Below, piece after piece: positions 1 to 64,000 of a stretch of DNA of 64,000 bases. This DNA comes from Microbacterium marinum (lineage in GTDB: Bacteria > Actinomycetota > Actinomycetes > Actinomycetales > Microbacteriaceae), in NCBI RefSeq assembly GCF_014204835.1, contig NZ_JACHMD010000001.1:186001-250000 (forward strand), in the 5' to 3' direction. The stretch's first letter is position 1. Every line of letters begins with the position of its first letter. The notes under the pieces are model-generated. The model saw only the letters and a list, made by a program, of their open reading frames with translations. It was not told where the DNA came from and did not search any database. A program made the position numbers and the translations under genes.

Positions 1-65
1 GTGAGGTGTCGCTTGTTCATCGTGTGCCTTCCGTATGTGATTGCATGCGTTTCGTATCGTGCTGT

Positions 66-85
66 GGTCCGGATGTCGCCGGACC
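66..85. terminator. Possible hairpin terminator downstream of proW
   Basis: Perfect 7-bp inverted repeat GGTCCGG / CCGGACC with a 6-nt loop, about 30 nt beyond the proW stop. There is no U-rich tail, so this is only a candidate terminator or processing hairpin. The rest of 1-117 shows no gene that I can support. If a substrate-binding protein gene (proX/opuAC) belongs to this operon it lies outside the window. Confidence 0.3.
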
Positions 86-117
86 GTACGCCCGCTGGTG
101 CGGTCGTACGTCTGGGG

Positions 118-1098
118 TCACGCGCCGCCGGCGGCGACGGGCGCGCGCCGCGGCGAGGCCTTCTCGATCTCGGCCTGGTCACGCGCGTCGGCGTCGGGGG
201 TGAGTGCCGACGGCGGTCCGCTCTGCGGCGCGCGGCGGCGTGCGATGATGCCGAGCAGCGACCAGCGCTGACGACGCAGGTCGCCCAGGGCCGCCGTGAG
301 CCGGTCGAGGTAGACGGCGAGGATGACGACGCTGAGGCCGGCTTCGACGCCCTTGGCGATGTTGACGGTCGACATCGCCTGGACGATCTCCTTGCCGAGT
401 CCGTCTGCGCCGGCGATGCCGGCGATGACGGCCATCGAGAGCGCCAGCATGATGAGCTGGTTGACGCCCGTCATGATGCTCGGCATCGCGAGCGGGAGCT
501 GCACGCCCCGCAGGATCTGACCGGGGGTCGCGCCGAAGGCGTGACCTGCTTCGACGGTCTCGGAGTCGACGCCGCGGATGCCGAGCTCGGTGAGCCGGAC
601 CCCGGGCGGGAGGGCGAAGATCACGGTCGCCACGACGCCCGGCACGACGCCGATGCTGAAGAAGACGATCGCGGGGATGAGGTAGACGAATCCGGGCATG
701 CTCTGCATGAGGTCGAGCACGGGACGGATGCCGGCGCTGAGCCGGTCGCTGCGTGCGGCGGCGATGCCGAGCGGCACCGCGATGATCACGGCGATGACCG
801 CTGCGACGAGCACCAGCGCGAGGGTCTGCATGGAGTTGACCCACTGCCCCATCGCGAGAATGAGCACGAAGGTGATGACCGTGCCGACGGCGAACTGCCA
901 CGAGCGCAGCAGCAGTGCCAGGGCGGCGAGCACGACGATCACGGCGACGATCGGGGCGTTGAGCAGCAGATCGGCGAGGGAGTCGACGAGCCAGCCGACC
1001 GCGGTCGCGATGGCGGTCAGCAGCCAATCGAGGTTGTCGCGGATCCAGTCCACGGCGCTGCGGGCCCAGTCGCCGACGGGAATGCGGAACCCATCCAT
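118..1098 (-). CDS. proW: Glycine betaine/proline ABC transporter permease (ProW-type)
   Basis: Membrane permease of an osmoprotectant importer. The 326-residue protein has a hydrophobic N-terminal part, several membrane segments, and the BPD_transp_1 core ending in the cytoplasmic coupling helix region (ESxTVEAGHAFGATPGQIL, about residues 180-200), the loop that docks on the ATPase. The ProW family is usually 300-350 residues with this layout. The ATG overlaps the proV stop by one base (TGATG), so the two are translationally coupled. The C-terminus is a charged tail of about 40 residues. The periplasmic binding protein is not in the window. Family assignment is firm. Preference among glycine betaine, proline and choline cannot be read from the sequence. 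Confidence 0.9.
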   Translation of the reverse strand: MDGFRIPVGDWARSAVDWIRDNLDWLLTAIATAVGWLVDSLADLLLNAPIVAVIVVLAALALLLRSWQFAVGTVITFVLILAMGQWVNSMQTLALVLVAAVIAVIIAVPLGIAAARSDRLSAGIRPVLDLMQSMPGFVYLIPAIVFFSIGVVPGVVATVIFALPPGVRLTELGIRGVDSETVEAGHAFGATPGQILRGVQLPLAMPSIMTGVNQLIMLALSMAVIAGIAGADGLGKEIVQAMSTVNIAKGVEAGLSVVILAVYLDRLTAALGDLRRQRWSLLGIIARRRAPQSGPPSALTPDADARDQAEIEKASPRRAPVAAGGA

Positions 1099-2390
1099 CA
1101 GCGCACCTCCTCGGAGTCGGTGGCCGAGGGGTCGACGGCAGCGAGTGCCTCGTCGATCTCGACACGGGAGACGGGGTCGAGGATCACGGGGATCTCGGTC
1201 GTCTCGGTGGTCTGCGGGCCGAGGGCGGTCAGCAGCGTGATGCGGGGGATGACGCCGACCAGGCGACCTTCCGCATCCGTCACAGCCAGAGGCAGGGGGG
1301 ACTCGGCCGCGGGCACGAACAGATCCATGAGCACGTCGTCGCGACCGACGGCCTGCGGCACCGGGCGGAGCACCGTCGAGAGGGCGGTCTGTCCGCGGCG
1401 GACGAGCTTCAGCGCGTCACGGTCGGTGACCATGCCCAGGAGCTTGCGGCTGCGATCGGTGACGTAGACGGCGGCCATGCGGTTGTCCCGCATGGTGCGC
1501 AACGCGATGCGGGGCCCGGCGTTGTCGGTGACGGCGACCGAGCTCGGCCGTTCCATGACGTTGGCGGCGGTGAGCACACGGGCGCGGTCGACGTCCTGGA
1601 CGAACTGCTCGACGTAGTCGTTGGCGGGGTCGGTGAGGATGTCTTCGGGCGTGCCGATCTGCACGATGCGGCCGTCGCGCATGACGGCGATCCGATCGCC
1701 GAGGAACATCGCCTCGTTGAGGTCATGGGTGATGAAGACGATCGTCTTCTGCAGCTTCTGCTGCAGCTCGAGCAGCTGCTCCTGCATCTCGCGGCGGATG
1801 AGCGGGTCGAGGGCGCTGAAGGCCTCGTCCATCAGGAGGATGTCGGTGTCAGCGGCGAGCGCGCGGGCGATGCCGACGCGCTGCTGCATGCCTCCCGACA
1901 GCGCCGAGGGGAGCTTGTCGCCCCAGCCGCCGAGGCCCACGAGCTCGAGGATCTCCTCGGCCTTGGCCAGGCGCTCGGCCTTGGGGGTGCCGCGCAATTC
2001 GAGCGGGTAGGCCACGTTGGCGGCGACCGTGCGGTGCGGGAGCAGAGCGAAGTGCTGGAACACCATGGCGATGCGCTCGCGGCGGATGCCGCGCAGACGA
2101 GAGGCCGGGATGCCCGTGATCGGGTCGCCGTGGACGAGCACCTCTCCGCCGGAAGCGTCGTGGAGCCCGTTCAACATGCGGATGATGGTGGACTTGCCCG
2201 AGCCGGAGAGCCCCATGATGACGAAGATCTCGCCGCGCTCGACGGTGAAACTCGCATCGATGACGGCGGCGGTTCCGGCGTCTTTGACCTTGTCTCGGGT
2301 CTCTCCCGCCTTCAGGCGTTTGACGGCCTGGGCGGGATTGCGTCCGAAGACTTTGAACAAGCTCTTCGCTTCGACTGCGGGGGTGGTCAC
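1098..2390 (-). CDS. proV: Glycine betaine/proline ABC transporter ATP-binding protein with tandem CBS domains
   Basis: ATPase that powers osmoprotectant uptake with ProW. From the chosen GTG start it has 430 residues: Walker A GLSGSGKST near residue 65, signature LSGGMQQR, Walker B ILLMDEAFSALDP, then two CBS domains from about residue 285 to 400. In this family the CBS pair senses ionic strength or a nucleotide. An upstream in-frame start (2615) would add 75 basic, proline-rich residues not found in ProV proteins. The GTG at 2390 gives the usual start just before VEAKSLFKVFG, so I chose it. First gene of proVW, transcribed from a promoter near 2618-2646. Confidence 0.9.
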   Translation of the reverse strand: MTTPAVEAKSLFKVFGRNPAQAVKRLKAGETRDKVKDAGTAAVIDASFTVERGEIFVIMGLSGSGKSTIIRMLNGLHDASGGEVLVHGDPITGIPASRLRGIRRERIAMVFQHFALLPHRTVAANVAYPLELRGTPKAERLAKAEEILELVGLGGWGDKLPSALSGGMQQRVGIARALAADTDILLMDEAFSALDPLIRREMQEQLLELQQKLQKTIVFITHDLNEAMFLGDRIAVMRDGRIVQIGTPEDILTDPANDYVEQFVQDVDRARVLTAANVMERPSSVAVTDNAGPRIALRTMRDNRMAAVYVTDRSRKLLGMVTDRDALKLVRRGQTALSTVLRPVPQAVGRDDVLMDLFVPAAESPLPLAVTDAEGRLVGVIPRITLLTALGPQTTETTEIPVILDPVSRVEIDEALAAVDPSATDSEEVR

Positions 2391-2611
2391 GTGTCTGCAC
2401 CTCGGCGGGCGCGCACGCGTCCGCATCGGTTGCGCCCGGGTGGCGATCACAGGCTCGGCGCGAGCGTTCGCGAACACATCCAGCGCCATGCTCCGGCGAC
2501 GAACATCGGGATCGTCGCCCAGACCGCCGACCGTACGCTCGCTCGTCGCCGGCGTTCCCCAGGGAGACCGGCTCGAGCGACCGCGGACTGGTCGTCGAGG
2601 GCTCGAGGCCC
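2391..2611 (-). other. Long structured 5' leader of proV
   Basis: About 220 nt lie between the predicted start of transcription (about 2611) and the proV start codon. Read on the minus strand it can fold into a two-part stem. TCGCTCG pairs with CGAGCGA and, inside that, GCCGG pairs with CCGGC, around a loop containing CTGGGGAACG (roughly 2538-2581). No open frame in it looks like a gene. The c-di-AMP (ydaO) riboswitch hallmark GGGGTnAATC is absent. The remainder of the 2391-2810 gap holds only the two divergent promoters. Confidence 0.35.
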
Positions 2612-2617
2612 TCATCC

Positions 2618-2646
2618 ACCGTAGGCGGCGTATTCACGGGGATCAA
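2618..2646 (-). promoter_or_regulatory. proVW promoter
   Basis: On the minus strand, TTGATC (2646-2641), a 17-bp spacer and TACGGT (2623-2618) form a good sigma-70-type promoter for proVW. Transcription would start near 2611, leaving a leader of about 220 nt. Confidence 0.5.
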
Positions 2647-2728
2647 ACCGGGCCACTCCCTTGATACCGACGGCCGACTGAGGTACTCGCGCGGGCGCGC
2701 GTCGCGGCATCCCGCGTCGAAAGAGGGG

Positions 2729-2776
2729 TTGACGAACGCTTGGTTCTTTGGTTACCTACTCATGTAACTAACCAAC
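2729..2776 (+). promoter_or_regulatory. Promoter and operator of the YtrA-type regulator operon
   Basis: TTGACG (2729-2734) and TTACCT/TACCTA (2752-2758) form a -35/-10 pair. They overlap a nested inverted repeat: TTGGTT (2740-2745) with AACCAA (2770-2775), and GTTAC (2751-2755) with GTAAC (2764-2768), centred near 2758-2760. Position and symmetry fit autoregulation by the GntR protein encoded 35 bp downstream. Confidence 0.6.
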
Positions 2777-2810
2777 CAAGCTCGCGCGAGCGAGTCGGAA
2801 CGGAGCCGGA

Positions 2811-3194
2811 ATGGTCGAAGAAGGACGCCCGCTCTTCGTGCAGATCGCAGAGAGTGTCGAGGACTCGATCATCGACGGAAGCCTGTCGGAACAGGACCAG
2901 GCTCCCTCGACGAACGAGCTCGCCGCCTTCTTCCGCATCAACCCGGCCACAGCTGCGAAGGGGATCGCCATGCTCACCGACAAAGGCGTGCTCATCAAGC
3001 GGCGCGGCATCGGCATGTTCGTCGCCGACGGCGCCCGGGAGCTCCTGCTGGGCGAACGACGGGCGGCCTTCGCCGACCGCTATCTCGACCCGCTTCTCGC
3101 CGAGGCGCGCAAGCTCGGCCTCGGCCCCGACGACATTGCGCGCCTGCTCCAGGCGCGCGCCACGACCACGACCACGGAAGGAACCGCACGATGA
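2811..3194 (+). CDS. GntR-family transcriptional regulator, YtrA subfamily
   Basis: A 127-residue one-domain regulator: an N-terminal winged helix (residues about 8-75, ending in a KRRGIGMFV wing) and a short helical C-terminal part of about 50 residues without a ligand-binding domain. This size and layout define the YtrA subfamily, whose genes are almost always joined to ABC transporter genes and repress them until an envelope-active compound or other signal is present. It overlaps the next gene by ATGA. The inverted repeat at 2740-2775 is the likely operator. Confidence 0.88.
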   Translation: MVEEGRPLFVQIAESVEDSIIDGSLSEQDQAPSTNELAAFFRINPATAAKGIAMLTDKGVLIKRRGIGMFVADGARELLLGERRAAFADRYLDPLLAEARKLGLGPDDIARLLQARATTTTTEGTAR

Positions 3195-4087
3195 CCGCCG
3201 TCATCGAGGTGAAGAACCTCACCAAGCGCTACCGCGAGAAGACCGCGGTGGACGACATCTCGTTCACGATCGAGAGGGACTCGATCTACGGACTCCTCGG
3301 GCGCAACGGCGCCGGCAAGACGACCGTCATGTCGATCCTGACAGCGCAGAACTTCCCCACCAGCGGAGACGTGCGCGTGTTCGGGGAAGCGCCCTACGAG
3401 AACGCGGGCGTCCTGCGTCGGATGTGCTTCGTCCGCGAGAGCCAGAAGTACCCTGACGACGCCACCCCGCTGCACGCCTTCCGCATCGCCCGGCTGTTCT
3501 ACCCCAACTGGGATCAGCCGCTCGCGGAGCGCCTGATCGCCGAGTTCCAGCTCCCCGTGAAACAGCGCATCAAGAAGCTGTCGCGCGGGCAGCTGAGCGC
3601 CGTCGGGGTGATCATCGGCATCGCCGCCCGGGCGGAGATCACCTTCTTCGACGAGCCGTATCTGGGTCTGGATGCCGTGGCGCGTCAGATCTTCTACGAC
3701 CGGCTCCTCGAGGACTACGCCGAGCACCCCCGGACCATCATCCTGTCCAGCCACCTGATCGACGAGGTTTCGAATCTCCTCGAGAAGGTCATCGTCATCG
3801 ACGGCGGACAGATCGTCATGGACGAGGACACCGAATCGGTGCGCGACCGTGCGGCCACGATCCTCGGCGACAGCGCCGCCGTCGAGGCCTTCGTCGCCGA
3901 CCGCGAGGTCATCCACCGCGAATCGCTGGGGCGCGTGACGAGCGTCACCGTCCTCGGCGCCTTGACGTCGTCCGACCGCGCCGCGCTGGCGGCATCCGGA
4001 CTCGATGTCGCACCGGTCTCGCTCCAGCAGCTGATCGTGCGTCAGACCCAGCACGCCGCCCCCGCCGATGAAGGAGCACTGCGATGA
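3191..4087 (+). CDS. ABC transporter ATP-binding protein of the YtrA-type operon
   Basis: A 298-residue ATPase with Walker A GRNGAGKTT (about residue 38), an unusual signature region SRGQLSAVGV in place of LSGGQ (about 139-148), Walker B ITFFDEPYLGLD (about 158) and an H-loop SSHL. This resembles BcrA/YtrB-type drug- or peptide-export ATPases. The C-terminal ~80 residues form the extra domain common in this group. It lies between the regulator and the permease with 4-bp overlaps on both sides, so all three should be co-expressed. Likely role is export of, or protection from, an envelope-active molecule; the substrate is unknown. Confidence 0.85.
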   Translation: MTAVIEVKNLTKRYREKTAVDDISFTIERDSIYGLLGRNGAGKTTVMSILTAQNFPTSGDVRVFGEAPYENAGVLRRMCFVRESQKYPDDATPLHAFRIARLFYPNWDQPLAERLIAEFQLPVKQRIKKLSRGQLSAVGVIIGIAARAEITFFDEPYLGLDAVARQIFYDRLLEDYAEHPRTIILSSHLIDEVSNLLEKVIVIDGGQIVMDEDTESVRDRAATILGDSAAVEAFVADREVIHRESLGRVTSVTVLGALTSSDRAALAASGLDVAPVSLQQLIVRQTQHAAPADEGALR

Positions 4088-4782
4088 ACCGCACCCTGAA
4101 CGTCGTCCGCATGCAGCTCGTGAACCGGGCGACCTACATCTGGGTCCCGCTCATGGTGCTCGGCGGGACCATCGTGATCAGCCTCGCGATCTTCGGCCTG
4201 ATCGCGAGCAACGGGAACGTCGAGGTCGACATGTTCGGCGGCGGCGCCCAGGCACCGCTCTGGTACTTCGCGGTCGTCGGCGTGCAGGCGCTGACGCTCA
4301 CGTTCCCGTTCTCGCAGGCCATGAGCGTCACCCGCCGGGAGTTCTACCTCGGCACCCTCATCACGGCGGCCCTGACCGCGCTCGGGCTCGCGCTCCTGTT
4401 CGTGATCGGTGGATTCATCGAGGAGGCGACGAACGGTTGGGGCCTCGGCGGCTACATGTTCCGGCTCACCTGGGTCTGGTCGCAGGGGGCCGTCCTGGCC
4501 GGTCTGTTCTTCTTCTCCCTGGCGATGCTGTTCTTCGTCGTCGGCTTCTGCGGAGCCACCGTGTACAAACGCTGGGGCAACGTGGTGCTCACCATCTCGC
4601 TGATCGGACTCGCCCTCCTGTTCGTGGCAGGGCTCTGGCTGATCGGCCAGCTGCAGGCGTGGCCGGAGGTGATGGCCTGGTTCGGGTCGCTGACGCCCAT
4701 CAGCCTCACCGGCGCCATGCTCGCGGTGGCGGCGGTGCTCGCCGGCGGCTCGTACCTGATGCTGCGCCGCTCCATCGCCTGA
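4084..4782 (+). CDS. ABC transporter permease-like membrane protein of the YtrA-type operon
   Basis: A 232-residue integral membrane protein with about six hydrophobic segments (near residues 17-40, 60-80, 97-115, 135-165, 168-190, 205-225). It has no soluble domain. Membrane partners of YtrA-type operons are typically small and poorly conserved, and this one fits by position: it overlaps the ATPase gene by ATGA and ends the operon just before a strong terminator. Function beyond forming the transport channel cannot be deduced. Confidence 0.75.
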   Translation: MNRTLNVVRMQLVNRATYIWVPLMVLGGTIVISLAIFGLIASNGNVEVDMFGGGAQAPLWYFAVVGVQALTLTFPFSQAMSVTRREFYLGTLITAALTALGLALLFVIGGFIEEATNGWGLGGYMFRLTWVWSQGAVLAGLFFFSLAMLFFVVGFCGATVYKRWGNVVLTISLIGLALLFVAGLWLIGQLQAWPEVMAWFGSLTPISLTGAMLAVAAVLAGGSYLMLRRSIA

Positions 4783-4789
4783 TGCCGCC

Positions 4790-4823
4790 ACGGCCGGGGA
4801 CCGCACCCGCGGTTCCCGGCCGT
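4790..4823. terminator. Bidirectional hairpin terminator
   Basis: A 15-bp stem, ACGGCCGGGGACCGC (4790-4804) with GCGGTTCCCGGCCGT (4809-4823), with one mismatch/wobble and a 4-nt loop. It sits in the 57-bp gap between convergent genes ending at 4782 (+) and 4840 (-), so it can serve both. Confidence 0.75.
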
Positions 4824-4839
4824 CGGCGTTCCACAAGAC

Positions 4840-6738
4840 TCACACAGCCGAGTTCTCCTTCGCGGGGATGTGCACCGCGCCATCGAGGAAGGCGGTGAGC
4901 TCGTCGGGGGCCGACAGCGGCAGCACCGCGGCGACGTACTGGTCTGGCCGGACGACGACCACCACGCCGGCCCGGTCGATCTGGCGCTCGGTGAAGATAT
5001 CGACGGTGTTCCACCCGCTCGGTCCCGCGGCGAACACCTTCTCCCAGTCGGTGAGCCCGAGCGGCCCCGTCTTCGGCAGGAAGAGGCCGGGCACCGCCGC
5101 GATGTCGACCGCGTCGTAGGACTGCGGATAGATCACCTTCACGTCGAACACGGCGTCGACGTCGGCGCCCGCGGGCGTTGCCCGCGACAGCGGCGAATCG
5201 GGCGCCGTCATCCGTGCCGCCCAGTCGGCGAGCGCGGTGGCATCCGCGTCGGCGAAGGCGTACACGCGCCACCGCCCGTCGGCACGGGCGTGATGGCCGA
5301 GATGCACGACGTTGCCGTCGCTTACGCGCGTCACCTCGACCGACGTGAAGCGCTTGCCGAGCGGGAAGCCTGCGGCGAGTGCCTGATGCCCGTCGTCACC
5401 GACGATCGCGGAGGCACCGTACTGCGTCATGAAACCGGAGGGGAACTCGGCGGTAGCAAGGTAGTAGGTCGACAGCTCCTGCGGGTCGGAGATCTCACCG
5501 GGCTTGCGCGCCATCAGCGACGACCACTCGCGGTCGAAGTCGATGAGCTGCTGCGCCACCGGCTGCCGTTCGGCGGAGTACGTCGACAGCAGCGACTCGG
5601 GGGCGAGGCCGGTGAGCACGTGGCCGAGCTTCCACCCGAGGTTGAATCCGTCTTGCATCGACACGTTCATGCCCTGGCCGGCCTTCGCGCTGTGCGTGTG
5701 GCAGGCGTCGCCGGTGAGGAAGACCCGCGGCGTCCGTCCGTCGCCGTCCTCCACATCGTCGAAGCGGTCGGTCACCCTGTGCCCCACCTCGTACACGCTG
5801 TGCCACGCGACCTGCTTCACGTCGATCGAGTAGGGGTGCAGGATGTCGTTCGCCTTGCCGATGATCGCCTCGATCGGCGTCGCCCGCACCGCGCGGTTGT
5901 CGGTGTCGGCGACCTCGCCGAGGTCGATGTACATACGGCTGAGGTACCCGCCCTCCCGGGGGATGTGGAGGATGTTGCCGGCCTGCGCGTTGATCGCGCA
6001 CTTCGTGCGCCAATCCGGGAAGTCCGTGTTCACGAGCACATCCATGACGCCCCAGGCGTGCGCCGCGAACTCGCCGACGTGCTTGCGGCCGATCGCCTCG
6101 CGCACGCCGCTGCGGGCACCGTCGCAGCCGACCACGTACTTCGCGCGGATCGTCCGCTCCTCCCCCGCACGCGCGCCGACCGTGTGGCGCACGCGTACCG
6201 CGACCGGATACTCCTGCTCGTCGTCGCGGCTGAGCCCCACGAACTCGACGCCGTAGTCGGGGGTGATGCGGGCAGGCCCCTGTGCCGCGGCCTCGGCGAA
6301 GTAGTCGAGCACGCGTGCCTGGTTCACGATCAGGTGCGGGAACTCGCTGATCTTCAGCGCGTAGTCCTCGGTGCGGGTGGTGCGCACGATGCGCGACGGG
6401 TCGGCGGGGTCGGGGCCCCAGAAGTTCATGTACGCGATGTTGTAGGCCTCGGCGACGATGCGCTCCGCGAATCCGAACGCCTGGAAGGTCTCGACGCTGC
6501 GTGGCTGGATGCCGTCGGCCTGGCCGAGCGGCAGGCGCCCGTCGCGGCGCTCGATGATGCGCGTGGTGACCGACGGGAACTGCGACATCTGCGCAGCCAG
6601 GAGCATGCCGGCGGGCCCTGATCCCACGATGAGGACGTCCATCTCGTCGGGCAGGTCGGCGGGCCGGTCGAGGCCGGTGCCGGCGGCGGGCGCGACGCGC
6701 GGGTCGCCGGAGACGTAGCCGTGGTGGTGGAACTGCAT
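4840..6738 (-). CDS. FAD-dependent aromatic hydroxylase (MobA / PheA-TfdB family)
   Basis: A 632-residue flavoprotein monooxygenase. The FAD-binding GxGxxG (VLIVGSGPAGMLLA) is near residues 35-49. A second FAD motif with the active-site region (LTGDACHTHSAKAGQGMN) is near 340-360, and a thioredoxin-like C-terminal dimerisation domain fills about 450-632. Length and order match phenol 2-monooxygenase and 3-hydroxybenzoate 4-monooxygenase (MobA, about 640 residues). These enzymes use NAD(P)H and O2 to hydroxylate a phenol next to the existing OH. In this cluster the useful product would be homoprotocatechuate, for example from 3-hydroxyphenylacetate by a MobA-like 4-hydroxylation; that substrate is inferred. 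It lies 12 bp downstream of the permease gene. Confidence 0.85.
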   Translation of the reverse strand: MQFHHHGYVSGDPRVAPAAGTGLDRPADLPDEMDVLIVGSGPAGMLLAAQMSQFPSVTTRIIERRDGRLPLGQADGIQPRSVETFQAFGFAERIVAEAYNIAYMNFWGPDPADPSRIVRTTRTEDYALKISEFPHLIVNQARVLDYFAEAAAQGPARITPDYGVEFVGLSRDDEQEYPVAVRVRHTVGARAGEERTIRAKYVVGCDGARSGVREAIGRKHVGEFAAHAWGVMDVLVNTDFPDWRTKCAINAQAGNILHIPREGGYLSRMYIDLGEVADTDNRAVRATPIEAIIGKANDILHPYSIDVKQVAWHSVYEVGHRVTDRFDDVEDGDGRTPRVFLTGDACHTHSAKAGQGMNVSMQDGFNLGWKLGHVLTGLAPESLLSTYSAERQPVAQQLIDFDREWSSLMARKPGEISDPQELSTYYLATAEFPSGFMTQYGASAIVGDDGHQALAAGFPLGKRFTSVEVTRVSDGNVVHLGHHARADGRWRVYAFADADATALADWAARMTAPDSPLSRATPAGADVDAVFDVKVIYPQSYDAVDIAAVPGLFLPKTGPLGLTDWEKVFAAGPSGWNTVDIFTERQIDRAGVVVVVRPDQYVAAVLPLSAPDELTAFLDGAVHIPAKENSAV

Positions 6739-6750
6739 GGTGTCTCGCTT

Positions 6751-8133
6751 TCAGGCCCGGGCGACCCCGTAGATGGGGCTCCTCGCCTGCTCCTCTTCGT
6801 GGTCCGGTCCGAGCGGGATGCCGGTGCGGTCGCGCAGCACGAGCGTCGCGGCGAGGCCCAGGACGGTCATCCCGGCGAGGTAGAAGGCGACCGCCCACGT
6901 GGACCCGGTGGCCTGGACCAGCGCGGTCGCGATCGTGGGTGCGAACGCCCCACCGAGGATGGCGCCGATGGCGTACGAGATCGAGACGCCGGAGAAGCGG
7001 ATCGACGCCGGGAACAGCTCCGCGTAGTAGGCGGACTGCTGACCGTACGTGAACCCGAGGCCGAGGGCGAGGAAGGCGATACCCGTGAACAGCAGCCAGA
7101 TGTCTCCCGAATTGACCAGCGGGAAGAGCGTGAACACTCCCACGAGCTGCAGGATCCACCCGCCGATGTACGTGGTCCGGCGTCCGATGCGGTCGCTGAT
7201 CCACCCGGCCGTCCACGTCGAGGCGAGCCAGAACAGCGCCGAGCCGGTGACCGCGAGCAGCACGCTGCTGCGCTCGAAGCCGAGCGGACCCTCGGGGTTG
7301 GTGGCGTAGTTCTGGATGTACCCGCCGGTCGTCATGTACCCGACGGCGTTGTTGCCGGCGAAGACGAGCGCGGCGATGAACACCAGCAGCGCATGCTTAC
7401 GGAAGAGCTGCACGATCGGGGTGTGCGTGCGTTCCTTGCGCTCGGCGAGTTCGAGGAACACCGGGCTCTCCTCGACGCGGCGACGGATGTAGTAGCCGAC
7501 GAGGATCAGGACGATCGAGAAGAGGAACGGCACGCGCCAGCCCCACTCGAGGAACGCGTCCCCGGGAGCGAGGAACGACATCAGCGCCATCATCCCGGAG
7601 GCCAGCAGGAGGCCGATCGGCACACCGATCTGCGGCGAGGCGCCGAACAGGCCCCGCTTCTGACGCGGTGCGTGCTCGACCGCCATGAGCACGGCGCCGC
7701 CCCACTCGCCACCGGCCGAGATGCCCTGCAGGATGCGCAGCACGATGAGCAGGATCGGCGCGGCGATCCCGATCGCGGCGTACGTCGGAAGCAGACCGAC
7801 GAGGGTGGTCGCGACGCCCATGAGCACGAGGGTCACGACGAGGACGATCCGGCGGCCGTATTTGTCGCCGAAGTGACCGGCGAGGAAGGCGCCCAGCGGA
7901 CGGAACAGGAAGCTGATGCCGACGGTGAGGAACGAGAGGATCGTCCCCATCCCCTCGCCGGCGGGAGCGAAGAACAGCGTGCCGAAGACGAGTCCGGCTG
8001 CCTGCGCATAGATGAAGAAGTCGTACCACTCGACGGTGGTGCCGACGACCGTGGCGAAGACGACGCGTCGTCGGTCGCTGGCCGTGCTGATGGTGCCGGT
8101 GGGGGTGAACCCCGTGTGCGATCGCTCGCTCAT
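6751..8133 (-). CDS. MFS aromatic acid permease (metabolite:H+ symporter family)
   Basis: A 460-residue, 12-segment transporter. It carries the MHS-family opening TVVGTTVEWYDFFIYAQAAG (about residues 27-46) and the MFS loop motifs GDKYGRR and SDRIGRR. Relatives (ShiA, ProP, KgtP, PcaK-like) bring organic acids in with protons. Its place next to the hydroxylase suggests uptake of a hydroxyphenylacetate-type acid. A start 217 codons upstream is open but would run through the divergent gene. The ATG at 8133 has a clear GAGGAG ribosome site and is chosen. It shares its control region with the FAH-RraA gene, which runs the other way. Confidence 0.88.
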   Translation of the reverse strand: MSERSHTGFTPTGTISTASDRRRVVFATVVGTTVEWYDFFIYAQAAGLVFGTLFFAPAGEGMGTILSFLTVGISFLFRPLGAFLAGHFGDKYGRRIVLVVTLVLMGVATTLVGLLPTYAAIGIAAPILLIVLRILQGISAGGEWGGAVLMAVEHAPRQKRGLFGASPQIGVPIGLLLASGMMALMSFLAPGDAFLEWGWRVPFLFSIVLILVGYYIRRRVEESPVFLELAERKERTHTPIVQLFRKHALLVFIAALVFAGNNAVGYMTTGGYIQNYATNPEGPLGFERSSVLLAVTGSALFWLASTWTAGWISDRIGRRTTYIGGWILQLVGVFTLFPLVNSGDIWLLFTGIAFLALGLGFTYGQQSAYYAELFPASIRFSGVSISYAIGAILGGAFAPTIATALVQATGSTWAVAFYLAGMTVLGLAATLVLRDRTGIPLGPDHEEEQARSPIYGVARA

Positions 8134-8188
8134 CTTCGTTGACTCCTCGGTGACGTCGTCGTCGCCGGCAGGTGATCGTGGTGATCGG

Positions 8189-8217
8189 TTGCCGCGGGTG
8201 AGACGATAATATACGAT
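8189..8217. promoter_or_regulatory. Divergent promoter with FCD-GntR-like operator
   Basis: For the plus strand, TTGCCG (8189-8194), 17 bp and TACGAT (8212-8217). For the minus strand, TATTAT (8211-8206) can act as the -10 box. Both overlap the pseudo-palindrome ATAATATACGAT (8206-8217). Its reverse complement ATCGTATATTAT matches TTCGTATATGAT at 14783-14794 in 10 of 12 positions. Likely operator for the GntR regulator at 9735. Confidence 0.5.
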
Positions 8218-8247
8218 TTGGGATACGCCGCAAGAGCGAGGGAGCTC

Positions 8248-9753
8248 ATGACACACGACACATCGACGGATGCCGCAGACCGGCGCTTCGCCGCTCTCCC
8301 CCTGCGTCCCGGCAAGATCATCGCGATCCACCTGAGCTACGCGTCCCGCGCCGACCAGCGAGGACGCCGCCCGGCCGCACCGTCGTACTTCCTCAAGCCG
8401 TCGAGCTCCGTCGCCGCGTCCGGGGACAGCATCGAGCGCCCCGCCGGCACCGAATTGCTCGCCTTCGAGGCCGAGGTCGCACTCGTCATCGGCACGGACG
8501 CGTACCGCGTGAGTGTCGACGACGCGTGGTCGCACGTCGGGTGGGTCACCGCGTCGAACGACTTCGGGCTCTACGACCTGCGTGCGAACGACCGCGGATC
8601 GAACGTGCGCTCCAAGGGGCGCGATGGATACACCCCCGTCGGTCCGGAGCTCATCGACGCTCGGACCATCGAGCCCAACGGGCTTCGGGTGCGTGCCTGG
8701 GTCAACGGCGAGCTCGCCCAGGAGGACACCACGGCGAGGATGATCTTTCCCTTCGCGCAGCTCATCGCCGACCTGGCGCAGCACATGACGCTCGAGCGGG
8801 GGGACGTCATCCTCACCGGCACCCCCGCGGGGTCGTCCGTGGTCGGCCCGGGCGATGTCGTCGAGGTCGAAGTCGACGCGCCCGGGTCGCCCGGTGCACC
8901 CACCTCCGGCCGACTGCGCACGTCGGTGATTCAGGGCGATGCGGGGTTCGATGCGGTGATCGGCTCACTCCCCGCCGTGGACGACGTCCAGCGCGCCGAG
9001 GCATGGGGATCCCGCGAGGCTGCCGGCCTGGCCCCCGAAACCCCCGAGACCCCCGGGGGCCTCGACGCCGCCCTCCGGGCCAAGCTCGAGCGCACCCCGG
9101 TCGCGGGACTGTCACAGCAGCTGCGCAAACGAGGACTGAACAACGTCACGATCGACGGCGTCCGACCGCTGCTTCCCGGCACCAAGGTCGTCGGACTCGC
9201 CCGGACCCTCCGGTTCGTGCCGAACCGCGAAGACCTCTTCGCGAGCCACGGTGGCGGCTACAACGCCCAGAAGCGCGCCTTCGACGCGGTGGGCGAAGGC
9301 GAGGTGCTCATCATCGAGGCGCGCGGTGAACGCGGCTCGGGCACCCTCGGCGACATCCTCGCCATCCGCGCGCACGCCCGAGGTGCAGCCGGCATCGTCA
9401 CCGACGGCGGAGTCCGAGACGCCGATGCGGTCGCCGCCGTGGGCATCCCCGTGTACTCCGCAGGCGCTCACCCGGCTGTCCTCGGCCGCAAGCACGTGCC
9501 GTGGGATGCCGATCTCACGGTCGCCTGCGGTGGCACCACCGTCCAACCGGGCGACGTGATCGTCGGCGACGCCGACGGCGTCATCGTCATCCCGCCGGCG
9601 ATCGCCGACGAGGTGGCGGATGCCGCACTCGAGCAGGAGATCGAAGACGGCTGGATCGCCGCACAGGTGGCATCCGGTCACCCGGTGGACGGGCTCTTCC
9701 CGCTCACCGGCGAATGGAAGGATCGGTACCTCGCATGGCGGGCGGAGAAGTGA
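8248..9753 (+). CDS. Fused fumarylacetoacetate hydrolase-like and RraA/HMG-aldolase-like enzyme
   Basis: A 501-residue protein with two enzyme domains. Residues about 15-230 are an FAH fold with metal ligands E74, E76 and D105, the KGRDGYTPVGP stretch (123-133) and GTPAG (191-195). This is the family of HpaG/HpcE, which isomerise and decarboxylate the homoprotocatechuate ring-cleavage product. After a linker (about 235-285), residues 290-490 are an RraA-type domain with the conserved GGVRD (387-391; R390 and D391 correspond to the Mg/substrate residues of HMG/CHA aldolases, which also decarboxylate oxaloacetate). HpaG of E. coli instead has two FAH domains, and no separate isomerase gene (hpaF) is present here. 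The ATG at 8248 follows GAGGGAG. First gene of the plus-strand operon. Confidence 0.85.
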   Translation: MTHDTSTDAADRRFAALPLRPGKIIAIHLSYASRADQRGRRPAAPSYFLKPSSSVAASGDSIERPAGTELLAFEAEVALVIGTDAYRVSVDDAWSHVGWVTASNDFGLYDLRANDRGSNVRSKGRDGYTPVGPELIDARTIEPNGLRVRAWVNGELAQEDTTARMIFPFAQLIADLAQHMTLERGDVILTGTPAGSSVVGPGDVVEVEVDAPGSPGAPTSGRLRTSVIQGDAGFDAVIGSLPAVDDVQRAEAWGSREAAGLAPETPETPGGLDAALRAKLERTPVAGLSQQLRKRGLNNVTIDGVRPLLPGTKVVGLARTLRFVPNREDLFASHGGGYNAQKRAFDAVGEGEVLIIEARGERGSGTLGDILAIRAHARGAAGIVTDGGVRDADAVAAVGIPVYSAGAHPAVLGRKHVPWDADLTVACGGTTVQPGDVIVGDADGVIVIPPAIADEVADAALEQEIEDGWIAAQVASGHPVDGLFPLTGEWKDRYLAWRAEK

Positions 9754-10433
9754 CGGCCGCGAACGGCCTCAGCAAGTCCCAGCGGGCGTACCACTGGGTG
9801 AAGGAGCGCATCGCGGCGCAGGAGTTCACGCCCGGCTACCGTCTGGTACTCGGGACGATCGCGGGCGAGCTCGACATGAGCGTCGTCCCCGTGCGTGAGG
9901 CCATCCGGCAGCTCGAGGCCGAGGGACTCGTCACGTTCGAGCGGAACGTCGGAGCGCGCGTCTCGATGGTCGACGACACGCAGTACCGCTACAGCATGCA
10001 GTCCCTGTCGATCCTCGAAGGCGCCGCGACCGCTCTCGCCGCCCGGCGTCTGACGAAGAAGGACGTGCGGCACGCACGCGAGATCAACGAACTCATGATC
10101 GAGTCGCTCGCCCACTTCGACCCGCGATCGTTCACCCGCCTCAACCAGGAGTTCCACTCCGCGCTGTACGGGAAGTGCGCGAACCCGCGGATGCTCGACC
10201 TCGTCGAGTCCGAGTGGGCGCGCCTCGGCCACCTGCGCGACTCGACCTTCAGCTTCGTCCCCGGCCGCGCCCAGGAATCGGTGCACGAGCACGAGAACAT
10301 CCTGCGCCTCATCGAGAACAGCGCCCCGCTCGGCGAGATCGAAAAGGCAGCCCGCCGCCACCGCGCGGCGACGCTCGACGCCTACCTGATCCACGAGCAC
10401 CCCGACGAGACCCTCGGCCTTCCGGCCTTCTGA
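9735..10433 (+). CDS. GntR-family regulator with FCD domain
   Basis: A 232-residue regulator: winged helix in residues about 10-80 (VPVREAIRQLEAEGLV is the typical recognition region) and a helical FCD ligand-binding domain in about 90-220 whose histidines (for example in NQEFHSALY and HEHENI) usually hold a metal. FCD regulators typically repress catabolic operons and release DNA on binding a pathway acid. The ATG at 9735 has a GGAAGGA ribosome site and overlaps the end of the fusion gene; GTG at 9750 is an alternative. Candidate sites are 8206-8217 and 14783-14794. Confidence 0.88.
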   Translation: MAGGEVTAANGLSKSQRAYHWVKERIAAQEFTPGYRLVLGTIAGELDMSVVPVREAIRQLEAEGLVTFERNVGARVSMVDDTQYRYSMQSLSILEGAATALAARRLTKKDVRHAREINELMIESLAHFDPRSFTRLNQEFHSALYGKCANPRMLDLVESEWARLGHLRDSTFSFVPGRAQESVHEHENILRLIENSAPLGEIEKAARRHRAATLDAYLIHEHPDETLGLPAF

Positions 10434-10452
10434 ACACCCGCGAAGGAGCACC

Positions 10453-11982
10453 ATGACCGACATCGACACGAGCCGGACGCAGCGCCACGTGCCCGCCGAC
10501 CTGCCCGATCACATCCAGCACTACATCGGCGGCGAGTTCGTCGACTCCATCGACGGCGCGACCTTCGACGTCCTCGACCCGGTCTCGAACGAGACCTACC
10601 TGACCGCCGCGGCCGGCAAGAAGGCCGACATCGACCGAGCCGTCGCCGCAGCGCGTCGCGCCTTCACCGAGGGTCCGTGGCCTCGCATGCTTCCCCGCGA
10701 GCGGTCACGGGTGCTGCACCGCGTCGCCGACCTCGTCGAGTCGCGTGACGCCCGGCTCGCCGAGCTGGAGTCGTTCGACTCCGGCCTCCCCATCACGCAG
10801 GCGCTCGGCCAGGCGCGCCGCGCGGCCGAGAACTTCCGCTTCTTCGCCGACCTGATCGTCGCACAGTCCGATGACACCTTCAAAGTCCCCGGCCGGCAGA
10901 TCAACTACGTCAACCGCAAGCCGATCGGCGTCGCGGGGCTCATCACCCCGTGGAACACGCCCTTCATGCTCGAGTCCTGGAAGCTCGGCCCCGCGCTCGC
11001 GACGGGCAACACCGTGGTGCTGAAGCCGGCGGAGTTCACCCCGCTGTCCGCCTCGCTGTGGGCGGGCATCTTCGAGGAGGCGGGCCTGCCGGAGGGCGTC
11101 TTCAACCTGGTGAACGGCATCGGCGAGGACGCCGGTGACGCGCTCGTGAAGCACCCCGACGTGCCGCTCATCTCGTTCACCGGCGAGAGCCGCACGGGCC
11201 AGATCATCTTCGGCAACGCCGCACCCTTCCTGAAGGGACTGTCGATGGAACTCGGCGGCAAGTCCCCCGCCGTCGTCTTCGCCGACGCCGACCTCGACGC
11301 GGCGATCGACGCCACGATCTTCGGCGTCTTCTCCCTCAACGGCGAGCGCTGCACCGCGGGCAGCCGCATCCTCGTCCAGCGCGAGGTGTACGACGACTTC
11401 GTCGAGCGGTACGCGGCGCAGGCGAAGCGCGTGGTCGTCGGCTACCCGCACGACCCCGCCACCGAGGTGGGCGCGCTGGTGCACCCCGAACACTTCGACA
11501 AGGTGATGAGCTACGTCGAGATCGGCAAGAGCGAGGGGCGCCTGGTCGCCGGCGGCGGCCGCCCCGAGGGCTTCGAGACGGGGAACTTCGTCGCGCCCAC
11601 CGTGTTCGCGGACGTCCCGCCGACCGCGCGGATCTTCCAGGAGGAGATCTTCGGCCCCGTCGTCGCGATCACGCCGTTCGACACCGACGATGAGGCGCTG
11701 GCCTTGGCGAACGACACGAAGTACGGGCTCGCCGCCTACATCTGGACGAACGATCTGAAGCGCGCCCACAACTTCTCACAGGCCGTCGAGGCCGGCATGG
11801 TGTGGCTGAACTCGAACAACGTCCGCGACCTGCGCACCCCCTTCGGTGGGGTCAAAGCCTCGGGCCTCGGCCACGAGGGCGGCTACCGCTCGATCGATTT
11901 CTACACCGATCAGCAGGCCGTGCACATCACGCTCGGCAAGGTCCACAACCCCACCTTCGGCAAGGCGGATGCCGCGCACTGA
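10453..11982 (+). CDS. hpaE: 5-carboxymethyl-2-hydroxymuconate semialdehyde dehydrogenase (HpaE-type)
   Basis: A 509-residue NAD-dependent aldehyde dehydrogenase with catalytic C300 (NGERCTAGSR), general base E266 (MELGGKSP) and the ITPWNTPF cofactor region (about 164-171). In the homoprotocatechuate meta-cleavage route HpaE oxidises the semialdehyde made by HpaD to the dicarboxylic acid. The general family is certain. The HpaE call rests on overall resemblance and on position between the regulator and hpaD. Start ATG at 10453 follows GAAGGAG. Confidence 0.85.
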   Translation: MTDIDTSRTQRHVPADLPDHIQHYIGGEFVDSIDGATFDVLDPVSNETYLTAAAGKKADIDRAVAAARRAFTEGPWPRMLPRERSRVLHRVADLVESRDARLAELESFDSGLPITQALGQARRAAENFRFFADLIVAQSDDTFKVPGRQINYVNRKPIGVAGLITPWNTPFMLESWKLGPALATGNTVVLKPAEFTPLSASLWAGIFEEAGLPEGVFNLVNGIGEDAGDALVKHPDVPLISFTGESRTGQIIFGNAAPFLKGLSMELGGKSPAVVFADADLDAAIDATIFGVFSLNGERCTAGSRILVQREVYDDFVERYAAQAKRVVVGYPHDPATEVGALVHPEHFDKVMSYVEIGKSEGRLVAGGGRPEGFETGNFVAPTVFADVPPTARIFQEEIFGPVVAITPFDTDDEALALANDTKYGLAAYIWTNDLKRAHNFSQAVEAGMVWLNSNNVRDLRTPFGGVKASGLGHEGGYRSIDFYTDQQAVHITLGKVHNPTFGKADAAH

Positions 11983-12022
11983 GCGGCATCCACTCCTCTC
12001 ACGACACACGCAAGGACGCGAT

Positions 12023-13171
12023 ATGAGCCACCGTGACGACATGACCCTGACCTCCTCCGGCTTCTGGGTGAGCCAGGAGGCGCCGATCCGGTCGGCGAAC
12101 CCCATCCCGACCCCCACCGCGCCGGCCCCGGACGTGCTGCGCTGCGCGTACATGGAGCTCGTGGTCACCGACCTCGCGGCGTCCCGTGTCTTCTACGTCG
12201 ACGTGCTCGGCCTCCACGTCACCGAGGAGGACGACGAGGCGATCTACCTCCGGTCGACCGAGGAGTTCATCCACCACAACCTCGTCCTGCGCCGGGGCCC
12301 CGTCGCCGCAGTCGCCGTGTTCTCCTACCGGGTGCGCTCGGCCGACGACCTCGACAAGGCGGTCGCGTTCTACGAGGAGCTCGGCTGCGACGTCCGTCGC
12401 GCACCGGAGGGGTTCACGAAGGGCATCGGCGACTCCGTCCGGGTCATCGATCCCCTCGGCTTCCCGTACGAGTTCTTCTTCGCGACCGAGCACGTCGAGC
12501 GGTTGTCGTGGCGGTACGACCTCTACAGCCCGGGCGAGCTCGTCCGACTCGACCACTTCAACCAGGTGACCCCCGACGTGCCGCGCGCTGTCAACTTCAT
12601 GCAGTCGCTGGGCTTCCGGGTGACCGAGGACATCCAGGACGAAGAGGGCACGGTCTACGCCGCGTGGATGCGCCGCAAGCCCACCGTGCACGACACCGCG
12701 ATGACCGGGGGCGACGGCCCGCGGATGCACCACGTCTGCTTCGCGACGCACGAGAAGCACAACATCCTCGCCATCTGCGACAAGCTCGGCGCCCTGCGCC
12801 GCTCCGACGCGATCGAGCGGGGCCCCGGTCGCCACGGCGTCTCGAACGCCTTCTACCTGTACCTGCGCGACCCCGACGGGCACCGCGTCGAGGTGTACAC
12901 GCAGGACTACTACACCGGCGACCCCGACAACCCCGTGGTCACCTGGGACGTGCACGACAACCAGCGTCGCGACTGGTGGGGCAACCCCGTCGTGCCGAGC
13001 TGGTACACCGAGGCCTCGCTGGTCCTTGACCTCGACGGCAACCCGCAGCCCGTCGTCGCCCGAACGGATTCGTCCGAGATGGCCGTCACGATCGGCGCCG
13101 ACGGGTTCTCGTACACCCGCGCCCCCGAGTCGGCGGGCGACGGCGAGTTCAAGCTCGGCAACCAGCTCTGA
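12023..13171 (+). CDS. hpaD: Homoprotocatechuate 2,3-dioxygenase (extradiol, type I)
   Basis: Ring-cleaving dioxygenase that opens 3,4-dihydroxyphenylacetate next to the diol with O2. The 382-residue sequence has two vicinal-oxygen-chelate modules. Metal ligands are H178 (RLDHFN), one of H236/H237 (RMHHVCF) and E290 (HRVEVY), the 2-His-1-carboxylate set. The sequence closely resembles the Brevibacterium-type enzyme (about 365 residues), including its long C-terminal extension. ATG 12023 follows AAGGA; ATG 12041 is a weaker alternative. The gene identifies the pathway of the whole cluster. Confidence 0.93.
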   Translation: MSHRDDMTLTSSGFWVSQEAPIRSANPIPTPTAPAPDVLRCAYMELVVTDLAASRVFYVDVLGLHVTEEDDEAIYLRSTEEFIHHNLVLRRGPVAAVAVFSYRVRSADDLDKAVAFYEELGCDVRRAPEGFTKGIGDSVRVIDPLGFPYEFFFATEHVERLSWRYDLYSPGELVRLDHFNQVTPDVPRAVNFMQSLGFRVTEDIQDEEGTVYAAWMRRKPTVHDTAMTGGDGPRMHHVCFATHEKHNILAICDKLGALRRSDAIERGPGRHGVSNAFYLYLRDPDGHRVEVYTQDYYTGDPDNPVVTWDVHDNQRRDWWGNPVVPSWYTEASLVLDLDGNPQPVVARTDSSEMAVTIGADGFSYTRAPESAGDGEFKLGNQL

Positions 13172-13185
13172 GACGAGGAGATCGG

Positions 13186-13971
13186 ATGCTGCCACCCGAC
13201 GTCATCGCCCGGATCGCCGACGAGCTGGCCGAGGCCGACCGCACCCACGGCGTGATCCCCCGCATCACGGCGCGGTACCCCGACGCGACGATCGAGGACT
13301 CGTACGCCATCCAGGGCGTCTGGCGCGACAAGAACCTCGCCGCCGGCAGGCGCCTCGTCGGGCGGAAGATCGGCCTCACCTCGAAGGCGATGCAGCAGGC
13401 CACCGGGATCACCGAACCCGACTACGGCGTCATGTTCGACGACACCGTCCACCGGTCCGGTGCGGAGATCGAGACCTCCCGGTTCTCGAACGTGCGCATC
13501 GAGGTGGAGCTCGCCTTCGTGCTGCGCGAACCGCTCGAAGGACCGGACTGCACGCTCGACGACGCGCTGGCCGCGATCGACTACGCGATCCCGGCGCTCG
13601 AGGTGCTCAACTCGCACATCGAGCTCGAGGGTCGCACGATCGTCGACACGATCTCCGACAACGCCGCCTACGGCGCGATGGTGCTCGGTGAGGTGCGCAA
13701 GCGTCCCGACGAGATCGACCTGCGCTGGGTGCCGGGCGTCCTCTCCCGCAACGGCGAGATCGAAGAGACCGGTGTCGCCGCCGGCGTGCTCGGGCACCCC
13801 GCGACCGGAGTAGCGTGGCTCGCCAACAAGTTCGCGCAGCACGGCGCACGACTCGAGGCCGGCGAGATCATCCTCGCCGGGTCGTTCACCCGCCCCATGT
13901 GGGTGGCCGCCGGAGACGAGGTCGTCTGCGACTACGGACCGATGGGAACAGTGACATGCCGCTTCACCTGA
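13186..13971 (+). CDS. hpaH: 2-oxo-hept-4-ene-1,7-dioate hydratase (HpaH-type)
   Basis: A 261-residue member of the 2-oxopent-4-dienoate hydratase family (MhpD/HpaH), which adds water to the double bond of the decarboxylated ring-cleavage product using Mg2+. Recognisable are [12 protein letters not shown] (about 58-69), the acidic metal site around VEVELAFVL and the conserved [13 protein letters not shown] near the C-terminus. Usual family length is about 262-267. It sits 14 bp after hpaD and overlaps the aldolase gene by 16 bp, so the last two steps of the pathway are coupled. The specific name relies on context; MhpD has the same fold. Confidence 0.88.
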
Positions 13972-14762
13972 ACGACACGCTGCGCGAGGCGATCGCGGCA
14001 TCCGATCGTCCGCTGGCGGGTATCTGGGTGTGCTCCGGCTCGCCGCTGGTCGCGGAGATCTGCGCCGGTTCCGGCCTGGACTGGACGCTCATCGACATGG
14101 AGCACTCCCCCAACGGTCTGGAGTCGGTGCTCGCGCAGCTGCAGGCCGTCGCGGCCTACCCGATCACCCCGGTGGTGCGGGTGCCGATCAACGATCCCGT
14201 GATCATCAAGCAGGTCCTCGACCTCGGCGCGCAGAACCTGCTGGTGCCGATGGTGTCGACGGCCGCGGAAGCGGAAGCAGCCGTCGCCGCCGTGCGGTAC
14301 CCGCCGCGAGGCCAGCGCGGCGTCGGCTCCGCCCTCGGCCGCTCCGCCCGCTGGAACCGGGTGACGGACTACCTGACCGACGCCGATCGGCACGTCTCGC
14401 TGTTCGTGCAGATCGAGACGTCCGCGGGGGTCGAGGCTGCCGCCGACATCGCCGCCGTGGACGGGGTGGACGGGGTGTTCGTCGGCCCGAGCGACCTGGC
14501 CGCCTCGATGGGGCTGCTCGGCCAGCAGACGCATCCCGACGTCGTCGCCGCCGTGCACCGCGCATTCGATGCCGTCATCACTGCGAGCAAGCCGGTCGGC
14601 GTGAACGCCTTCGATCCGGATGCCGCGCAGGCGTACCTCGAGGCGGGCGCCTCGTTCGTGCTCGTCGGCGCGGATGTGGCGCTCCTGGCTCGCGGGTCCG
14701 AAGCGCTCGCGGCACGCTGGTCGCCGGCCGGCGGATCCGATGGCCCGGCGAAGAGCTACTGA
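13956..14762 (+). CDS. hpaI: 4-hydroxy-2-oxoheptanedioate aldolase (HpaI/HpcH-type)
   Basis: Class II aldolase that splits 4-hydroxy-2-oxoheptanedioate into pyruvate and succinic semialdehyde. The 268-residue protein has catalytic H50 (IDMEHSPN), R75 (VVRVPIND) and metal ligands E154 (QIETSAG) and D180 (GPSDLA), matching the HpcH/HpaI family in spacing and length. An upstream in-frame extension to 13815 lies inside hpaH and is not used; ATG at 13956 starts directly at the conserved N-terminus. It ends the catabolic operon. The products enter central metabolism directly (pyruvate) or after oxidation (succinic semialdehyde). Confidence 0.9.
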   Translation: MPLHLNDTLREAIAASDRPLAGIWVCSGSPLVAEICAGSGLDWTLIDMEHSPNGLESVLAQLQAVAAYPITPVVRVPINDPVIIKQVLDLGAQNLLVPMVSTAAEAEAAVAAVRYPPRGQRGVGSALGRSARWNRVTDYLTDADRHVSLFVQIETSAGVEAAADIAAVDGVDGVFVGPSDLAASMGLLGQQTHPDVVAAVHRAFDAVITASKPVGVNAFDPDAAQAYLEAGASFVLVGADVALLARGSEALAARWSPAGGSDGPAKSY

Positions 14763-14782
14763 CCCTGGGGCGCGCGGCCCGC

Positions 14783-14794
14783 TTCGTATATGAT
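14783..14794 (+). promoter_or_regulatory. Promoter -10 box within a second FCD-GntR-like operator
   Basis: TTCGTATATGAT contains a near-perfect -10 box, TATGAT (14789-14794). It matches the reverse complement of the 8206-8217 element in 10 of 12 positions. It lies in the 167-bp gap before the ThDP enzyme gene, giving that gene its own, probably co-regulated, promoter with a leader of about 130 nt. Confidence 0.45.
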
Positions 14795-14929
14795 CTGAGC
14801 GTCCGGTACGAACGACCCTGCCGGTGCTCGAAAAAGGGGCACGCAGCCGTGCACACCACGCGCGAGACACATACGGCCTCAGCATCCGTACGTCGTCCTC
14901 GCGATCCGTGAGGGCCGAAAGGCTCCGTC

Positions 14930-16621
14930 ATGCCCACCGTCTCCGCGCACGTCGCGCACGCCCTCGCCCAGCACATCGATCACGTCTTCGGGGTGATGGG
15001 CAACGGCAACGCCTACGTCCTCGACGCCCTCGAGCGCGAGACGTCCGCGACCTACACCGCCGTCCGCCACGAGGCGGGTGGCGTCGTCGCCGCCGACGCC
15101 TACCACCGCGCGTCCGGCCGGATCGCCGCCGCCACCGCGACCTACGGAGCCGGGTTCACGAACACGCTCACCTCCCTCGCCGAGGCAGCCCAGGCGCACG
15201 TGCCGCTCGTCGTGATCGTCGGCGACGCTCCGACCGCCGGCCCCCGCGCGTGGGACGTCGATCAGATCGCGCTCGCCTCGGCGGTCGGGGTCCGCACATA
15301 CACGGTCGGACGGACCGATGCCGCCGCGACCACCGTCATCGCGATCGAGCACGCCCTCACCTATCGCGTGCCGACCGTCCTCGCCGTGCCGTACGACGTC
15401 GCCACCCTCGACGCCGGCCCGGTGCTCCCGGCCCCCGAGCCGCGCCTCCCCGCCGCGCTGGCTCCGAGCAGCCCGTTCGCCCAGGGCACGATCCGCGAGA
15501 TCGCCGCGGCGCTCGCGGGAGCCGAGCGTCCGCTCCTCCTCGCCGGGCGAGGGGCGTGGATCTCGGGTGCGGGCGAGGCCCTGGGCGCGCTGGCCGACCT
15601 GACCGGGTCGATCACCGCGACATCGGCGCTCGGCCGCGGGGTCTTCCCGAACGCCGCGTTCGATCTCGGCGTCACCGGCGGATTCGGGGCGGAGGGGGCG
15701 ATGGACCTCATCCGCGACGCCGACGTCGCCGTCGTGTTCGGCGCGTCCCTCAACCAGTTCACGATGCGCTTCGGCGAGCTGTTCGCGCCGACGACCCGCG
15801 TCTTCCAGGTCGACCTCGCCCCCACCGCGACGCATCCGCACGTCGGCGGGTATGTGCGCGGCGATGCGACGCTCGTCGCCGACGCCATCGTGGCCGCGCT
15901 GCGTTCCGCCGGGTCCGCCCCGACCGGCTGGCGGGAGTCCGTCGATCTCACGCCGCTGCGCGCGTACGACCCGGGTGACGGGATCGCCCCCGACGGACGC
16001 CTCGACCCACGCTCGGTCGCTGCCCGCATCGGCGAGCTCCTCCCGGCTGACCGCATCGTCGTGTCGGACGGCGGTCACTTCATCGGCTGGGCGAACATGT
16101 ACTGGCCCGTCGCCTCGCCCGACCGGATGATGATGATCGGCACTGCCTTCCAGTCGATCGGCCAGGGGTGGCCGTCGGTCGTGGGCGCGTCGATGGCCGA
16201 CACGGATGCCACGGTCGTCCTGACCACCGGTGACGGCGGCGGCTTGATGGCGCTGGCCGACCTCGAGTCGGCGGTCCGGGTTGCCGGGGGGCGGGGGCTC
16301 GCCGTCGTGTGGAACGACGCCGCGTACGGTGCCGAGGTGAACCTGTACGGGCTCAAGGGGCTCGCGCGCGAACCGATGATGATCCCCCAGGTCGACTTCG
16401 CCGCCCTCGCGAGCGGTGTCGGCGCCGAGGGTGTCGCCGTCGAGCGGATCGCCGACCTCGAACGTCTCGGCACGTGGGCGGCGACACCCGCCGCTGAACG
16501 GCCGTTCCTCGTGCTCGACTGCCGCATCTCGGGCGATGTGATCGCGCCGTATCAGGAGGAGATCATGCGGGTGAACGGCGTGACCCGACCGGTCGCCGCG
16601 GCGCCCGGCAGCCTCGACTGA
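14930..16621 (+). CDS. Thiamine diphosphate-dependent decarboxylase/synthase-like enzyme
   Basis: A 563-residue enzyme of the acetolactate synthase / benzoylformate decarboxylase superfamily. It has the N-terminal pyrimidine-binding domain with activating E48 (RHEAGG), a central domain, and the C-terminal pyrophosphate domain with GDGG (about 434) followed by WNDAAYG. Large members of this family include decarboxylases of 2-oxo acids, carboligases and oxalyl-CoA enzymes. Its gene follows the homoprotocatechuate operon but has its own promoter. A role such as decarboxylating an aryl 2-oxo acid to feed the pathway is possible but is only inferred from position. Confidence 0.75.
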   Translation: MPTVSAHVAHALAQHIDHVFGVMGNGNAYVLDALERETSATYTAVRHEAGGVVAADAYHRASGRIAAATATYGAGFTNTLTSLAEAAQAHVPLVVIVGDAPTAGPRAWDVDQIALASAVGVRTYTVGRTDAAATTVIAIEHALTYRVPTVLAVPYDVATLDAGPVLPAPEPRLPAALAPSSPFAQGTIREIAAALAGAERPLLLAGRGAWISGAGEALGALADLTGSITATSALGRGVFPNAAFDLGVTGGFGAEGAMDLIRDADVAVVFGASLNQFTMRFGELFAPTTRVFQVDLAPTATHPHVGGYVRGDATLVADAIVAALRSAGSAPTGWRESVDLTPLRAYDPGDGIAPDGRLDPRSVAARIGELLPADRIVVSDGGHFIGWANMYWPVASPDRMMMIGTAFQSIGQGWPSVVGASMADTDATVVLTTGDGGGLMALADLESAVRVAGGRGLAVVWNDAAYGAEVNLYGLKGLAREPMMIPQVDFAALASGVGAEGVAVERIADLERLGTWAATPAAERPFLVLDCRISGDVIAPYQEEIMRVNGVTRPVAAAPGSLD

Positions 16622-16685
16622 GGGGGATCGTCACCGCTGGCCCGTAGCGCGACGCGGACCGCCGTTCCGTCCGGCCTCAGCGGTC

Positions 16686-16976
16686 TCAGCGGTCTTCGGC
16701 CGCCGCGGTGTGGTGGCGGATGACTTCCGCGACGACGAAGTTGAACCACTTCTCCGCGAACTCGGGGTCGAGGTCGGCTTCCTCGGCGAGCCGGCGCAGC
16801 CGTGCGGTCTGCTGCTCCTCACGCGAGGGGTCGGATGCCGGCATCCCGTGCTCCGCCTTCAGCACGCCGACCTGCTTGGTGCAGCGGAAGCGCTCGGCGA
16901 GCATGAAGACGAGCGCCGCATCGATGTTGTCGATGCTGGAACGCAGGCTGTGCAGCTGGGCGATCGGGTCGGTCAT
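16686..16976 (-). CDS. Chorismate mutase (AroQ class)
   Basis: A 96-residue all-helical protein with the AroQ pattern: an N-terminal helix starting LRSSIDNIDAALVFMLAERF (about residues 10-29; the conserved Arg and Asp lie in SSIDNID), KxxxGxxKA (QVGVLKAEHG) and a C-terminal helix with EKWFNFVVAEVIRHH. AroQ enzymes convert chorismate to prephenate for Phe/Tyr synthesis. An upstream in-frame extension of 59 residues is Arg-rich and starts inside the zinc-ribbon gene, so ATG 16976 is used. Last gene of the minus-strand run; a 65-bp gap precedes it and it may have its own promoter. Confidence 0.8.
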   Translation of the reverse strand: MTDPIAQLHSLRSSIDNIDAALVFMLAERFRCTKQVGVLKAEHGMPASDPSREEQQTARLRRLAEEADLDPEFAEKWFNFVVAEVIRHHTAAAEDR

Positions 16977-17041
16977 GATTCCTCCGCGCCCGACCCTATC
17001 GCGCGTGGGATGGCCCTGCCGCCGCGCCCCCCCGCCGCGGG

Positions 17042-17182
17042 TCAGGTCGGCTCGGTCGTGCGGACGAGGCCGCAGGTCAGGCAGGACCACACGACGAGGA
17101 ACCGCTCGTCGTCGAGGATCTCGAACCGCAGCGGGTCGCCGCAGGTGGGGCACGCGCGCGGGTCGACGGTCGGGCGACTCAT
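17042..17182 (-). CDS. Small zinc-ribbon protein
   Basis: A 46-residue protein with two CxxC knuckles (CPTCGDPL at residues 10-17 and CLTCGL at about 36-41), a minimal zinc ribbon. It starts 1 bp after the stop of the helix-hairpin-helix gene, so it is probably co-translated. An in-frame start 23 codons upstream exists but lies inside that gene. The function is unknown. Such ribbons bind nucleic acid or serve as small metal-holding adaptors. Confidence 0.65.
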   Translation of the reverse strand: MSRPTVDPRACPTCGDPLRFEILDDERFLVVWSCLTCGLVRTTEPT

Positions 17183-17183
17183 C

Positions 17184-17960
17184 TCAGAGGTCGACCCGGC
17201 GCCCGAAGCGGCGCTCACCGCGTGGCCGAGGCGAGCAGGTCGCCGCGGCACGGAGCCGGACGATCTCGTGCGGCTGCAGCCCGGCGGCCTCGCCGAAGTC
17301 CTCGAGCGACGAGAAGCCGTTCTGCTTCGTGCGCTCCTTCACCACGCGGCGAGCGCGGGTGCGGTTCATGCCGGGCAGGTCCTGCAGCTCTTCAGCCGTC
17401 GCCGTCTGCACGTCGACCGGTTCGGCGGGAGCCTCCGACGCCAGCAGGTCGGACGACCCCGCCCCCAGATCAGCCGCGATCCTGGTCGCCTCGGATTCGG
17501 CGGCCTTCTCGTCGCGCTCTCGGGCTCCCCGCGACGCCGACCGCTTCGAACGCGAGGAACGCGACGAGCGCGAGGACCCCGCAGGCCGCGGCGCGCGAGC
17601 CCCCGACTGCTCGGCGCCCGCGGCATCCGACCCTCGCAGACTCTGACCCCGGCTACGACGCTCCCACATCGTGCGCAGCCAGCCCGGATTCAGGGCGAGT
17701 GCGACCACGATCCCCGCGAGGTGCGCGACCGAGTTCACGAGATCGTCGAGCGGACCCCAGACCTCGATCCCGAGGGTGATCGACACGATGACGATCAGGA
17801 TGCCGGTGACGAGGGCGGCCACCCGACGCGAGATGAGACCGATCGCGAGGAAGCCGATCCACGCGAAGCCCGGGCCGAACAGGGTCAGCACGAGCCACGC
17901 GCTCATCCCCAGCAGCCACCCGAAGCCGGGGACCTGCGTCTGCCGCGAGGCGATCGTCAT
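17184..17960 (-). CDS. Membrane protein with C-terminal helix-hairpin-helix domain (ComEA-like)
   Basis: A 258-residue protein. Residues about 10-95 hold three or four membrane segments. An Arg/Ser-rich disordered linker covers about 95-170, and a helix-hairpin-helix fold (VDVQTATAEELQDLPGMNRT, about 180-199, then FSSLEDFGEAAGL) lies near the C-terminus. HhH pairs of this type bind DNA non-specifically (as in ComEA) or mediate protein contacts. It overlaps the DUF1257-like gene by ATGA. Role unknown; a membrane-tethered DNA or protein binder is the structural reading. The far upstream start (18554) overlaps two genes and is rejected. Confidence 0.65.
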   Translation of the reverse strand: MTIASRQTQVPGFGWLLGMSAWLVLTLFGPGFAWIGFLAIGLISRRVAALVTGILIVIVSITLGIEVWGPLDDLVNSVAHLAGIVVALALNPGWLRTMWERRSRGQSLRGSDAAGAEQSGARAPRPAGSSRSSRSSRSKRSASRGARERDEKAAESEATRIAADLGAGSSDLLASEAPAEPVDVQTATAEELQDLPGMNRTRARRVVKERTKQNGFSSLEDFGEAAGLQPHEIVRLRAAATCSPRPRGERRFGRRVDL

Positions 17961-18460
17961 GCCCAGTCCTTCACGTTCAGGACCATCGTCACGGTGTCCT
18001 CGTCGTCGCGCGTCTCGGAGACGAGCTCGAACCCGGCCGCATCCGCCCGCGAGCGGATCCGCTCCGCGACGGCCCGCTGGACGTGCGCGGCGTACGCGGC
18101 ATCCAGTCGCCCGATGAAGGTCGTCGCCTCCTCTTCCGACACGTCGTGCCCGTCGACGCGCTCGAGGTGCGCCGCCCACACGCCGTCCTCGGTGCGTGTC
18201 ATCTCGACCTCGAACCCGTCGACGACCGCGACCAGCGAGCCGTCCCGAGAGTCGACCGAGATCGCCCCGAGATCGCGCAATGCGGCGGCGAGCAGGTCGG
18301 GGTCCTTCATGCGCGTCTGCACCGCGACGGCGACCGGCTCTCCCCCACCGCCCTCGGGCTTCGTCCCCGCGAACTCGCGCGCGGCCCCGGCCACCCCGGT
18401 CGCACCCAGAGCGGCAGCGGCGGCGAGCGCCGCCGGAATCAGGATCAGCGAGATGCTCAT
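17957..18460 (-). CDS. DUF1257 (Ycf35-like) protein
   Basis: A 167-residue protein with a hydrophobic, Ala-rich N-terminus (about residues 1-28, a membrane or signal segment) followed by a DUF1257-like domain. The pattern includes TRMKDPDLLAAALRDLGA (about 49-66) and, in the last third, AYAAHVQRAVAERIRSRA then AGFELVSETRDDEDTVTMVL. DUF1257 proteins include plastid and cyanobacterial Ycf35, whose biochemical role is not established, and they recur next to AAA+ ATPases of the Ycf46 type, as here. ATGA overlap with the downstream gene and 4-bp overlap with the radical SAM gene show tight coupling. Assignment is by remembered family pattern. Confidence 0.6.
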   Translation of the reverse strand: MSISLILIPAALAAAAALGATGVAGAAREFAGTKPEGGGGEPVAVAVQTRMKDPDLLAAALRDLGAISVDSRDGSLVAVVDGFEVEMTRTEDGVWAAHLERVDGHDVSEEEATTFIGRLDAAYAAHVQRAVAERIRSRADAAGFELVSETRDDEDTVTMVLNVKDWA

Positions 18461-19209
18461 GAGGGGTTCTCCTTCTCGAGGGTGGCGACGGCGACCGTCG
18501 ACGGTCGGTCGGCGCGGATGCCGAGATCGTCGAGGAGCGCGGCCAGCGCGGCATCCGTGGCCCATCCGTTCACCGCGACGGTGCCGTCGCGCGAGATGCG
18601 CACTTCGAGCGAGTCGGCGCCGCCGGCCGACGCGATCGCTTGGACCCGGTCGGCGTAGACGGGGGTCAGGGCACGGATGGACTGGTTGCGCGAGCCGATC
18701 CACGGCCGGGTCGTGTCGGGCAGGTCGCGCAGGTACGGACCGTCGCAGAGCAGGTCGGTCGCCGCCAGCAGACGCGCGATGTCGGGTCGGGTGGCCGCCC
18801 AGACGCGCAGGCGCTCGAGGGTGTACCCGCTGAAGGTCATCACCGTCAGGCCCGCATCGCGGAACGCCTCGGCAACGACGGCCAGCGCGCCGGCCTGGTC
18901 GAACGGCTCCCCGCCGAGCAGGGTGATCCCGCGGGCTCCCGCGGCGGTCGCGGCTGCCACCCACCGGTCCGCGAGTTGACCCGGGGCCTCGGAGTGCGCA
19001 CCGCGGACGGCCCACAGCTGCGGGTTGAAGCATCCGGGGCAGCGCACGGCGCACCCCTGCACCCAGACGGCCGCGCGCCGTCCCGGTCCCTCTGCCTCCG
19101 TCGCGGGTACGAACCGCGACCATCGCAACGCTCCGTCGCCCGGCGGCGGCGGAGCGGTGCCGAGGAGGCTCTGCTCGCCGCCGCGGCCGACAGCCTCGGC
19201 GACGGTCAC
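18457..19209 (-). CDS. Radical SAM protein, NrdG-like 4Fe-4S type
   Basis: A 250-residue protein with the radical SAM cluster motif CxxxCxxC at C53-C57-C60 (WVQGCAVRCPGCFNP) and GGEP at 99-102, the SAM amino-group contact. Size and layout resemble activating-enzyme family members such as NrdG and PflA, but no anaerobic ribonucleotide reductase or pyruvate formate-lyase gene is nearby. Instead it lies between DUF2997 and DUF1257 genes, next to a Ycf46-like ATPase, an arrangement suggesting a dedicated maturation or repair role. GTG start overlaps the upstream stop (GTGA). Confidence 0.8.
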   Translation of the reverse strand: MTVAEAVGRGGEQSLLGTAPPPPGDGALRWSRFVPATEAEGPGRRAAVWVQGCAVRCPGCFNPQLWAVRGAHSEAPGQLADRWVAAATAAGARGITLLGGEPFDQAGALAVVAEAFRDAGLTVMTFSGYTLERLRVWAATRPDIARLLAATDLLCDGPYLRDLPDTTRPWIGSRNQSIRALTPVYADRVQAIASAGGADSLEVRISRDGTVAVNGWATDAALAALLDDLGIRADRPSTVAVATLEKENPS

Positions 19210-19409
19210 AGATCCTCCTCGACGTACGTGTCGGATGCCGCGGTGGTCTCGACCCGGCGGTAGTCATCGGTGAACGTCGACGATGTCGTCTCGGCGTCGA
19301 GGAGCGCCTCGAGCTGCTGGATGTAGTCGAGGCACTCGGGGCCGGTCATGCCGAAGGTCTCGGCGGCGACCGATCCGTCGGCGCGGAGCTGAACGACGAG
19401 CTTCTTCAT
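19206..19409 (-). CDS. DUF2997 family small protein
   Basis: A 67-residue protein beginning MKKLVVQLRADGSV with a short beta pair, then ETFGMTGPECLDYIQQLEALL and a disordered acidic tail. The strand - DGS - strand - G.xGxxCL - helix pattern is that of DUF2997, a family without known function. The single Cys in GPECLDY is part of the family pattern. Two consecutive ATG codons exist; the second (19409) is better spaced from GAGGT. It starts 8 bp after the AAA+ gene and overlaps the radical SAM gene by 4 bp. Confidence 0.65.
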   Translation of the reverse strand: MKKLVVQLRADGSVAAETFGMTGPECLDYIQQLEALLDAETTSSTFTDDYRRVETTAASDTYVEEDL

Positions 19410-19417
19410 CATCGACC

Positions 19418-21031
19418 TCAATAGTCCACGGTCCGGCCGCCCCGGCGGGGCGACAGCGAGCCTTCGTGTTCGGCGCCGGCGAGTTCGCTGGTGTCGAAGT
19501 CTTCCGCGCCGGTCGCCCGGACGGCGCGCTGCGTCGCCCAGTCGCGGATGCGCTGCACCTCTTCGGCCTGGGTGACGGCGAGGGGGATCGTCGAGGCGAC
19601 CACACCGGCGAGGGTGTCGAGGCCGACCGTCCCCTTCGCGCTGAATCCCTCGTACAGGGCGGAGACGACCGCCTGCTCGATCTCGGCGCCGGAGTGGTTC
19701 TCGCTGGCGGCGATGAGGGCGTCCACCGCCGATCGATCGGATGCCACGGCGCCGAGGCCATTGGCATCCGTCGCCCGTGCCTGCAGCTGGAGCTCCCAGA
19801 TGGCTTCGCGTTCGACGGCGGTGGGCAGGTCGACGAAGAAGATCTCGTCGAAACGCCCCTTGCGCATGAACTCCGGCGGCAGGACGTCGATGTTGTTGGC
19901 CGTGGCGACAACGAAGACGGGGTGCTTCTTCTCCTGCATCCAGGTGAGGAAGGTGCCGAAGACGCGCGCGGTGGTGCCCGAATCCCCCTGCCCGGTGGTG
20001 TTCGAGAAGCCCTTCTCGATCTCGTCGACCCAGAGGATGCACGGGGCGACGGCCTCGGCGGTGGCGATCGCGGTGCGCAGGTTCTGCTCGCTGGATCCGA
20101 CGAGCCCGGAGAAGATCCGGCCGATGTCGAGGCGGAGCAGCGGGAGGCCCCACGACGCCGCCGTCGCCTTGGCGGTCATCGACTTGCCGCACCCGGGGAC
20201 GCCGGTGATGAGCACACCCTTCGGCGCCGGGAGGCCGTACTCCTGCGCCCCGCGGAGCCACGACCCCTTCCGGCGGTCGAGCCAGCGCTTGAGGTTGTTC
20301 AGCCCGCCCACGTCGTCGAGATCGAGCTCCGCCTTCACGAACTCGAGCACGCCCGACTTGCGCACCACCTGACGCTTCTCGTCGAGGACGACGTCGATGT
20401 CGGCGCCCGAGAGCGTGCCGTCGTTGACCATCGCACGCGCGAAGGCGTTCTCGGCCTCGGCCATCGTGAGGCCGAGCGCGGCGTGCACCAGCTGTTCGCG
20501 CGCGGCGTCGTCGGCCGAGACCTTGATGTCGCGCGCGTTGTTGTCGATCATCGTGTCGAGCAGCTCGCGGATCTCCTCCGCGCTCGGCAGGGGGAAGTCG
20601 AACAGGTGCGTCAGCTCGTCGAGCTCGGGCGGGATGACCCGCACCGGTGCGGTGACGACGAGGGTCCGTGAGACGTCGCCGTGACGGAACTCGAGGGCCG
20701 TCTCGCGGACGGTGCGGACGATCGCCGGATCGCCGGAGCGGTGCTCGGTGCCGAAATAGGCGTGCAGGTCGCAGAAGATGAAGACGCTCGGCTCGGTCAC
20801 CCCGGCGGCGTGCTGGAGCGCGCGCGACGGGTTCGCCGTGTTGGAGACCGTCTTGCCGTCGGGTCCGATGAGGCCCAGCGCCGACGTCCACGACCACACC
20901 GCCCGGCGGTTGCGCTGCGCCTCGGCGGCATCCGTGATGGCGGCGACGGCGCGCACCTCCTCACCGGTCTCGATGTAGAGCAGCGGCAGGCGCGCTTTGA
21001 AGGCCTCGTCCAGCGTCTTCGCGAAGGTCAC
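19418..21031 (-). CDS. AAA+ ATPase, Ycf46-like
   Basis: A 537-residue ATPase. Residues 1-250 form the N-terminal region, with a degenerate P-loop-like fold also seen in Ycf46 proteins. Residues about 255-500 are a classic AAA+ module: Walker A GVPGCGKS (277-284), Walker B ILWVDEIE (332-339), sensor 1 ATANN (377-381) and arginine-finger region FMRKGRFDEIF. The sequence is of the FtsH/Cdc48 clade used for remodelling proteins. No protease domain follows. GTG 21031 has AGGAGA upstream; an extension to 21115 is Arg/Pro-rich and rejected. With DUF2997, radical SAM and DUF1257 proteins directly downstream, it probably acts on the same target. Confidence 0.82.
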   Translation of the reverse strand: MTFAKTLDEAFKARLPLLYIETGEEVRAVAAITDAAEAQRNRRAVWSWTSALGLIGPDGKTVSNTANPSRALQHAAGVTEPSVFIFCDLHAYFGTEHRSGDPAIVRTVRETALEFRHGDVSRTLVVTAPVRVIPPELDELTHLFDFPLPSAEEIRELLDTMIDNNARDIKVSADDAAREQLVHAALGLTMAEAENAFARAMVNDGTLSGADIDVVLDEKRQVVRKSGVLEFVKAELDLDDVGGLNNLKRWLDRRKGSWLRGAQEYGLPAPKGVLITGVPGCGKSMTAKATAASWGLPLLRLDIGRIFSGLVGSSEQNLRTAIATAEAVAPCILWVDEIEKGFSNTTGQGDSGTTARVFGTFLTWMQEKKHPVFVVATANNIDVLPPEFMRKGRFDEIFFVDLPTAVEREAIWELQLQARATDANGLGAVASDRSAVDALIAASENHSGAEIEQAVVSALYEGFSAKGTVGLDTLAGVVASTIPLAVTQAEEVQRIRDWATQRAVRATGAEDFDTSELAGAEHEGSLSPRRGGRTVDY

Positions 21032-21065
21032 GTCTTCTCCTGTGTGTCGGTCTGCGGGGCGTCGT

Positions 21066-21821
21066 TCAGGGCGTGGATGCCGGTTGGTCGAGGGTGATGG
21101 TCCACGATCCCGCACCGTCGTCGACGTCCACGCGGAGCACGACGGTGTCGGATGTCACCCACGAGGCGCGCTGGTCGACGTCGTCGACGCCCTCGACGAG
21201 TTCGGTGACGGCGCCGGGCACGATAGCGTCGACGGTGAAGAACCCGTCGCCGGTGAACGTGAAGCGGCCGCTCAGCGCCTCGCCGTCGTAGACGAGCAGG
21301 GCGGGGCCTTCTCCCGAGACCGTGGGACCGCCGAAGGGCGTGGGCTCCTCGAGGGTCACGGTCGCCTTCCAGTCGGTCAGGCGCGGCGCGAACCAGAGCC
21401 GACCGCCGGTCCGTCCCGGAAAGATCACCTGATCGCGTCCGTCGCTGATGAGCCCGATGTACTCAGGACGCTCGACCGTGACGCTCACCCCGGCGTCGAG
21501 CTGCTGGTACACGTTCGTGTAGTTCTCGCCGCCTTCGGTGACGGGGCCGATCACCCAGAGAGCGTCGCCGGCGGGCAGGTCGATCCACCCGCCGTCCGCC
21601 GTCCCGACGATCTCGTCGTCCACGATCTCGAGCTCGCCGATGTCGGGGTTCTCCCATGGACGCAGCTCGTACCGGTTCGGATCGGTGAAGATCAGGCCGC
21701 CGGTGTCGGGGTTGACCCCGAGGAAGGGCATCGTCAGCAAGGCGACCACGATCGCGGCGACGCTCCCGGTCAGCCAGGTGATCGCGGAGAACCGTCGGAT
21801 GCGCGCATCGGCGAGGCTCAC
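21066..21821 (-). CDS. Membrane-anchored beta-rich protein of unknown function (paralogue 1)
   Basis: A 251-residue protein with one N-terminal membrane segment (about residues 12-33) and a long extracytoplasmic part rich in beta-type, Gly/Asp/Val sequence. The passage LRPWENPDIGELEIVDDEIV followed by GGWIDLPAG matches the organisation of the neighbouring gene product (LSPW then GAMISL), so the two look like diverged copies. I recognise no named domain. GTGA overlap with the upstream paralogue and a 34-bp gap to the AAA+ gene place it in the same transcript. Confidence 0.7.
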   Translation of the reverse strand: MSLADARIRRFSAITWLTGSVAAIVVALLTMPFLGVNPDTGGLIFTDPNRYELRPWENPDIGELEIVDDEIVGTADGGWIDLPAGDALWVIGPVTEGGENYTNVYQQLDAGVSVTVERPEYIGLISDGRDQVIFPGRTGGRLWFAPRLTDWKATVTLEEPTPFGGPTVSGEGPALLVYDGEALSGRFTFTGDGFFTVDAIVPGAVTELVEGVDDVDQRASWVTSDTVVLRVDVDDGAGSWTITLDQPASTP

Positions 21822-22678
21822 GGGGTCGCCTCCGGCGCGGGCGCGTCGTCAGTCGGGCTCGGGACGGGCGAAGCGTCGCCCGTCGGACTGGGGCCGGGCG
21901 AGGCGGCATCCGTCGGGAAACCGATGCGCCAGCCGGCGTCACCCCAGGACTGCACGTCGAAGAGCACGCGGGGCGAGTCCTGCCAGGCGATGGACTGGTC
22001 GAGGGGGGACACCGCCGAGAGAACCCGTTGGGTGCCGTGCACGGTCGCGACCGAGATCATGACGTCGCCGTCGCCGCGGGCACTCAACCGCGCCGTGCTC
22101 TCCCCGCCGTCGTAGAGGAACGCGTCGGATTCGAAGCCCGAGACGACATCGGTCACGGCGTCGAGGCCACCGAAACTCACGCGGCCCCGCCACGTGCCGT
22201 CGTTGGGTCCGTTGATCCACAGCTCGACGTCGGGCTGCTCGACCAGGATGGCCACCCGCCCGTCGCCGAGGGAGTGGAAGTCGGGCGGCTCGTGGCCGTC
22301 TCCCGCCGTCACGATGCGGCCACCAGTGCCCGTGACCCACACTCCGCCGAAGTACGATTCCGGCTCCGGTGTCAGGATGATCGGCTCGCCGACGTCGACG
22401 CCGGTCAGCGAGATCATCGCGCCGTCGCGTCCTTCATACAGGCCCCCGCCGAGATCCTCGGCCGGGATCGGCGTGTCACTCGTCCACGGTGACAGTCGGT
22501 AGTCGTCATCCACGCCCTCGCCGAGACCGGCCACGTCGAAGCCGCCTTCATCGGCGAAGAACCACGCGATGAGGGCGACCAGGAGCAGGCCCGACACCCA
22601 GACGACGGCACTGAACCCGGCAAGACGTCCGTCCGCGGTCGGGCGCGCGCCCGCCCCACTCGACGTCCCCGAACTCAT
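21818..22678 (-). CDS. Membrane-anchored beta-rich protein of unknown function (paralogue 2)
   Basis: A 286-residue protein with one N-terminal membrane segment (about residues 22-42), an extracytoplasmic beta-rich region with LSPWTSDTPIPAEDLGGGLY (about 62-81), then a Pro/Ser/Asp-rich C-terminal tail (about the last 35 residues) that repeats PSPTGDASPVPSPTDD, probably unstructured or wall-spanning. It is the first gene of the run that continues through the AAA+ module, and a paralogue of the next gene. No family name can be given. It could be a surface sensor or partner for the module, but nothing in the sequence proves that. Confidence 0.7.
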   Translation of the reverse strand: MSSGTSSGAGARPTADGRLAGFSAVVWVSGLLLVALIAWFFADEGGFDVAGLGEGVDDDYRLSPWTSDTPIPAEDLGGGLYEGRDGAMISLTGVDVGEPIILTPEPESYFGGVWVTGTGGRIVTAGDGHEPPDFHSLGDGRVAILVEQPDVELWINGPNDGTWRGRVSFGGLDAVTDVVSGFESDAFLYDGGESTARLSARGDGDVMISVATVHGTQRVLSAVSPLDQSIAWQDSPRVLFDVQSWGDAGWRIGFPTDAASPGPSPTGDASPVPSPTDDAPAPEATP

Positions 22679-22721
22679 ACGCCCCCTTCGCCCGACGGAA
22701 ACAGGCTACCCGGCGGCCGGA

Positions 22722-23861
22722 TCAGACCGGGAAGGGGAGGATCGCGGTGGGCGACGGTGCTATGGTGCGGTGCCGCACGCGACCCGGAGCACCGGTGCGC
22801 GCGTCGAGGGCGAGAGAGGCGATCTCGTCGGAGCGCTGTCCCGCGACCAGCACGGTGTCGCGGGCGATGATGTGGTGCCGCGGCCACGAGACCCCCGCCT
22901 CCGACAGCGCCGTCGTCCGCACCTCGTCGCCGCTGCCGAGCACCCGCAGCGTCGCGATCGTGTCACTGCCGCGAAGACCCGCGTAGAGGACCTCGCCGTC
23001 GCGGGAGAGCGCCAACTCCGCTGCGGCGTCGCCCGGCATCCCCCCGAGCGACACCCCGCCCACGATGCGCCACGAACCCGTCGGCGTCTGCCCGAGGGTG
23101 AACACTTCGCCGGAATGCTCCGTGACGACGTAGAGGTGACCACTGGGATGCCACACCATGTGTCGTGGTCCGGTGCCCACTGGCAGTCGCACGCGCTGCG
23201 CCTCGCCGTCGGTACGCCAGAAGCGCACCAGGTCGAGGCCGAGGTCGGTCGTCGCGAGCAGGCCCGGCCCGACGAGCGCCGCCTGGTGCGCTCGGGACAC
23301 GCGAGCCTGCGCGGTGGCGTTCCCGGCATCGGGCACGGCGTCGACCTCGGTGGGCTCGGGAAGCAGGTGGGCGGCGTCCTCCCCGACGGCCGCCCGCACC
23401 GCCCGCAGCGCGTCGTCGTATCGGGTGCGATCGGTGTCTTCGGGTTCCGCGCCGGCGTCGACGGCCGCCCACGCGACGGCCGCTCCCGGACGCCCCGCCG
23501 CGTCGAGGGCGACGCGCACCACGGCGCCGTCGCCCCAGCACGACACGATCAGCGCCTGCGGAAGGGCGAGCACGTGGCACGGCGCCGCACCGACGGCGAC
23601 CGGGCGACCCAGCGGCGCGAAGGTGGTCTCGCCCGTCCGGCGGAACGCCTGGACGGCCCCCTGGCCCTCGAGCGTCGCGTACACGACGTCGAGGTGCGGA
23701 TGCCGCGCCACCCACGACGGCGACGCCGCGCCGGCGACCGCGTCGGCGACGCCGAGCGGTCCGCTCGCGAGCGGCGAGTCGGCGGCGCCGGCGGTCAGGA
23801 CGCCGATGCCCTCGGCGGATCCGCCGAGGTCGGCGCCGTACCCGCCGAGCAGGTAGCGCAC
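22722..23861 (-). CDS. Lactonase-family seven-bladed beta-propeller protein (6-phosphogluconolactonase-like, YbhE type)
   Basis: A 379-residue propeller. Family marks are HQAALVGPGLLATTDLGLD (about 192-210), GPRHMVWHPSG (about 230) and VVTEHSGEV. YbhE/Pgl hydrolyses 6-phosphogluconolactone, but actinobacterial members often have other or unknown lactone substrates, so the reaction is uncertain. The GTG start lies 4 bp after the purA stop, making it the second gene of a purA transcript. That pairing is by position only; no functional link to purine synthesis is evident. Confidence 0.8.
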   Translation of the reverse strand: MRYLLGGYGADLGGSAEGIGVLTAGAADSPLASGPLGVADAVAGAASPSWVARHPHLDVVYATLEGQGAVQAFRRTGETTFAPLGRPVAVGAAPCHVLALPQALIVSCWGDGAVVRVALDAAGRPGAAVAWAAVDAGAEPEDTDRTRYDDALRAVRAAVGEDAAHLLPEPTEVDAVPDAGNATAQARVSRAHQAALVGPGLLATTDLGLDLVRFWRTDGEAQRVRLPVGTGPRHMVWHPSGHLYVVTEHSGEVFTLGQTPTGSWRIVGGVSLGGMPGDAAAELALSRDGEVLYAGLRGSDTIATLRVLGSGDEVRTTALSEAGVSWPRHHIIARDTVLVAGQRSDEIASLALDARTGAPGRVRHRTIAPSPTAILPFPV

Positions 23862-23865
23862 GGCG

Positions 23866-25152
23866 TCAGTCGAGCAGGCCGTGACGCACGATCACCGCGT
23901 CGCGGGCCGCGCCCACGCCGATGACCGAGATGCGGGTGCCGCTGATCTTCTCCAGGGCGAGGACGTACTCCTGCGCCGCGACAGGCAGGTCCTCGAAGGT
24001 GCGCGCCGTCGAGATGTCCTCGGTCCAGCCGGGGAAGTACTCGAGGATCGGCGTCGCGTGGTGGAAGTCCGACTGGTTCACCGGAACCTCGTCGAACCGC
24101 TCGCCGTCGACGTCGTACGCGACGCAGACCGGGATCTCGGTCAGGCCGGTGAGGATGTCGAGCTTGGTCAGCACGAGGTCGGTGATGCCGTTGATCCGGG
24201 TCGCGTAGCGCGTGATCGGGGCGTCGTACCAGCCGACGCGGCGCGGACGGCCGGTCGTCGTGCCGAACTCGAACCCGCGCGAGCGCAGGAAGTCGCCGCT
24301 CTCGTCGAACAGCTCGGTCGGGAACGGACCGGATCCGACACGGGTCGTGTACGCCTTCACGATGCCCACGATGCGGTCGAGGCGGTTCGGACCGACACCC
24401 GAACCGGTGGCCGCACCGCCCGCGGTCGCGGACGACGACGTGACGAAGGGGTAGGTGCCGTGGTCGATGTCGAGCATCGTCGCCTGGCCACCTTCGAAGA
24501 CGACGACCTCACCGGCATCCAACGCCTGGCTCAGCAGCAGACCGGTGTCGCACACCATCGGACGCAGCCGCTCGGCGTAGGAGAGGAGATCCTCGACGAC
24601 CTCGTCGACCGTGATCGCGCGACGGTTGAAGACCTTCACCAGCAGGTGGTTCTTCTGGTCGAGAGCACCCTCGACCTTCTGACGCAGGATGTTCTCGTCG
24701 AAGAGGTCCTGCACCCGGATGCCGGTGCGGTTGATCTTGTCGGCGTAGGTCGGGCCGATGCCGCGGCCGGTCGTGCCGATCATGCGCTTGCCCAGGAACC
24801 GCTCGGTGACCTTGTCGAGGGTGCGGTGGTACTGCGTGATGATGTGCGCGTTCGCGCTCACCTTCAGCCGCGACACGTCGACGCCGCGCGCCTGCAGGGC
24901 GGTGAGCTCCGCGAACAGCACCTCGAGGTCGATGACCACGCCGTTGCCGATGACGGCGTTCACGCCGGGCGAGAGGATGCCGCTGGGCAGGAGATGCAGC
25001 GCGTACTTCTCGTCGCCGATGACGACCGTGTGGCCGGCGTTGTTGCCGCCGTTGAACTTGACGACCCAGTCGGTCCGCTCACCCAGGAGGTCGGTGGCTT
25101 TGCCCTTGCCCTCGTCCCCCCACTGAACGCCGACGATCACAATGCCTGGCAT
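23866..25152 (-). CDS. purA: Adenylosuccinate synthetase
   Basis: Joins IMP and aspartate with GTP to give adenylosuccinate, the first committed step to AMP. The 428-residue protein has the N-terminal GDEGKGK (12-18) with the catalytic Asp and the His41 region [16 protein letters not shown] (about 127-134), and the C-terminal TKLDILTG guanine-recognition motif. Length and motifs are standard. ATG 25152 has GGGGGAG upstream. Promoter: TAGGAT at 25192-25187. Certain call. Confidence 0.97.
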
Positions 25153-25186
25153 GGGCTACTCCCCCGTTATCGGACGGTTACACCCC

Positions 25187-25192
25187 ATCCTA
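25187..25192 (-). promoter_or_regulatory. purA -10 box
   Basis: TAGGAT on the minus strand. Transcription would begin near 25180 and give a 28-nt leader that includes the GGGGGAG ribosome site of purA. Confidence 0.5.
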
Positions 25193-25245
25193 TCGGGCGA
25201 GGCCTGCGCCGCCCTCGTCGATGACGGATGCCGCGGCGCGTTCGC

Positions 25246-25251
25246 TAGGGT
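25246..25251 (+). promoter_or_regulatory. -10 box of a leaderless gene (Pr6Pr)
   Basis: TAGGGT followed by exactly 6 nt and the ATG at 25258, so the start codon would be the first or nearly first transcribed base. No ribosome site is present upstream. Confidence 0.55.
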
Positions 25252-25257
25252 TCCGTC

Positions 25258-25989
25258 ATGCGCATCCCCGCCTGGCCGACGGTGTGGTCGGCCATCCGCC
25301 TGCTCACCGCGGCCCTGCTCATCGCCGCCGTCGTCACCCAGTTCGTGTCGACCGTGCGGGGTGCGATCGACGACGAGCGCGACACCGTCACGACGATCGC
25401 GAACTTCTTCAGCTATTTCACGATCCTCTCGAACCTCGTCGGCGCCTTCGCGCTGCTGGCCGCGGCCCTGTGGTTCTGGCTCCGACCGCGCCACGACGTC
25501 ATCGAGCCCTTTGGCGTCGCGGTCGCCCTGGCGTGCGCGACCACCTATCTCGCGATCACCGGCATCGTCTACAACACGCTGTTGCGCGGCCTGCCCAGCC
25601 TGTCCGACGACTCCGTGCCGTGGACCAACGAGGTGCTTCACGTCGTCGGCCCCATCCTCCTCGTGCTCGACCTGCTCCTCGCCCCGATGCGCCGACGCCT
25701 GCCGTGGCGTTCCGTCCTCGGCATCCTGGTCTTCCCGATCATCTGGATCGTCTACACGCTCATCCGGGGACCGTTCGTGACGAACCCGCTGGACGGGGTG
25801 GAGTTCTGGTACCCGTACCCGTTCCTGAACCCCAACGGCGTCGCCGGCTGGGGCGGCGTGGGGGCGTACGTCATCGGCATCGCGCTCGCGTTCGTCGTCG
25901 TGGGGACGATCGTGGTGTGGGTCGGTCGGTTGCGCGCGGGCCGATCCGGCGTCGCGTCGGAGCGGGAGCGCGCCGGGACAGCCGTCTGA
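25258..25989 (+). CDS. Pr6Pr family membrane protein
   Basis: A 243-residue integral membrane protein with six predicted segments (about residues 12-30, 48-75, 85-105, 122-140, 150-165, 198-222). It has typical Pr6Pr features: NFFSYFTILSNLVG near residues 49-62, VYNTLLRG, a central H (EVLHVVGP), and WYPYPFLNPN before the last segment. The family resembles FAR-17a/AIG1-like proteins and its bacterial function is not established. Transcribed without a leader from TAGGGT at 25246. Confidence 0.82.
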   Translation: MRIPAWPTVWSAIRLLTAALLIAAVVTQFVSTVRGAIDDERDTVTTIANFFSYFTILSNLVGAFALLAAALWFWLRPRHDVIEPFGVAVALACATTYLAITGIVYNTLLRGLPSLSDDSVPWTNEVLHVVGPILLVLDLLLAPMRRRLPWRSVLGILVFPIIWIVYTLIRGPFVTNPLDGVEFWYPYPFLNPNGVAGWGGVGAYVIGIALAFVVVGTIVVWVGRLRAGRSGVASERERAGTAV

Positions 25990-26007
25990 CCGCGCGGCAT
26001 CGACTGC

Positions 26008-26031
26008 GCTCAGTCGAGTCGCCGAGCCGAC
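26008..26031. repeat. Detached copy of the lacI-remnant 3' end
   Basis: GCTCAGTCGAGTCGCCGAGCCGAC matches 26118-26141 in 23 of 24 positions. The second copy is the end of the lacI remnant (it encodes SARRLD and the stop on the minus strand), so 26008-26031 looks like a duplicated gene end. It runs into the left arm of repeat copy A. Confidence 0.6.
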
Positions 26032-26079
26032 GCGAAACGCGGCATCCGATCGCTCCAGCGGACAGATTGCGTCGGCTCG
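26023..26079 (+). repeat. Palindromic-ended intergenic repeat, copy A
   Basis: An 11-bp perfect inverted repeat, CGAGCCGACGC (26023-26033) and GCGTCGGCTCG (26069-26079), encloses a 35-nt interior containing GCGGCATCCGATCGCTCC. Copies B (26689-26737) and C (28245-28293, reversed) have the same CCGACGC/GCGTCGG ends and the same interior length with related sequence. Confidence 0.75.
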
Positions 26080-26119
26080 ACGCACGCGCGGGATGCCGCG
26101 ACTCCGACCGCCATTGAGC

Positions 26120-26617
26120 TCAGTCCAGTCGCCGAGCCGACTCCCGCACGATGAGGTGGGTCGCGATCGGGGTGTCCTCGCTCAGCCCGTCGGGCTCCTC
26201 GACGGCGAGGAGGACCTTCTGCATCATCAGTTCCCCGAGCGCACGGAAGTCCTGCCGGACCGTCGTGAGCGCGGGCGCCAGGTAGGCGGCCTCGGGCACG
26301 TCGTCGAATCCGACGACGCCGACGTCCTCCGGCACCCGGAGTCCTCGCCCTCGGAGGGCCGACAACAGGCCGATCGCCATGTGGTCGTTGCCGACGAAGA
26401 CCGCGGTGTCGGGCTCCGCCTCGAGCACCGTGCCGATCTCGTGACCGCTCGGCGCCGACCAGTCCCCGTGCCCCGGTTCTTCAGGCACGAGGCCGCGGGC
26501 GGCCAGCTCGTCGCGCCACCCCCGGATGCGCTCGATCGCGTCCGGGTTGCGCGGCGCACCGGCGACAGGCGGGCGGCGTGGTCGATAGCTGCCCGCAGGG
26601 GTCACCGGGGCCGCCAC
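26120..26617 (-). pseudogene. LacI-family regulator remnant (C-terminal half only)
   Basis: An open frame of 165 codons. From about residue 18 it reads like the second half of a LacI regulator: VAGAPRNPDAIERIRGWRDE, then AVFVGNDHMAIGLL, GFDDVPEA and the final TTVRQDF region. Full LacI proteins have about 340 residues. The DNA-binding headpiece and the N-terminal sugar-binding subdomain are missing, and the first ~17 residues (Pro/Arg-rich) match nothing I know. It could not bind DNA, so it is called a pseudogene, though the frame is intact and could still be translated. Downstream (26008) lies a copy of its last 24 bp; upstream is a lac-operator-like palindrome. Confidence 0.75.
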
Positions 26618-26620
26618 CAG

Positions 26621-26636
26621 ATGTGAGCATTCACAT
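26621..26636. promoter_or_regulatory. LacI-type operator-like palindrome
   Basis: ATGTGAGCATTCACAT, with 6-bp arms ATGTGA/TCACAT, resembles operators of LacI-family regulators (TGTGAGC-type half sites). It lies 4 bp upstream of the start of the lacI remnant and is probably a leftover of autoregulation. The rest of 26618-26688 shows nothing else. Confidence 0.4.
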
Positions 26637-26688
26637 CCTGCCCTCCCGCCTCATCGCCCCGGCTGCCACCCCCGGGATCAACGCTGAC

Positions 26689-26737
26689 CCGACGCAAAAC
26701 GCGTCATCCGATCGCCCGAGCGGACAGGTCGCGTCGG
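26689..26737 (+). repeat. Palindromic-ended intergenic repeat, copy B
   Basis: CCGACGC (26689-26695), 35-nt interior containing ACGCGTCATCCGATCGCC, GCGTCGG (26731-26737). Same orientation as copy A, with several base differences, which suggests an old copy. It lies between the lacI remnant and the argG promoter. Confidence 0.7.
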
Positions 26738-26800
26738 CTCGACGCGGGCGAGGGGATGCCGGGGCGGAACGGGCGACCGAAACGTGCACGCTCCGCTCAG

Positions 26801-28243
<1,443 letters not shown>

Positions 28244-28244
28244 C

Positions 28245-28293
28245 CCGACGCAATCTGTCGCTTTCGCGGGTCGGATGCCGCACTTTGCGTCGG
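28245..28293 (-). repeat. Palindromic-ended intergenic repeat, copy C (reversed)
   Basis: CCGACGC (28245-28251), 35-nt interior, GCGTCGG (28287-28293). Read on the minus strand the interior contains GCGGCATCCGACCCGCG and ends GACAGATT, as in copy A. It begins 2 bp after the argG stop codon and can also fold as a hairpin, so it may double as a terminator. Confidence 0.75.
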
Positions 28294-28339
28294 CTCGCGA
28301 GTGCGCGAGGTCGCTCCGTGCGCTGGGAGCTGGCTGAGA

Positions 28340-28372
28340 TAACTTGCACACTGGTGTGCAGGTTATTACGCT
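28340..28372 (+). promoter_or_regulatory. TetR promoter with overlapping palindromic operator
   Basis: Operator: TAACTTGCACAC (28340-28351), 2-bp centre, GTGTGCAGGTTA (28354-28365), a 26-bp palindrome with one mismatch. Promoter: TTGCAC (28344-28349), 17 bp, TACGCT (28367-28372). The -35 box lies inside the operator, as expected for autorepression. Confidence 0.7.
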
Positions 28373-28379
28373 CGAGGTC

Positions 28380-28991
28380 GTGACTGACACCGCCTCTCCC
28401 CGTCGGATCCGGAAGGATGCCGCGGCGAACCGCCTCGGGCTCCTCACCGCCGCCGCGCACACCCTCGCGCACGACCCGACGGCCTCCATCGACACGATCG
28501 CACGGGCGGCCGGCCTCAGCCGCCGAGCGCTCTACGGGCACTTCGACGACCGCGACGCGCTCGTGCGCGAGCTGATCGCCTCGGGAGCCGAGCGGTTCAA
28601 CGCGATTGCGGAGGGCGTCGACGACTCCGGCCCCGCCCCCGTGGTCCTGGCCCGCCTCGCGCTCGCCCTGTGGGAGGGCGCCGCGCACGTCCAGTTCGCC
28701 GCCGCGATCGCCCTCGACGACATCCACGTGGGCGACACCGCCACCGTGCTCGTCCCCCTCCGTCGCCGCGTCCTCCGGATCATCGAGCGCGGGCGGGATG
28801 AGGGTACGTTCCGCACCGACCTGTCCGCCGTCACCGTCTCCCGCCTGGTCGAGGAAGCCGCGCGCACCGTCATCACCCGCCTCGATGGATCCCGACCGGA
28901 TGCCGCCGATGTCGCCGCCCGCGCGATCCTCGGCGTCGCGGGCCTCGGGTGGCGGGAGGCCGACACGGTCCTCGGAAGCCTCCGCCCGTGA
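28380..28991 (+). CDS. TetR-family regulator of the YhgE/Pip locus
   Basis: A 203-residue regulator with an N-terminal TetR helix-turn-helix (SIDTIARAAGLSRRALYGHFDDR, in two parts, about residues 38-60) and an all-helical C-terminal ligand domain. GTG 28380 lies 7 nt after the predicted -10 box, so the mRNA would be leaderless; a TTG 12 codons upstream lies inside the operator and is rejected. GTGA overlap with the next gene places it in one operon with the pseudo-ABC and YhgE-like proteins, which it probably represses. Confidence 0.85.
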   Translation: MTDTASPRRIRKDAAANRLGLLTAAAHTLAHDPTASIDTIARAAGLSRRALYGHFDDRDALVRELIASGAERFNAIAEGVDDSGPAPVVLARLALALWEGAAHVQFAAAIALDDIHVGDTATVLVPLRRRVLRIIERGRDEGTFRTDLSAVTVSRLVEEAARTVITRLDGSRPDAADVAARAILGVAGLGWREADTVLGSLRP

Positions 28992-29674
28992 GGATCGAGC
29001 TCGACGCCGTGTCGAAGGGCCGCGCCGGCGGCATCCTGCCGCCGACATCGCTCGTCCTCGAATCAGGTCAGGCGACGCTGGCGACTGCGGAGACCGAGCA
29101 GCGCCCCTCGGTGCTGGGTCTCATCGCCACCGGCCGCATGCGGCCGTCAGCCGGGACGGTCACCGTCGACGGCCTGCGTTCCGCGCGCCGTGTGCGCCGG
29201 GCGAGCGCGCTCATCGATGCGCCCGACGTCAACGACCCGGCACCCGACGTCACGGTGGCAGGCATCGTGGCGGAGGAGCTCATGTTCGCTGGACGCCGGT
29301 CCGACCCCCTCGCCGCCCGGCGCTGGCTCGACCAGCACGGGCTGCGCCCCCTCGCGGCCACGCCGATGGGCGAGGTCTCCGCCGACGACCGCATCCGAAT
29401 GCTCCTCGAACTCGCGAGCCTGCGTCCGGGAGTCGAGGCACTGGTCCTCGTCTCCCCCGATCGACACGGCGGCGACCCCGTGCACTGGTGGCGCATCGCG
29501 CAGAGCTTCGCCGACCGCGGTTTCGCGGTCCTCGTGATCGCAGGCATCGCCGCGGCGACAGCGCTCGCCCCGCCCACGACGACCCGCCGCCGACCGGCGC
29601 GACCCCGACTCCGGCCGGGGAGCGCACTGCGCCCCGCCCGCACACGCTCTCCCCGAGAAGACATCCACCCATGA
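28988..29674 (+). CDS. Degenerate ABC ATPase-like protein
   Basis: A 228-residue protein that aligns by eye with ABC ATPases but has lost the catalytic motifs. It keeps the opening IELDAVSKG, a lead-in LVLESGQATLATAE where Walker A should be (no GxxGxGKS/T), SAGTVTVDG after it, EVSADDRIRMLLELASLRP in place of the LSGGQ signature stretch, and LVLVSP where LLLDEP is expected. It should not hydrolyse ATP by the normal mechanism. A Pro/Arg-rich tail of about 40 residues follows. TetR, ABC-like and YhgE genes joined by 4-bp overlaps recur in actinobacteria, so it is probably a structural partner of the membrane protein. Confidence 0.6.
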   Translation: MRIELDAVSKGRAGGILPPTSLVLESGQATLATAETEQRPSVLGLIATGRMRPSAGTVTVDGLRSARRVRRASALIDAPDVNDPAPDVTVAGIVAEELMFAGRRSDPLAARRWLDQHGLRPLAATPMGEVSADDRIRMLLELASLRPGVEALVLVSPDRHGGDPVHWWRIAQSFADRGFAVLVIAGIAAATALAPPTTTRRRPARPRLRPGSALRPARTRSPREDIHP

Positions 29675-31566
29675 AGATCCCCGCCATGTTCGCCGCTGAG
29701 CTGCGACGCCTCACCTCGACCCGGATGCGGGTCATCGCCCTCATCGCGCTTCTCCTCGTTCCGGTGCTCTACGGCGGCCTGTACCTCTGGGCGAATCAGG
29801 ACCCGTACGGCAACCTGGACGAGGTGCCGGTGGCCCTCGTCGTCCAGGACGAGGGGGCGCAGCTGAACGGTGACGCGCGCAACCTCGGCGACGAGATCGC
29901 CGAGGACCTGATCGAGGACGGTGCGTTCGACTGGCATGCCGTGGATGCCGCGGGCGCCGAGCGCGGCCTCGCCGACGGCGCCTTCGACTTCGCGGTGACC
30001 CTGCCGGCCGATTTCACGTCGTCCGTCGCGTCGATCTCGACGGACGACCCGCGCCAGGCGGACATCGACCTGACGACCAACGACGCGAACAACTACCTCG
30101 CCTCGACGATCGGCTCCCAGGCGGTCGAGCGCATCCGGACCGCCATCACCGAGAAGGTGGTCCGCGAGGCGGGTCTGACCATGCTCGACGCACTGAACAC
30201 GGTGCGCGTGAATCTGCTCGACGCCGCGGACGGAGCGACGCAGCTCGTCGACGGTCTCGACACCGCCGGTGCCGGAGCGGCCGACCTCGACGATGGAGCC
30301 GCGGCTCTCGCCCGCGGGACGGCCTCGCTCCGCAGCGGGTCCGCCGAGCTGGCGGCCGGCGTCGACACGATCGCGTCGAACCTCCGCACCCTCACCGACG
30401 GCGCCGACCAGGTCGCCGCCGGCACCGCCCGGCTCCGTGAGGTGGCCGACCGCGTGGGTGCGGCATCCGACTCCCTCTCCTCGGCGGTGCCCGATGTCCG
30501 GAGCGACCTCGCGGCGGCGTTGCGCGAGCAGGGGCTCGACGAGACCCGCATCGCGACCGTCCTCGAGACCCTCGACCCGCTCGGCTCACGCGTCGCGGAG
30601 CTGGACGACCGCGTGCAGGGCACGGTGGCCGACATCGACAGGCTCGACGACGGCGCCGCCCAGGTCGCGAGCGGAAGCGCTCGACTCGCCGACGGCGCCG
30701 CGACGGCTGCGACCGGTGCGCACGACCTCGCCGAGGGCACGGCCACGGCGGATGACGGCGCCCACCAGCTCAGCGACGGGACCGGCTCGTTGGTGAGCGG
30801 CATCCACCGCCTGGACGAGGGGGCCACCACCCTCCGAGACGGACTGCGCAGCGGCGCCGCGAAGCTGCCCGACGACGACGCCGACACCCGCGCCGCCCAG
30901 GCGGCCACGCTCGGCGACCCCGTCGGTGTGTCGGAGGACGCCCTGACCGAGGCGCAGAACTACGGCGCCGGACTTGCGCCGTTCTTCGCGGCCCTCGCGG
31001 GGTGGATCGGCATCTACGCCCTCTTCCTCATCGTGAAGCCCGTCTCGAAGCGGGCGGTGACCGCCCTCCGCTCCCCGGTGCGCGTCGCGCTGGCGGGCTG
31101 GGTGACACCCGCCCTTCTGGGAGCGGTGCAGATGACGGCGCTGTTCGGCATCCTGTCGATCGCGCTCGGCTTCGCGTTCACGCATCCGATCCCGACGCTC
31201 GGCATCCTCTTGCTCGCCTCGGCGACGTTCGCCGCGATCATCCTCGCTCTGAACGTCTGGCTCGGGTCGGTCGGTCAGTTCGTCGGCCTCGTGCTCATGG
31301 TGCTGCAGCTGGTGACCGCCGGCGGCACGTTCCCGTGGCAGACGCTTCCCGCGCCGCTCGCCGCGCTCCACCAGGTGCTCCCGATGGGGTATGTCGTCGA
31401 CGCCATGCGGCAGGTCATGTACGGAGGTGACGCGTCTCGCGCGTGGGCGGATGCCGCGGTGCTCGCGACCTGGCTGGCCGTCGCCCTGGTCGTCGCCATC
31501 ATCGGGGTCACGCGGATGACGCACCGCCGCACGATGCGCGATCTGCAGCCGAGCCTGATCGGCTGA
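29671..31566 (+). CDS. YhgE/Pip family membrane protein
   Basis: A 631-residue membrane protein with one N-terminal segment (about 20-42), a large extracytoplasmic region and a C-terminal ABC-2-type set of about five segments (from about 430). The extracellular region carries heptad-like repeats of the form LxxGAxxLxxGxxxL (about 185-400; e.g. LDDGAAALARGTASL), which should form a long helical coiled coil. This is the layout of YhgE/phage infection protein (Pip). Relatives include the lactococcal phage receptor and parts of type VII secretion loci (EsaA). ATGA overlap with the pseudo-ATPase gene. Probable role: export or surface complex; substrate unknown. Confidence 0.85.
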   Translation: MKIPAMFAAELRRLTSTRMRVIALIALLLVPVLYGGLYLWANQDPYGNLDEVPVALVVQDEGAQLNGDARNLGDEIAEDLIEDGAFDWHAVDAAGAERGLADGAFDFAVTLPADFTSSVASISTDDPRQADIDLTTNDANNYLASTIGSQAVERIRTAITEKVVREAGLTMLDALNTVRVNLLDAADGATQLVDGLDTAGAGAADLDDGAAALARGTASLRSGSAELAAGVDTIASNLRTLTDGADQVAAGTARLREVADRVGAASDSLSSAVPDVRSDLAAALREQGLDETRIATVLETLDPLGSRVAELDDRVQGTVADIDRLDDGAAQVASGSARLADGAATAATGAHDLAEGTATADDGAHQLSDGTGSLVSGIHRLDEGATTLRDGLRSGAAKLPDDDADTRAAQAATLGDPVGVSEDALTEAQNYGAGLAPFFAALAGWIGIYALFLIVKPVSKRAVTALRSPVRVALAGWVTPALLGAVQMTALFGILSIALGFAFTHPIPTLGILLLASATFAAIILALNVWLGSVGQFVGLVLMVLQLVTAGGTFPWQTLPAPLAALHQVLPMGYVVDAMRQVMYGGDASRAWADAAVLATWLAVALVVAIIGVTRMTHRRTMRDLQPSLIG

Positions 31567-31568
31567 GG

Positions 31569-31925
31569 TCAGCCGCCGGCAGCAGGCGGGGTCTGCTTCG
31601 CGGCGTCGAGCTCGTCGGCGTACAGCTCCTGCCGGTCGATCGTGCCGTTGCGGTAGGCCTGGCGGCCGACCATGTGCGCGGACAGCGGCGCGGTCGCGAA
31701 CTGGATCAGCATCACCGGGACGAGGAAGGCGACGGCGGCCCACGACTGCAGTTCGATGCCGACGGCGATCACGATCAGCAGCAACCCGAGCACCTGAGGC
31801 TTGGTGGCCGCGTGCAGGCGGGTGGGCACGTCGCGGAACCGCAGCAGTCCGATCGCCGCGGTCAGGCAGAGGAGCGCGCCCGCCAGGATGAGCGCGAGCG
31901 AGACGATGTGGAGCACCTCGGTCAC
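31569..31925 (-). CDS. mnhG: Na+/H+ antiporter subunit G
   Basis: A 118-residue MnhG/PhaG subunit with three membrane segments and the family stretch LLRFRDVPTRLHAATKPQ (about 27-44). Part of the Mrp complex that exchanges Na+ for H+ at the cytoplasmic membrane. GTG start overlaps the mnhF stop (GTGA). Last gene of the operon; it converges with the YhgE gene with only 2 bp between stops. Confidence 0.92.
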   Translation of the reverse strand: MTEVLHIVSLALILAGALLCLTAAIGLLRFRDVPTRLHAATKPQVLGLLLIVIAVGIELQSWAAVAFLVPVMLIQFATAPLSAHMVGRQAYRNGTIDRQELYADELDAAKQTPPAAGG

Positions 31926-32194
31926 TGTTCCGCCCCGTCCCGGCGCGCCACGAAGCGCGCGATCGAGATCGACCCGAACACGCCCACGGCGGCGACGATC
32001 AGCAGCACCGGCAACGTGCGGGTGTGGTGGTTGATCGCCATCTCGGCACCGAGCACGCAGATGAGCAGCGTCAGCAGGACATCAGATGCCACGGCGCGGT
32101 CGAGGATCGACGGTCCGACGATGATCCGCCACACGGTGAGGAGAGCGCTGATCCCGAAGACTGCGCTGATGACGACGATGAGGACGGTGGTCAT
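31922..32194 (-). CDS. mnhF: Na+/H+ antiporter subunit F
   Basis: A 90-residue MnhF/PhaF subunit with three membrane segments and the conserved VGPSILDRAVASDVLLT (about 26-42). MrpF is needed for activity of the whole complex and is linked to cholate export in Bacillus. ATGA and GTGA overlaps on both sides keep subunit synthesis coupled. Confidence 0.92.
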   Translation of the reverse strand: MTTVLIVVISAVFGISALLTVWRIIVGPSILDRAVASDVLLTLLICVLGAEMAINHHTRTLPVLLIVAAVGVFGSISIARFVARRDGAEQ

Positions 32195-32817
32195 GCGTTC
32201 CCCTCCCCCGAGGCGCGGGGCGCCTTCGCGGCATCCTTCGCCGGCGTCCCCCGACCTCGAGCGGCACGGGCAGAACGCACCGCCTCAAGCTGCGCGCGCG
32301 ACCCGACGGCGCGGACGAGGCGCTCCTCCCAGCGCTGCACCGCCCGCCGGTGGTGCTCGACGTCGTCGTCGCTGCGGGTGCCGAGCACGTGCAGGTAGAT
32401 GATGCGCCGATCACGGTCGGTCTCGAGCACGAGAGAGCCCGGGATGAGGGATGCCGTGATGCCCACGTGCGCCATGATCAGGTCGTCGTCGGTCACCAGC
32501 GGCACCGCGATGACGGCGACTCCCGGCTGGCGCCGCGGGTCGATGACCTGCCATGCCACGGTGAGCGATCCCTGGATGAGGGCGGCCGTGAACTGCAGCA
32601 CGAAGACCAGGAGCCACCACGGGTTCAGTCGCCCCGACAGCTCGACCGGGGGCAGCCGGAAGACGGCGGTGACGAAGATCGCGATCACGAGCCCGGTGAC
32701 GAACGCGAGGACGGTGAACTGACCCCACAGCAGCATCCACACCGCGATCAGCCACACGAAGAACGGCAGCTGTCGCCAGAGCCCGGTGAGAGCGCTGCGC
32801 TTGGCGTCAGTTCGCAT
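32191..32817 (-). CDS. mnhE: Na+/H+ antiporter subunit E
   Basis: A 208-residue MnhE subunit. Family features are the N-terminal membrane pair with WMLLWGQF, the FRLPPVELSGRLNPW loop, and the C-terminal cytoplasmic domain with ASLIPGSLVLETD and VHVLG-like strands. It is longer than typical (about 160) because of an Arg/Ala-rich tail of about 45 residues. It overlaps mnhD by 11 bp. Confidence 0.9.
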   Translation of the reverse strand: MRTDAKRSALTGLWRQLPFFVWLIAVWMLLWGQFTVLAFVTGLVIAIFVTAVFRLPPVELSGRLNPWWLLVFVLQFTAALIQGSLTVAWQVIDPRRQPGVAVIAVPLVTDDDLIMAHVGITASLIPGSLVLETDRDRRIIYLHVLGTRSDDDVEHHRRAVQRWEERLVRAVGSRAQLEAVRSARAARGRGTPAKDAAKAPRASGEGNA

Positions 32818-34378
32818 CGTCCACCTCCTCCTGCAGCTGGGTGAGGCTCACCGGGTACGGGAGAGCCTCACCGATGCTGGCGCAGAGCCGGTAGAGCGGC
32901 CCGGCGAAGATCGTCAGCGCGAGCGTCACGACGACCATGCCGGCGGTCGCCGCCGTCATCACGCGGGGGATCACCCGTCGCTCCGTCTGGATGCCCGAGG
33001 CGGGCGCGGCGTCGAGGTAGGAGATCCGGTCGACCAGTCCGGGCTCGTCGGCCTGGTCCTCGTCCTCACGCCAGAACGACAGGTTCCACGCGCGCATGAG
33101 GGCGTACAGCGTCAGGAGCGAGGTGACGATGCCGCCGACCATGAGCACGTACATGAGAGGCGTGCCGACCGCGGCCGCGGCGTCGAAGAGCGCGTACTTC
33201 CCGATGAATCCCGAGAACGGGGGCAGCCCGCCCAGGTTGATGGCGGGGATGAAATACAGGACCGCAAGGAAGGGGGCGGCGCGCATGAGGCCCTTGACCT
33301 TGAGGATCGACGTCGAACCCGCGCGACGCTCGATGAGGCCGACCGCCAGGAACAGGGTCGTCTGCACCACGATGTGGTGGACCATGTAGTAGATCGTGGC
33401 GCCGAGCGCCTCGGCGGTGCCGACCGCGAGGCCGAAGACCATGTAGCCGATGTGGCTGACCAGGGTGAACGACAGGATGCGCTTGAGCTCGGCTTGCGCC
33501 ACCGCTCCCAGGATGCCGACGACCATGGTGGCGAGGGCGACGATCAGCAGCAGGGTGTTGACGTCGTTCTCGCGGAAAATCTGCGTCTCGGTGCGGATCA
33601 TCGCGTAGACGCCGACCTTCGTCAGCAGTCCCGCGAAGACGGCGGTCACCGGTGCCGGCGCGGTCGGGTAGGAGTCGGGCAGCCAGAACGACAGCGGGAA
33701 GACGGCCGCCTTGATGCTGAAGGCCAGGAGCAGCATCAGATGCAGGACGAGCTGTACCTCGTCGGGCAGCTCACCCATCCGGTCGGCGAGCTGGGCCATG
33801 TTCACGGTGCCGAGCGCGCCGTAGATGGCCGCGATCGCCGCGAGGAAGAGGATCGACGACACGAGCGAGACCACGATGTAGACGACGCCCGTGCGGATGC
33901 GCGACTCGGTCGAGCCCAGTGTGATGAGCACATACGACGCGACGAGCAGGATCTCGAAGCCGACGTACAGATTGAAGAGGTCTCCCGCGATGAAGGCGTT
34001 GAAGATGCCGGCCGCGAGGATGAGGTACGAGGGGTGGAAGATCGAGACGGGCGTCTCGTCGTCTCCGTCGGCGGCACCCTGGCCGACGGAGAAGATGAGG
34101 ACGGCGAGCAGGACGATGCTCGAGACGACCACCAGCAGCGCCGCCAGCCGGTCGACGTAGAGCACGATGCCGAACGGGATGGGCCACCCGCCCACCGACA
34201 CGGCGAGCGGGACGCCGCTCGCGTCGACGGCGTAGAGAAGGATCGCCGCGACGACGGCGACGAGGGTGAGCGTCGTGATCGAGACCCCGACCTGCACGCG
34301 GCGCCGGCGGCCGAAGATCAGCGCGACGGCGGCCCCGAGCAGGGGGAGCGTGACGAGGAGGGGAACGAGGGCGCTCAT
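32807..34378 (-). CDS. mnhD: Na+/H+ antiporter subunit D
   Basis: A 523-residue, ~14-segment proton-channel subunit homologous to NuoN/NuoM of complex I. The conserved core is visible (LILAAGIFNAFIAGDLFNLY; KAAVFPLSFWLPDSYPTAPAP in two parts) with lysines and a glutamate in the half-channels. Together with MnhA it carries ion translocation in the Mrp complex. ATGA overlap with mnhC. A divergent reading on the other strand (32786-34618) is a GC-rich shadow. Confidence 0.93.
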   Translation of the reverse strand: MSALVPLLVTLPLLGAAVALIFGRRRRVQVGVSITTLTLVAVVAAILLYAVDASGVPLAVSVGGWPIPFGIVLYVDRLAALLVVVSSIVLLAVLIFSVGQGAADGDDETPVSIFHPSYLILAAGIFNAFIAGDLFNLYVGFEILLVASYVLITLGSTESRIRTGVVYIVVSLVSSILFLAAIAAIYGALGTVNMAQLADRMGELPDEVQLVLHLMLLLAFSIKAAVFPLSFWLPDSYPTAPAPVTAVFAGLLTKVGVYAMIRTETQIFRENDVNTLLLIVALATMVVGILGAVAQAELKRILSFTLVSHIGYMVFGLAVGTAEALGATIYYMVHHIVVQTTLFLAVGLIERRAGSTSILKVKGLMRAAPFLAVLYFIPAINLGGLPPFSGFIGKYALFDAAAAVGTPLMYVLMVGGIVTSLLTLYALMRAWNLSFWREDEDQADEPGLVDRISYLDAAPASGIQTERRVIPRVMTAATAGMVVVTLALTIFAGPLYRLCASIGEALPYPVSLTQLQEEVDDAN

Positions 34379-34899
34379 CGGTCGTCACCTCGCGGTCGGT
34401 CGATCGGTGCGTCGTCGCGCAGCTCGGCGATGTCCTGGGCGTGGAGGATCACGATCGGGGACGTCTCGGTGCCGATGAAGTCGGTCGTGGCATCGTCGTC
34501 CTCGTCGGTGATCTCGTCGTCCATCGTGTCCTCGTCGGCGGCGGCGCGCTCACGCACCTCGCGGTCGGCCTCGTCGTCGACGACCGTGTCGGCCTGTCCC
34601 AGCTGCCAGGACCGATAGATCAGGGCCAGCAGGAAGGCCGATACCGCGAAGGTGATGACGATGGCCGTGAGGGTGAGGGCCTGCGGCAGCGGGTCGCTCA
34701 TCGCGTCGGGGTCGTCTGCGGCGCCGAAGAAGGGGGCGACACCGGGCTGACCCATGACGATCAGCAGGAACAGGTTGGCGGCGTTTCCGAGCAGGAGGAA
34801 GCCGATCAGGACGCGGGTGAGGCTGCGCTCGAGCATCGCGTAGACGCCGGCTGCGAACAGGGCGCCCATCACGATGACCAGGACGAGCGAGACCGTCAT
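34375..34899 (-). CDS. mnhC: Na+/H+ antiporter subunit C with acidic C-terminal tail
   Basis: A 174-residue MnhC subunit, homologous to NuoK: three membrane segments (residues about 3-22, 30-50, 75-98) with GVYAMLERSLTRVLIGFLLL and PLPQALTLTAIVI. The family length is about 110-130. Here a strongly acidic tail of ~60 residues (rich in D/E from about 112) is added, presumably cytoplasmic. The open frame continues upstream to 36594 but only as a shadow of mnhA; ATG 34899 overlaps the mnhA stop (ATGA) and is the true start. Confidence 0.92.
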   Translation of the reverse strand: MTVSLVLVIVMGALFAAGVYAMLERSLTRVLIGFLLLGNAANLFLLIVMGQPGVAPFFGAADDPDAMSDPLPQALTLTAIVITFAVSAFLLALIYRSWQLGQADTVVDDEADREVRERAAADEDTMDDEITDEDDDATTDFIGTETSPIVILHAQDIAELRDDAPIDRPRGDDR

Positions 34900-37817
34900 G
34901 CGTTCACCCGCTCCTTCTGCTCCTGCGTCTGACGGTCGACCTCGGCGCCCAGCGATCGGAGCACGTCGAGGACGAGCCCGATGACGACCAGGTACACGCC
35001 GACGTCGAACAGGGTGGACGTGACGAACTCGCCGTGCCCGAGAACGGGGATGTCCCACTCCCAGAAGGTGCTGGTGAGCGGCGCCTGACCGAACAGCACC
35101 GGCACGATGGCGGTGCCCACGGCCAGCAGCATGCCCGCTCCGAGGAGGCGACCGGCGTCGGTCGGTGCGGCTGCGCCGAGCTCGTACCGGCCGCCCGCGA
35201 CGTAGCGCATGACGAGCGCCATGCCCGCGACGAGCCCGCCGGCGAAGCCGCCGCCGGGAAGGTTGTGGCCGGCGAAGAGGAGGTAGATCGAGACGACGAT
35301 GATCGTGTGGAAGAGCACCCGCACGATGACCTCGAGCATCAGCGAACGGTTCTCCGGACGCACCTTCTGCCCCCCGACGAGCCAGGCCTGGCGCGTGCTG
35401 CCGCTGGCAGATCCGCGCGGACGGGGACCCTCCGAAGTCTCGACGAGCGGCCGCCGGAAGCGGGCGGTGGCCGACGGCAGCGAGGGGATCCGCTGCGACC
35501 ACGTGTCGGCCCGGTGGGTGACGAAGACGAGGGATGCCACGCCGGTGGCGGCGAGGATCAGCACTGACAGCTCGCCCATCGTGTCCCAGCCGCGCAGGTC
35601 GACGAGCGTCACGTTCACGACGTTCTTGCCGTTCCCGATCTCGTACGCGAGGTCGGCGAAGCTGTCGGAGATCGGCTGTGCGACCCGCGCACCGGTGGCG
35701 ATGAGGGCGATCGCGGCCATCGTCACGCCGACCCCGATGCCGAGGATGGCGCGCAGGACCGGGAGCACGGACGCGTTGTGGTCGCCCATACGCGCCGGGA
35801 TGCGGCGCAGGACGAGAGCGAATGCGATGAGCGTGACCGTCTCGACGAGGATCTGGGTCAACGCGAGGTCGGGGGCCCCGCTCGTCGCGAACAGGAGCAC
35901 CATCCCGAGCCCGGTGACCGAGACGAGCACGACGCCGGTGTAGCGCTTGCGGGCTCGGACGGCCACGAACCCGGCGAGGATCATGATCGGCGCGACGATC
36001 AGCTGGGCGGGGCTCTGCCACGCGTCGTAGGCGATCTTCCACTCGGTTCCGGCGAGCAGTGCGGTCGCCTCGGCGGCGATGAAGACCACGAAGATCGTGC
36101 CGACGTAGAAGGGCAGCGACCCGCGCTGGGTGAGCGAGGTCGTCCAGACCGAGAGCTTCGCGATGCCGCGCAGCGTGCCGTTGTAGACGTCGTTCGCGGT
36201 GAAGGGCAGGACGCGGCGCTTCCACTGCAGCCGCTGAACGAGCCAGAAGAGCAGCGCGCCCGCGAGGATCGACCCGATCGAGAGGAACAGCGCCGGCTCC
36301 CACCCGTGCCACAGCGCGAGGTGGTACGGCTTCCCGCCCTCGGCTTCGGGAATGGTGTCGGCGTATCCCGCCAATGCCACGTCGAGGAGCGGCGCCGCGG
36401 CGCCGGCGACGACGGTGAGGCCGCTCAGCACGACGGGCGCGACCATGAAGCCGAGGGGCGGGTCGGGCCATTCGGTCCGCGGCAGCGTCTGGCCCGCGGC
36501 ATCCTTCTTCGTCCAGAACGCGCCCCACACGAAGCGGATTCCGTAGGCGGCGGTGAGCGCGGAGCCGAGCACGATCCCGACGAGAGGCACCCACGCGGAG
36601 GGATCGGTGCCGCCTTCGAGGAACGAGGTCAGCGTCGCCTCCTTGGCGACGAAGCCCACCGTGGGTGCCACGCCGACCATCGAGGCGATCGCGATGATCG
36701 AGAAGACGGCGAGGGTCGGAGCCTGTCGACCGACTCCCGAGAGCTCTCCGATGTCACGGGTGCTGAGCTGTCGGTCGATGACGCCGACGATCAGGAACAG
36801 CGCCGACTTGAAGAGCGCGTGCCCGATGAGCAGCGCGAGGCCGGCGAGGGCCGAGTTCCGCTCGCCGTAGCCGAGGACCACCGTGAGCATGCCGAGCTGG
36901 CTGACCGTGCCGAAGGCGAGGACGCGCTTCAGGTCCGACTCGCGCAGCGCCTGCAGGCCGCCGAGCAGCATGGTGAACAGGCCGAGCGCGATGATGATCG
37001 GTCGCCAGGGCTCGGCCTCGGCGAACCCGGGAGCGAACCGGGCGATTAGGTAGATGCCGGCCTTCACCATGGCGGCCGCGTGCAGGTAGGCGCTGACCGG
37101 GGTGGGGGCGGCCATGGCTCCGGGGAGCCAGAAGTGGAACGGGAAGATCGCCGACTTGCTGAGCGCGCCGACCAGGAGCATCACGAGCGCGGCATCCAGG
37201 AGCATCGCCTGCTGCCCCTCGAAGATCGGGCCGGCAGCGATCATGTCGCTGATGCTGGTGGTCTCGTAGAGGACGACGAGCATCACGACGCCGATGAGCA
37301 TGACGAGGCCGCCGAGGGTCGTGACCAGTAGCGCCTGGAGGGCGGCTCGACGGCTCGCGCCGCGTCGGTGGTAGAAGCCGATGAGCAGGTAGGAGAGGAC
37401 GCTCGTCACTTCCCACAGCATGATCAGCACGACGATGTCGTCGGTCAGGACGAGGCCGTACATCGCGCCGGCGAAGGCGAGCAGCACGGCGGAGAAGAGG
37501 GCGAGACCTTCTTTCTTGCCCGCGAAGTACCACCGGCAGTAGACGAGGACGAGAGCGCCGACGCCGGTGACGATGAGGGACATCACCCAGCCGAGCACGT
37601 CCATCTGCATCGACAGGCGGACCTGCAGATCGGGGATCCAGGCGTATGTCTCGAACGGGATATCACCCGCGAGGATGCGAGGCCCCTGCAGAGCCGTGTG
37701 CACGAAGGCGACGATCGGCACGACCGCGGCGACCAGGAAGGTGCGGGATCCCCACCGCGGCACGAGGGCCGGAAGGATCAACGGCACGAGCGCGAACGCG
37801 AGGAGGAGGATCAGCAA
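34896..37817 (-). CDS. mnhA: Na+/H+ antiporter subunits A and B fused
   Basis: A 973-residue protein. Residues about 1-500 are the NuoL-like MnhA core (DDIVVLIMLWEVTSVLSYLL; HFWLPGAMAAPTPVSAYLHA in part). Residues about 500-780 are the MnhA C-terminal region with the NuoJ-like DUF4040 part (SGAPDLALTQILVETVTL). From about 810 the MnhB domain follows, with HNLPGGGFAGGLVAGMAL. The TTG start at 37817 is supported by GAGGAGG. First gene of the mnh operon; TAGACT at 37861-37856 could be its -10 box. With C-G downstream the complex is complete. Confidence 0.93.
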   Translation of the reverse strand: MLILLLAFALVPLILPALVPRWGSRTFLVAAVVPIVAFVHTALQGPRILAGDIPFETYAWIPDLQVRLSMQMDVLGWVMSLIVTGVGALVLVYCRWYFAGKKEGLALFSAVLLAFAGAMYGLVLTDDIVVLIMLWEVTSVLSYLLIGFYHRRGASRRAALQALLVTTLGGLVMLIGVVMLVVLYETTSISDMIAAGPIFEGQQAMLLDAALVMLLVGALSKSAIFPFHFWLPGAMAAPTPVSAYLHAAAMVKAGIYLIARFAPGFAEAEPWRPIIIALGLFTMLLGGLQALRESDLKRVLAFGTVSQLGMLTVVLGYGERNSALAGLALLIGHALFKSALFLIVGVIDRQLSTRDIGELSGVGRQAPTLAVFSIIAIASMVGVAPTVGFVAKEATLTSFLEGGTDPSAWVPLVGIVLGSALTAAYGIRFVWGAFWTKKDAAGQTLPRTEWPDPPLGFMVAPVVLSGLTVVAGAAAPLLDVALAGYADTIPEAEGGKPYHLALWHGWEPALFLSIGSILAGALLFWLVQRLQWKRRVLPFTANDVYNGTLRGIAKLSVWTTSLTQRGSLPFYVGTIFVVFIAAEATALLAGTEWKIAYDAWQSPAQLIVAPIMILAGFVAVRARKRYTGVVLVSVTGLGMVLLFATSGAPDLALTQILVETVTLIAFALVLRRIPARMGDHNASVLPVLRAILGIGVGVTMAAIALIATGARVAQPISDSFADLAYEIGNGKNVVNVTLVDLRGWDTMGELSVLILAATGVASLVFVTHRADTWSQRIPSLPSATARFRRPLVETSEGPRPRGSASGSTRQAWLVGGQKVRPENRSLMLEVIVRVLFHTIIVVSIYLLFAGHNLPGGGFAGGLVAGMALVMRYVAGGRYELGAAAPTDAGRLLGAGMLLAVGTAIVPVLFGQAPLTSTFWEWDIPVLGHGEFVTSTLFDVGVYLVVIGLVLDVLRSLGAEVDRQTQEQKERVNA

Positions 37818-37858
37818 CCTGGCCTCCTCTGTGCGTCGCGGGGGTCGAGGATTCCAGT

Positions 37859-38947
37859 CTACCCGGCGGAGTCCGAGCGGGGCCCCAGCGCCTTCCCAGC
37901 GGAGACGGATACGGGAGCGGTCGTGTTCCCTCGTCGGAATGTACAGGAGAGGGTGAGGGATGCCGGTTCGCGTCCCTCGAGCATGGCGACCACGGCCTCC
38001 CCGGCGGCGCGTCCCTTCGCCGCGGCATCCTGCACGAGCGTGGTGAGCGCGTAGGGGGCGAGACCGTCGACGACGATTCCGTCGAAGCCGGTGACGCTCA
38101 GGTCCTCCGGGACGCGAAGCCCCGCCTCCTCGGCGGCGCGGATGACACCCGCGGCGAGCATGTCGCTCTGGGCGAGGATCGCGGTCGGGCGGACACCGGC
38201 GAGGAGCACCCGGCCGGCGGCGAGACCCTCGTCGATGGAGCTCTCCGCCGTCGCGTACGCGGGGGCATCGGGGTAGACGTCGCGAGCGCCCTGCAGGCGG
38301 TCGCGGGTGACGTCCACCGTGATGCCGGCCTCGTCGTCGTGGAAGCCGCGGCGCCGAGCCCCGTCCCGCGGGAGCGTGACGATGGCGACATCGCGATGTC
38401 CCAGCGAGCGCACGTGCTCCGCCGCCTGTCGCTGCGCCTCGCGGTTGTCGAGGAGGATGCGGGGGATGTCGGCACCGGCATCGCCCTCGATCACGGCCAC
38501 GGGAAGGCCGCGACCGCGGACGGTCTCGACCGACGCCCGGACGATCTCGTTGCAGCCGAGGAGGACGGCGGCATCGATGGGCGCCGAGGTGAGGCTCGGC
38601 GCAGTCGCGGGGGCGTCGGGGCCCTCGTCCCGCAGCAGCAGGATGCCCGCGCCGATCGGCGCGAGCGCGTCGCTCAAGCCGTCCATCATGGCGGCGTTGA
38701 CCGGGTCGCGGAACGCCGCGCCCAGCCTCTCCCGGAAGAGCACGGCGACGATGCCGGCGCGTCCGGTGCGCAGCGATGCCGCCCGGGGGTCGGGGCCCGT
38801 GTAGCCGAGCGACTCCGCGGCGGCGATCACCTTGGCGCGGGTCGCGTCTGAGACGACGACCTTGCCGCTGAAGACGACGGATGCCGTGGATGCCGAGACG
38901 CCGGCCTCGCGCGCCACGTCCGCAATGGTGGCTCGACGGGAACTCAT
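37859..38947 (-). CDS. LacI-family transcriptional regulator
   Basis: A 362-residue full-length regulator: N-terminal headpiece TIADVAREAGVSASTASVVF (about 7-26) with hinge helix, then a periplasmic-binding-protein-like sugar domain (AILAQSDMLAAGVIRAAEEAG and SVTGFDGI near the C-terminus). Ligand unknown. It is transcribed away from the MFS permease gene, and a palindrome CGAATCGTTTCG with the central CG typical of this family lies between them at 38979-38990. It probably represses the permease gene and itself. Confidence 0.92.
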   Translation of the reverse strand: MSSRRATIADVAREAGVSASTASVVFSGKVVVSDATRAKVIAAAESLGYTGPDPRAASLRTGRAGIVAVLFRERLGAAFRDPVNAAMMDGLSDALAPIGAGILLLRDEGPDAPATAPSLTSAPIDAAVLLGCNEIVRASVETVRGRGLPVAVIEGDAGADIPRILLDNREAQRQAAEHVRSLGHRDVAIVTLPRDGARRRGFHDDEAGITVDVTRDRLQGARDVYPDAPAYATAESSIDEGLAAGRVLLAGVRPTAILAQSDMLAAGVIRAAEEAGLRVPEDLSVTGFDGIVVDGLAPYALTTLVQDAAAKGRAAGEAVVAMLEGREPASLTLSCTFRRGNTTAPVSVSAGKALGPRSDSAG

Positions 38948-38978
38948 GGTGCGATGGTACCCGCTCTGTTCCAGCGAT

Positions 38979-39006
38979 CGAATCGTTTCGGAGATTCCGC
39001 TACAGT
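38979..39006 (+). promoter_or_regulatory. LacI operator and leaderless MFS promoter
   Basis: CGAATCGTTTCG (38979-38990; 10 of 12 positions symmetric, central CG) is followed by the -10 box TACAGT (39001-39006), then 6 nt and the GTG start at 39013. The operator covers the spacer/-35 region of the permease promoter. Confidence 0.6.
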
Positions 39007-39012
39007 GTCGAC

Positions 39013-40227
39013 GTGCACACCGAGTTAACCGCCTCCCGACTGCTGGCCTGGCGCCTGGCCGTCTTCGCCATCTTCACCGCCAGCGGGCTGAGCATTGCGA
39101 CCTGGGCGTCGCGCGTCCCCTCGATCAAGGCCGCGCTCGACATCGACAACTCCGCCATCGGACTCCTGCTGCTGGGAATGGGCGCCGCATCGATCCTCGG
39201 GCTGTCGTCGGCGTCGGTGATCGCTGCACGGATGGGGACGCGTCGCGGCATGCTCGCCGTGATGCTCGTCCTCGCGACCGGTCTCGCCCTCATCGGTGTC
39301 GGCACCGACGTCGTCCCGGCGCTGCCGCTCGTCCTCGTCGGGTTGGCTCTGTTCGGGTTCGGCAACGGCGCCCTCGACGTCATGATGAACGTCGACGGGG
39401 CGGCGATCGAGGTGGAGGTCGGGAAGACGATCCTCCCGCTGTTCCACGCCTTCTTCAGTTTCGGAACCGTGATCGGTGCCGGCATCGGCGCCGCCGCCGC
39501 CGGGGCGCGCATCGACGTGTTCCCCCACACCGTCACCATCGCCATCGCCATCGTGGCCATCGCCGTGATCTCGTTCGTCTACGTGCCCCAGCGCACCTTC
39601 GGGGCACCCGATGACGCCCCCAGCGGCTGGCGCGACCGGCTCGCGACGGCCCTGTCGGCCTGGCGCGAGCCGCGCACCTACGTCCTCGGCATCGTCATGC
39701 TGGGCATGGCGTTCGCAGAGGGCGGTGCGAACGACTGGATGGCGCTCGGCGTCAGCGAGGATCACGGCGGTGGGCCCGCACTCGGCGCCGTCGCGCTCAC
39801 CGTCTTCTCGGTCGCGATGACCGTGTTCCGCGTGCTGGGCGGTCCGCTCGTCGACCGGTTCGGCCGTGTCACGACCCTCCGGGTGCTGGCGGCGACGGCG
39901 ACGATCGGCATCCTGCTGTTCATCCTCGCGCCGAACATGCCGCTGGTGTTCGTGGGTGCGGCACTGTGGGGTGCGGGCGCGTCGCTCGGGTTCCCGCTGG
40001 GCATGTCCGCTGCAGCCGATGACCCCGCGCGCGCCGCGGCTCGCGTCAGCGCGGCCGCGACGATCGGCTACGTCGCCTTCCTCTGCGGACCGCCGATCCT
40101 CGGCGTGATCAGCGACCGCATCGGCCTGCTCAACACGCTGTACATCATCGTCGCCCTCGTCGCGGCGTCGGGATTCGCGTCGGCGGCGGCCAAGCCGCTA
40201 CCCGGCACGCGTGGCACCTCGCGCTGA
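39013..40227 (+). CDS. MFS transporter, YbjJ-like
   Basis: A 404-residue, 12-segment MFS protein. It has WASRVPSIKAALDIDNSAIG (about 27-46), an opening typical of the YbjJ-like group, and the motif-A-like loops ARMGTRRGM and VDRFGRVTTLR. The substrate of this group is not established; LacI control points to a sugar or related compound. Upstream in-frame codons to 38881 belong to the divergent LacI gene. GTG 39013 lies 6 nt after a -10 box and is taken as a leaderless start. Confidence 0.85.
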   Translation: MHTELTASRLLAWRLAVFAIFTASGLSIATWASRVPSIKAALDIDNSAIGLLLLGMGAASILGLSSASVIAARMGTRRGMLAVMLVLATGLALIGVGTDVVPALPLVLVGLALFGFGNGALDVMMNVDGAAIEVEVGKTILPLFHAFFSFGTVIGAGIGAAAAGARIDVFPHTVTIAIAIVAIAVISFVYVPQRTFGAPDDAPSGWRDRLATALSAWREPRTYVLGIVMLGMAFAEGGANDWMALGVSEDHGGGPALGAVALTVFSVAMTVFRVLGGPLVDRFGRVTTLRVLAATATIGILLFILAPNMPLVFVGAALWGAGASLGFPLGMSAAADDPARAAARVSAAATIGYVAFLCGPPILGVISDRIGLLNTLYIIVALVAASGFASAAAKPLPGTRGTSR

Positions 40228-40254
40228 CGGCGGCCGAGCCGGAACGACACCGGG

Positions 40255-40941
40255 TCAGAACAGGCGGGGCGCGCCCGACTCGATGCCCTTCATCTCGTCG
40301 TAGTCGAGGGTGACGCAGCGGATGCCGCGATCGGCGGCGAGCACCTTGGCCTGCGGCTTGATCTCCTGGGCGGCGAAGACGCCGGTCACCGGCGCGAGGT
40401 GCGGGTCGCGCCCGAGGAGCTCGAGGTATCGCGTGAGCTGCTCGACCCCGTCGATGTCTCCTCGGCGCTTCACCTCGACGGCGATGGTGCCGCCCTCGGG
40501 GTTTCGGAGCAGGAGGTCCACGGGGCCGATCGCGGTCGGGAACTCGCGGCGGACGAGGGTCAGGTTCTCGCCGATGACACCGACCTGCTCGGCGAGCAGC
40601 CGCTGGAGGTCGGCTTCGACGCCGTCCTTGATGAGCCCGGGATCGATGCCGAGTTCGTGGGACGAATCGTGGATCACCTCGTACAGCCGAACCGTGAGGG
40701 CGTCGCCGGTCTTCGCGTGCGTGACCCGCCACATCTCCACGACGTCCGCATCGTCCTCGCCCGGCTCGACGACGGTGAGCGTGCACGGCGGGCTCATCCA
40801 GTTCAGGGGTGCGTGTTGTACGTCTCGATGAAACGCGACCGTGCCGTCCGCCTTGACCATGATGAGCCGTGTCGCGAGGGGGAGATGTGTCTTGAGCCGA
40901 CCGGTGTAGTCGACTGAACAACGAGCAATGACGAGTCTCAC
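40255..40941 (-). CDS. nucS: Mismatch endonuclease NucS/EndoMS
   Basis: Actinobacterial mismatch-repair nuclease that cuts both strands at G-T, G-G and T-T mismatches, replacing MutS/MutL. The 228-residue protein has the N-terminal dimerisation/DNA-binding domain ([11 protein letters not shown], about 42-52) and a C-terminal RecB-like nuclease with D142 (GPVDLLL), E156 and K158 (AVEVKRRG). It ends APRLF, which fits the sliding-clamp contact at the C-terminus. GTG 40941 follows TAATCT by 6 nt, so it is probably leaderless. Convergent with the MFS gene. Confidence 0.95.
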
Positions 40942-40947
40942 CGACTC

Positions 40948-40953
40948 AGATTA
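40948..40953 (-). promoter_or_regulatory. -10 box of leaderless nucS
   Basis: TAATCT on the minus strand, then 6 nt (GAGTCG) and the GTG start of nucS. The remaining gap up to 41106 holds no gene I can support; TTAGAT at 41093-41098 may be the -10 box of the next gene. Confidence 0.55.
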
Positions 40954-41106
40954 CTCGGCACCGCTCGTCGAGGCGCCGGTCGGCGACGCCGCGGTTCGTC
41001 GAACAGCTCGCGCGCGCATTCGCGACGCGGACGCGGGTGTCCGGGATCGTCCGGAATGGCGATTTTCGACTTCGGGCCCACGATATGGCTTGTTAGATCG
41101 GGTGCC

Positions 41107-42963
41107 ATGGCACGACCACGACCCGAATGGGCTGACTACATCGTCGACAGCGCGCACGCCGACACCGCTGCGCTGGGCGCGACGATCGCCGCCGAGGCGC
41201 AGCGCAGTCGCCGCGTGCAACTGGAGGCGGCACGTCGACAGGTCGAGGCAACCCAGCAGCAGACGGTCGCGATTCGCGAGACGGCGCTCGCGATGCAGGA
41301 TGCCGCGGATCGGCAGGTGGAGGCGCAGTACGCGACCGCCGGCGTGGTCGCCGAGGTCGGGGCTTCGGTGGATGCCCTCGCCGATCGTGTCGGTGACTCG
41401 CTGGACCTCGGCTTCCTGCGCCTCCAGCAGACGGTGGATGAGGGAATCGCCACCCTCGATCGGAACTTGGATGTGCTCGCGGGGGTGATGCACGGCGGCT
41501 TCGAGTTGGTCGGTCAGCGCATGCTCGAGCAGACCGCCGTGCTCGGCGACATCGCGACGATGACCGCGAACCCGCTGTCGACCGCTGCGGCCGAGCACTA
41601 CCGCCGTGGTGTGCAGTCGTTGCAGCAGAGGTGGCTCGAGGAGGCCATCGCCGAACTGGAGCAGGCTGTCGACAAAGACCGGACCAATCCTGCGCCGCAC
41701 TATGCGCTCGGCGTCGCGAAGGCCGCATCGAACGAACCCGCGGATGCGTTCACCGCGCTCGCCTCGGCCATCAAGTACTCCGTCGCCGACGAGAGATGGG
41801 CATCGTTGGCCGCGAGCGCGGCGATCTTGCTGCGCTCCGTCGCCGGCCCAGAACAGGCCGACGAGGTGGCGCGCGCGTTGGACACCGCACTGCTCGTCGC
41901 GCCGACCTGCGCCGAACTGCTCCTGGTCCGCGCGGCGCATCTGGGCTCGTACGATGACCTCGTCGCGGCGTTCACCCTCGCTCCGGAGCTGGCTCTCGTG
42001 GCCGTTCAGGGGGGCGTTCCCGGTGCCGAGGAGGCCGCACAGTCTGTTCACGACGATCCGGCGGGACCCATCCGTGCCCGCCGGGAGATCCAGCGCATCG
42101 TGGCGTCGTCGGGAGATCCAGATTTTGGGAGCGACGCCCCGCCCGCCGATGTCCCGCAGGCCATGATCGGGTACCCCGGATGGGTGCGCACGGTGCTGCC
42201 GACGATCGCGCGCCACGTACGCACGGGCATCCCTCAGCGTCTCGAGGGCGCCGCTGCGGTTGCGTCTATGACCAAGGCCGCGGCCGACCTCGGTCGGATC
42301 ACTCTCGCCGGCGCGCACGACTCCCTGCGCGGTCATGAACGCCGCAGAGACGAGGCGGCAGCGCGCGTGGCGCGGAACCGGGCTGCAGTCGAGGCGTACC
42401 GCATGCTCCCGCCTGCGACGGCCACCCTCGAACATGAGGCGCGCGCGAGCCGCGGCATCCGGCTGTTCCTTCGCCCCTTGGTGGCGTTGATGTTGGTGAT
42501 TCTGCTCACGAACGTGGCGGGTGCGAACACGATGGTCTCCGTTCCGGCCGGGATCGCCGCGTTCGTCTTCGCGATCCTCCTCGTCGTATGGCTTGTCAAG
42601 GCGTTTCGAGCGCTCGCAGAGGAACGCGAGGTCGTACGGCGTGAGGCGGCCACAGCACAGCAGATTCGGGAACATCAGGTCATGCTCGCTCAGCAGCAGG
42701 CGGATCGCGCTCGGGACCGCGCCGAAGGGGATCTCGCCGCCGCGACCGCGACACTCACCGCGATGGAGCAGCGAGTGGCGAGTGAGGCCGCCCGCATCGC
42801 ACAGCTCGAAGCGGAGCTCGATGCCTTGGACGAGGAGCACCGCGGGGCGAGCGACGCCCATGCCGCGCTCGTCGCGGACACGGAGCGCTTCCAGCGGCCG
42901 ATCCTCGCCCTCCTCCCCTCCATCGAACGCGATCGCATCCGCCCGCTCGGCGATGCACTCTGA
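41107..42963 (+). CDS. Large TPR and coiled-coil membrane protein of unknown function
   Basis: A 618-residue protein with no named homologue that I recognise. An N-terminal helical coiled coil fills about residues 20-110 (many Q/E/A heptads). A TPR-like pair starts at AAEHYRRGVQSLQQRWLEEA (about 160-179) and continues with helical repeats to about 300. Two membrane segments lie at about 452-492, and a second coiled coil fills about 500-595. ATG 41107 is 8 nt after a possible -10 box TTAGAT; a start at 41056 would precede this box. The architecture suggests a membrane scaffold. The next gene, 58 bp on, is probably co-transcribed. Confidence 0.7.
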   Translation: MARPRPEWADYIVDSAHADTAALGATIAAEAQRSRRVQLEAARRQVEATQQQTVAIRETALAMQDAADRQVEAQYATAGVVAEVGASVDALADRVGDSLDLGFLRLQQTVDEGIATLDRNLDVLAGVMHGGFELVGQRMLEQTAVLGDIATMTANPLSTAAAEHYRRGVQSLQQRWLEEAIAELEQAVDKDRTNPAPHYALGVAKAASNEPADAFTALASAIKYSVADERWASLAASAAILLRSVAGPEQADEVARALDTALLVAPTCAELLLVRAAHLGSYDDLVAAFTLAPELALVAVQGGVPGAEEAAQSVHDDPAGPIRARREIQRIVASSGDPDFGSDAPPADVPQAMIGYPGWVRTVLPTIARHVRTGIPQRLEGAAAVASMTKAAADLGRITLAGAHDSLRGHERRRDEAAARVARNRAAVEAYRMLPPATATLEHEARASRGIRLFLRPLVALMLVILLTNVAGANTMVSVPAGIAAFVFAILLVVWLVKAFRALAEEREVVRREAATAQQIREHQVMLAQQQADRARDRAEGDLAAATATLTAMEQRVASEAARIAQLEAELDALDEEHRGASDAHAALVADTERFQRPILALLPSIERDRIRPLGDAL

Positions 42964-43021
42964 CCTCGAGCGGAATGCGCACAGACATTCCGTCGAACCC
43001 ACCCAACGAGAGAGGACCGTC

Positions 43022-43606
43022 ATGACCACGACTCCCGCAGGCTGGTACGCCGCCGAACAACACCCCGGACACCAGCGCTATTGGGACGGCGCGCAGTGGA
43101 CCGAGCATTTCCATCCGCCCCTCGGTGAGACCCCGGCCGCTCCCGTCGTGGCGGCCGCCGACGTCGCACGGATCGCCGCGGCGCCCACGAGTGACGATGA
43201 CATCGTGGGCATCTTGAACTCGCTGAAAACCGACGCGATCGCTGCCGGGATGCTGACGAAGCACAAAGTCACCTCGAAGGTGAACAAGCGCCGCGGCGAG
43301 GTGGAGGCAACCTTCACGGCGAGCTTGAAGACCGTGAAGAACTACTGGGTCAAGATCGAGGTGGTGAAGACTCCGCACGGTGTCAGCTGGTCGCCCGACA
43401 ACGGCGTCTGGAGCAAGGACGGCGCCTCACGCGGAGGCAAGATGGGACTCGCCAACGAGCTGTCCGCCGGTGGGGGGATCGTCAGCGGCCTGGTCGGAAA
43501 TATGCTCGCGGGCTCGGTGGCGAAGGCCGCCGCGAAGGACGCGCAACGGGCCCAGCTGGAGTATGCCGCGTTCGAGTCCGCGGTGCTGTCCAACTACTAC
43601 GCCTGA
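43022..43606 (+). CDS. DUF2510 domain protein
   Basis: A 194-residue protein that begins with a DUF2510 motif, PAGWYAAEQHPGHQRYWDGA (residues 5-24, completed by QWTEHF), a small aromatic-rich module common in actinobacterial membrane and secretion-linked proteins. The remainder has a conserved-looking basic domain (HKVTSKVNKRRGEVEATF, about 80-97) and a Gly/Ala-rich helical C-terminus with a weakly hydrophobic stretch. Ribosome site GAGAGAGGA precedes the ATG. Function unknown; probably works with the TPR protein encoded just upstream. Confidence 0.75.
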   Translation: MTTTPAGWYAAEQHPGHQRYWDGAQWTEHFHPPLGETPAAPVVAAADVARIAAAPTSDDDIVGILNSLKTDAIAAGMLTKHKVTSKVNKRRGEVEATFTASLKTVKNYWVKIEVVKTPHGVSWSPDNGVWSKDGASRGGKMGLANELSAGGGIVSGLVGNMLAGSVAKAAAKDAQRAQLEYAAFESAVLSNYYA

Positions 43607-43616
43607 TCGCGGCAGG

Positions 43617-44438
43617 TCCGACGATGGCGGATGCTGCGGCCTACCGCATACGACCATCTCGGACGCATTCCGCCTCGGACGACGCCGCCTCAACCCGGCG
43701 CTGATCGCGGAGATCGTGGCCGCACTCGACGAGGACCCAACGGCCGTCGACGCATGGCGAGCCCGCGTCGCGGCGGCGACCGCAGTCGATGCGCTGCCCG
43801 CAGTCGATGCGGTGCCCGATCCAATCCCCAACCTCGTGAGCACGCCGCCCGCGCGCAGGCCTCCGGGATGGATTCTCCTCCTCCTCCTCGCCGGCCTTCT
43901 TCTAAACGCGACTGGAAAGTTCGTCAACCCGCTGCTCGGCGACGTCTTCTTCTTCGACATGATCGGGACCGCCGTCGTCGCGATCCTCGCAGGGCCATGG
44001 GTCGCTGCGGGTGTCGGCGCGCTGTTCATCCTCGTCGAGCTCCTGAAGGGTCAGCTCGTCGCGGCCCTCTTCTCAGTCACGATGGTCACGGCGGGGCTCG
44101 TCTGGGGCTTCGGCGCCACGCGATTCGGCATGGCGTCGACGCTGCCGCGCTTCCTCGGCCTCAGCGCGATCGTGGCGGTCGCGACCTCGCTCATCGCCGT
44201 GCCGATCACCGTGCTCTACCTCGGCGGCGCGACGGATCGAGGGCTCGACGCACTACGTGACACCGTCATGGCGATCGCCCGCGTCGACTCCGGCGTCGCG
44301 ATCGGGGTCGTCAACCTCACGATCTCGGTCGTCGACAAACTGGCGGTCGGCGCTGCAGCGTACGCGATCGCACGCGTCGTCGGTGCGACGGGCTCCGTCG
44401 ACGTGCGTCATGCGCACGGCTCTAGGCTGGAGGCATGA
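43617..44438 (+). pseudogene. 5'-truncated HTH and membrane (ECF S-component-like) gene
   Basis: The frame contains the second half of a helix-turn-helix, CGLPHTTISDAFRLGRRRLN (about codons 6-25), a linker, then six hydrophobic segments (from WILLLLLAGLLLNATGK) resembling a small ECF-type substrate-binding membrane component. The first ~20 residues of the HTH and any start codon are missing: between the DUF2510 stop (43606) and the motif there is no in-frame ATG/GTG/TTG. The frame stays open backwards into the DUF2510 gene, which is only a shadow. Translation could restart at GTG 43717, after the HTH. Best read as a gene beheaded at its junction with the upstream gene. Confidence 0.55.
44423..44428 (+). 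promoter_or_regulatory. -10 box of leaderless HAD gene
   Basis: TAGGCT followed by 6 nt (GGAGGC) and ATG at 44435. It lies inside the end of the truncated upstream gene. The GGAGG could also serve as a ribosome site if transcription reads through. Confidence 0.45.
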
Positions 44439-45115
44439 CGACGCGCTCCCCCTGGTCCTGCATCCTCTGGGACGTGGACGGCACGATCGTGGACGCCTCG
44501 GAGGGCATCCTGAATCGCCTCACCCGCTGCCTCACGCACTTCGGTCTCCCGGCGCCCACCCGCGAAGAGTTGGTCCACTGGATCGGTCCGCCGATGTTCG
44601 ACTCGTTCCAGAAGAACGTGGGGATGACGCCCGAGCAGGCGACCGAGGCGGTCACGTACTACCGCGCGATCGGCAAGGCCGACGGCTACACGTCGGGGGC
44701 GCGGCTCTACCCGGAGATCGGAGAGCTCATCGCAGAGGTGGCCGCCGCGGGGATCCCGCAGGCGACCGCAAGCTCGAAGCCCGAGAACCAGGTCGTGGCG
44801 CTCATGGAGCACTTCGGCCTCGCCGAACACATGCAGGCGATGGCCGGCGCGACGCCCGACGAGAAGACGCTGGCCTCGAAGGCCGACATCGTCGCCGAAT
44901 CGCTGCGCAGGCTCGCCGCCTGCGGAGCAGACGTGAGCCGACCGATCCTCATCGGCGACCGCCACCACGACGTGGACGGCGGCGCTGCCAACGGCGTACC
45001 GGTGATCTTCGTGCGGTGGGGCTTCAGCTGGCCGCACGAATCCGAGGGGGCGCAGGCGGCGGTCGACACGGTGGCCGACCTCCGCCGCCTGCTCCTCCTG
45101 TCAGACGAGGTCTGA
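44435..45115 (+). CDS. HAD-family phosphatase (phosphoglycolate phosphatase-like)
   Basis: A 226-residue HAD hydrolase with motif I DVDGTIVD (about residues 14-21), a helical cap, motif II SSKP (about 112), and motif IV IGDRHHDVDG (about 172-181). The layout is that of the Gph/PgmB group with a four-helix cap. Such enzymes dephosphorylate small sugar or glycolate phosphates; the substrate is not determinable here. It overlaps the upstream frame by ATGA and also has its own -10 box. Confidence 0.85.
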   Translation: MTTRSPWSCILWDVDGTIVDASEGILNRLTRCLTHFGLPAPTREELVHWIGPPMFDSFQKNVGMTPEQATEAVTYYRAIGKADGYTSGARLYPEIGELIAEVAAAGIPQATASSKPENQVVALMEHFGLAEHMQAMAGATPDEKTLASKADIVAESLRRLAACGADVSRPILIGDRHHDVDGGAANGVPVIFVRWGFSWPHESEGAQAAVDTVADLRRLLLLSDEV

Positions 45116-45143
45116 CAGGCCTAGATCAGACGTGATGTCTGAT
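45100..45143. terminator. Two tandem TCAGAC hairpins between HAD and csp genes
   Basis: First stem GTCAGAC (45100-45106) / GTCTGAC (45110-45116), 3-nt loop, including the HAD stop codon. Second stem ATCAGAC (45125-45131) / GTCTGAT (45137-45143), 5-nt loop. All four arms share TCAGAC/GTCTGA. They lie between convergent genes and probably terminate both. Confidence 0.5.
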
Positions 45144-45149
45144 GAAGCC

Positions 45150-45356
45150 TCAAAGGGGGCGGATGTTCTCCGCCTGCAGGCCCTTGGGGCCCTGCGCGAT
45201 GTCGAACTCGACACGCTGGTTCTCTTCCAGCGAGCGGTAGCCCGAGGACTCGATGGCGGAGTAGTGGGCGAAGACGTCGGCGCCGCCTTCATCGGGAGCG
45301 ATGAAGCCGAAGCCCTTCTCCGAGTTGAACCACTTGACGGTACCGCTGACGCTCAT
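45150..45356 (-). CDS. Cold shock protein
   Basis: A 68-residue single-domain CSD protein: RNP1 GFGFIAPD (about 15-22) and an RNP2 that reads VFAHYSAI instead of the usual VFVHFSAI. It binds single-stranded RNA/DNA as a chaperone. Start ATG 45356 has AAGG upstream and is preceded by a leader of ~60 nt, as is common for csp genes; TAGGTT near 45411 may be the -10 box. The F-to-Y change keeps an aromatic RNA-stacking residue. Confidence 0.93.
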
Positions 45357-45523
45357 GAACTGCCTTACTTGATAGATGCCGACGACACGTGCGCCGGTCG
45401 CTCCCCAACCTAGCCGCCCGCGCGCCGCCTGTCTCCCCCTGGGTGAGAAGGTGACGAAAACGTTGCCCGACCGTCACCCGGCGGCCTCCTCGCCAAGCCC
45501 TCGGCGCGGCACCGCCCGGCGTC

Positions 45524-45529
45524 TAGGGT
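45524..45529 (+). promoter_or_regulatory. -10 box of leaderless amidohydrolase gene
   Basis: TAGGGT followed by 6 nt and the GTG start at 45536, identical in spacing to the Pr6Pr promoter at 25246. Confidence 0.55.
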
Positions 45530-45535
45530 GAAGCC

Positions 45536-46795
45536 GTGCCCGCCTCCCCCTCTGCCCCTCCCGGCCGCCTTCCCGTCGTCGGCAGCGCGGTGCTCCGCAA
45601 CGTGCGGCTGCTCGACGGCACGGGCGCTGCCCCCGAGCATCGCTCCCTCGTGATCGAGGAAGGCGTGATCGCCTCGATCGACGCGGACGAGGTCGCGGCA
45701 TCCGGCACCGCAATAGATATGGGCGGGGCCTTCGTCATGCCGGGCCTCGTCAACATGCACAACCACTTCTCGCTGTCGCTGCCCGGCCCCGGCGGCGACG
45801 CCGTGAGTGCGCTCGGTGCGCACGGACTGGCCCTCCATATGGCGGATGCCGCGCGGCGGACCCTGCTCTCCGGGGTGACGACAGTGCGATGCGTCGCCGA
45901 GAAGGACGGTGCCGATTTCGCGCTGCGGAGGGCGATCGACGCCGGACAGGTGGTGGGGCCGCGCATCCGCACGGCGGGGCGCGCGCTCTGCTGCACCGGA
46001 GGTCACGGCCACGAGACCGGGGACACGGTCGAATGCGACGGCGCCGACGGGTTCGCCCGCGGCGTCCGGAGCCAGATCGCTCTGGGTGCGGACCTCATCA
46101 AGCTGATGATCTCCGGCGGCATCGCCGGCGAGCACGAGCAGATCACGACGCCGCAGCTGACCCGGAGCGAAATGGCGGCCGCCATCGAGACCTCGCACGC
46201 GTGGGGTAGGAAGGTCACCGCCCACGCGGGGCCCGCCGCCGTCATCGCCGAAGCCGTGCGCCTGGGCCTCGACTGTGTGGAGCACGGCTACGAGCTGACG
46301 CCCGAGGTCGCGCGCCTCATGGCTCAGCACGGGACCGCACTCGTTCCCACGCTCGTCGTCACCCGCGCGCAGGCGTTCTTCGACGACCTCGGCGTTCCGG
46401 CGTGGATGCAGGAGCGATCGCTGAGCGCCGGACCCCGCCACCTCGAGTCGTACCGCGCGGCGATCGCGGCCGGCGTCACCGTGCTTCTGGGCAGCGACAT
46501 GCCGCCGTACTGGGACTTCGAGGGGACGACGGCGATCGTCCGCGAGCTCGAGCACATGGAGGCGGGCGGACTGACCGGGCACGATCTCCTCCGAGCGGCG
46601 ACGGTCGGGCCGGCGCAGTGGCTTGGCGACCACGACCGCTACGGGCGTCTCCTCCCGGGGATGGCGGCGGACCTCATTGCCATGCCCGCTGATCCTTCGG
46701 CGGGGATCACTGCACTCCGGGGCCTCGACTTCGTGATGAAGGCGGGCGTCATCGTGCGCGACGACCGTCAGCGAGAGGGGTCGGCTTCACACTGA
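45536..46795 (+). CDS. Amidohydrolase (imidazolonepropionase/prolidase-like, metal-dependent)
   Basis: A 419-residue TIM-barrel amidohydrolase with the metal-binding set HNHF (residues about 76-79), K in ADLIKLMISGGI (about 187), H in TAHAGP (about 228), H in CVEHGYEL (about 247) and D in LLGSDMP (about 321). This group includes Xaa-Pro/Xaa-Arg dipeptidases and enzymes acting on cyclic amides; the exact substrate is not visible. GTG 45536 is a leaderless start. The long minus-strand frame 45410-46633 opposite it is Arg/Gly-rich without domains and is rejected. Confidence 0.85.
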   Translation: MPASPSAPPGRLPVVGSAVLRNVRLLDGTGAAPEHRSLVIEEGVIASIDADEVAASGTAIDMGGAFVMPGLVNMHNHFSLSLPGPGGDAVSALGAHGLALHMADAARRTLLSGVTTVRCVAEKDGADFALRRAIDAGQVVGPRIRTAGRALCCTGGHGHETGDTVECDGADGFARGVRSQIALGADLIKLMISGGIAGEHEQITTPQLTRSEMAAAIETSHAWGRKVTAHAGPAAVIAEAVRLGLDCVEHGYELTPEVARLMAQHGTALVPTLVVTRAQAFFDDLGVPAWMQERSLSAGPRHLESYRAAIAAGVTVLLGSDMPPYWDFEGTTAIVRELEHMEAGGLTGHDLLRAATVGPAQWLGDHDRYGRLLPGMAADLIAMPADPSAGITALRGLDFVMKAGVIVRDDRQREGSASH

Positions 46796-46803
46796 CGGCG
46801 CTC

Positions 46804-48492
46804 TCACCCGCTCGCCGACGGCGCGGCATCCGGGTTGGTCAGAAGAGCCCGCAGCGGACCGAGCCCCATCGGACCCAACGCGAGCGCGTCACGGTGGAAG
46901 TCGCGCAAGGAGAATCGCGACCCTTCCGCCTCCTCGCGTGCCGACCGGGCCTGCCACCACAGCCGCGCCCCGACCTTGAACGCCAGTGCCTGGCCCGGCC
47001 ACCCGAGATAGCGATCGACTTCGAAGCCGGCGAGCTCCGGTGCGACCAGGGCGAGGTCGACGAGCAGGCGCACGGCGAGCTCCGGTGACCACTCCGTCTC
47101 GGAGGTGAAGGGATTGAGCGGGATGCCGCGCCCGGTGTGGAGTCCGATGTCGGCGACGATGCGAACGGACCGCCAGATCTGCCCGAGGATCAGGCCGAGG
47201 CGCTCGGCGTCGTCGCGGATGAGTCCGAGGTCGTCGGCGACCTGCTCCGCGTAATGGGCCCAACCCTCCGCATACCCGTGGATGTGACACAGGTGCCGTT
47301 GCCATGGGTGAAGGTCGGGATCGGCGGCCGTCAGGACGAACTGAAGATGGTGGCCCGGCACTCCCTCGTGGTGCACGCTCGTCACCTCCTGCCACGTCGC
47401 CGCCACCGGCACCCCGGTCGGGATGGTCCAGACGACCCGGCCCGGTGACGAGCCGTCGGGGGCGCCCGGGCTGTAATAGACAACGCCCGATGCGGCCTCC
47501 GACACCAGGCATTCGACGTGGTGAACGGATGCCGGGAGGTCGAAAGCCTCCGCTGACGCGGCGATCGTCTGCGCGACCCGCTCGGCGAGCCACCCCCGGA
47601 TCGCTTCGACGCCCTCAAGACGGTACGCCGGATCGCGGTCCAGCCGGGCCGCGGCATCCCGCACCGGATCCGACCCCACGCCGCCGAGACGCTCGGCGAG
47701 CGCTCGGGCTTCGGCGGTGAGCCGGCGCAGTTCCGACCAGCCATATGCGTATGTGTCGTCGAGATCGATCTGCGCGCCGAGCATCGCCGCCGTCATGGCC
47801 GCGTACACCTCCTCGCCCACGCCGTCGCGCGCCGGTGCGTATGCCGGGAGCTCATTGCGGAGCAGGTCGACGAGCTCGCGGAGCGCGGCCGAGGTCTCGG
47901 CGGCGGCCGTGCGGACGCGGGCGCGCGTCGCGTCATCGATCCCCCCCGCGAGCGGCAGGGACGCGAACCAATCGGAGCTGACCCACCCGTCCACCTGAGC
48001 GGCGAGGGTGTCGAGCTGACGGACCGGGGCGACCCCGCTCCCGGCGAACCGATGCGATTCGTCACGGGCCCACCGGAGCGCGGCGATGTAGTCGCGGACG
48101 GCGGCCGGTGCGGCCTCGAGCCGTGCGACGACGGTCTGCCCGGCGGCATCCGGCGTGACGACCGCACCCTCGAACGCCTGGCGGATGAGATGCACGGGAG
48201 TTGCGAGGCCCGCGACCAGGCGCGGGGTGAATCCGGTGTCGAACAGCACGCGCTCGTGCTCCAAGCGCTCCCGGAGCGCGGCGCGCAGGACGGGGTCGCC
48301 CTCCGGTGTCGCGTCGAGTGCCGCGAGGGTCTCGCCCTGGAGCGCGTATTTCCGCTGGAGCCACGCCGGACCCACGTCAGGGAGGAGCGAGGCGGACACC
48401 CGGCCGATCGCCTGCGCGGCATCCGGCTCGTGTTCGGCCAGCTCGGCCACGTAGTCGTCGGCGAGGGCGTGGATCGGATCGGCGCGGTGCAC
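46804..48492 (-). CDS. DUF885 family protein (putative zinc peptidase-like)
   Basis: A 562-residue DUF885 protein with the motif HHEGVPGHHLQ (about 380-390), a HExxxH-type pattern thought to hold a metal, followed by HGYAEGWAHYAE (about 414-425) with further His/Glu. DUF885 proteins resemble M32/M3-like metallopeptidases by fold and many are annotated as such, but activity is rarely shown. GTG 48492 is the first start of the conserved N-terminus. It converges with the amidohydrolase gene 8 bp away. The 183 bp upstream (48493-48675) show no gene. Confidence 0.85.
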   Translation of the reverse strand: MHRADPIHALADDYVAELAEHEPDAAQAIGRVSASLLPDVGPAWLQRKYALQGETLAALDATPEGDPVLRAALRERLEHERVLFDTGFTPRLVAGLATPVHLIRQAFEGAVVTPDAAGQTVVARLEAAPAAVRDYIAALRWARDESHRFAGSGVAPVRQLDTLAAQVDGWVSSDWFASLPLAGGIDDATRARVRTAAAETSAALRELVDLLRNELPAYAPARDGVGEEVYAAMTAAMLGAQIDLDDTYAYGWSELRRLTAEARALAERLGGVGSDPVRDAAARLDRDPAYRLEGVEAIRGWLAERVAQTIAASAEAFDLPASVHHVECLVSEAASGVVYYSPGAPDGSSPGRVVWTIPTGVPVAATWQEVTSVHHEGVPGHHLQFVLTAADPDLHPWQRHLCHIHGYAEGWAHYAEQVADDLGLIRDDAERLGLILGQIWRSVRIVADIGLHTGRGIPLNPFTSETEWSPELAVRLLVDLALVAPELAGFEVDRYLGWPGQALAFKVGARLWWQARSAREEAEGSRFSLRDFHRDALALGPMGLGPLRALLTNPDAAPSASG

Positions 48493-48675
48493 CCGCTCAC
48501 CCTATGGGGCACCGTCAAGGAGTGGCTCGAGCTCGCGCCGAAGGAGCGAGTTTGCAAGGCGAGCGGATCGGCGCGGAGTGCAGGCCCGGAGGGCTTGCGG
48601 AGCGCGGACCCAACGGTGTCCGAGCGGCCGGCACGAACCTGTGCGGCACACATCTCCGGGGCGTAACGTCCGAAG

Positions 48676-49209
48676 ATGAGTATGAAACAGGAAACTGATG
48701 GACACCCTGCGGACAACCTCGCTCTCGCGTCGGTTCTCGTGGGGTCGTTACCCAGAACGTTGATGACGCAGGAGGCGCCCACCCGCTACACCGTCGAAGC
48801 TGTGTTCAGCCGCCGGCCGGGCGGAGATGAGGTCCGGGGCCTGCTCGGCCCGGAAACCCGCGAGATCCTCGCGAGTTCCGGCTATCCGAACGTGGCGTTG
48901 GTTGTGTCCGACCGGCGGCTCGAGATTCACAACACGAACCTGGAGGAACTGCGGGAAGGGCTGGCGCGAGTACTCGCGATGCGTCTGGCTGAGATCAGTG
49001 AGCTGACCCGAAGCGCGAAGGAGGCGTCAGCGAGTAGCGCGCGCTCGGTGGCGGCTCGAGAGCTGGAGCGGGTGGCGGCGGTGACCGAGCTCGCCGAGAT
49101 GGTCTCGTTTGCGATTCCACCGATGCCGGACGACGGTGCGGATCAGCGGGCTCGCACCTATCGCTCACAAATCGAAGCTTGGTCGGGAACGACGAGCGCA
49201 CCCCGGTGA
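48676..49209 (+). CDS. Protein of unknown function with coiled-coil C-terminal half
   Basis: A 177-residue soluble protein that I do not recognise. The first ~95 residues look like a small alpha/beta domain (VALVVSDRRLEIHN at about 75-88). Residues about 90-145 form a long, Ala/Glu/Arg-rich amphipathic helix. The stop overlaps the GTG of the kinase-like gene (GTGA), so the two are a unit. Base composition is visibly lower in G+C than the flanking genes, which suggests later arrival. Confidence 0.6.
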   Translation: MSMKQETDGHPADNLALASVLVGSLPRTLMTQEAPTRYTVEAVFSRRPGGDEVRGLLGPETREILASSGYPNVALVVSDRRLEIHNTNLEELREGLARVLAMRLAEISELTRSAKEASASSARSVAARELERVAAVTELAEMVSFAIPPMPDDGADQRARTYRSQIEAWSGTTSAPR

Positions 49210-50210
49210 CGGATCGGCGAGAGGTGAACGAAGCCCCGCACGCGGCTGTGGTCTACCACCCTGAGAAGGCGTCCTTGAGGCAGATTCGTGAGCTCGCCGC
49301 GGCTCGTGAAACGGCGCTCGACTGGGCGCCGACTCGCTGGTACCCCACACGCGCAGAGGACTCCGGACTGAATGCGACACGAGAGGCCATCAGCGGCGGA
49401 CCAGCAGTATTGCTCGTCGCGGGCGGTGACGGGACAGTTCGAGCCGCAGCGGCGGTCTTGCAGGGCACCGGAATACCGATGGCACTCCTACCCGCTGGCA
49501 CCGGAAACCTCCTTGCTCGCGAACTCGGCGTCGTTCTCAGCGACACCGAGACAGCTGTCGCGGCGGCCTTCACCGGCCACGACCGGCGAATCGACGTCGG
49601 AATCGTGGAGCTGGAAAACGAGCACCGGCATCGGACGACGCACGTATTCGTGGTGATGGCCGGCATCGGCCTGGATGCGGACATGGCTGAGAACACGAAC
49701 GCTCTCGCCAAGAAGCATCTGGGTTGGGCCGCATACGTGACCCCGATCGCGAGATCCGTGATCGCGAATCGGCTGTTCCACGTCGTCTACCGCGTCGATG
49801 GGAGTCGGGCGCACAGCTCGCGCGCCCATACGATCATCGTCGGCAATTGCGGCACCCTCGCCGGCAACATGCTGCTGATTCCCCGAGCCGTCATCGACGA
49901 CGGACTTCTCGATGTCGTCATGATGCGACCGACGGGACGCTTCGGGTGGGCGGGGATCGGTTCACGGCTCACCCTTCAGGGCGCAGCGCGTCGGTCACGA
50001 TTGAGCCGCCGGATCCTGCGACGAATCCCCGACCTGCACTCACTTGCCTACGCTCAGGGCAGCGCGTTCGACGCCACATTCGATCAGCCGCGGGCGATAC
50101 AACTGGACGGTGACAGCGTTGGGAAAGTCCGAGCTGTCCGCATCACGGTCCAGCCCGGTGCGCTCCTCGTAAGAACTCAACACCCCGCCCTCCTGGCAGG
50201 GGTGTCATAG
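49206..50210 (+). CDS. Diacylglycerol/sphingosine kinase-family lipid kinase
   Basis: A 334-residue DAGK-type kinase with the nucleotide-binding GGDGTVR (about 76-82), LPAGTGNLLARELG (about 98-111), the second-domain GIGLDADMAENTN and a C-terminal stretch with QLDGD (about 300). It phosphorylates a lipid hydroxyl (diacylglycerol or a similar lipid) at the membrane. An upstream TTG at 49179 is in frame, but GTG 49206 overlaps the previous stop and begins nearer the conserved N-terminus (AAVVYHPEK). Lower G+C than its surroundings, as for its partner gene. Confidence 0.85.
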   Translation: MTDRREVNEAPHAAVVYHPEKASLRQIRELAAARETALDWAPTRWYPTRAEDSGLNATREAISGGPAVLLVAGGDGTVRAAAAVLQGTGIPMALLPAGTGNLLARELGVVLSDTETAVAAAFTGHDRRIDVGIVELENEHRHRTTHVFVVMAGIGLDADMAENTNALAKKHLGWAAYVTPIARSVIANRLFHVVYRVDGSRAHSSRAHTIIVGNCGTLAGNMLLIPRAVIDDGLLDVVMMRPTGRFGWAGIGSRLTLQGAARRSRLSRRILRRIPDLHSLAYAQGSAFDATFDQPRAIQLDGDSVGKVRAVRITVQPGALLVRTQHPALLAGVS

Positions 50211-50373
50211 GGACGAGCACTGCGAGACAGGCGCGAGACCGGAGGTCGCGGAGCGCGAGCGAGCCTATGGGACGACCGGAGCTCCGCGAGTCCACCCCGC
50301 TTCGACCACGCCTCGTCATCGCTGATCGGATGGGGCTCGCACGTCAGTCGCCTCCCGGTCCCCGGAAACGACG

Positions 50374-50406
50374 AAGCCGGTCGGGATTCACATCTCCGAC
50401 CGGCTT
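50374..50406 (-). terminator. Terminator of tRNA-Leu
   Basis: An 11-bp perfect stem, AAGCCGGTCGG (50374-50384) / CCGACCGGCTT (50396-50406), 11-nt loop, 12 nt beyond the tRNA 3' end on the minus strand. It is followed by the T-containing tail CGTCGTTTCC. The segment 50211-50373 shows nothing else that I can name. Confidence 0.7.
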
Positions 50407-50418
50407 GTCTCGCACCTG

Positions 50419-50505
50419 TGGTGCGCGAGGGGGGACTTGAACCCCCACGCCCATAAGGGCACTGGCACCTGAAGCCAGCGCGTCTGCCAATTCCGCCACT
50501 CGCGC
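50419..50505 (-). tRNA. tRNA-Leu (anticodon CAG)
   Basis: The minus strand folds as a class II tRNA. Acceptor GCGCGAG (from 50505) pairs with CTCGCGC (to 50423). The anticodon stem is CTGGC/GCCAG with loop TTCAGGT, giving anticodon CAG. There is a variable arm typical of Leu (TGCCCTTATGGGCGT), and T-arm GGGGGTTCAAGTCCCCC. The CCA end is encoded (50421-50419). A tRNA-Leu here agrees with the origin-proximal order of Microbacterium-type genomes. Confidence 0.95.
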
Positions 50506-50648
50506 GAGCCCGTGTCTCCACGGGATCAACTTTCCGAGGATATCATGGCGCGAGCCCGCCGGAGAATCGCCCGCACCCGCCTTCCCCAGACCCTGCCAGG
50601 GTCTGCAACTAGCATGTACGCACCGGTCCAGACTGCCTGAGGAGCCCC

Positions 50649-51386
50649 GTGGGACTACTAGACAGCTTCGAGAAGGGAATCGAACGCGCCGTGAACGGTG
50701 CGTTCGCCAAGACCTTCCGCAGCGGCGTGCAGCCCGTCGAGATCGCCTCCGCGCTGCGGAGCGAGCTCGATGCGAAGGCCGCCGTCGTCTCGCGCGACCG
50801 CATCCTCGTGCCCAACACCCTTGAGGTGCGCCTGGCACACGCCGACCACGAGCGCATGCAGGCGATCGGGTCAGCGCTCGATACGGAGCTGCGACAGCTG
50901 GTGGAGCGGCACGCGCGTGAGCAGAACTACAGCTTCGCCGGCCCCGTCTCCATCACGCTCGTCACCGACGAGAAGCTCTCGACGGGCACCGTGAGGGTCA
51001 GCTCCCGCTCGGCCGCCACGGCAGAGGACGTGTCGTGGCAGGGCGTGGTCGAGATCGACGGCAAGCAGCACACCCTCATTAAGAGCCGCACGGTCATCGG
51101 ACGTGGGTCGGATGCCGACATCACCATCCCCGACGCCGGCACGAGCCGCCGCCATGTCGAGATCCTCTGGGACGGTCGCCGCGCGATGGTCCGCGACATG
51201 GGGTCGACCAACGGCACCCAGTTGAACGGCCAGAAGGTGTCCGAGGCCGCGCTGACGCCGGACTCGGTCGTCACGATCGGTCGCACCCGCATCACGTTCC
51301 GCGTCGTCGCCCAGGCGCCGCGCACCCCGTCCCGGCCCGCCGACGATGACGCGACGAGGCTGTTCGACCTCGGAGGCTCTGCGTGA
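50649..51386 (+). CDS. fhaA: FhaA-like protein (DUF3662 and FHA domains)
   Basis: A 245-residue protein: N-terminal DUF3662 domain (LLDSFEKGIERAVNGAFAKT, about 3-22) to about residue 120, then a C-terminal FHA domain with GRGSDADI (about 151), SRRH and STNGTQLNG, the phosphothreonine-binding site. FhaA proteins bind phosphorylated partners such as the MviN/MurJ pseudokinase complex and control peptidoglycan synthesis. GTG 50649 follows GAGGAG; -10 box TAGCAT at 50610-50615. First gene of the fhaA-pknB operon; it overlaps fhaB by GTGA. Confidence 0.93.
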   Translation: MGLLDSFEKGIERAVNGAFAKTFRSGVQPVEIASALRSELDAKAAVVSRDRILVPNTLEVRLAHADHERMQAIGSALDTELRQLVERHAREQNYSFAGPVSITLVTDEKLSTGTVRVSSRSAATAEDVSWQGVVEIDGKQHTLIKSRTVIGRGSDADITIPDAGTSRRHVEILWDGRRAMVRDMGSTNGTQLNGQKVSEAALTPDSVVTIGRTRITFRVVAQAPRTPSRPADDDATRLFDLGGSA

Positions 51387-51919
51387 GTGAACTGACCCTG
51401 CTGCTGCTGCAGATCGGATTCCTGATCCTGCTGTGGTTCTTCGTCTTCGCCGTCGTCTACTCGCTCCGCGCCGACCTGTTCGGTGTGAAGGTCAGGCGGA
51501 TGCCGGAGCCCGCGGCCGCCGCGCCCGGCCCGGTCGCGACCGCGCCGGCTAACGCGGAGACCTCGCTCGTCACCCCGATCTCGCAGCGTCCTGCCGCGCC
51601 GAGCGGACCGCGGAAGGCGACGGTCGACAGCGTCTCGCGGATCGTCATCACGAGCGGACCCAAGGCCGGACTCGAGCTGCCGCTCGGAGACGAGCCGCTG
51701 ACGATCGGCCGGTCGAGCGAATCCGGCCTCGTCATCCGCGACGACTACACGTCCAGCCACCACGCACGCCTCGTGCTGTGGGGGGAGCAGTGGATGGTGC
51801 AGGATCTCGACTCGACGAACGGCACCTGGCACAACGGCGAGCGCGTGGCATCCCCTGTCCCGATCATCGTGGGCGCCCCGATCAAGGTCGGCGCGACGAC
51901 CTTCGAGCTGCGGAAGTAA
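51383..51919 (+). CDS. fhaB: FhaB-like FHA protein
   Basis: A 178-residue protein with an N-terminal membrane segment (LLLLQIGFLILLWFFVFAVV, about 5-24) and a C-terminal FHA domain: IGRSSESGLVI (about 110), SSHHARL, STNGTWHNGE. FhaB (FipA partner in mycobacteria) reads Thr-phosphorylation by PknA/PknB at the division site. Overlaps fhaA by 4 bp. Confidence 0.92.
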   Translation: MSELTLLLLQIGFLILLWFFVFAVVYSLRADLFGVKVRRMPEPAAAAPGPVATAPANAETSLVTPISQRPAAPSGPRKATVDSVSRIVITSGPKAGLELPLGDEPLTIGRSSESGLVIRDDYTSSHHARLVLWGEQWMVQDLDSTNGTWHNGERVASPVPIIVGAPIKVGATTFELRK

Positions 51920-51931
51920 CGGCCCGCACCG

Positions 51932-53164
51932 ATGGTCTTCGAGGGCTCCAGCGCCGCCATCTCGCATACCGGGAAGGTCCGCTCCAACAACCAGGACTCG
52001 GGCTTCTCGGGCTCGAACCTGTTCATGGTGGCGGATGGCATGGGTGGTCATGCCGGCGGCGACATCGCCTCGAGCATCGCGGTGCACCACCTGAAGTCCC
52101 TCGACCACTCCTTCCCGACGCCGGCAGAGGCTGAGCGCGAGCTCCGCGAGTCGATCACCGACGCCGCACACCTCCTCGTCGACACGGTCGCCGAGCGGCC
52201 TGAGCTCGCCGGGATGGGCACGACCGTCAGCGCCGTGCTGATGGTCGACGAGTACGCGGTGATCGCCCACATCGGCGACTCTCGTGTGTACCTGTTCCGC
52301 GACGGGGTCCTGACGCAGATCACGACAGACCACACGTTCGTTCAGCGCCTCGTCGACTCGGGACGCATCACTCCCGAGGAAGCGCGCTATCACCCGCGTC
52401 GCTCGGTTCTGATGCGCGTGCTCGGCGACATGGGCACAGACCCCGAAGTCGACGCGTTCATCATGCAGACCCAGCCGGGCGACCGCTGGCTCATCTGCTC
52501 CGACGGGCTCTGCGGAGTCGTCGAGGACACCCAGACCGCGAAGGTGCTCCGACAGGACCTCGCCCCCGGCCGCACGGCCGACATGCTGCTCAAGCAGGCA
52601 CTCGACGCGGGCGCCCCCGACAACGTGACGATCGTGATCGTCGACGTCGGCGGCCGCCACCCGATGTTCAGTGGCACGGCGACCATCGTCGGCTCCGCGT
52701 CGAACCCGCAGGGGATCGAGATCGTCGCGGAGCGGCCCGCCCGCAGCGGCTGGTTCCAGACCGGGCGCCAGGCGGCGAACGAGCCGACCCACTTCGAGCC
52801 GGCCGCCGAATACCTCGAGGAGCTCATCGAGGAGGATCGACGCCGCGGCCGCCGCCGCCGCGTCTGGTGGTTCGTCGGTTTCGTCGCGATCATCGCCGCG
52901 ATCGCCGCGGCCGGCTTCCTCGCGTACTCCTGGACGCAGACCCGCTACTTCATCGGCCCCGACGACGACAGCGTGGTGATCTACCGCGGCATCCAGCAGG
53001 ACATCGGTCCGATCTCGCTGTCGACCACCTACGAGGACACCGACATCCTGTTGGCCGACCTCCCCGCATACCAGCGGCTCTCCGTCGAGCAGACGATCTC
53101 GGCGCGCTCGCTCGCCGACGCGCAGGCCATCGTCGACAACCTCCGTCAGCAGGGAGCGCCATGA
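51932..53164 (+). CDS. pstP: PP2C-family Ser/Thr phosphatase
   Basis: A 410-residue membrane phosphatase. Its PP2C domain (about 1-235) has metal motifs ADGMGGHAGGD (about 33-43), GDSRVYLF (about 114), SDGLCG (about 191) and DNVTIVIVD. Then come a basic stretch, one membrane segment (about 312-332) and an ~80-residue external domain. It removes phosphates put on by the two kinases encoded downstream. ATG 51932; ATGA overlap with rodA. Confidence 0.95.
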   Translation: MVFEGSSAAISHTGKVRSNNQDSGFSGSNLFMVADGMGGHAGGDIASSIAVHHLKSLDHSFPTPAEAERELRESITDAAHLLVDTVAERPELAGMGTTVSAVLMVDEYAVIAHIGDSRVYLFRDGVLTQITTDHTFVQRLVDSGRITPEEARYHPRRSVLMRVLGDMGTDPEVDAFIMQTQPGDRWLICSDGLCGVVEDTQTAKVLRQDLAPGRTADMLLKQALDAGAPDNVTIVIVDVGGRHPMFSGTATIVGSASNPQGIEIVAERPARSGWFQTGRQAANEPTHFEPAAEYLEELIEEDRRRGRRRRVWWFVGFVAIIAAIAAAGFLAYSWTQTRYFIGPDDDSVVIYRGIQQDIGPISLSTTYEDTDILLADLPAYQRLSVEQTISARSLADAQAIVDNLRQQGAP

Positions 53165-54537
53165 CCGCTCAGATCGAGACGGACACCACCGTCATCAAGG
53201 CACTCCGGAAACTGCGGATGCCGGCGACCCAGCGCAACCGGGAACTCGGCCTGCTGCTGTTCGCCCTCCTCATCACGACCGCGGCGGCCGTGCTGGTGCA
53301 GCTGGGCACCCACGGCGAGATCGACCCGACGTTCCTGTCGTACTGCGGCGGTCTGGCCGCGCTCTCCCTGACGCTCCACGTGGTGACACGGATCCGGGCC
53401 CGCGACGCCGACCCGTTCGTCGTGCCGATCGCGACGCTGCTCACCGGTCTCGGCATTGCGATGATCTACCGCCTGGACATCGCGCGCGACGTCAGCGGCT
53501 GGACCTCCCTCGGGATGCGTCAGCTCGTCTGGGCGGCCATCGCCGTCGCCGGAGCCATCGCGATCGTGATCTTCCTGCGCAACTACCGGGTCCTGTTCCG
53601 CTACACCTACATCTTCGGACTCACCGGACTCCTGCTCCTCCTGCTGCCCTTCGTCCCCGGTCTCGGCGTCGAAGCGGGCGCAGACGTCTGGGTCTCGGTG
53701 GCCGGGGTCTTCACGTTCCAGCCCGGTGAGCTCGCGAAGATCTGCCTCGCGATCTTCTTCGCCGGCTACCTCGTGCGCACCCGCGAGGCCCTGACCTCGG
53801 TCGGCACGAAGTTCCTCGGCATCACGTGGCCCAAGGCCCGCCAGCTCGGTCCGCTCCTGATCATCTGGGGCGCCTCGCTCGGCATCATCGTGCTGCAGCG
53901 CGACCTGGGCACCGGCATCCTCATCTTCGGGATGTTCGTCGCCACCCTGTACGTGGCGACCGGCAAGACCAGCTGGGTCATCATCGGCGTGCTTCTGGCC
54001 GTCTCCGGTGCGCTCGTTGCGTCGCGCATCCTGCCGTACGTGGGCGCGCGCTTCGACAACTGGCTCGACGCCTTCAACCCGGCATACGTGAACGGCAGCA
54101 GCTACCAGCTCGTCTCGGGCATCTTCGGTCTCGCCCACGGCGGTCTCCTCGGCACGGGCTGGGGACTGGGCCGACCGAACCTCACCCCGCTCGCCCACAA
54201 CGACTACATCCTGCCGAGCCTCGGCGAAGAGCTCGGCCTCGTCGGCGTCTTCGCGATCCTCGCGCTGTACATGGTGTTCGTGAGCCGCGGCATCCGTGTG
54301 GGAATCGCCGGCCAGGACGACTTCGGCAAGCTCCTCGCGACGGGCCTGTCGTTCACCCTCGCCCTGCAGGTGTTCATCATGGTGGGCGGCGTGACGCGGC
54401 TCATCCCGCTGACCGGCCTGACGATGCCCTTCCTCGCCGCCGGCGGCTCGTCCCTCATCGCGAACTTCCTGATCATCGGCATCCTGCTGCGGATCTCCGA
54501 CGCCGTTCGCTCGCGTCCCCGGGTGGTGATCGGATGA
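53161..54537 (+). CDS. RodA/FtsW-type peptidoglycan glycosyltransferase
   Basis: A 458-residue SEDS protein with about ten membrane segments. The family signature is present in the region VLQRDLGTGILIFGMF (about 243-258; the Asp is catalytic) and AHNDYILPSLGEELGLVGV (about 344-362). SEDS proteins polymerise lipid II together with a class B PBP, encoded immediately downstream. In this cluster it is the RodA-like member. Upstream frame to 52867 is the shadow of pstP; ATG 53161 overlaps the pstP stop. Confidence 0.94.
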   Translation: MTAQIETDTTVIKALRKLRMPATQRNRELGLLLFALLITTAAAVLVQLGTHGEIDPTFLSYCGGLAALSLTLHVVTRIRARDADPFVVPIATLLTGLGIAMIYRLDIARDVSGWTSLGMRQLVWAAIAVAGAIAIVIFLRNYRVLFRYTYIFGLTGLLLLLLPFVPGLGVEAGADVWVSVAGVFTFQPGELAKICLAIFFAGYLVRTREALTSVGTKFLGITWPKARQLGPLLIIWGASLGIIVLQRDLGTGILIFGMFVATLYVATGKTSWVIIGVLLAVSGALVASRILPYVGARFDNWLDAFNPAYVNGSSYQLVSGIFGLAHGGLLGTGWGLGRPNLTPLAHNDYILPSLGEELGLVGVFAILALYMVFVSRGIRVGIAGQDDFGKLLATGLSFTLALQVFIMVGGVTRLIPLTGLTMPFLAAGGSSLIANFLIIGILLRISDAVRSRPRVVIG

Positions 54538-55991
54538 CCAAACAGCTCCGCAGACTCAGCATCGTGATCCTGCTGATGTTCGTCAGCCTGTTCGCGGCGA
54601 CCAGCTGGATCCAGGTCGCCATCGCTCCGCAGCTGGCCGAGAACCCCGAGAACCGCCGGTCGCTCTACGACTCCTACGAAGTGCAGCGCGGCACGATCTT
54701 CGCCGGCGGCACCGCGATCGCCTCGTCCGTGCCGAGCGACGACGTCTACAGCTGGTCGCGCACGTATCCGGATGCCGAGATGTGGGCGCCCGTCACGGGG
54801 TTCATCAACCCGGTGCTCCGCTCGTCCACGGGGCTCGAGCAGGCGATGAACTCGGCCCTCGCGGGGACGGGCAGCCAGCAGTTCCTGACCCGCATGGAGC
54901 AGATCATCAGCGGCCAGCCGGCGCGCGGCTCGAACGTCCTCCTCTCGCTCGACCCCGACCTCCAGCGGGTCGCGTATGAAGCGTTGGACGGATACGAAGG
55001 CGCCGTGGTGGCGATGGAGCCCGACACCGGCCGCATCCTCGCCCTCGCGACGAGCCCGAGCTACGACACCAACCTGCTCGCCTCGCACAACAGCTCCGAG
55101 GTGAACGCGGCGTACCAGCAGCTCGTCGACGATCCGCTCGACCCGCTCTACAACCGCGCCTCGCGGGACGCCCTCGACCCTCCCGGGTCGACCTTCAAAC
55201 TCGTGGTCACCGCGGCGGCTCTCGCCTCGGGCGACTACACGCCCGAGTCGACGTTCGACAACCCCGCCACCTTCACGCTCCCCGGAAGCGACAGCGTCCT
55301 GCACAACTTCGACCGCGGCACCTGCGGCCCCGGCGACGAGGTCACCCTCGAGACCGCCCTGCGCCTGAGCTGCAACATCCCGATGGCCGAGCTCGCCCTC
55401 GAACTCGGCACCGACGCGCTCCGCGAGCAGGCGCAGAAGTTCGGCTTCAACTCCGCGTTCGAGATCCCGCTCGACGTCACCGCGTCGAAGTACCCCGAGG
55501 GTCTCGACGAGCCGCAGACCGCGCTCAGCGGCATCGGTCAGAGCGACGTGCAGGCGACGCCGCTGCAGGTGGCGCTGATCTCCGCCGGGATCGCGAACGA
55601 CGGCGTGGTCATGAACCCGCGCATGGTCGACCGCGTCGTGGCATCCGACCTCACCGTTCAAGAGGAGCCGGCCGACACCGAATTCGGCCGCGCGATGTCC
55701 GAGGAGGACGCCGCGACGCTCACCGAGATGATGGTGGGCAATGTCGAAAACGGCGCAGCGAGCGGTGCGAGAATAGACGGAGTCGACGTCGCCGGGAAGA
55801 CCGGTACGGCGGAGCACAACCCGGGGGACCCGTACACGCTGTGGTTCACCGGGTTCGCGCCCGCCGAGAATCCCGAAGTGGTCGTCGCGGTGATGGTTCA
55901 AAACGGTGGAGGGCTCGGCCAAGAGGGCACGAGCAGTGGGATCGCGGCCCCGATCGCGAAACGAGTGATTGAGGCGGTGCTGAGCGAATGA
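54534..55991 (+). CDS. pbpA: Class B penicillin-binding protein (transpeptidase)
   Basis: A 485-residue peptidoglycan transpeptidase with N-terminal membrane anchor (about 8-27), a PBP dimerisation domain and a transpeptidase domain: S219-T-F-K222 (catalytic Ser), S279-C-N281 and K422-T-G424. It cross-links the glycan made by the adjacent RodA-type enzyme. ATGA overlaps on both sides link it to rodA and pknA. Length is typical for actinobacterial PbpA. Confidence 0.95.
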
Positions 55992-57772
55992 GACCCACTC
56001 AGGGTGTGAGCTTCGGTGGACGGTACGAGCTGGATTCTCGGATCGCCATCGGCGGCATGGGCGAGGTCTGGGAGGCGACCGATCACGTCATCGGCCGCAC
56101 CGTCGCGATCAAGATCCTCAAAGACGAGTACATGGGCGACCCCGGGTTCCTCGAGCGTTTCCGCGCCGAGGCGCGCCACGCCGCGCTCGTCAACCACGAG
56201 GGCATCGCCAGCGTCTTCGACTACGGCGAGGAGAACGGGTCCGCGTTCCTCGTGATGGAGCTCGTCCCCGGCGAGGCGCTGTCGACGATCCTCGAACGCG
56301 AGGGCTCCCTCTCCACCGACAAGACGCTCGACATCGTGGCGCAGACGGCATCCGCCCTCCAGGCCGCGCATGCGGCCGGTCTCGTCCACCGCGACATCAA
56401 GCCGGGCAACCTGCTGATCACGCCCGACGGCCGCGTGAAGATCACCGACTTCGGCATCGCCCGGATCGCCGACCAGGTTCCCCTGACCGCGACCGGTCAG
56501 GTCATGGGCACGGTGCAGTACCTCTCCCCGGAGCAGGCCTCCGGCCACGCGGCATCCCCCGCGACCGACATCTACTCGCTCGGCATCGTCGCGTACGAGC
56601 TGCTCGCAGGACGTCGTCCGTTCACGGGCGAGTCGCAGGTCGCGATCGCGATGGCGCAGATCAACGACACCCCGCCACCTCTTCCCGAGACCGTCGCCGA
56701 CCCCGTGCAGCGCTTCGTCATGAGCATGATCGCGAAGAAGCCGGAGGAGCGCCCCGCGTCGACCTCGGCCGTCGCTCGGGCCGCGACCGCGCTGCGTCGC
56801 GGCGACGTCGCCGGTGCTGCGGCCATCGTGCCGGCAATCGCCGGCGGTGGGTCGGATGACGAGTTCACGAAGCTCCTGACGTCCGCGGGGGCGACGGGAG
56901 CCGCCACGCGGATCCTCCCGACCACAGCGGCACTGCCTGCCGAGGCCGCCGCCTCGACCGTGACCGACGAGCCCGAGACGAAGAAGAAGAAGCGCAGCCC
57001 GTGGACCTGGCCGCTGATCGCGCTCATCGCCCTCCTGGCGGTCGTGCTGATCGGCACGATCATCGCCCTCGTCTCCAACCCGGGCGACGAGGCCGATCCC
57101 GGCCCGTCGAATTCTTCGACGATCGAGACGCCGGTGGAAACACCGGACGAACCGACGCCCTCCGAAGAGCCCGAGCCGACCACGGGGAACCCCGGCGCGC
57201 TCGACCTCAACGGCAAGACGTGCGACGAGGCGACGCGCATCCTGAACGAGAACCAGTTCAGCAACGTCGTCTGCGAACGCGGCACGCCGGCCGGCTCGAG
57301 CGACCAGGAAGGCCTCGTCTACGCGGTCGACCCGACGGGCAACGTCGACTTCACGCGCCAGATCACACTGAGCTACTACGACACCGCCGCCCCGATGAAC
57401 ACGCCCGCTGCGCCCCGCATCGAGGGTGGGAACGCGGACGGTACGGTCACCGCCGGATCGACGGTCAACGTCATGTGGGACAGCTACACCTGCCCCGCCG
57501 GCTCGCCGACAGTCTCCACGTACACGATGACCCTCTCCGGAGGCACCTTCGCCGTGAACGGTGAATCGACCGGTCAGTTCAGCATCGACCAGCGCCCACA
57601 GCAGGTCGTCGCCGGCGACAGCGGCGTGCTCTCGGTGGCCTACACCGTCACCTGCGACGGCGAGAACGGGGAGCGCACCTCGGGCGACTCCGGCGAGGCT
57701 TCCGCCTCGATCGTGCCGGCACAGGAGCCCGACCCGGTCGTCACGCCGCCCGTCGAGGGCGGGGACGGCTGA
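55988..57772 (+). CDS. pknA: Membrane Ser/Thr protein kinase, PknA-like
   Basis: A 594-residue kinase: catalytic domain about 12-270 with K42 (VAIKIL), HRDIKPGN (D136) and DFG (154-156), Hanks type. A juxtamembrane linker, membrane segment 339-362, then an extracellular part of ~230 residues follow. The external part starts with an acidic Pro/Thr linker (about 365-395), a PASTA-like domain (about 398-465) with two Cys ([10 protein letters not shown] and VVCERG), and a final beta domain with TYTC and VTCDGE. Overlaps pbpA by 4 bp. Phosphorylates wall and division proteins. Confidence 0.92.
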
Positions 57773-57842
57773 CCCGGGGCGTCTATCAGGAGGCTCCCCG
57801 GAGCACTCTTATAGGCTTGCCCCGTCCAGCCCTGGGAGTGAT

Positions 57843-59558
57843 GTGTCCGTTCAGTCACGCGTACTATCGGGCCGCTACCGCGTCGATGACCTCATCGGCC
57901 GTGGCGGCATGGCTTCGGTGTACCGTGGCGAAGACCTCACCCTCGGCCGGGCAGTCGCGATCAAGATCCTCGATCCGGGTCTCGCCGCGGACGGGGCTTT
58001 CCGCACCCGCTTCCGCCTCGAGGCGCAGTCGGCGTCGCGCATGTCGCACCCCGCGATCGTGCGGGTGTTCGACGCCGGCGAGGAGACGCGCACCGGCCCC
58101 GACGGCGCCCCGCACCCCGAGCCGTACATCGTCATGGAGCTCGTCACCGGGCGCCTGCTGAAGGACATCCTCGCCGAGGGGCCGCTTCCGCTCGCCGACG
58201 CGCTCCGCTACACCGACGGCATCCTGGAGGCGCTCGAATACTCCCACCTCGCCGGCGTCGTCCATCGTGACATCAAGCCCGGAAACGTCATGGTGACGGA
58301 TGCCGGTCAGGTGAAGGTGATGGACTTCGGCATCGCCCGTGCCGTCTCCGACTCCTCCTCGACCGTCGCGGAAACCACCGCCATCATCGGGACCGCCTCG
58401 TACTTCTCGCCCGAGATGGCCAAGGGCGACCCCGTCGACGCACGCGCCGACATCTACTCCGCCGGCATCGTCCTGTACGAGATGCTCGCCGGGCAGCCGC
58501 CGTTCCGGGGCGAGAACCCCATCGCCGTCGCGTACCAGCACGTCAGCGAAGCGCCGGTGCCGCCCTCCGAGGTGACGGATGCCGCTCCTCGCGCGCTGGA
58601 CGCGATCGTTCTTCGGGCACTCGCCAAAGACCCGTTCCAGCGCCCGCAGACAGCGGCGGCCTTCCGCGACGCGCTGGCCACGGCTGCCGGACGCAAAGCG
58701 CCGAGCAAGCGGAAGGTCGAGTCGCTCAGCAACGAGCTGTACGGCGCCGATCCGCGACAGGCGGCGGAGACAGCGCGCTCGCTCCGTCAGCTCAGCAGCG
58801 ACGACACGATGCGACGGACGCAGTCCGGGCCGCCGGTCGCGTGGGTGTGGGCCGGAATCGCCCTCCTCGCGGCGCTCCTGATCTCGGTGCTCATCTGGGT
58901 GACCGCGTTCCGGCCCGCAGGCGCGGAGGTCACCCCGAACGCACTCCTCGTTCCCGACGTCGTCTCGATGACGTGGGATCGTGCGAACGACGTGCTCACC
59001 GAATCCGAACTCGAGGTCCGGCGCGTCACCGAGACGAGTGCAGACGTGCCCGCGGACTCCGTCATCCGCACCGACCCCCTCGCCGGCACGAGTGTCGCCC
59101 CCGGCGACGAGATCACCGTCTTCGTGTCGTCCGGCATCGAAACAGCCGCCGTCCCGCCGCTCGAGTCGCTGACGCTCGACGAAGCGACGCGCGCGCTCGA
59201 AGGCGCCGGTCTTTCCCTCGGAGCAGTCAGTCGACGCAGCGACCCCGACCTCGGCAAAGACACCGTCGTGAGCGCCACCGTCGGCGCCGGCAGCGTCGCA
59301 GAGGGCGACGAGCTCCCCAAGGGCACCGCCGTCGACCTGGTCGTCGCGACCGGGACCGTGACGGTGGAGGACTTCGCGCTCAACTACTCGGTCGACAAGG
59401 CCGTCGAGATCCTGCGGTCAGACGCCTATGGATTGACCCCGGTGATCCAAGAGGATCCGTCGTGTCCTGCGACTGACCCCCGCATGGTCAAGGTGCAGTC
59501 GCACGTCGGCGAGGTTCCCGTGCACTCGGAGATCACGCTGACCGTCTGCAGCGGCTGA
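57843..59558 (+). CDS. pknB: Membrane Ser/Thr protein kinase with PASTA domains, PknB-like
   Basis: A 571-residue kinase: catalytic domain about 8-275 with GRGGMASVY loop (about 19-27), K41, HRDIKPGN (D143) and DFG (161-163); activation loop with TTAIIGTASYFSPE; membrane segment about 331-354; three PASTA domains (about 366-431, 433-500, 501-571), the last with a Cys pair. PASTA domains bind muropeptides/lipid II and report wall state. GTG 57843 is chosen because the N-terminus VQSRVLSGRY matches PknB; the frame continues upstream only as a shadow of pknA. TATAGGCT at 57811-57818 is a likely own promoter. Confidence 0.94.
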   Translation: MSVQSRVLSGRYRVDDLIGRGGMASVYRGEDLTLGRAVAIKILDPGLAADGAFRTRFRLEAQSASRMSHPAIVRVFDAGEETRTGPDGAPHPEPYIVMELVTGRLLKDILAEGPLPLADALRYTDGILEALEYSHLAGVVHRDIKPGNVMVTDAGQVKVMDFGIARAVSDSSSTVAETTAIIGTASYFSPEMAKGDPVDARADIYSAGIVLYEMLAGQPPFRGENPIAVAYQHVSEAPVPPSEVTDAAPRALDAIVLRALAKDPFQRPQTAAAFRDALATAAGRKAPSKRKVESLSNELYGADPRQAAETARSLRQLSSDDTMRRTQSGPPVAWVWAGIALLAALLISVLIWVTAFRPAGAEVTPNALLVPDVVSMTWDRANDVLTESELEVRRVTETSADVPADSVIRTDPLAGTSVAPGDEITVFVSSGIETAAVPPLESLTLDEATRALEGAGLSLGAVSRRSDPDLGKDTVVSATVGAGSVAEGDELPKGTAVDLVVATGTVTVEDFALNYSVDKAVEILRSDAYGLTPVIQEDPSCPATDPRMVKVQSHVGEVPVHSEITLTVCSG

Positions 59559-59560
59559 GG

Positions 59561-60220
59561 TCAGGCGACGCTCCGGTGCGGTGACAGCGCGGCCCCGCGC
59601 GACGCGGCATCCGTGAGCCCCACCGATTCCAGCCAGTTGCCGAGCAACCGGTAACCGCCCTCTGTCAGGACGCTCTCCGGATGGAACTGCACGCCGAGGA
59701 CCGGCGCCGAGCGGTGGGCCACCGCCATGATGGTTCCCGACGAGGTCGACGCCGTGACGACGAGGTCGGCCGGGAGGGTGTCTGCCTCAATCGCGAGCGA
59801 GTGATAACGCGCCGCGCGGAATGGCTCGGGGAGTCCGTCGAACAGCGGAGACCCATCGTGCTGCACCTCCGAGGTCCGGCCGTGCATCAGCTCCGCAGCG
59901 TGACCCACGGTGGCGCCGACCGCCACCGCGATCGCCTGGTGCCCGAGGCACACGCCGAGCAGCGGCATCCGCTCGCGGACACATGCGCGAACGACGGCGA
60001 TCGAATCGCCTGCGTCTTCCGGCGCGCCGGGACCGGGGGACAACAGCACCCCGGCGTACCCGTGCGCGATGCGGTCGACCGCGTCCCCGGCATCCGCTTC
60101 GACCAAGTCCACCACCGCGCCGAGCTCGCGCAAGTATCCGACGAGCGTGTGGACGAAGCTGTCGTGGTTGTCGACGACGAGGATGCGGACGGATGCCGCG
60201 GCGTCGGAAGCGGGCAGCAC
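59561..60220 (-). CDS. Glutamine amidotransferase (PabA/TrpG-type)
   Basis: A 219-residue class I glutamine amidotransferase: catalytic C91 in GVCLGHQAI, SPGPGAPEDAG (about 61-71) and HPES near the C-terminus (His/Glu of the triad). It supplies ammonia to chorismate-using synthases (anthranilate or aminodeoxychorismate synthase). Placement next to pknB is the usual actinobacterial one and says nothing about which partner it serves; no large subunit gene is nearby. GTG start adjoins the previous stop. Convergent with pknB, 2 bp apart. Confidence 0.9.
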   Translation of the reverse strand: MLPASDAAASVRILVVDNHDSFVHTLVGYLRELGAVVDLVEADAGDAVDRIAHGYAGVLLSPGPGAPEDAGDSIAVVRACVRERMPLLGVCLGHQAIAVAVGATVGHAAELMHGRTSEVQHDGSPLFDGLPEPFRAARYHSLAIEADTLPADLVVTASTSSGTIMAVAHRSAPVLGVQFHPESVLTEGGYRLLGNWLESVGLTDAASRGAALSPHRSVA

Positions 60221-60385
60221 TCAGCCGCCGCCGATGGTCGATTCCTGGTCGGGCGCGAAGAACGTGAACACCCAGGGGAAGACGTGGAAGTACAGGAGGT
60301 AGAGGACCGCCGCCAGGAGGACCAGCAGGATCAGGGTCCGGACCCACCAGGGACCGGGGAGGATCCGCCACAGTGCGCCGTACAT
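60221..60385 (-). CDS. Small single-span membrane protein
   Basis: A 54-residue protein with one strong membrane segment (LILLVLLAAVLYLLYFHVF, about 18-36), a Trp-rich N-terminus (LWRILPGPWWVR) and a short acidic tail. Its ATG overlaps the sortase stop by one base (TGATG), and its stop adjoins the start of the amidotransferase gene, so it is clearly part of this operon. Function unknown; small proteins at this position recur in related genomes. Confidence 0.7.
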   Translation of the reverse strand: MYGALWRILPGPWWVRTLILLVLLAAVLYLLYFHVFPWVFTFFAPDQESTIGGG

Positions 60386-61179
60386 CAGGCCGTCACTCCG
60401 TCCGTCAGCGAAGCCGGCGCACCCTCGGAGGCCGGCGTGAAGTCTTCGAAGACCGCGTAGGCCACGATCCGCTCGAGCATGTTGAGCTTCGGAGCACAGC
60501 TGGTGAGCGTCAGGTATCGACCGTTGGCCTCGACGCCCTCCTGGTTGGGCACCGGGAGAAGCACCTGGACCTGCGTGTCCTGCACGTACTCGAGCGAGCG
60601 GAATCGGTACGTGTACCAACCCGCCTTCGTCTGGATCACGATGGCGTCGCCGATGACGAGCTTGTCAATCGGATCGAAAGGAGCGCCAGAAGTCCACCGG
60701 TGGGCCGCATATGCGGTGTTACCGATGTCGCCCGGCATGGCCGTGTCGGGATAGTGTCCCACCTCGCCCTGGTCGAGGATGTCGGGGCGGGAGATGCCCG
60801 AGGCGATCTTGAACTTCCAGTCCGAGCCGAACCGGGGAATCCGCATGATCCCGAACACGTCACCGTGCTCCTGATCACCCAGCACCGGGATCGCGGCGGG
60901 GTCGGCCGGAGACGGGTCCGGGTCGGTGGGCGACGGCTCTGGTTCCTCAGCCTCGGCCGCCCACTGCTGCGCGAGGGCATCCGCCTCGGCTTTCTTCTGG
61001 TTGGAGATGATGATGTCGCCGATCCAGGTGTGCCAGCTCACATACATGAGCGCCACCACGCCGACGGTGATGAGGATCTCGCCGAGCACGCTCAAGAACG
61101 TGGCGCGCGGCCGTGGGCGTCGGCGTGCGCGATGCGAGCGGCGCGAAGGCTGCTCCGACGGCGTGGAGGGCTCGGTCAC
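60385..61179 (-). CDS. Class E-type sortase
   Basis: A 264-residue membrane transpeptidase: basic N-terminus, membrane segment about 30-50, a Pro/Asp/Glu linker (78-97), and the sortase barrel with H160 (AYAAHRW), C228 (TLTSCAP) and R237 (LERIVAY). TLTxC fits class E, housekeeping sortases of high-GC actinobacteria that anchor LAxTG proteins to the wall. GTG 61179 lies 6 nt after TAGAAT, so the operon is read from a leaderless mRNA. Confidence 0.9.
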   Translation of the reverse strand: MTEPSTPSEQPSRRSHRARRRPRPRATFLSVLGEILITVGVVALMYVSWHTWIGDIIISNQKKAEADALAQQWAAEAEEPEPSPTDPDPSPADPAAIPVLGDQEHGDVFGIMRIPRFGSDWKFKIASGISRPDILDQGEVGHYPDTAMPGDIGNTAYAAHRWTSGAPFDPIDKLVIGDAIVIQTKAGWYTYRFRSLEYVQDTQVQVLLPVPNQEGVEANGRYLTLTSCAPKLNMLERIVAYAVFEDFTPASEGAPASLTDGVTA

Positions 61180-61185
61180 GATCGG

Positions 61186-61191
61186 ATTCTA
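61186..61191 (-). promoter_or_regulatory. -10 box of leaderless sortase operon
   Basis: TAGAAT on the minus strand, then 6 nt (CCGATC) and the sortase GTG at 61179. Confidence 0.6.
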
Positions 61192-61221
61192 GTCAGCGCA
61201 GGCTGTGGGGAGGCTGGCAGG

Positions 61222-61227
61222 TAGACT
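61222..61227 (+). promoter_or_regulatory. -10 box of leaderless crgA
   Basis: TAGACT followed by 7 nt and the crgA ATG at 61235. It lies back to back with the sortase promoter 31 bp away. Confidence 0.55.
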
Positions 61228-61234
61228 TTCGGCC

Positions 61235-61471
61235 ATGGCACGTGGAGACAAGGACGAGGACCGGCTCGTCGAGCCCGAAGGCGAAGCCGCCCCGAACCCG
61301 GTCTGGTTCAAGCCGATCATGATCGGCCTCATGCTGATCGGTCTCGTCTGGATCATCGTGTTCTATCTGAGCGGCCAGGCGTACCCGATTCCGGGCATCG
61401 AAGCCTGGAACCTCGTCATCGGCTTCGGGATCGCCTTCATCGGCTTCCTGATGACCACGCGCTGGCGCTGA
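61235..61471 (+). CDS. crgA: Cell division protein CrgA
   Basis: A 78-residue two-span membrane protein of the CrgA family: PNPVWFKPIMIGLMLIGLVW (about 21-40), YLSGQAYPIPG loop, then WNLVIGFGIAFIGFLMTTRW. CrgA gathers FtsZ, FtsQ, FtsI and other septal proteins in actinobacteria. The ATG at 61235 is chosen over an upstream start (61205) because it begins the conserved basic N-terminus (MARGDKDEDR) and lies 7 nt after a -10 box. Confidence 0.93.
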   Translation: MARGDKDEDRLVEPEGEAAPNPVWFKPIMIGLMLIGLVWIIVFYLSGQAYPIPGIEAWNLVIGFGIAFIGFLMTTRWR

Positions 61472-61533
61472 GCGTTCCGCTCGCCCGCAGCATCCGTACG
61501 ACAGGAATTACACGGGTGTGATTCATCCCCACC

Positions 61534-61554
61534 TGTGGATGAACCTGTGGATAA
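61534..61554. other. Pair of DnaA-box-like sites
   Basis: On the minus strand TTATCCACA (61554-61546) is a perfect DnaA box and TCATCCACA (61542-61534) differs by one base; they are 12 bp apart in the same direction. TTCATCC (61522-61528) and GGATGAA (61537-61543) also form an inverted repeat. The site fills the short gap between convergent crgA and rhomboid genes. Too few boxes and no AT-rich stretch for an origin. Confidence 0.55.
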
Positions 61555-61555
61555 C

Positions 61556-62434
61556 TCAGCGATACAGCAGCGGCGGCACGACGATCGTCACGACGAGCAG
61601 CAGAACCGCCACTCCCACCAGGAGTGACACCTGCAACGGCTGACGCTTGACCGGCCGCGTGCGCGCGAAGATCCATCCGACGAGCAGTCCCACGAGACCG
61701 CCGCCGACGTGCGCCTGCCACGAGATCCCCGTTCCCACGAACGAGAACACCAGGTTGATCCCGAGAAGGATCGCGATCGGCAACACGTTGACGCCGATGT
61801 TCCGGCCGATGATGAGCATCGCCGTGAGCAGACCCCAGACGGCACCCGAGGCACCGACGACGGTGGTGCCGGGCGCGATCAGAGCGACCAACGCCGACCC
61901 GCCCGCGGCGCTCAGCAGATAGAGCGCAAGGAAGCGCCACCGCCCGAGCAGCGGTTCGAGACTTCTCCCCAGCGCCCAGAGTGCCAGCATGTTCAGCGCG
62001 ACGTGGAACGGAAGGGGGGTGGCATGCACCAGCGTGACGGTGAGGATCCGCCACGGCTCGAAGCTCCCGCCCGGCAGCCCGGGATAGACGTACGCGCTGT
62101 TGAAGAGGAGCAGGCCGCGAACGACCGGCCCGATCCCCGGAACCAACCCGATGAGGTACGCGGCGACGGTGACGATCAGAATCGCGTACGTCACGATCGG
62201 ACGGTCGCTGCGCAGCTTCCGGGAGATACGTCCAGGAAGACGGCGCACGTTGTCCGCGCGCTGACCCTTCTGCTGCTCGGCCAGGCACTCCGGGCACACG
62301 ACACCCACGGGCATCGGCGTCTGGCATTCGTGGCAGACCGTGCGCAGGCATCGCTGACAGAGCACGAAACTCTGGCGATCAGGATGCCGGTAGCAGAAGT
62401 TGTCCGGGTTGCTCCGGGGATCGGTGGAGCTCAC
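61556..62434 (-). CDS. Rhomboid-family intramembrane protease with zinc-finger-like N-terminus
   Basis: A 292-residue protein. Residues about 12-50 hold paired CxxC/His motifs (CYRHPDRQSFVLCQRCLRTV, then CHECQ and CPEC), a B-box-like zinc module. The membrane domain follows with about six or seven segments, catalytic Ser in GASGAVWG (about 188) and His in WQAHVGGGLVG (about 240). It cleaves membrane proteins within the bilayer. GTG 62434 is 7 bp after the cyclophilin stop. The zinc-module plus rhomboid form is common in Actinobacteria at this locus. Confidence 0.92.
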   Translation of the reverse strand: MSSTDPRSNPDNFCYRHPDRQSFVLCQRCLRTVCHECQTPMPVGVVCPECLAEQQKGQRADNVRRLPGRISRKLRSDRPIVTYAILIVTVAAYLIGLVPGIGPVVRGLLLFNSAYVYPGLPGGSFEPWRILTVTLVHATPLPFHVALNMLALWALGRSLEPLLGRWRFLALYLLSAAGGSALVALIAPGTTVVGASGAVWGLLTAMLIIGRNIGVNVLPIAILLGINLVFSFVGTGISWQAHVGGGLVGLLVGWIFARTRPVKRQPLQVSLLVGVAVLLLVVTIVVPPLLYR

Positions 62435-62441
62435 AGTGCGG

Positions 62442-62999
62442 TCAGACGGCCGCGACGTCGATCGAGGAGATGACCACCGGCTCGATCGGACGGTCCTGCG
62501 CGCCCGTGGGGACGGCGCTGATGGCGTCGACGACCGCGCGCGACGCGTCATCGGCGACCTCACCGAAGATCGTGTGCTTGCCGTTGAGCCACGGAGTCGG
62601 GTCGGTGGTGATGAAGAACTGCGAGCCGTTGGTGCCCTCGGCCTTGCCCGTGATGGCGTTGCGGCGCAGGCCGGCGTTCGCCATCGCGAGCAGGTACGGC
62701 TTGCCGAAAGACAGCTCGGGGCTGATCTCGTCGTCGAAGTTGTATCCCGGACCGCCGACGCCCTGACCGAGCGGGTCGCCACCCTGGATCATGAAGCCGG
62801 GGATGATGCGGTGGAAGATGACGTCCTTGTACAGGGGGCCCTCGCCGGGCTTGCCGGTGGCGGGGTGGGTCCAGCTCTGCGAGCCGTCGGCGAGACCGAC
62901 GAAGTTGGTGACGGTGCGCGGCGCCTGATCGCCGAACAGGTTGACGACGATGTCGCCGTGGTTGGTGTGCAGGGTCGCGACAGCGGAATGAATCGGCAT
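62442..62999 (-). CDS. Peptidyl-prolyl cis-trans isomerase (cyclophilin)
   Basis: A 185-residue cytoplasmic cyclophilin without signal peptide. Catalytic/ligand residues appear in FHRIIPGFMIQGGD (Arg about 64), NGSQFFIT and WLNGKHTIFGEV. It speeds proline isomerisation in folding proteins, like PpiA at the same locus in mycobacteria. Start ATG 62999 is chosen; ATG 63008 three codons upstream is possible. It forms a unit with the rhomboid gene. Confidence 0.93.
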   Translation of the reverse strand: MPIHSAVATLHTNHGDIVVNLFGDQAPRTVTNFVGLADGSQSWTHPATGKPGEGPLYKDVIFHRIIPGFMIQGGDPLGQGVGGPGYNFDDEISPELSFGKPYLLAMANAGLRRNAITGKAEGTNGSQFFITTDPTPWLNGKHTIFGEVADDASRAVVDAISAVPTGAQDRPIEPVVISSIDVAAV

Positions 63000-63098
63000 A
63001 CTGATCATTCTCTCACCCGCAACCCCCTTGGCCGTCGGGATGCGTCTGGCAGTATGGGGACAAACGTCCCCGGATGACCCCGGAAAAGGGAGGGCACC

Positions 63099-63671
63099 GT
63101 GAGCCTCAACCGCAAGCGCAAGAAGGAACTCCGCAAGCTGCAGAACCAGGCAGCCAAGCTGTGGGAGACCCAGCAGGTCCTGGTCGGTCAGGCAGGTGAC
63201 GTCGCGCGCGAAGCCGGCCGCCAGCTCGGCAACTACAACCGCGAGCACGTCGTACCGACCGTGCAGCACTCGTACGACAAGTTCGCCGCCCCGTATGTCG
63301 AGCAGGGTGTCGAGACAGGGCGTCGCGTCCTGAACGGCGCGCTGGTCCCCGCTGCGGGCGCCGTCGTCGGAACCGCCCTGTCGGTGTGGGATGTGGCGAA
63401 CGACAAGCGCCACCGCCTGGCTCACGGCAAGAGCTTCGGCGACTTCGACGTCGCGAAGTTCAAGAAGAACGCCGCGAAGGCCGGCAAGAAGGCGACCAAG
63501 CAGTTCACCGTCGCCCCGCCCGCGAAGAAGGGCATCGGCGCCGGTGGCGTGATCGCCATCATCCTCGGCGTCGCCGCTACGGCCGGCGTGCTCTACGCCG
63601 CATGGCAGACCCTTCGTGCCGACGACGAGCTCTGGGTGGCGGACGACCCGCTGCGCGCCCCGGATGCCTGA
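63099..63671 (+). CDS. Conserved basic membrane protein of unknown function
   Basis: A 190-residue protein. The N-terminus is Lys/Arg-rich (SLNRKRKKELRKLQNQAAKL). The middle is helical and contains GGAVVGTALSVW-like small residues, and there is a second basic stretch (KKNAAKAGKKATKQ). One membrane segment lies near residues 148-170, followed by an acidic tail ending DDPLRAPDA. I do not recognise a named family; DNA or envelope binding is conceivable from charge. GTG start with GGGAGGG upstream. It overlaps the deacylase gene by 8 bp. Confidence 0.7.
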   Translation: MSLNRKRKKELRKLQNQAAKLWETQQVLVGQAGDVAREAGRQLGNYNREHVVPTVQHSYDKFAAPYVEQGVETGRRVLNGALVPAAGAVVGTALSVWDVANDKRHRLAHGKSFGDFDVAKFKKNAAKAGKKATKQFTVAPPAKKGIGAGGVIAIILGVAATAGVLYAAWQTLRADDELWVADDPLRAPDA

Positions 63672-64000
63672 ATCGGCTTCTGCACCATCGGAGCGCGTCG
63701 CGGAAGCGGCGCGCTCCCGGTCTTTGGCGGTCGAATTCCGGGAACGGCCCGCCGCGAACAGCCTCGAAGACGCGGCGGAGCTCTTGGGTCTCCAGCCGTC
63801 CGACATCGTGAAGACGCTCGTGGTGAAGCGCAGCGATGACACCTACCTGTTCGCGCTGATCCCGGGTGATCGTGCGATCTCGTGGCCGAAGCTCCGCGCC
63901 GTGGTCGGCGTCAACAAGCTCCGCCTCCCGGAGGCCGCCCTCGCACTGGCTGCGACCGGATACGAGCGCGGCACGATCACCCCGATCGGAAGCACCACCG
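63664..64000 (+). CDS. YbaK/EbsC-type aminoacyl-tRNA deacylase (partial, cut by window end)
   Basis: The first 112 codons of a YbaK-domain protein, reading out of the window. Seen are the helix LEDAAELLGLQPSDIVKTLV (about 34-53), the conserved K of VKTLVVK, ALIPGDRAISW (about 66-76), and GYERGTITPIGS near the cut. This family removes wrongly attached amino acids from tRNA (for example Cys from tRNA-Pro). ATG 63664 overlaps the previous stop by 8 bp. Confidence 0.85.
   Translation, partial: MPESASAPSERVAEAARSRSLAVEFRERPAANSLEDAAELLGLQPSDIVKTLVVKRSDDTYLFALIPGDRAISWPKLRAVVGVNKLRLPEAALALAATGYERGTITPIGSTT

Follow-up and report, generated by a model that had tools for sequence, protein, structure and literature searches.

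In Microbacterium marinum, the genes of a Ycf46-like AAA+ ATPase (AAA), a DUF2997 protein, a radical SAM protein (rSAM), a DUF1257-like protein and a membrane protein with a C-terminal HhH domain (HhH-TM) form one operon, which is conserved in Microbacteriaceae, two Clostridia and relatives of Gastranaerophilales. The ATPase and the HhH protein carry a C-terminal tail of a common kind that is rare elsewhere. This sharing of the tail is a new observation. We tentatively propose a horizontally spread, membrane-associated AAA+ machine with tail-docked DNA-type partners, DUF1257/DUF2997 adaptors and an rSAM modifier, the function of which we infer.

Composition and conservation of the operon

The window, i.e. 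the whole analysed stretch of 64,000 nucleotides, contains seven genes head to tail on the minus strand in the order memA-memB-AAA-DUF2997-rSAM-DUF1257-like-HhH (Table 1). The original prediction had placed the four core genes at these positions with gaps or overlaps of 4-8 bp, and the coordinates confirm this. AAA and DUF2997 are separated by 8 bp, and overlaps of 4 bp were found for DUF2997/rSAM, rSAM/DUF1257-like and DUF1257-like/HhH as well as for memA/memB; the gap between memB and AAA is 34 bp. With an alternative ATG start at 19412 the DUF2997 protein would have 68 aa. The two upstream genes had been described as a paralogous membrane-anchored pair; both products align over their full length with 22% identity. 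The AF2 model of MemB (mean pLDDT 86) has a jelly-roll-like C-terminal half.

Table 1 Features of the operon region in the window
Feature	Position	Strand	Description
memA	21818..22678	-	286 aa, one TM helix and a beta-rich part, probably extracytoplasmic; memB paralogue; Microbacteriaceae accessory
memB	21066..21821	-	251 aa, one TM helix and beta domains
Ycf46-like AAA+ ATPase	19418..21031	-	537 aa, GTG start
AAA protein C-terminal tail RGGRTVDY-COOH	19421..19444	-	
DUF2997 protein	19206..19409	-	67 aa, invariant G-x-x-C cysteine
Radical SAM protein, NrdG-like type	18457..19209	-	250 aa, CX3CX2C and GGEP
DUF1257-like protein	17957..18460	-	167 aa, hydrophobic segment at N-terminus
Membrane protein with C-terminal HhH domain (HhH-TM)	17184..17960	-	258 aa
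HhH protein C-terminal tail GRRVDL-COOH	17187..17204	-	

The ATPase matched PF00004 (E 4.5e-31) and, across residues 6-510, phrog_8638 (E 1.2e-135). Its AAA domain, family-specific N-terminal part and full-length homology assign it to the Ycf46-like AAA+ group; the label Ycf46 is given by kinship to the cyanobacterial AAA, backed by alignment and tree, with no model of that name among the profile matches. Membership of the DUF2997 family was shown with PF11211 (43.8 bits, gathering cut-off 24.1), and the HhH protein matched PF12836 (E 1.5e-12), a domain of DNA-binding type. For the rSAM protein a match to PF13353 (E 2.1e-29) was obtained, with PF04055 staying at 26.1 bits, under its gathering cut-off of 29.5. 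Both motifs of the radical SAM superfamily, CX3CX2C and GGEP, are kept in 34/34 aligned proteins. The protein resembles NrdG, the anaerobic ribonucleotide reductase activator, in rSAM domain type and CX3CX2C, but it scores 82.7 bits against the curated NrdG model (NCBIfam TIGR02491), under the cut-off of 126.1, and no glycyl radical enzyme was found among the operon proteins. HMM searches thus supported the predicted DUF2997 and AAA families, but not the assignment of the fourth core protein to Ycf35-like DUF1257: up to E 1 no match to PF06868 was obtained, its gathering cut-off not being reached. Profile-profile comparison gave 99.0% with the Clostridia/Gastranaerophilales-type set, and 90.7% and 94.7% with two canonical DUF1257 sets, which supports distant kinship to DUF1257 only.

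The order from AAA to HhH is kept at 18/18 other Microbacteriaceae loci found, and chance adjacency is therefore ruled out. The HhH protein, previously seen as following the module together with a zinc ribbon, is a core partner. Two further candidates were rejected as members: the zinc ribbon, matched at only 1/18 of these loci (L043), and chorismate mutase, which 29/29 sampled genomes of the genus contain whether or not they have the module. At 15/18 loci memA and memB are separate genes; at L025 and L026 both queries match one identical place, and at L057 a match was obtained for memB only. Protein search yielded 15 memB relatives including MemB itself, and all six bearing a species name belong to Microbacterium. 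Matches of memA and memB at the other Microbacteriaceae loci were weaker, in line with the lineage-specific surface pair originally suggested.

The common C-terminal tail

The ATPase ends with RGGRTVDY and the HhH protein with GRRVDL, a common feature that the earlier reading had overlooked. In 56 related module loci the tail pattern was found in 51/53 AAA and 56/62 HhH proteins, compared to 12/618 unlabelled genes, 0/53 rSAM, 0/37 DUF1257 and 1/30 DUF2997 proteins, and in the other loci in 11/117 AAA, 0/4 HhH and 2/1150 unlabelled genes; the loci are related, so these counts are not independent, and the pattern was defined after inspection. Eight of the 12 tail-bearing unlabelled genes are TPR-HhH or Mrr-type operon members, one lies beside an untailed AAA and three are apparently incidental. 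The tail also occurs on TPR-HhH proteins and a membrane Mrr-type nuclease in a few loci, with Mrr_cat matches of E 4.8e-21 (L231) and 2e-23 (L233); Mrr-type nucleases were found in 3/56 loci by a survey limited to tail-bearing proteins.

Across the 3.12 Mb genome of M. marinum the codon pattern of the tail gave two matches, exactly at the AAA and HhH stops. The backward control also gave two, so the position of the matches is informative and their number hardly. For cyanobacteria, a related tail (EYQR[ML]EF) was detected on AAA only; a conserved tail, there R-[ML]-E-F, is a likeness between both groups of ATPases. In 2/3 cyanobacterial genomes the codon pattern matched once, at the AAA stop, whereas the third, whose AAA ends with EYKRMEF, gave no match. 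A wider tail scan missed known tails and gave 6 matches versus 3 in controls. Proteasomal ATPases dock by C-terminal HbYX tails, which are comparable as short tails on an AAA protein. However, the module tail is of the type hydrophobic-Asp-aromatic instead of hydrophobic-Tyr-any residue (AAA ends V-D-Y, HhH V-D-L), and it is also present on membrane partners.

Distribution beyond Microbacteriaceae and relation to known systems

In two Clostridia, and at many loci from the class to which the Gastranaerophilales MAG belongs, the five genes form an operon whose order partly differs. AAA, rSAM, DUF1257 and DUF2997 without HhH were detected in a planctomycete, a Bacteroidales and an archaeon. Thus, the four genes are neighbours in distant lineages and not in this genus alone. 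They lie within 5 kb for 53/146 collected AAA genes, a similarity-biased set in which the rSAM counted for L225 is a doubtful 295-aa gene on the opposite strand. DUF1257 and DUF2997 are fused in two Clostridia (L215, L216); for L216 the DUF2997 half was identified by Pfam (E 9.8e-7), the DUF1257 half by custom profile only. In the tree the HhH-type AAA group into a single clade that crosses phyla (support 1.0), and 52 RGGR-tailed AAA fall within one clade of 53 (support 1.0). L236, inside the RGGR clade, has an AAA without tail. DUF2997 was found in 12/13 genomes with this AAA branch versus 0/7 with other Ycf46-like AAA, the branches being split by ourselves.

Ycf46, Ycf35 and DUF2997 of cyanobacteria and plastids are similar to the module regarding the AAA family, DUF1257, DUF2997 and an Fe-S protein alongside. 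According to PMC4284462, the cyanobacterial duf2997-ycf35-fed7 cluster has a ferredoxin beside the DUF1257 and DUF2997 genes. In the three cyanobacterial genomes examined AAA lies apart from DUF2997 and no tail-bearing partner was found, whereas the M. marinum module has a radical SAM enzyme instead of the ferredoxin and a tail-bearing membrane HhH protein. In FtsH ternary conflict systems, too, an AAA+ protein lies close to a radical SAM protein for which modification of a partner is assumed (PMC7159879), but the AAA family differs and their vWA part was not seen in the module; that paper does not name Ycf46. In the open-access literature we found no report joining at least three of DUF1257, DUF2997, ycf46, radical SAM and AAA+.

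Proposed function and alternative explanations

In the proposed machine the tail would act as a docking signal for a single pocket; DUF1257 or DUF2997 is its likeliest site, because these partners occur in nearly every version. The pocket may accept tails either of the ATPase itself or of the membrane partners and so bring the ring to the partners. As in the original prediction, the ATPase would be the remodeller and the rSAM enzyme the modifier. The latter might modify or charge a partner, most likely in the DUF2997 cysteine region or the tail Gly-Gly. The single cysteine of DUF2997, correctly predicted as conserved, is invariant in 83/83 loci (76 distinct sequences) and suits a role as carrier or substrate. 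The tail need not be the rSAM substrate, since rSAM also occurs with AAA, DUF1257 and DUF2997 where AAA has no RGGR tail (L074, L253-L255, L277, L278). ATP hydrolysis could then assemble or remodel the HhH protein at the inner membrane face. The likeliest job would be to handle or attack DNA near the membrane, because among the partners the tail is carried by HhH and TPR-HhH proteins and by an Mrr-type nuclease bound to the membrane. Speaking against the proposal are the small number of loci with an Mrr-type nuclease, the ordinary neighbours of the Microbacterium block and the missing PADLOC match of a specific kind. As the related cyanobacterial tail was detected on AAA only, client docking may not be general.

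Alternatively, a general AAA+ chaperone could assemble or repair a membrane complex under redox or Fe-S control, unrelated to DNA and with HhH for protein contacts. We regard this as possible, although rather unlikely. The relatives are known cyanobacterial and plastid genes, the Microbacterium block is flanked by ordinary genes, and the DUF2997-DUF1257-fed7 cluster includes a ferredoxin (PMC4284462), which was recognised by eye in 2/3 loci (L138, L139). In contrast, the patchy presence of the module (15/148 other genus genomes, 3/99 other family genomes) and the cross-phylum clade suit a transferred accessory system, and the tailed Mrr-type nuclease also argues against a general chaperone.

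A defence system proper against phages, with HhH, TPR and Mrr as exchangeable effectors and phage copies as decoys or counter-measures, is unlikely. It would explain the Mrr_cat partner and the occurrence of DUF1257 and DUF2997 near AAA in 5/7 phage records and 2/9 viral contigs examined. Furthermore, the quartet of AAA, DUF2997, DUF1257 and rSAM shares an operon with an SF1 helicase in one Bacteroidales and one Methanococcoides genome (L278 and L277). These helicases match PADLOC MkoA (E 1.1e-80 and 9.2e-81), the helicase of the Mokosh system, but such SF1 helicases have further jobs and none is present in the window. Mrr is found in few loci, and the window's proteins fall under no PADLOC system. 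No specific PADLOC model matched the seven proteins; the matches were to the AAA domain only (IetA, TRIP13, mad8), weakly to pVip (0.01) and weakly to a 4TM effector (0.068). Against the curated NCBIfam cut-off for Iet of 510 bits, AAA scored 73.3.

A more far-reaching version of the proposed machine is improbable in its entirety. In it DUF1257/DUF2997 would read the tail common to AAA+ and exchangeable membrane DNA effectors (HhH, TPR-HhH, Mrr-type), and the NrdG-like rSAM would license it by acting either on the DUF2997 cysteine or on the tail Gly-Gly, perhaps by modifying the backbone or forming a glycyl radical. The ring ATPase would build a membrane-bound DNA-immunity complex, which the cut-down phage copies (AAA, X protein, DUF1257, DUF2997) would serve to counter. 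A competence-like accessory for DNA uptake is very improbable: HhH-TM resembles ComEA domains (NCBIfam comE model, E 1.2e-6, 28.6 bits, under the cut-off of 152.35), but its HhH part lies after N-terminal TM segments and has its tail in common with a cytosolic ATPase, both of which fit a cytoplasmic HhH in the predicted topology, and no other com-like gene was recognised in the operon.

To our knowledge, Ycf46, Ycf35/DUF1257 and DUF2997 are without settled function. Relatives of these families are found here in a compact Microbacterium operon, next to a radical SAM enzyme and to a defined membrane partner that has its tail in common with the ATPase, and the quartet of AAA, rSAM, DUF1257 and DUF2997 spans, with other partners, bacteria to an archaeon. 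The tail common to the ATPase and its membrane partner is thus a testable handle on widespread proteins. If it is a docking code for the ATPase and exchangeable effectors, effectors would be attached to an AAA+ machine in a new manner.

Genes of the module and their families

Every gene named in the original prediction was found in the window at its predicted coordinates. The six junctions comprise four overlaps of 4 bp, one gap of 8 bp and a distance of 34 bp between memB and AAA. Pfam confirmed AAA, DUF2997, the 4Fe-4S single-cluster type and HhH_3, but not DUF1257 for the 167-aa protein. The radical SAM protein (rSAM) stayed below the cut-offs of PF04055 (26.1 vs 29.5 bits) and NrdG (82.7 vs 126.1). 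Among solved structures, pyruvate formate-lyase activating enzyme was its only match at E<=0.01.

Module genes, window coordinates and family assignment
Gene	Coordinates	Strand	Family assignment
memA	22678-21818	minus	
memB	21821-21066	minus	
AAA	21031-19418	minus	Pfam AAA
DUF2997	19409-19206	minus	Pfam DUF2997
rSAM	19209-18457	minus	PF13353 match, motifs kept
DUF1257-like, 167 aa	18460-17957	minus	Profile comparison; Pfam DUF1257 not confirmed
HhH-TM	17960-17184	minus	Pfam HhH_3

The name DUF1257 is carried by several database relatives of the 167-aa protein. Compared as a profile, it scored 99.0% against its counterparts from Clostridia and the Gastranaerophilales class; against two canonical DUF1257 sets the values were 90.7% and 94.7%. 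PF06868 was passed by proteins of a cyanobacterium, a phage, a Pirellula and an Akkermansiaceae genome, and not by the corresponding proteins of the loci L072, L075 and L216. In the predicted model residues 41-167 are mostly well predicted, with the fold beta-alpha-beta4-alpha-beta2 and no clear relative in the PDB. All 83 loci (76 distinct sequences) have the DUF2997 cysteine and the glycine three residues before it. For memB, a TM helix and beta domains were recognized; jelly-roll matches were generic, and a protein search yielded 15 relatives, the window's own counted.

At 11996-16621, neighbouring genes were judged by eye to encode a VOC-type dioxygenase, a hydratase, an HpcH-like aldolase and a TPP-dependent enzyme, perhaps an aromatic degradation cluster.

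C-terminal tails of AAA and its partners

The AAA protein of the window ends in RGGRTVDY and the HhH protein in GRRVDL. The C-terminal pattern [RK].[ILVFM][DE][FYWLIV] was scored in 56 module loci and in other loci. In the module loci it was fitted by 51 of 53 AAA proteins (failing in L236 and L067) and 56 of 62 HhH proteins, whereby the pattern was defined after the data had been seen, the loci are related to one another and some tail forms are missed. HhH ends outside the pattern are ERTVD (L223), ERIVD (L229), GERILDLDE (L243) and VKRMVDMQ (L075); the other two failures, in L067 and L072, concern genes only weakly labelled as HhH. Among unlabelled genes 12 of 618 fitted. Eight of these encode TPR-HhH or Mrr-type proteins belonging to the operon, a pair in each of L231, L233, L234 and L251; one adjoins the untailed AAA of L236 and three look incidental (L223, L246, L233). 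The pattern occurred in 0/53 rSAM, 0/37 DUF1257 and 1/30 DUF2997 proteins, the last two totals being low because overlapping frames were dropped. The other loci gave 2/1150 for unlabelled genes, 11/117 for AAA, 0/4 for HhH, 0/10 for rSAM, 0/45 for DUF1257 and 0/31 for DUF2997. In the own genome the tail codon pattern had two matches, exactly the AAA stop and the HhH stop; the backward control likewise gave two.

Further tagged partners were identified. In L231, L233 and L234 one such protein combines hydrophobic stretches at its N-terminus with an Mrr_cat domain (Pfam 4.8e-21 for L231 and 2e-23 for L233; L234 by eye); it ends in YGKKLDI, YGRKLDI or YGRRLDI and by eye keeps D...QCK. TPR proteins with an HhH-like end bear the tails GRK[IL]D[WFI], GRTIDF or GRRLDV.

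A different arrangement was found in the Clostridia loci L215 and L216, with AAA, a fused DUF1257-DUF2997 protein, a MiaB-like rSAM and partner paralogues, several with R-x-I-[RK]-F near the N-terminus. In L216 the fused protein matched PF11211 (9.8e-7) and not PF06868; the MiaB-like protein matched Radical_SAM (1e-18) and UPF0004 (2.1e-7). A more distant Clostridia AAA (L217, L218) adjoins PRTRC/ThiF-looking genes by eye.

Occurrence and AAA phylogeny

The source genome is Microbacterium-like by the names of its database relatives. The search for AAA relatives (E limit 1e-40) was positive for 4 of 100 genomes of the family and 16 of 149 of the genus, each figure including the own genome. AAA, DUF2997, rSAM, DUF1257-like and HhH keep the same order at all 18 other Microbacteriaceae loci, and two separate mem genes lie upstream of the core at 15 of them; both mem queries match one single place in L025 and L026, and only memB is matched in L057. 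In module-less genus genomes, lactonase and chorismate mutase were present in 12 of 15 fetched stretches, compactly in 9 of those. Therefore, the block behaves as a presence/absence unit. Across the phylum, Pfam detected DUF2997 in only two of 149 sampled genomes, one of them the own genome.

A scan with the AAA alignment returned loci from many phyla, the best 80 of 88 being taken. An AAA relative at E<=1e-60 was found in 22 of 146 genomes of the class of L067 (a Gastranaerophilales MAG), and rSAM at E<=1e-40 in 29 of 117 genomes of the order to which the rumen genome of L072 belongs, the centre counted in each case and some genomes being common to both samples. The genomes from these draws are probably Gastranaerophilales kin. 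In the class of Clostridium peptidivorans, AAA occurred in 6 of 245 genomes, centre counted, and the full operon in two (L075, L214).

The predicted co-occurrence of AAA, rSAM, DUF1257 and DUF2997 was borne out: with home-made profiles, 53 of 146 AAA genes had the other three within 5 kb. These AAA genes were gathered by similarity and are no random sample, and the L225 rSAM among the 53 is doubtful. A labelled HhH gene was also present at 47 of the 53; four loci had neither HhH nor RGGR tail (L074 from a Thermoguttaceae MAG, L253-L255). With FastTree, 52 RGGR-tailed proteins of the 146 fell into one clade (support 1.0), L067 included although a stop cuts its tail after RGGRT. The clade also holds the untailed AAA of L236, followed by a gene (266 aa, no Pfam hit) ending VRKLDI. 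The members of the clade come from Microbacteriaceae, Clostridia and the Gastranaerophilales class, a spread that suggests transfer between phyla. Both rSAM and HhH lay within 5 kb for 48 of the 52; for L220 and L225 the two genes are located in the same genome but on a different contig (L221, L226), L235 has neither within its stretch, and L251 has rSAM with tagged TPR-type proteins.

In two more operons, Bacteroidales L278 and L277 of the archaeon Methanococcoides, rSAM is more than 5 kb from AAA. The order is AAA, SF1 helicase, two more genes, DUF2997, DUF1257 and rSAM, and the helicases match PADLOC MkoA (1.1e-80 in L278, 9.2e-81 in L277). The C-terminus of each of these AAA proteins has LRQE and then NPFI.

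AAA with DUF1257 and DUF2997, lacking rSAM and RGGR tail, was found at 14 loci, of which seven belong to phages or viral contigs. DUF1257 alone accompanied AAA at 10 loci, eight cyanobacterial and two with the fused protein. AAA occurred in 54 phage records; among seven opened, DUF1257 and DUF2997 were near AAA in five and were not found near it in Catdawg and Javan368. In L014, L015, L016, L018 and L019, phages of Pseudomonas, Rhizobium, Rhodobacter, Aeromonas and Agrobacterium, AAA, an X protein (about 200-240 aa), DUF1257 and DUF2997 are grouped. The X protein has a basic-hydrophobic C-terminus in four of five (e.g. RNRKLKL), and an about 120-aa family comes next in L014, L015 and L018. By eye, cyanobacterial L138 and L139 have a DUF2997-DUF1257-ferredoxin cluster, in agreement with cluster g of PMC4284462; in L140 the cluster has no ferredoxin within its stretch. 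The ferredoxin adjoining DUF1257 in L138 and L139 bears the N-terminal repeat RSGLEPELGG. In our own division of 20 genomes by gene context and branch, 12 of the 13 carrying this AAA branch had DUF2997, G398 being the exception, against none of the 7 carrying another Ycf46-like AAA.

Possible function and relation to known systems

From the observed gene linkage, conservation, clade and tail, we infer that the tail may serve docking. With decreasing confidence, DUF1257 and DUF2997 could read it, rSAM might modify DUF2997 or the tail, and the purpose could be DNA handling or immunity. On a cautious view, the module may be filed as a variant of the cyanobacterial Ycf46-Ycf35-DUF2997 set, which is equally unexplained. 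In the libraries and literature searched, no named system corresponds to the whole, and for this reason we regard it as new; its parts are members of known families.
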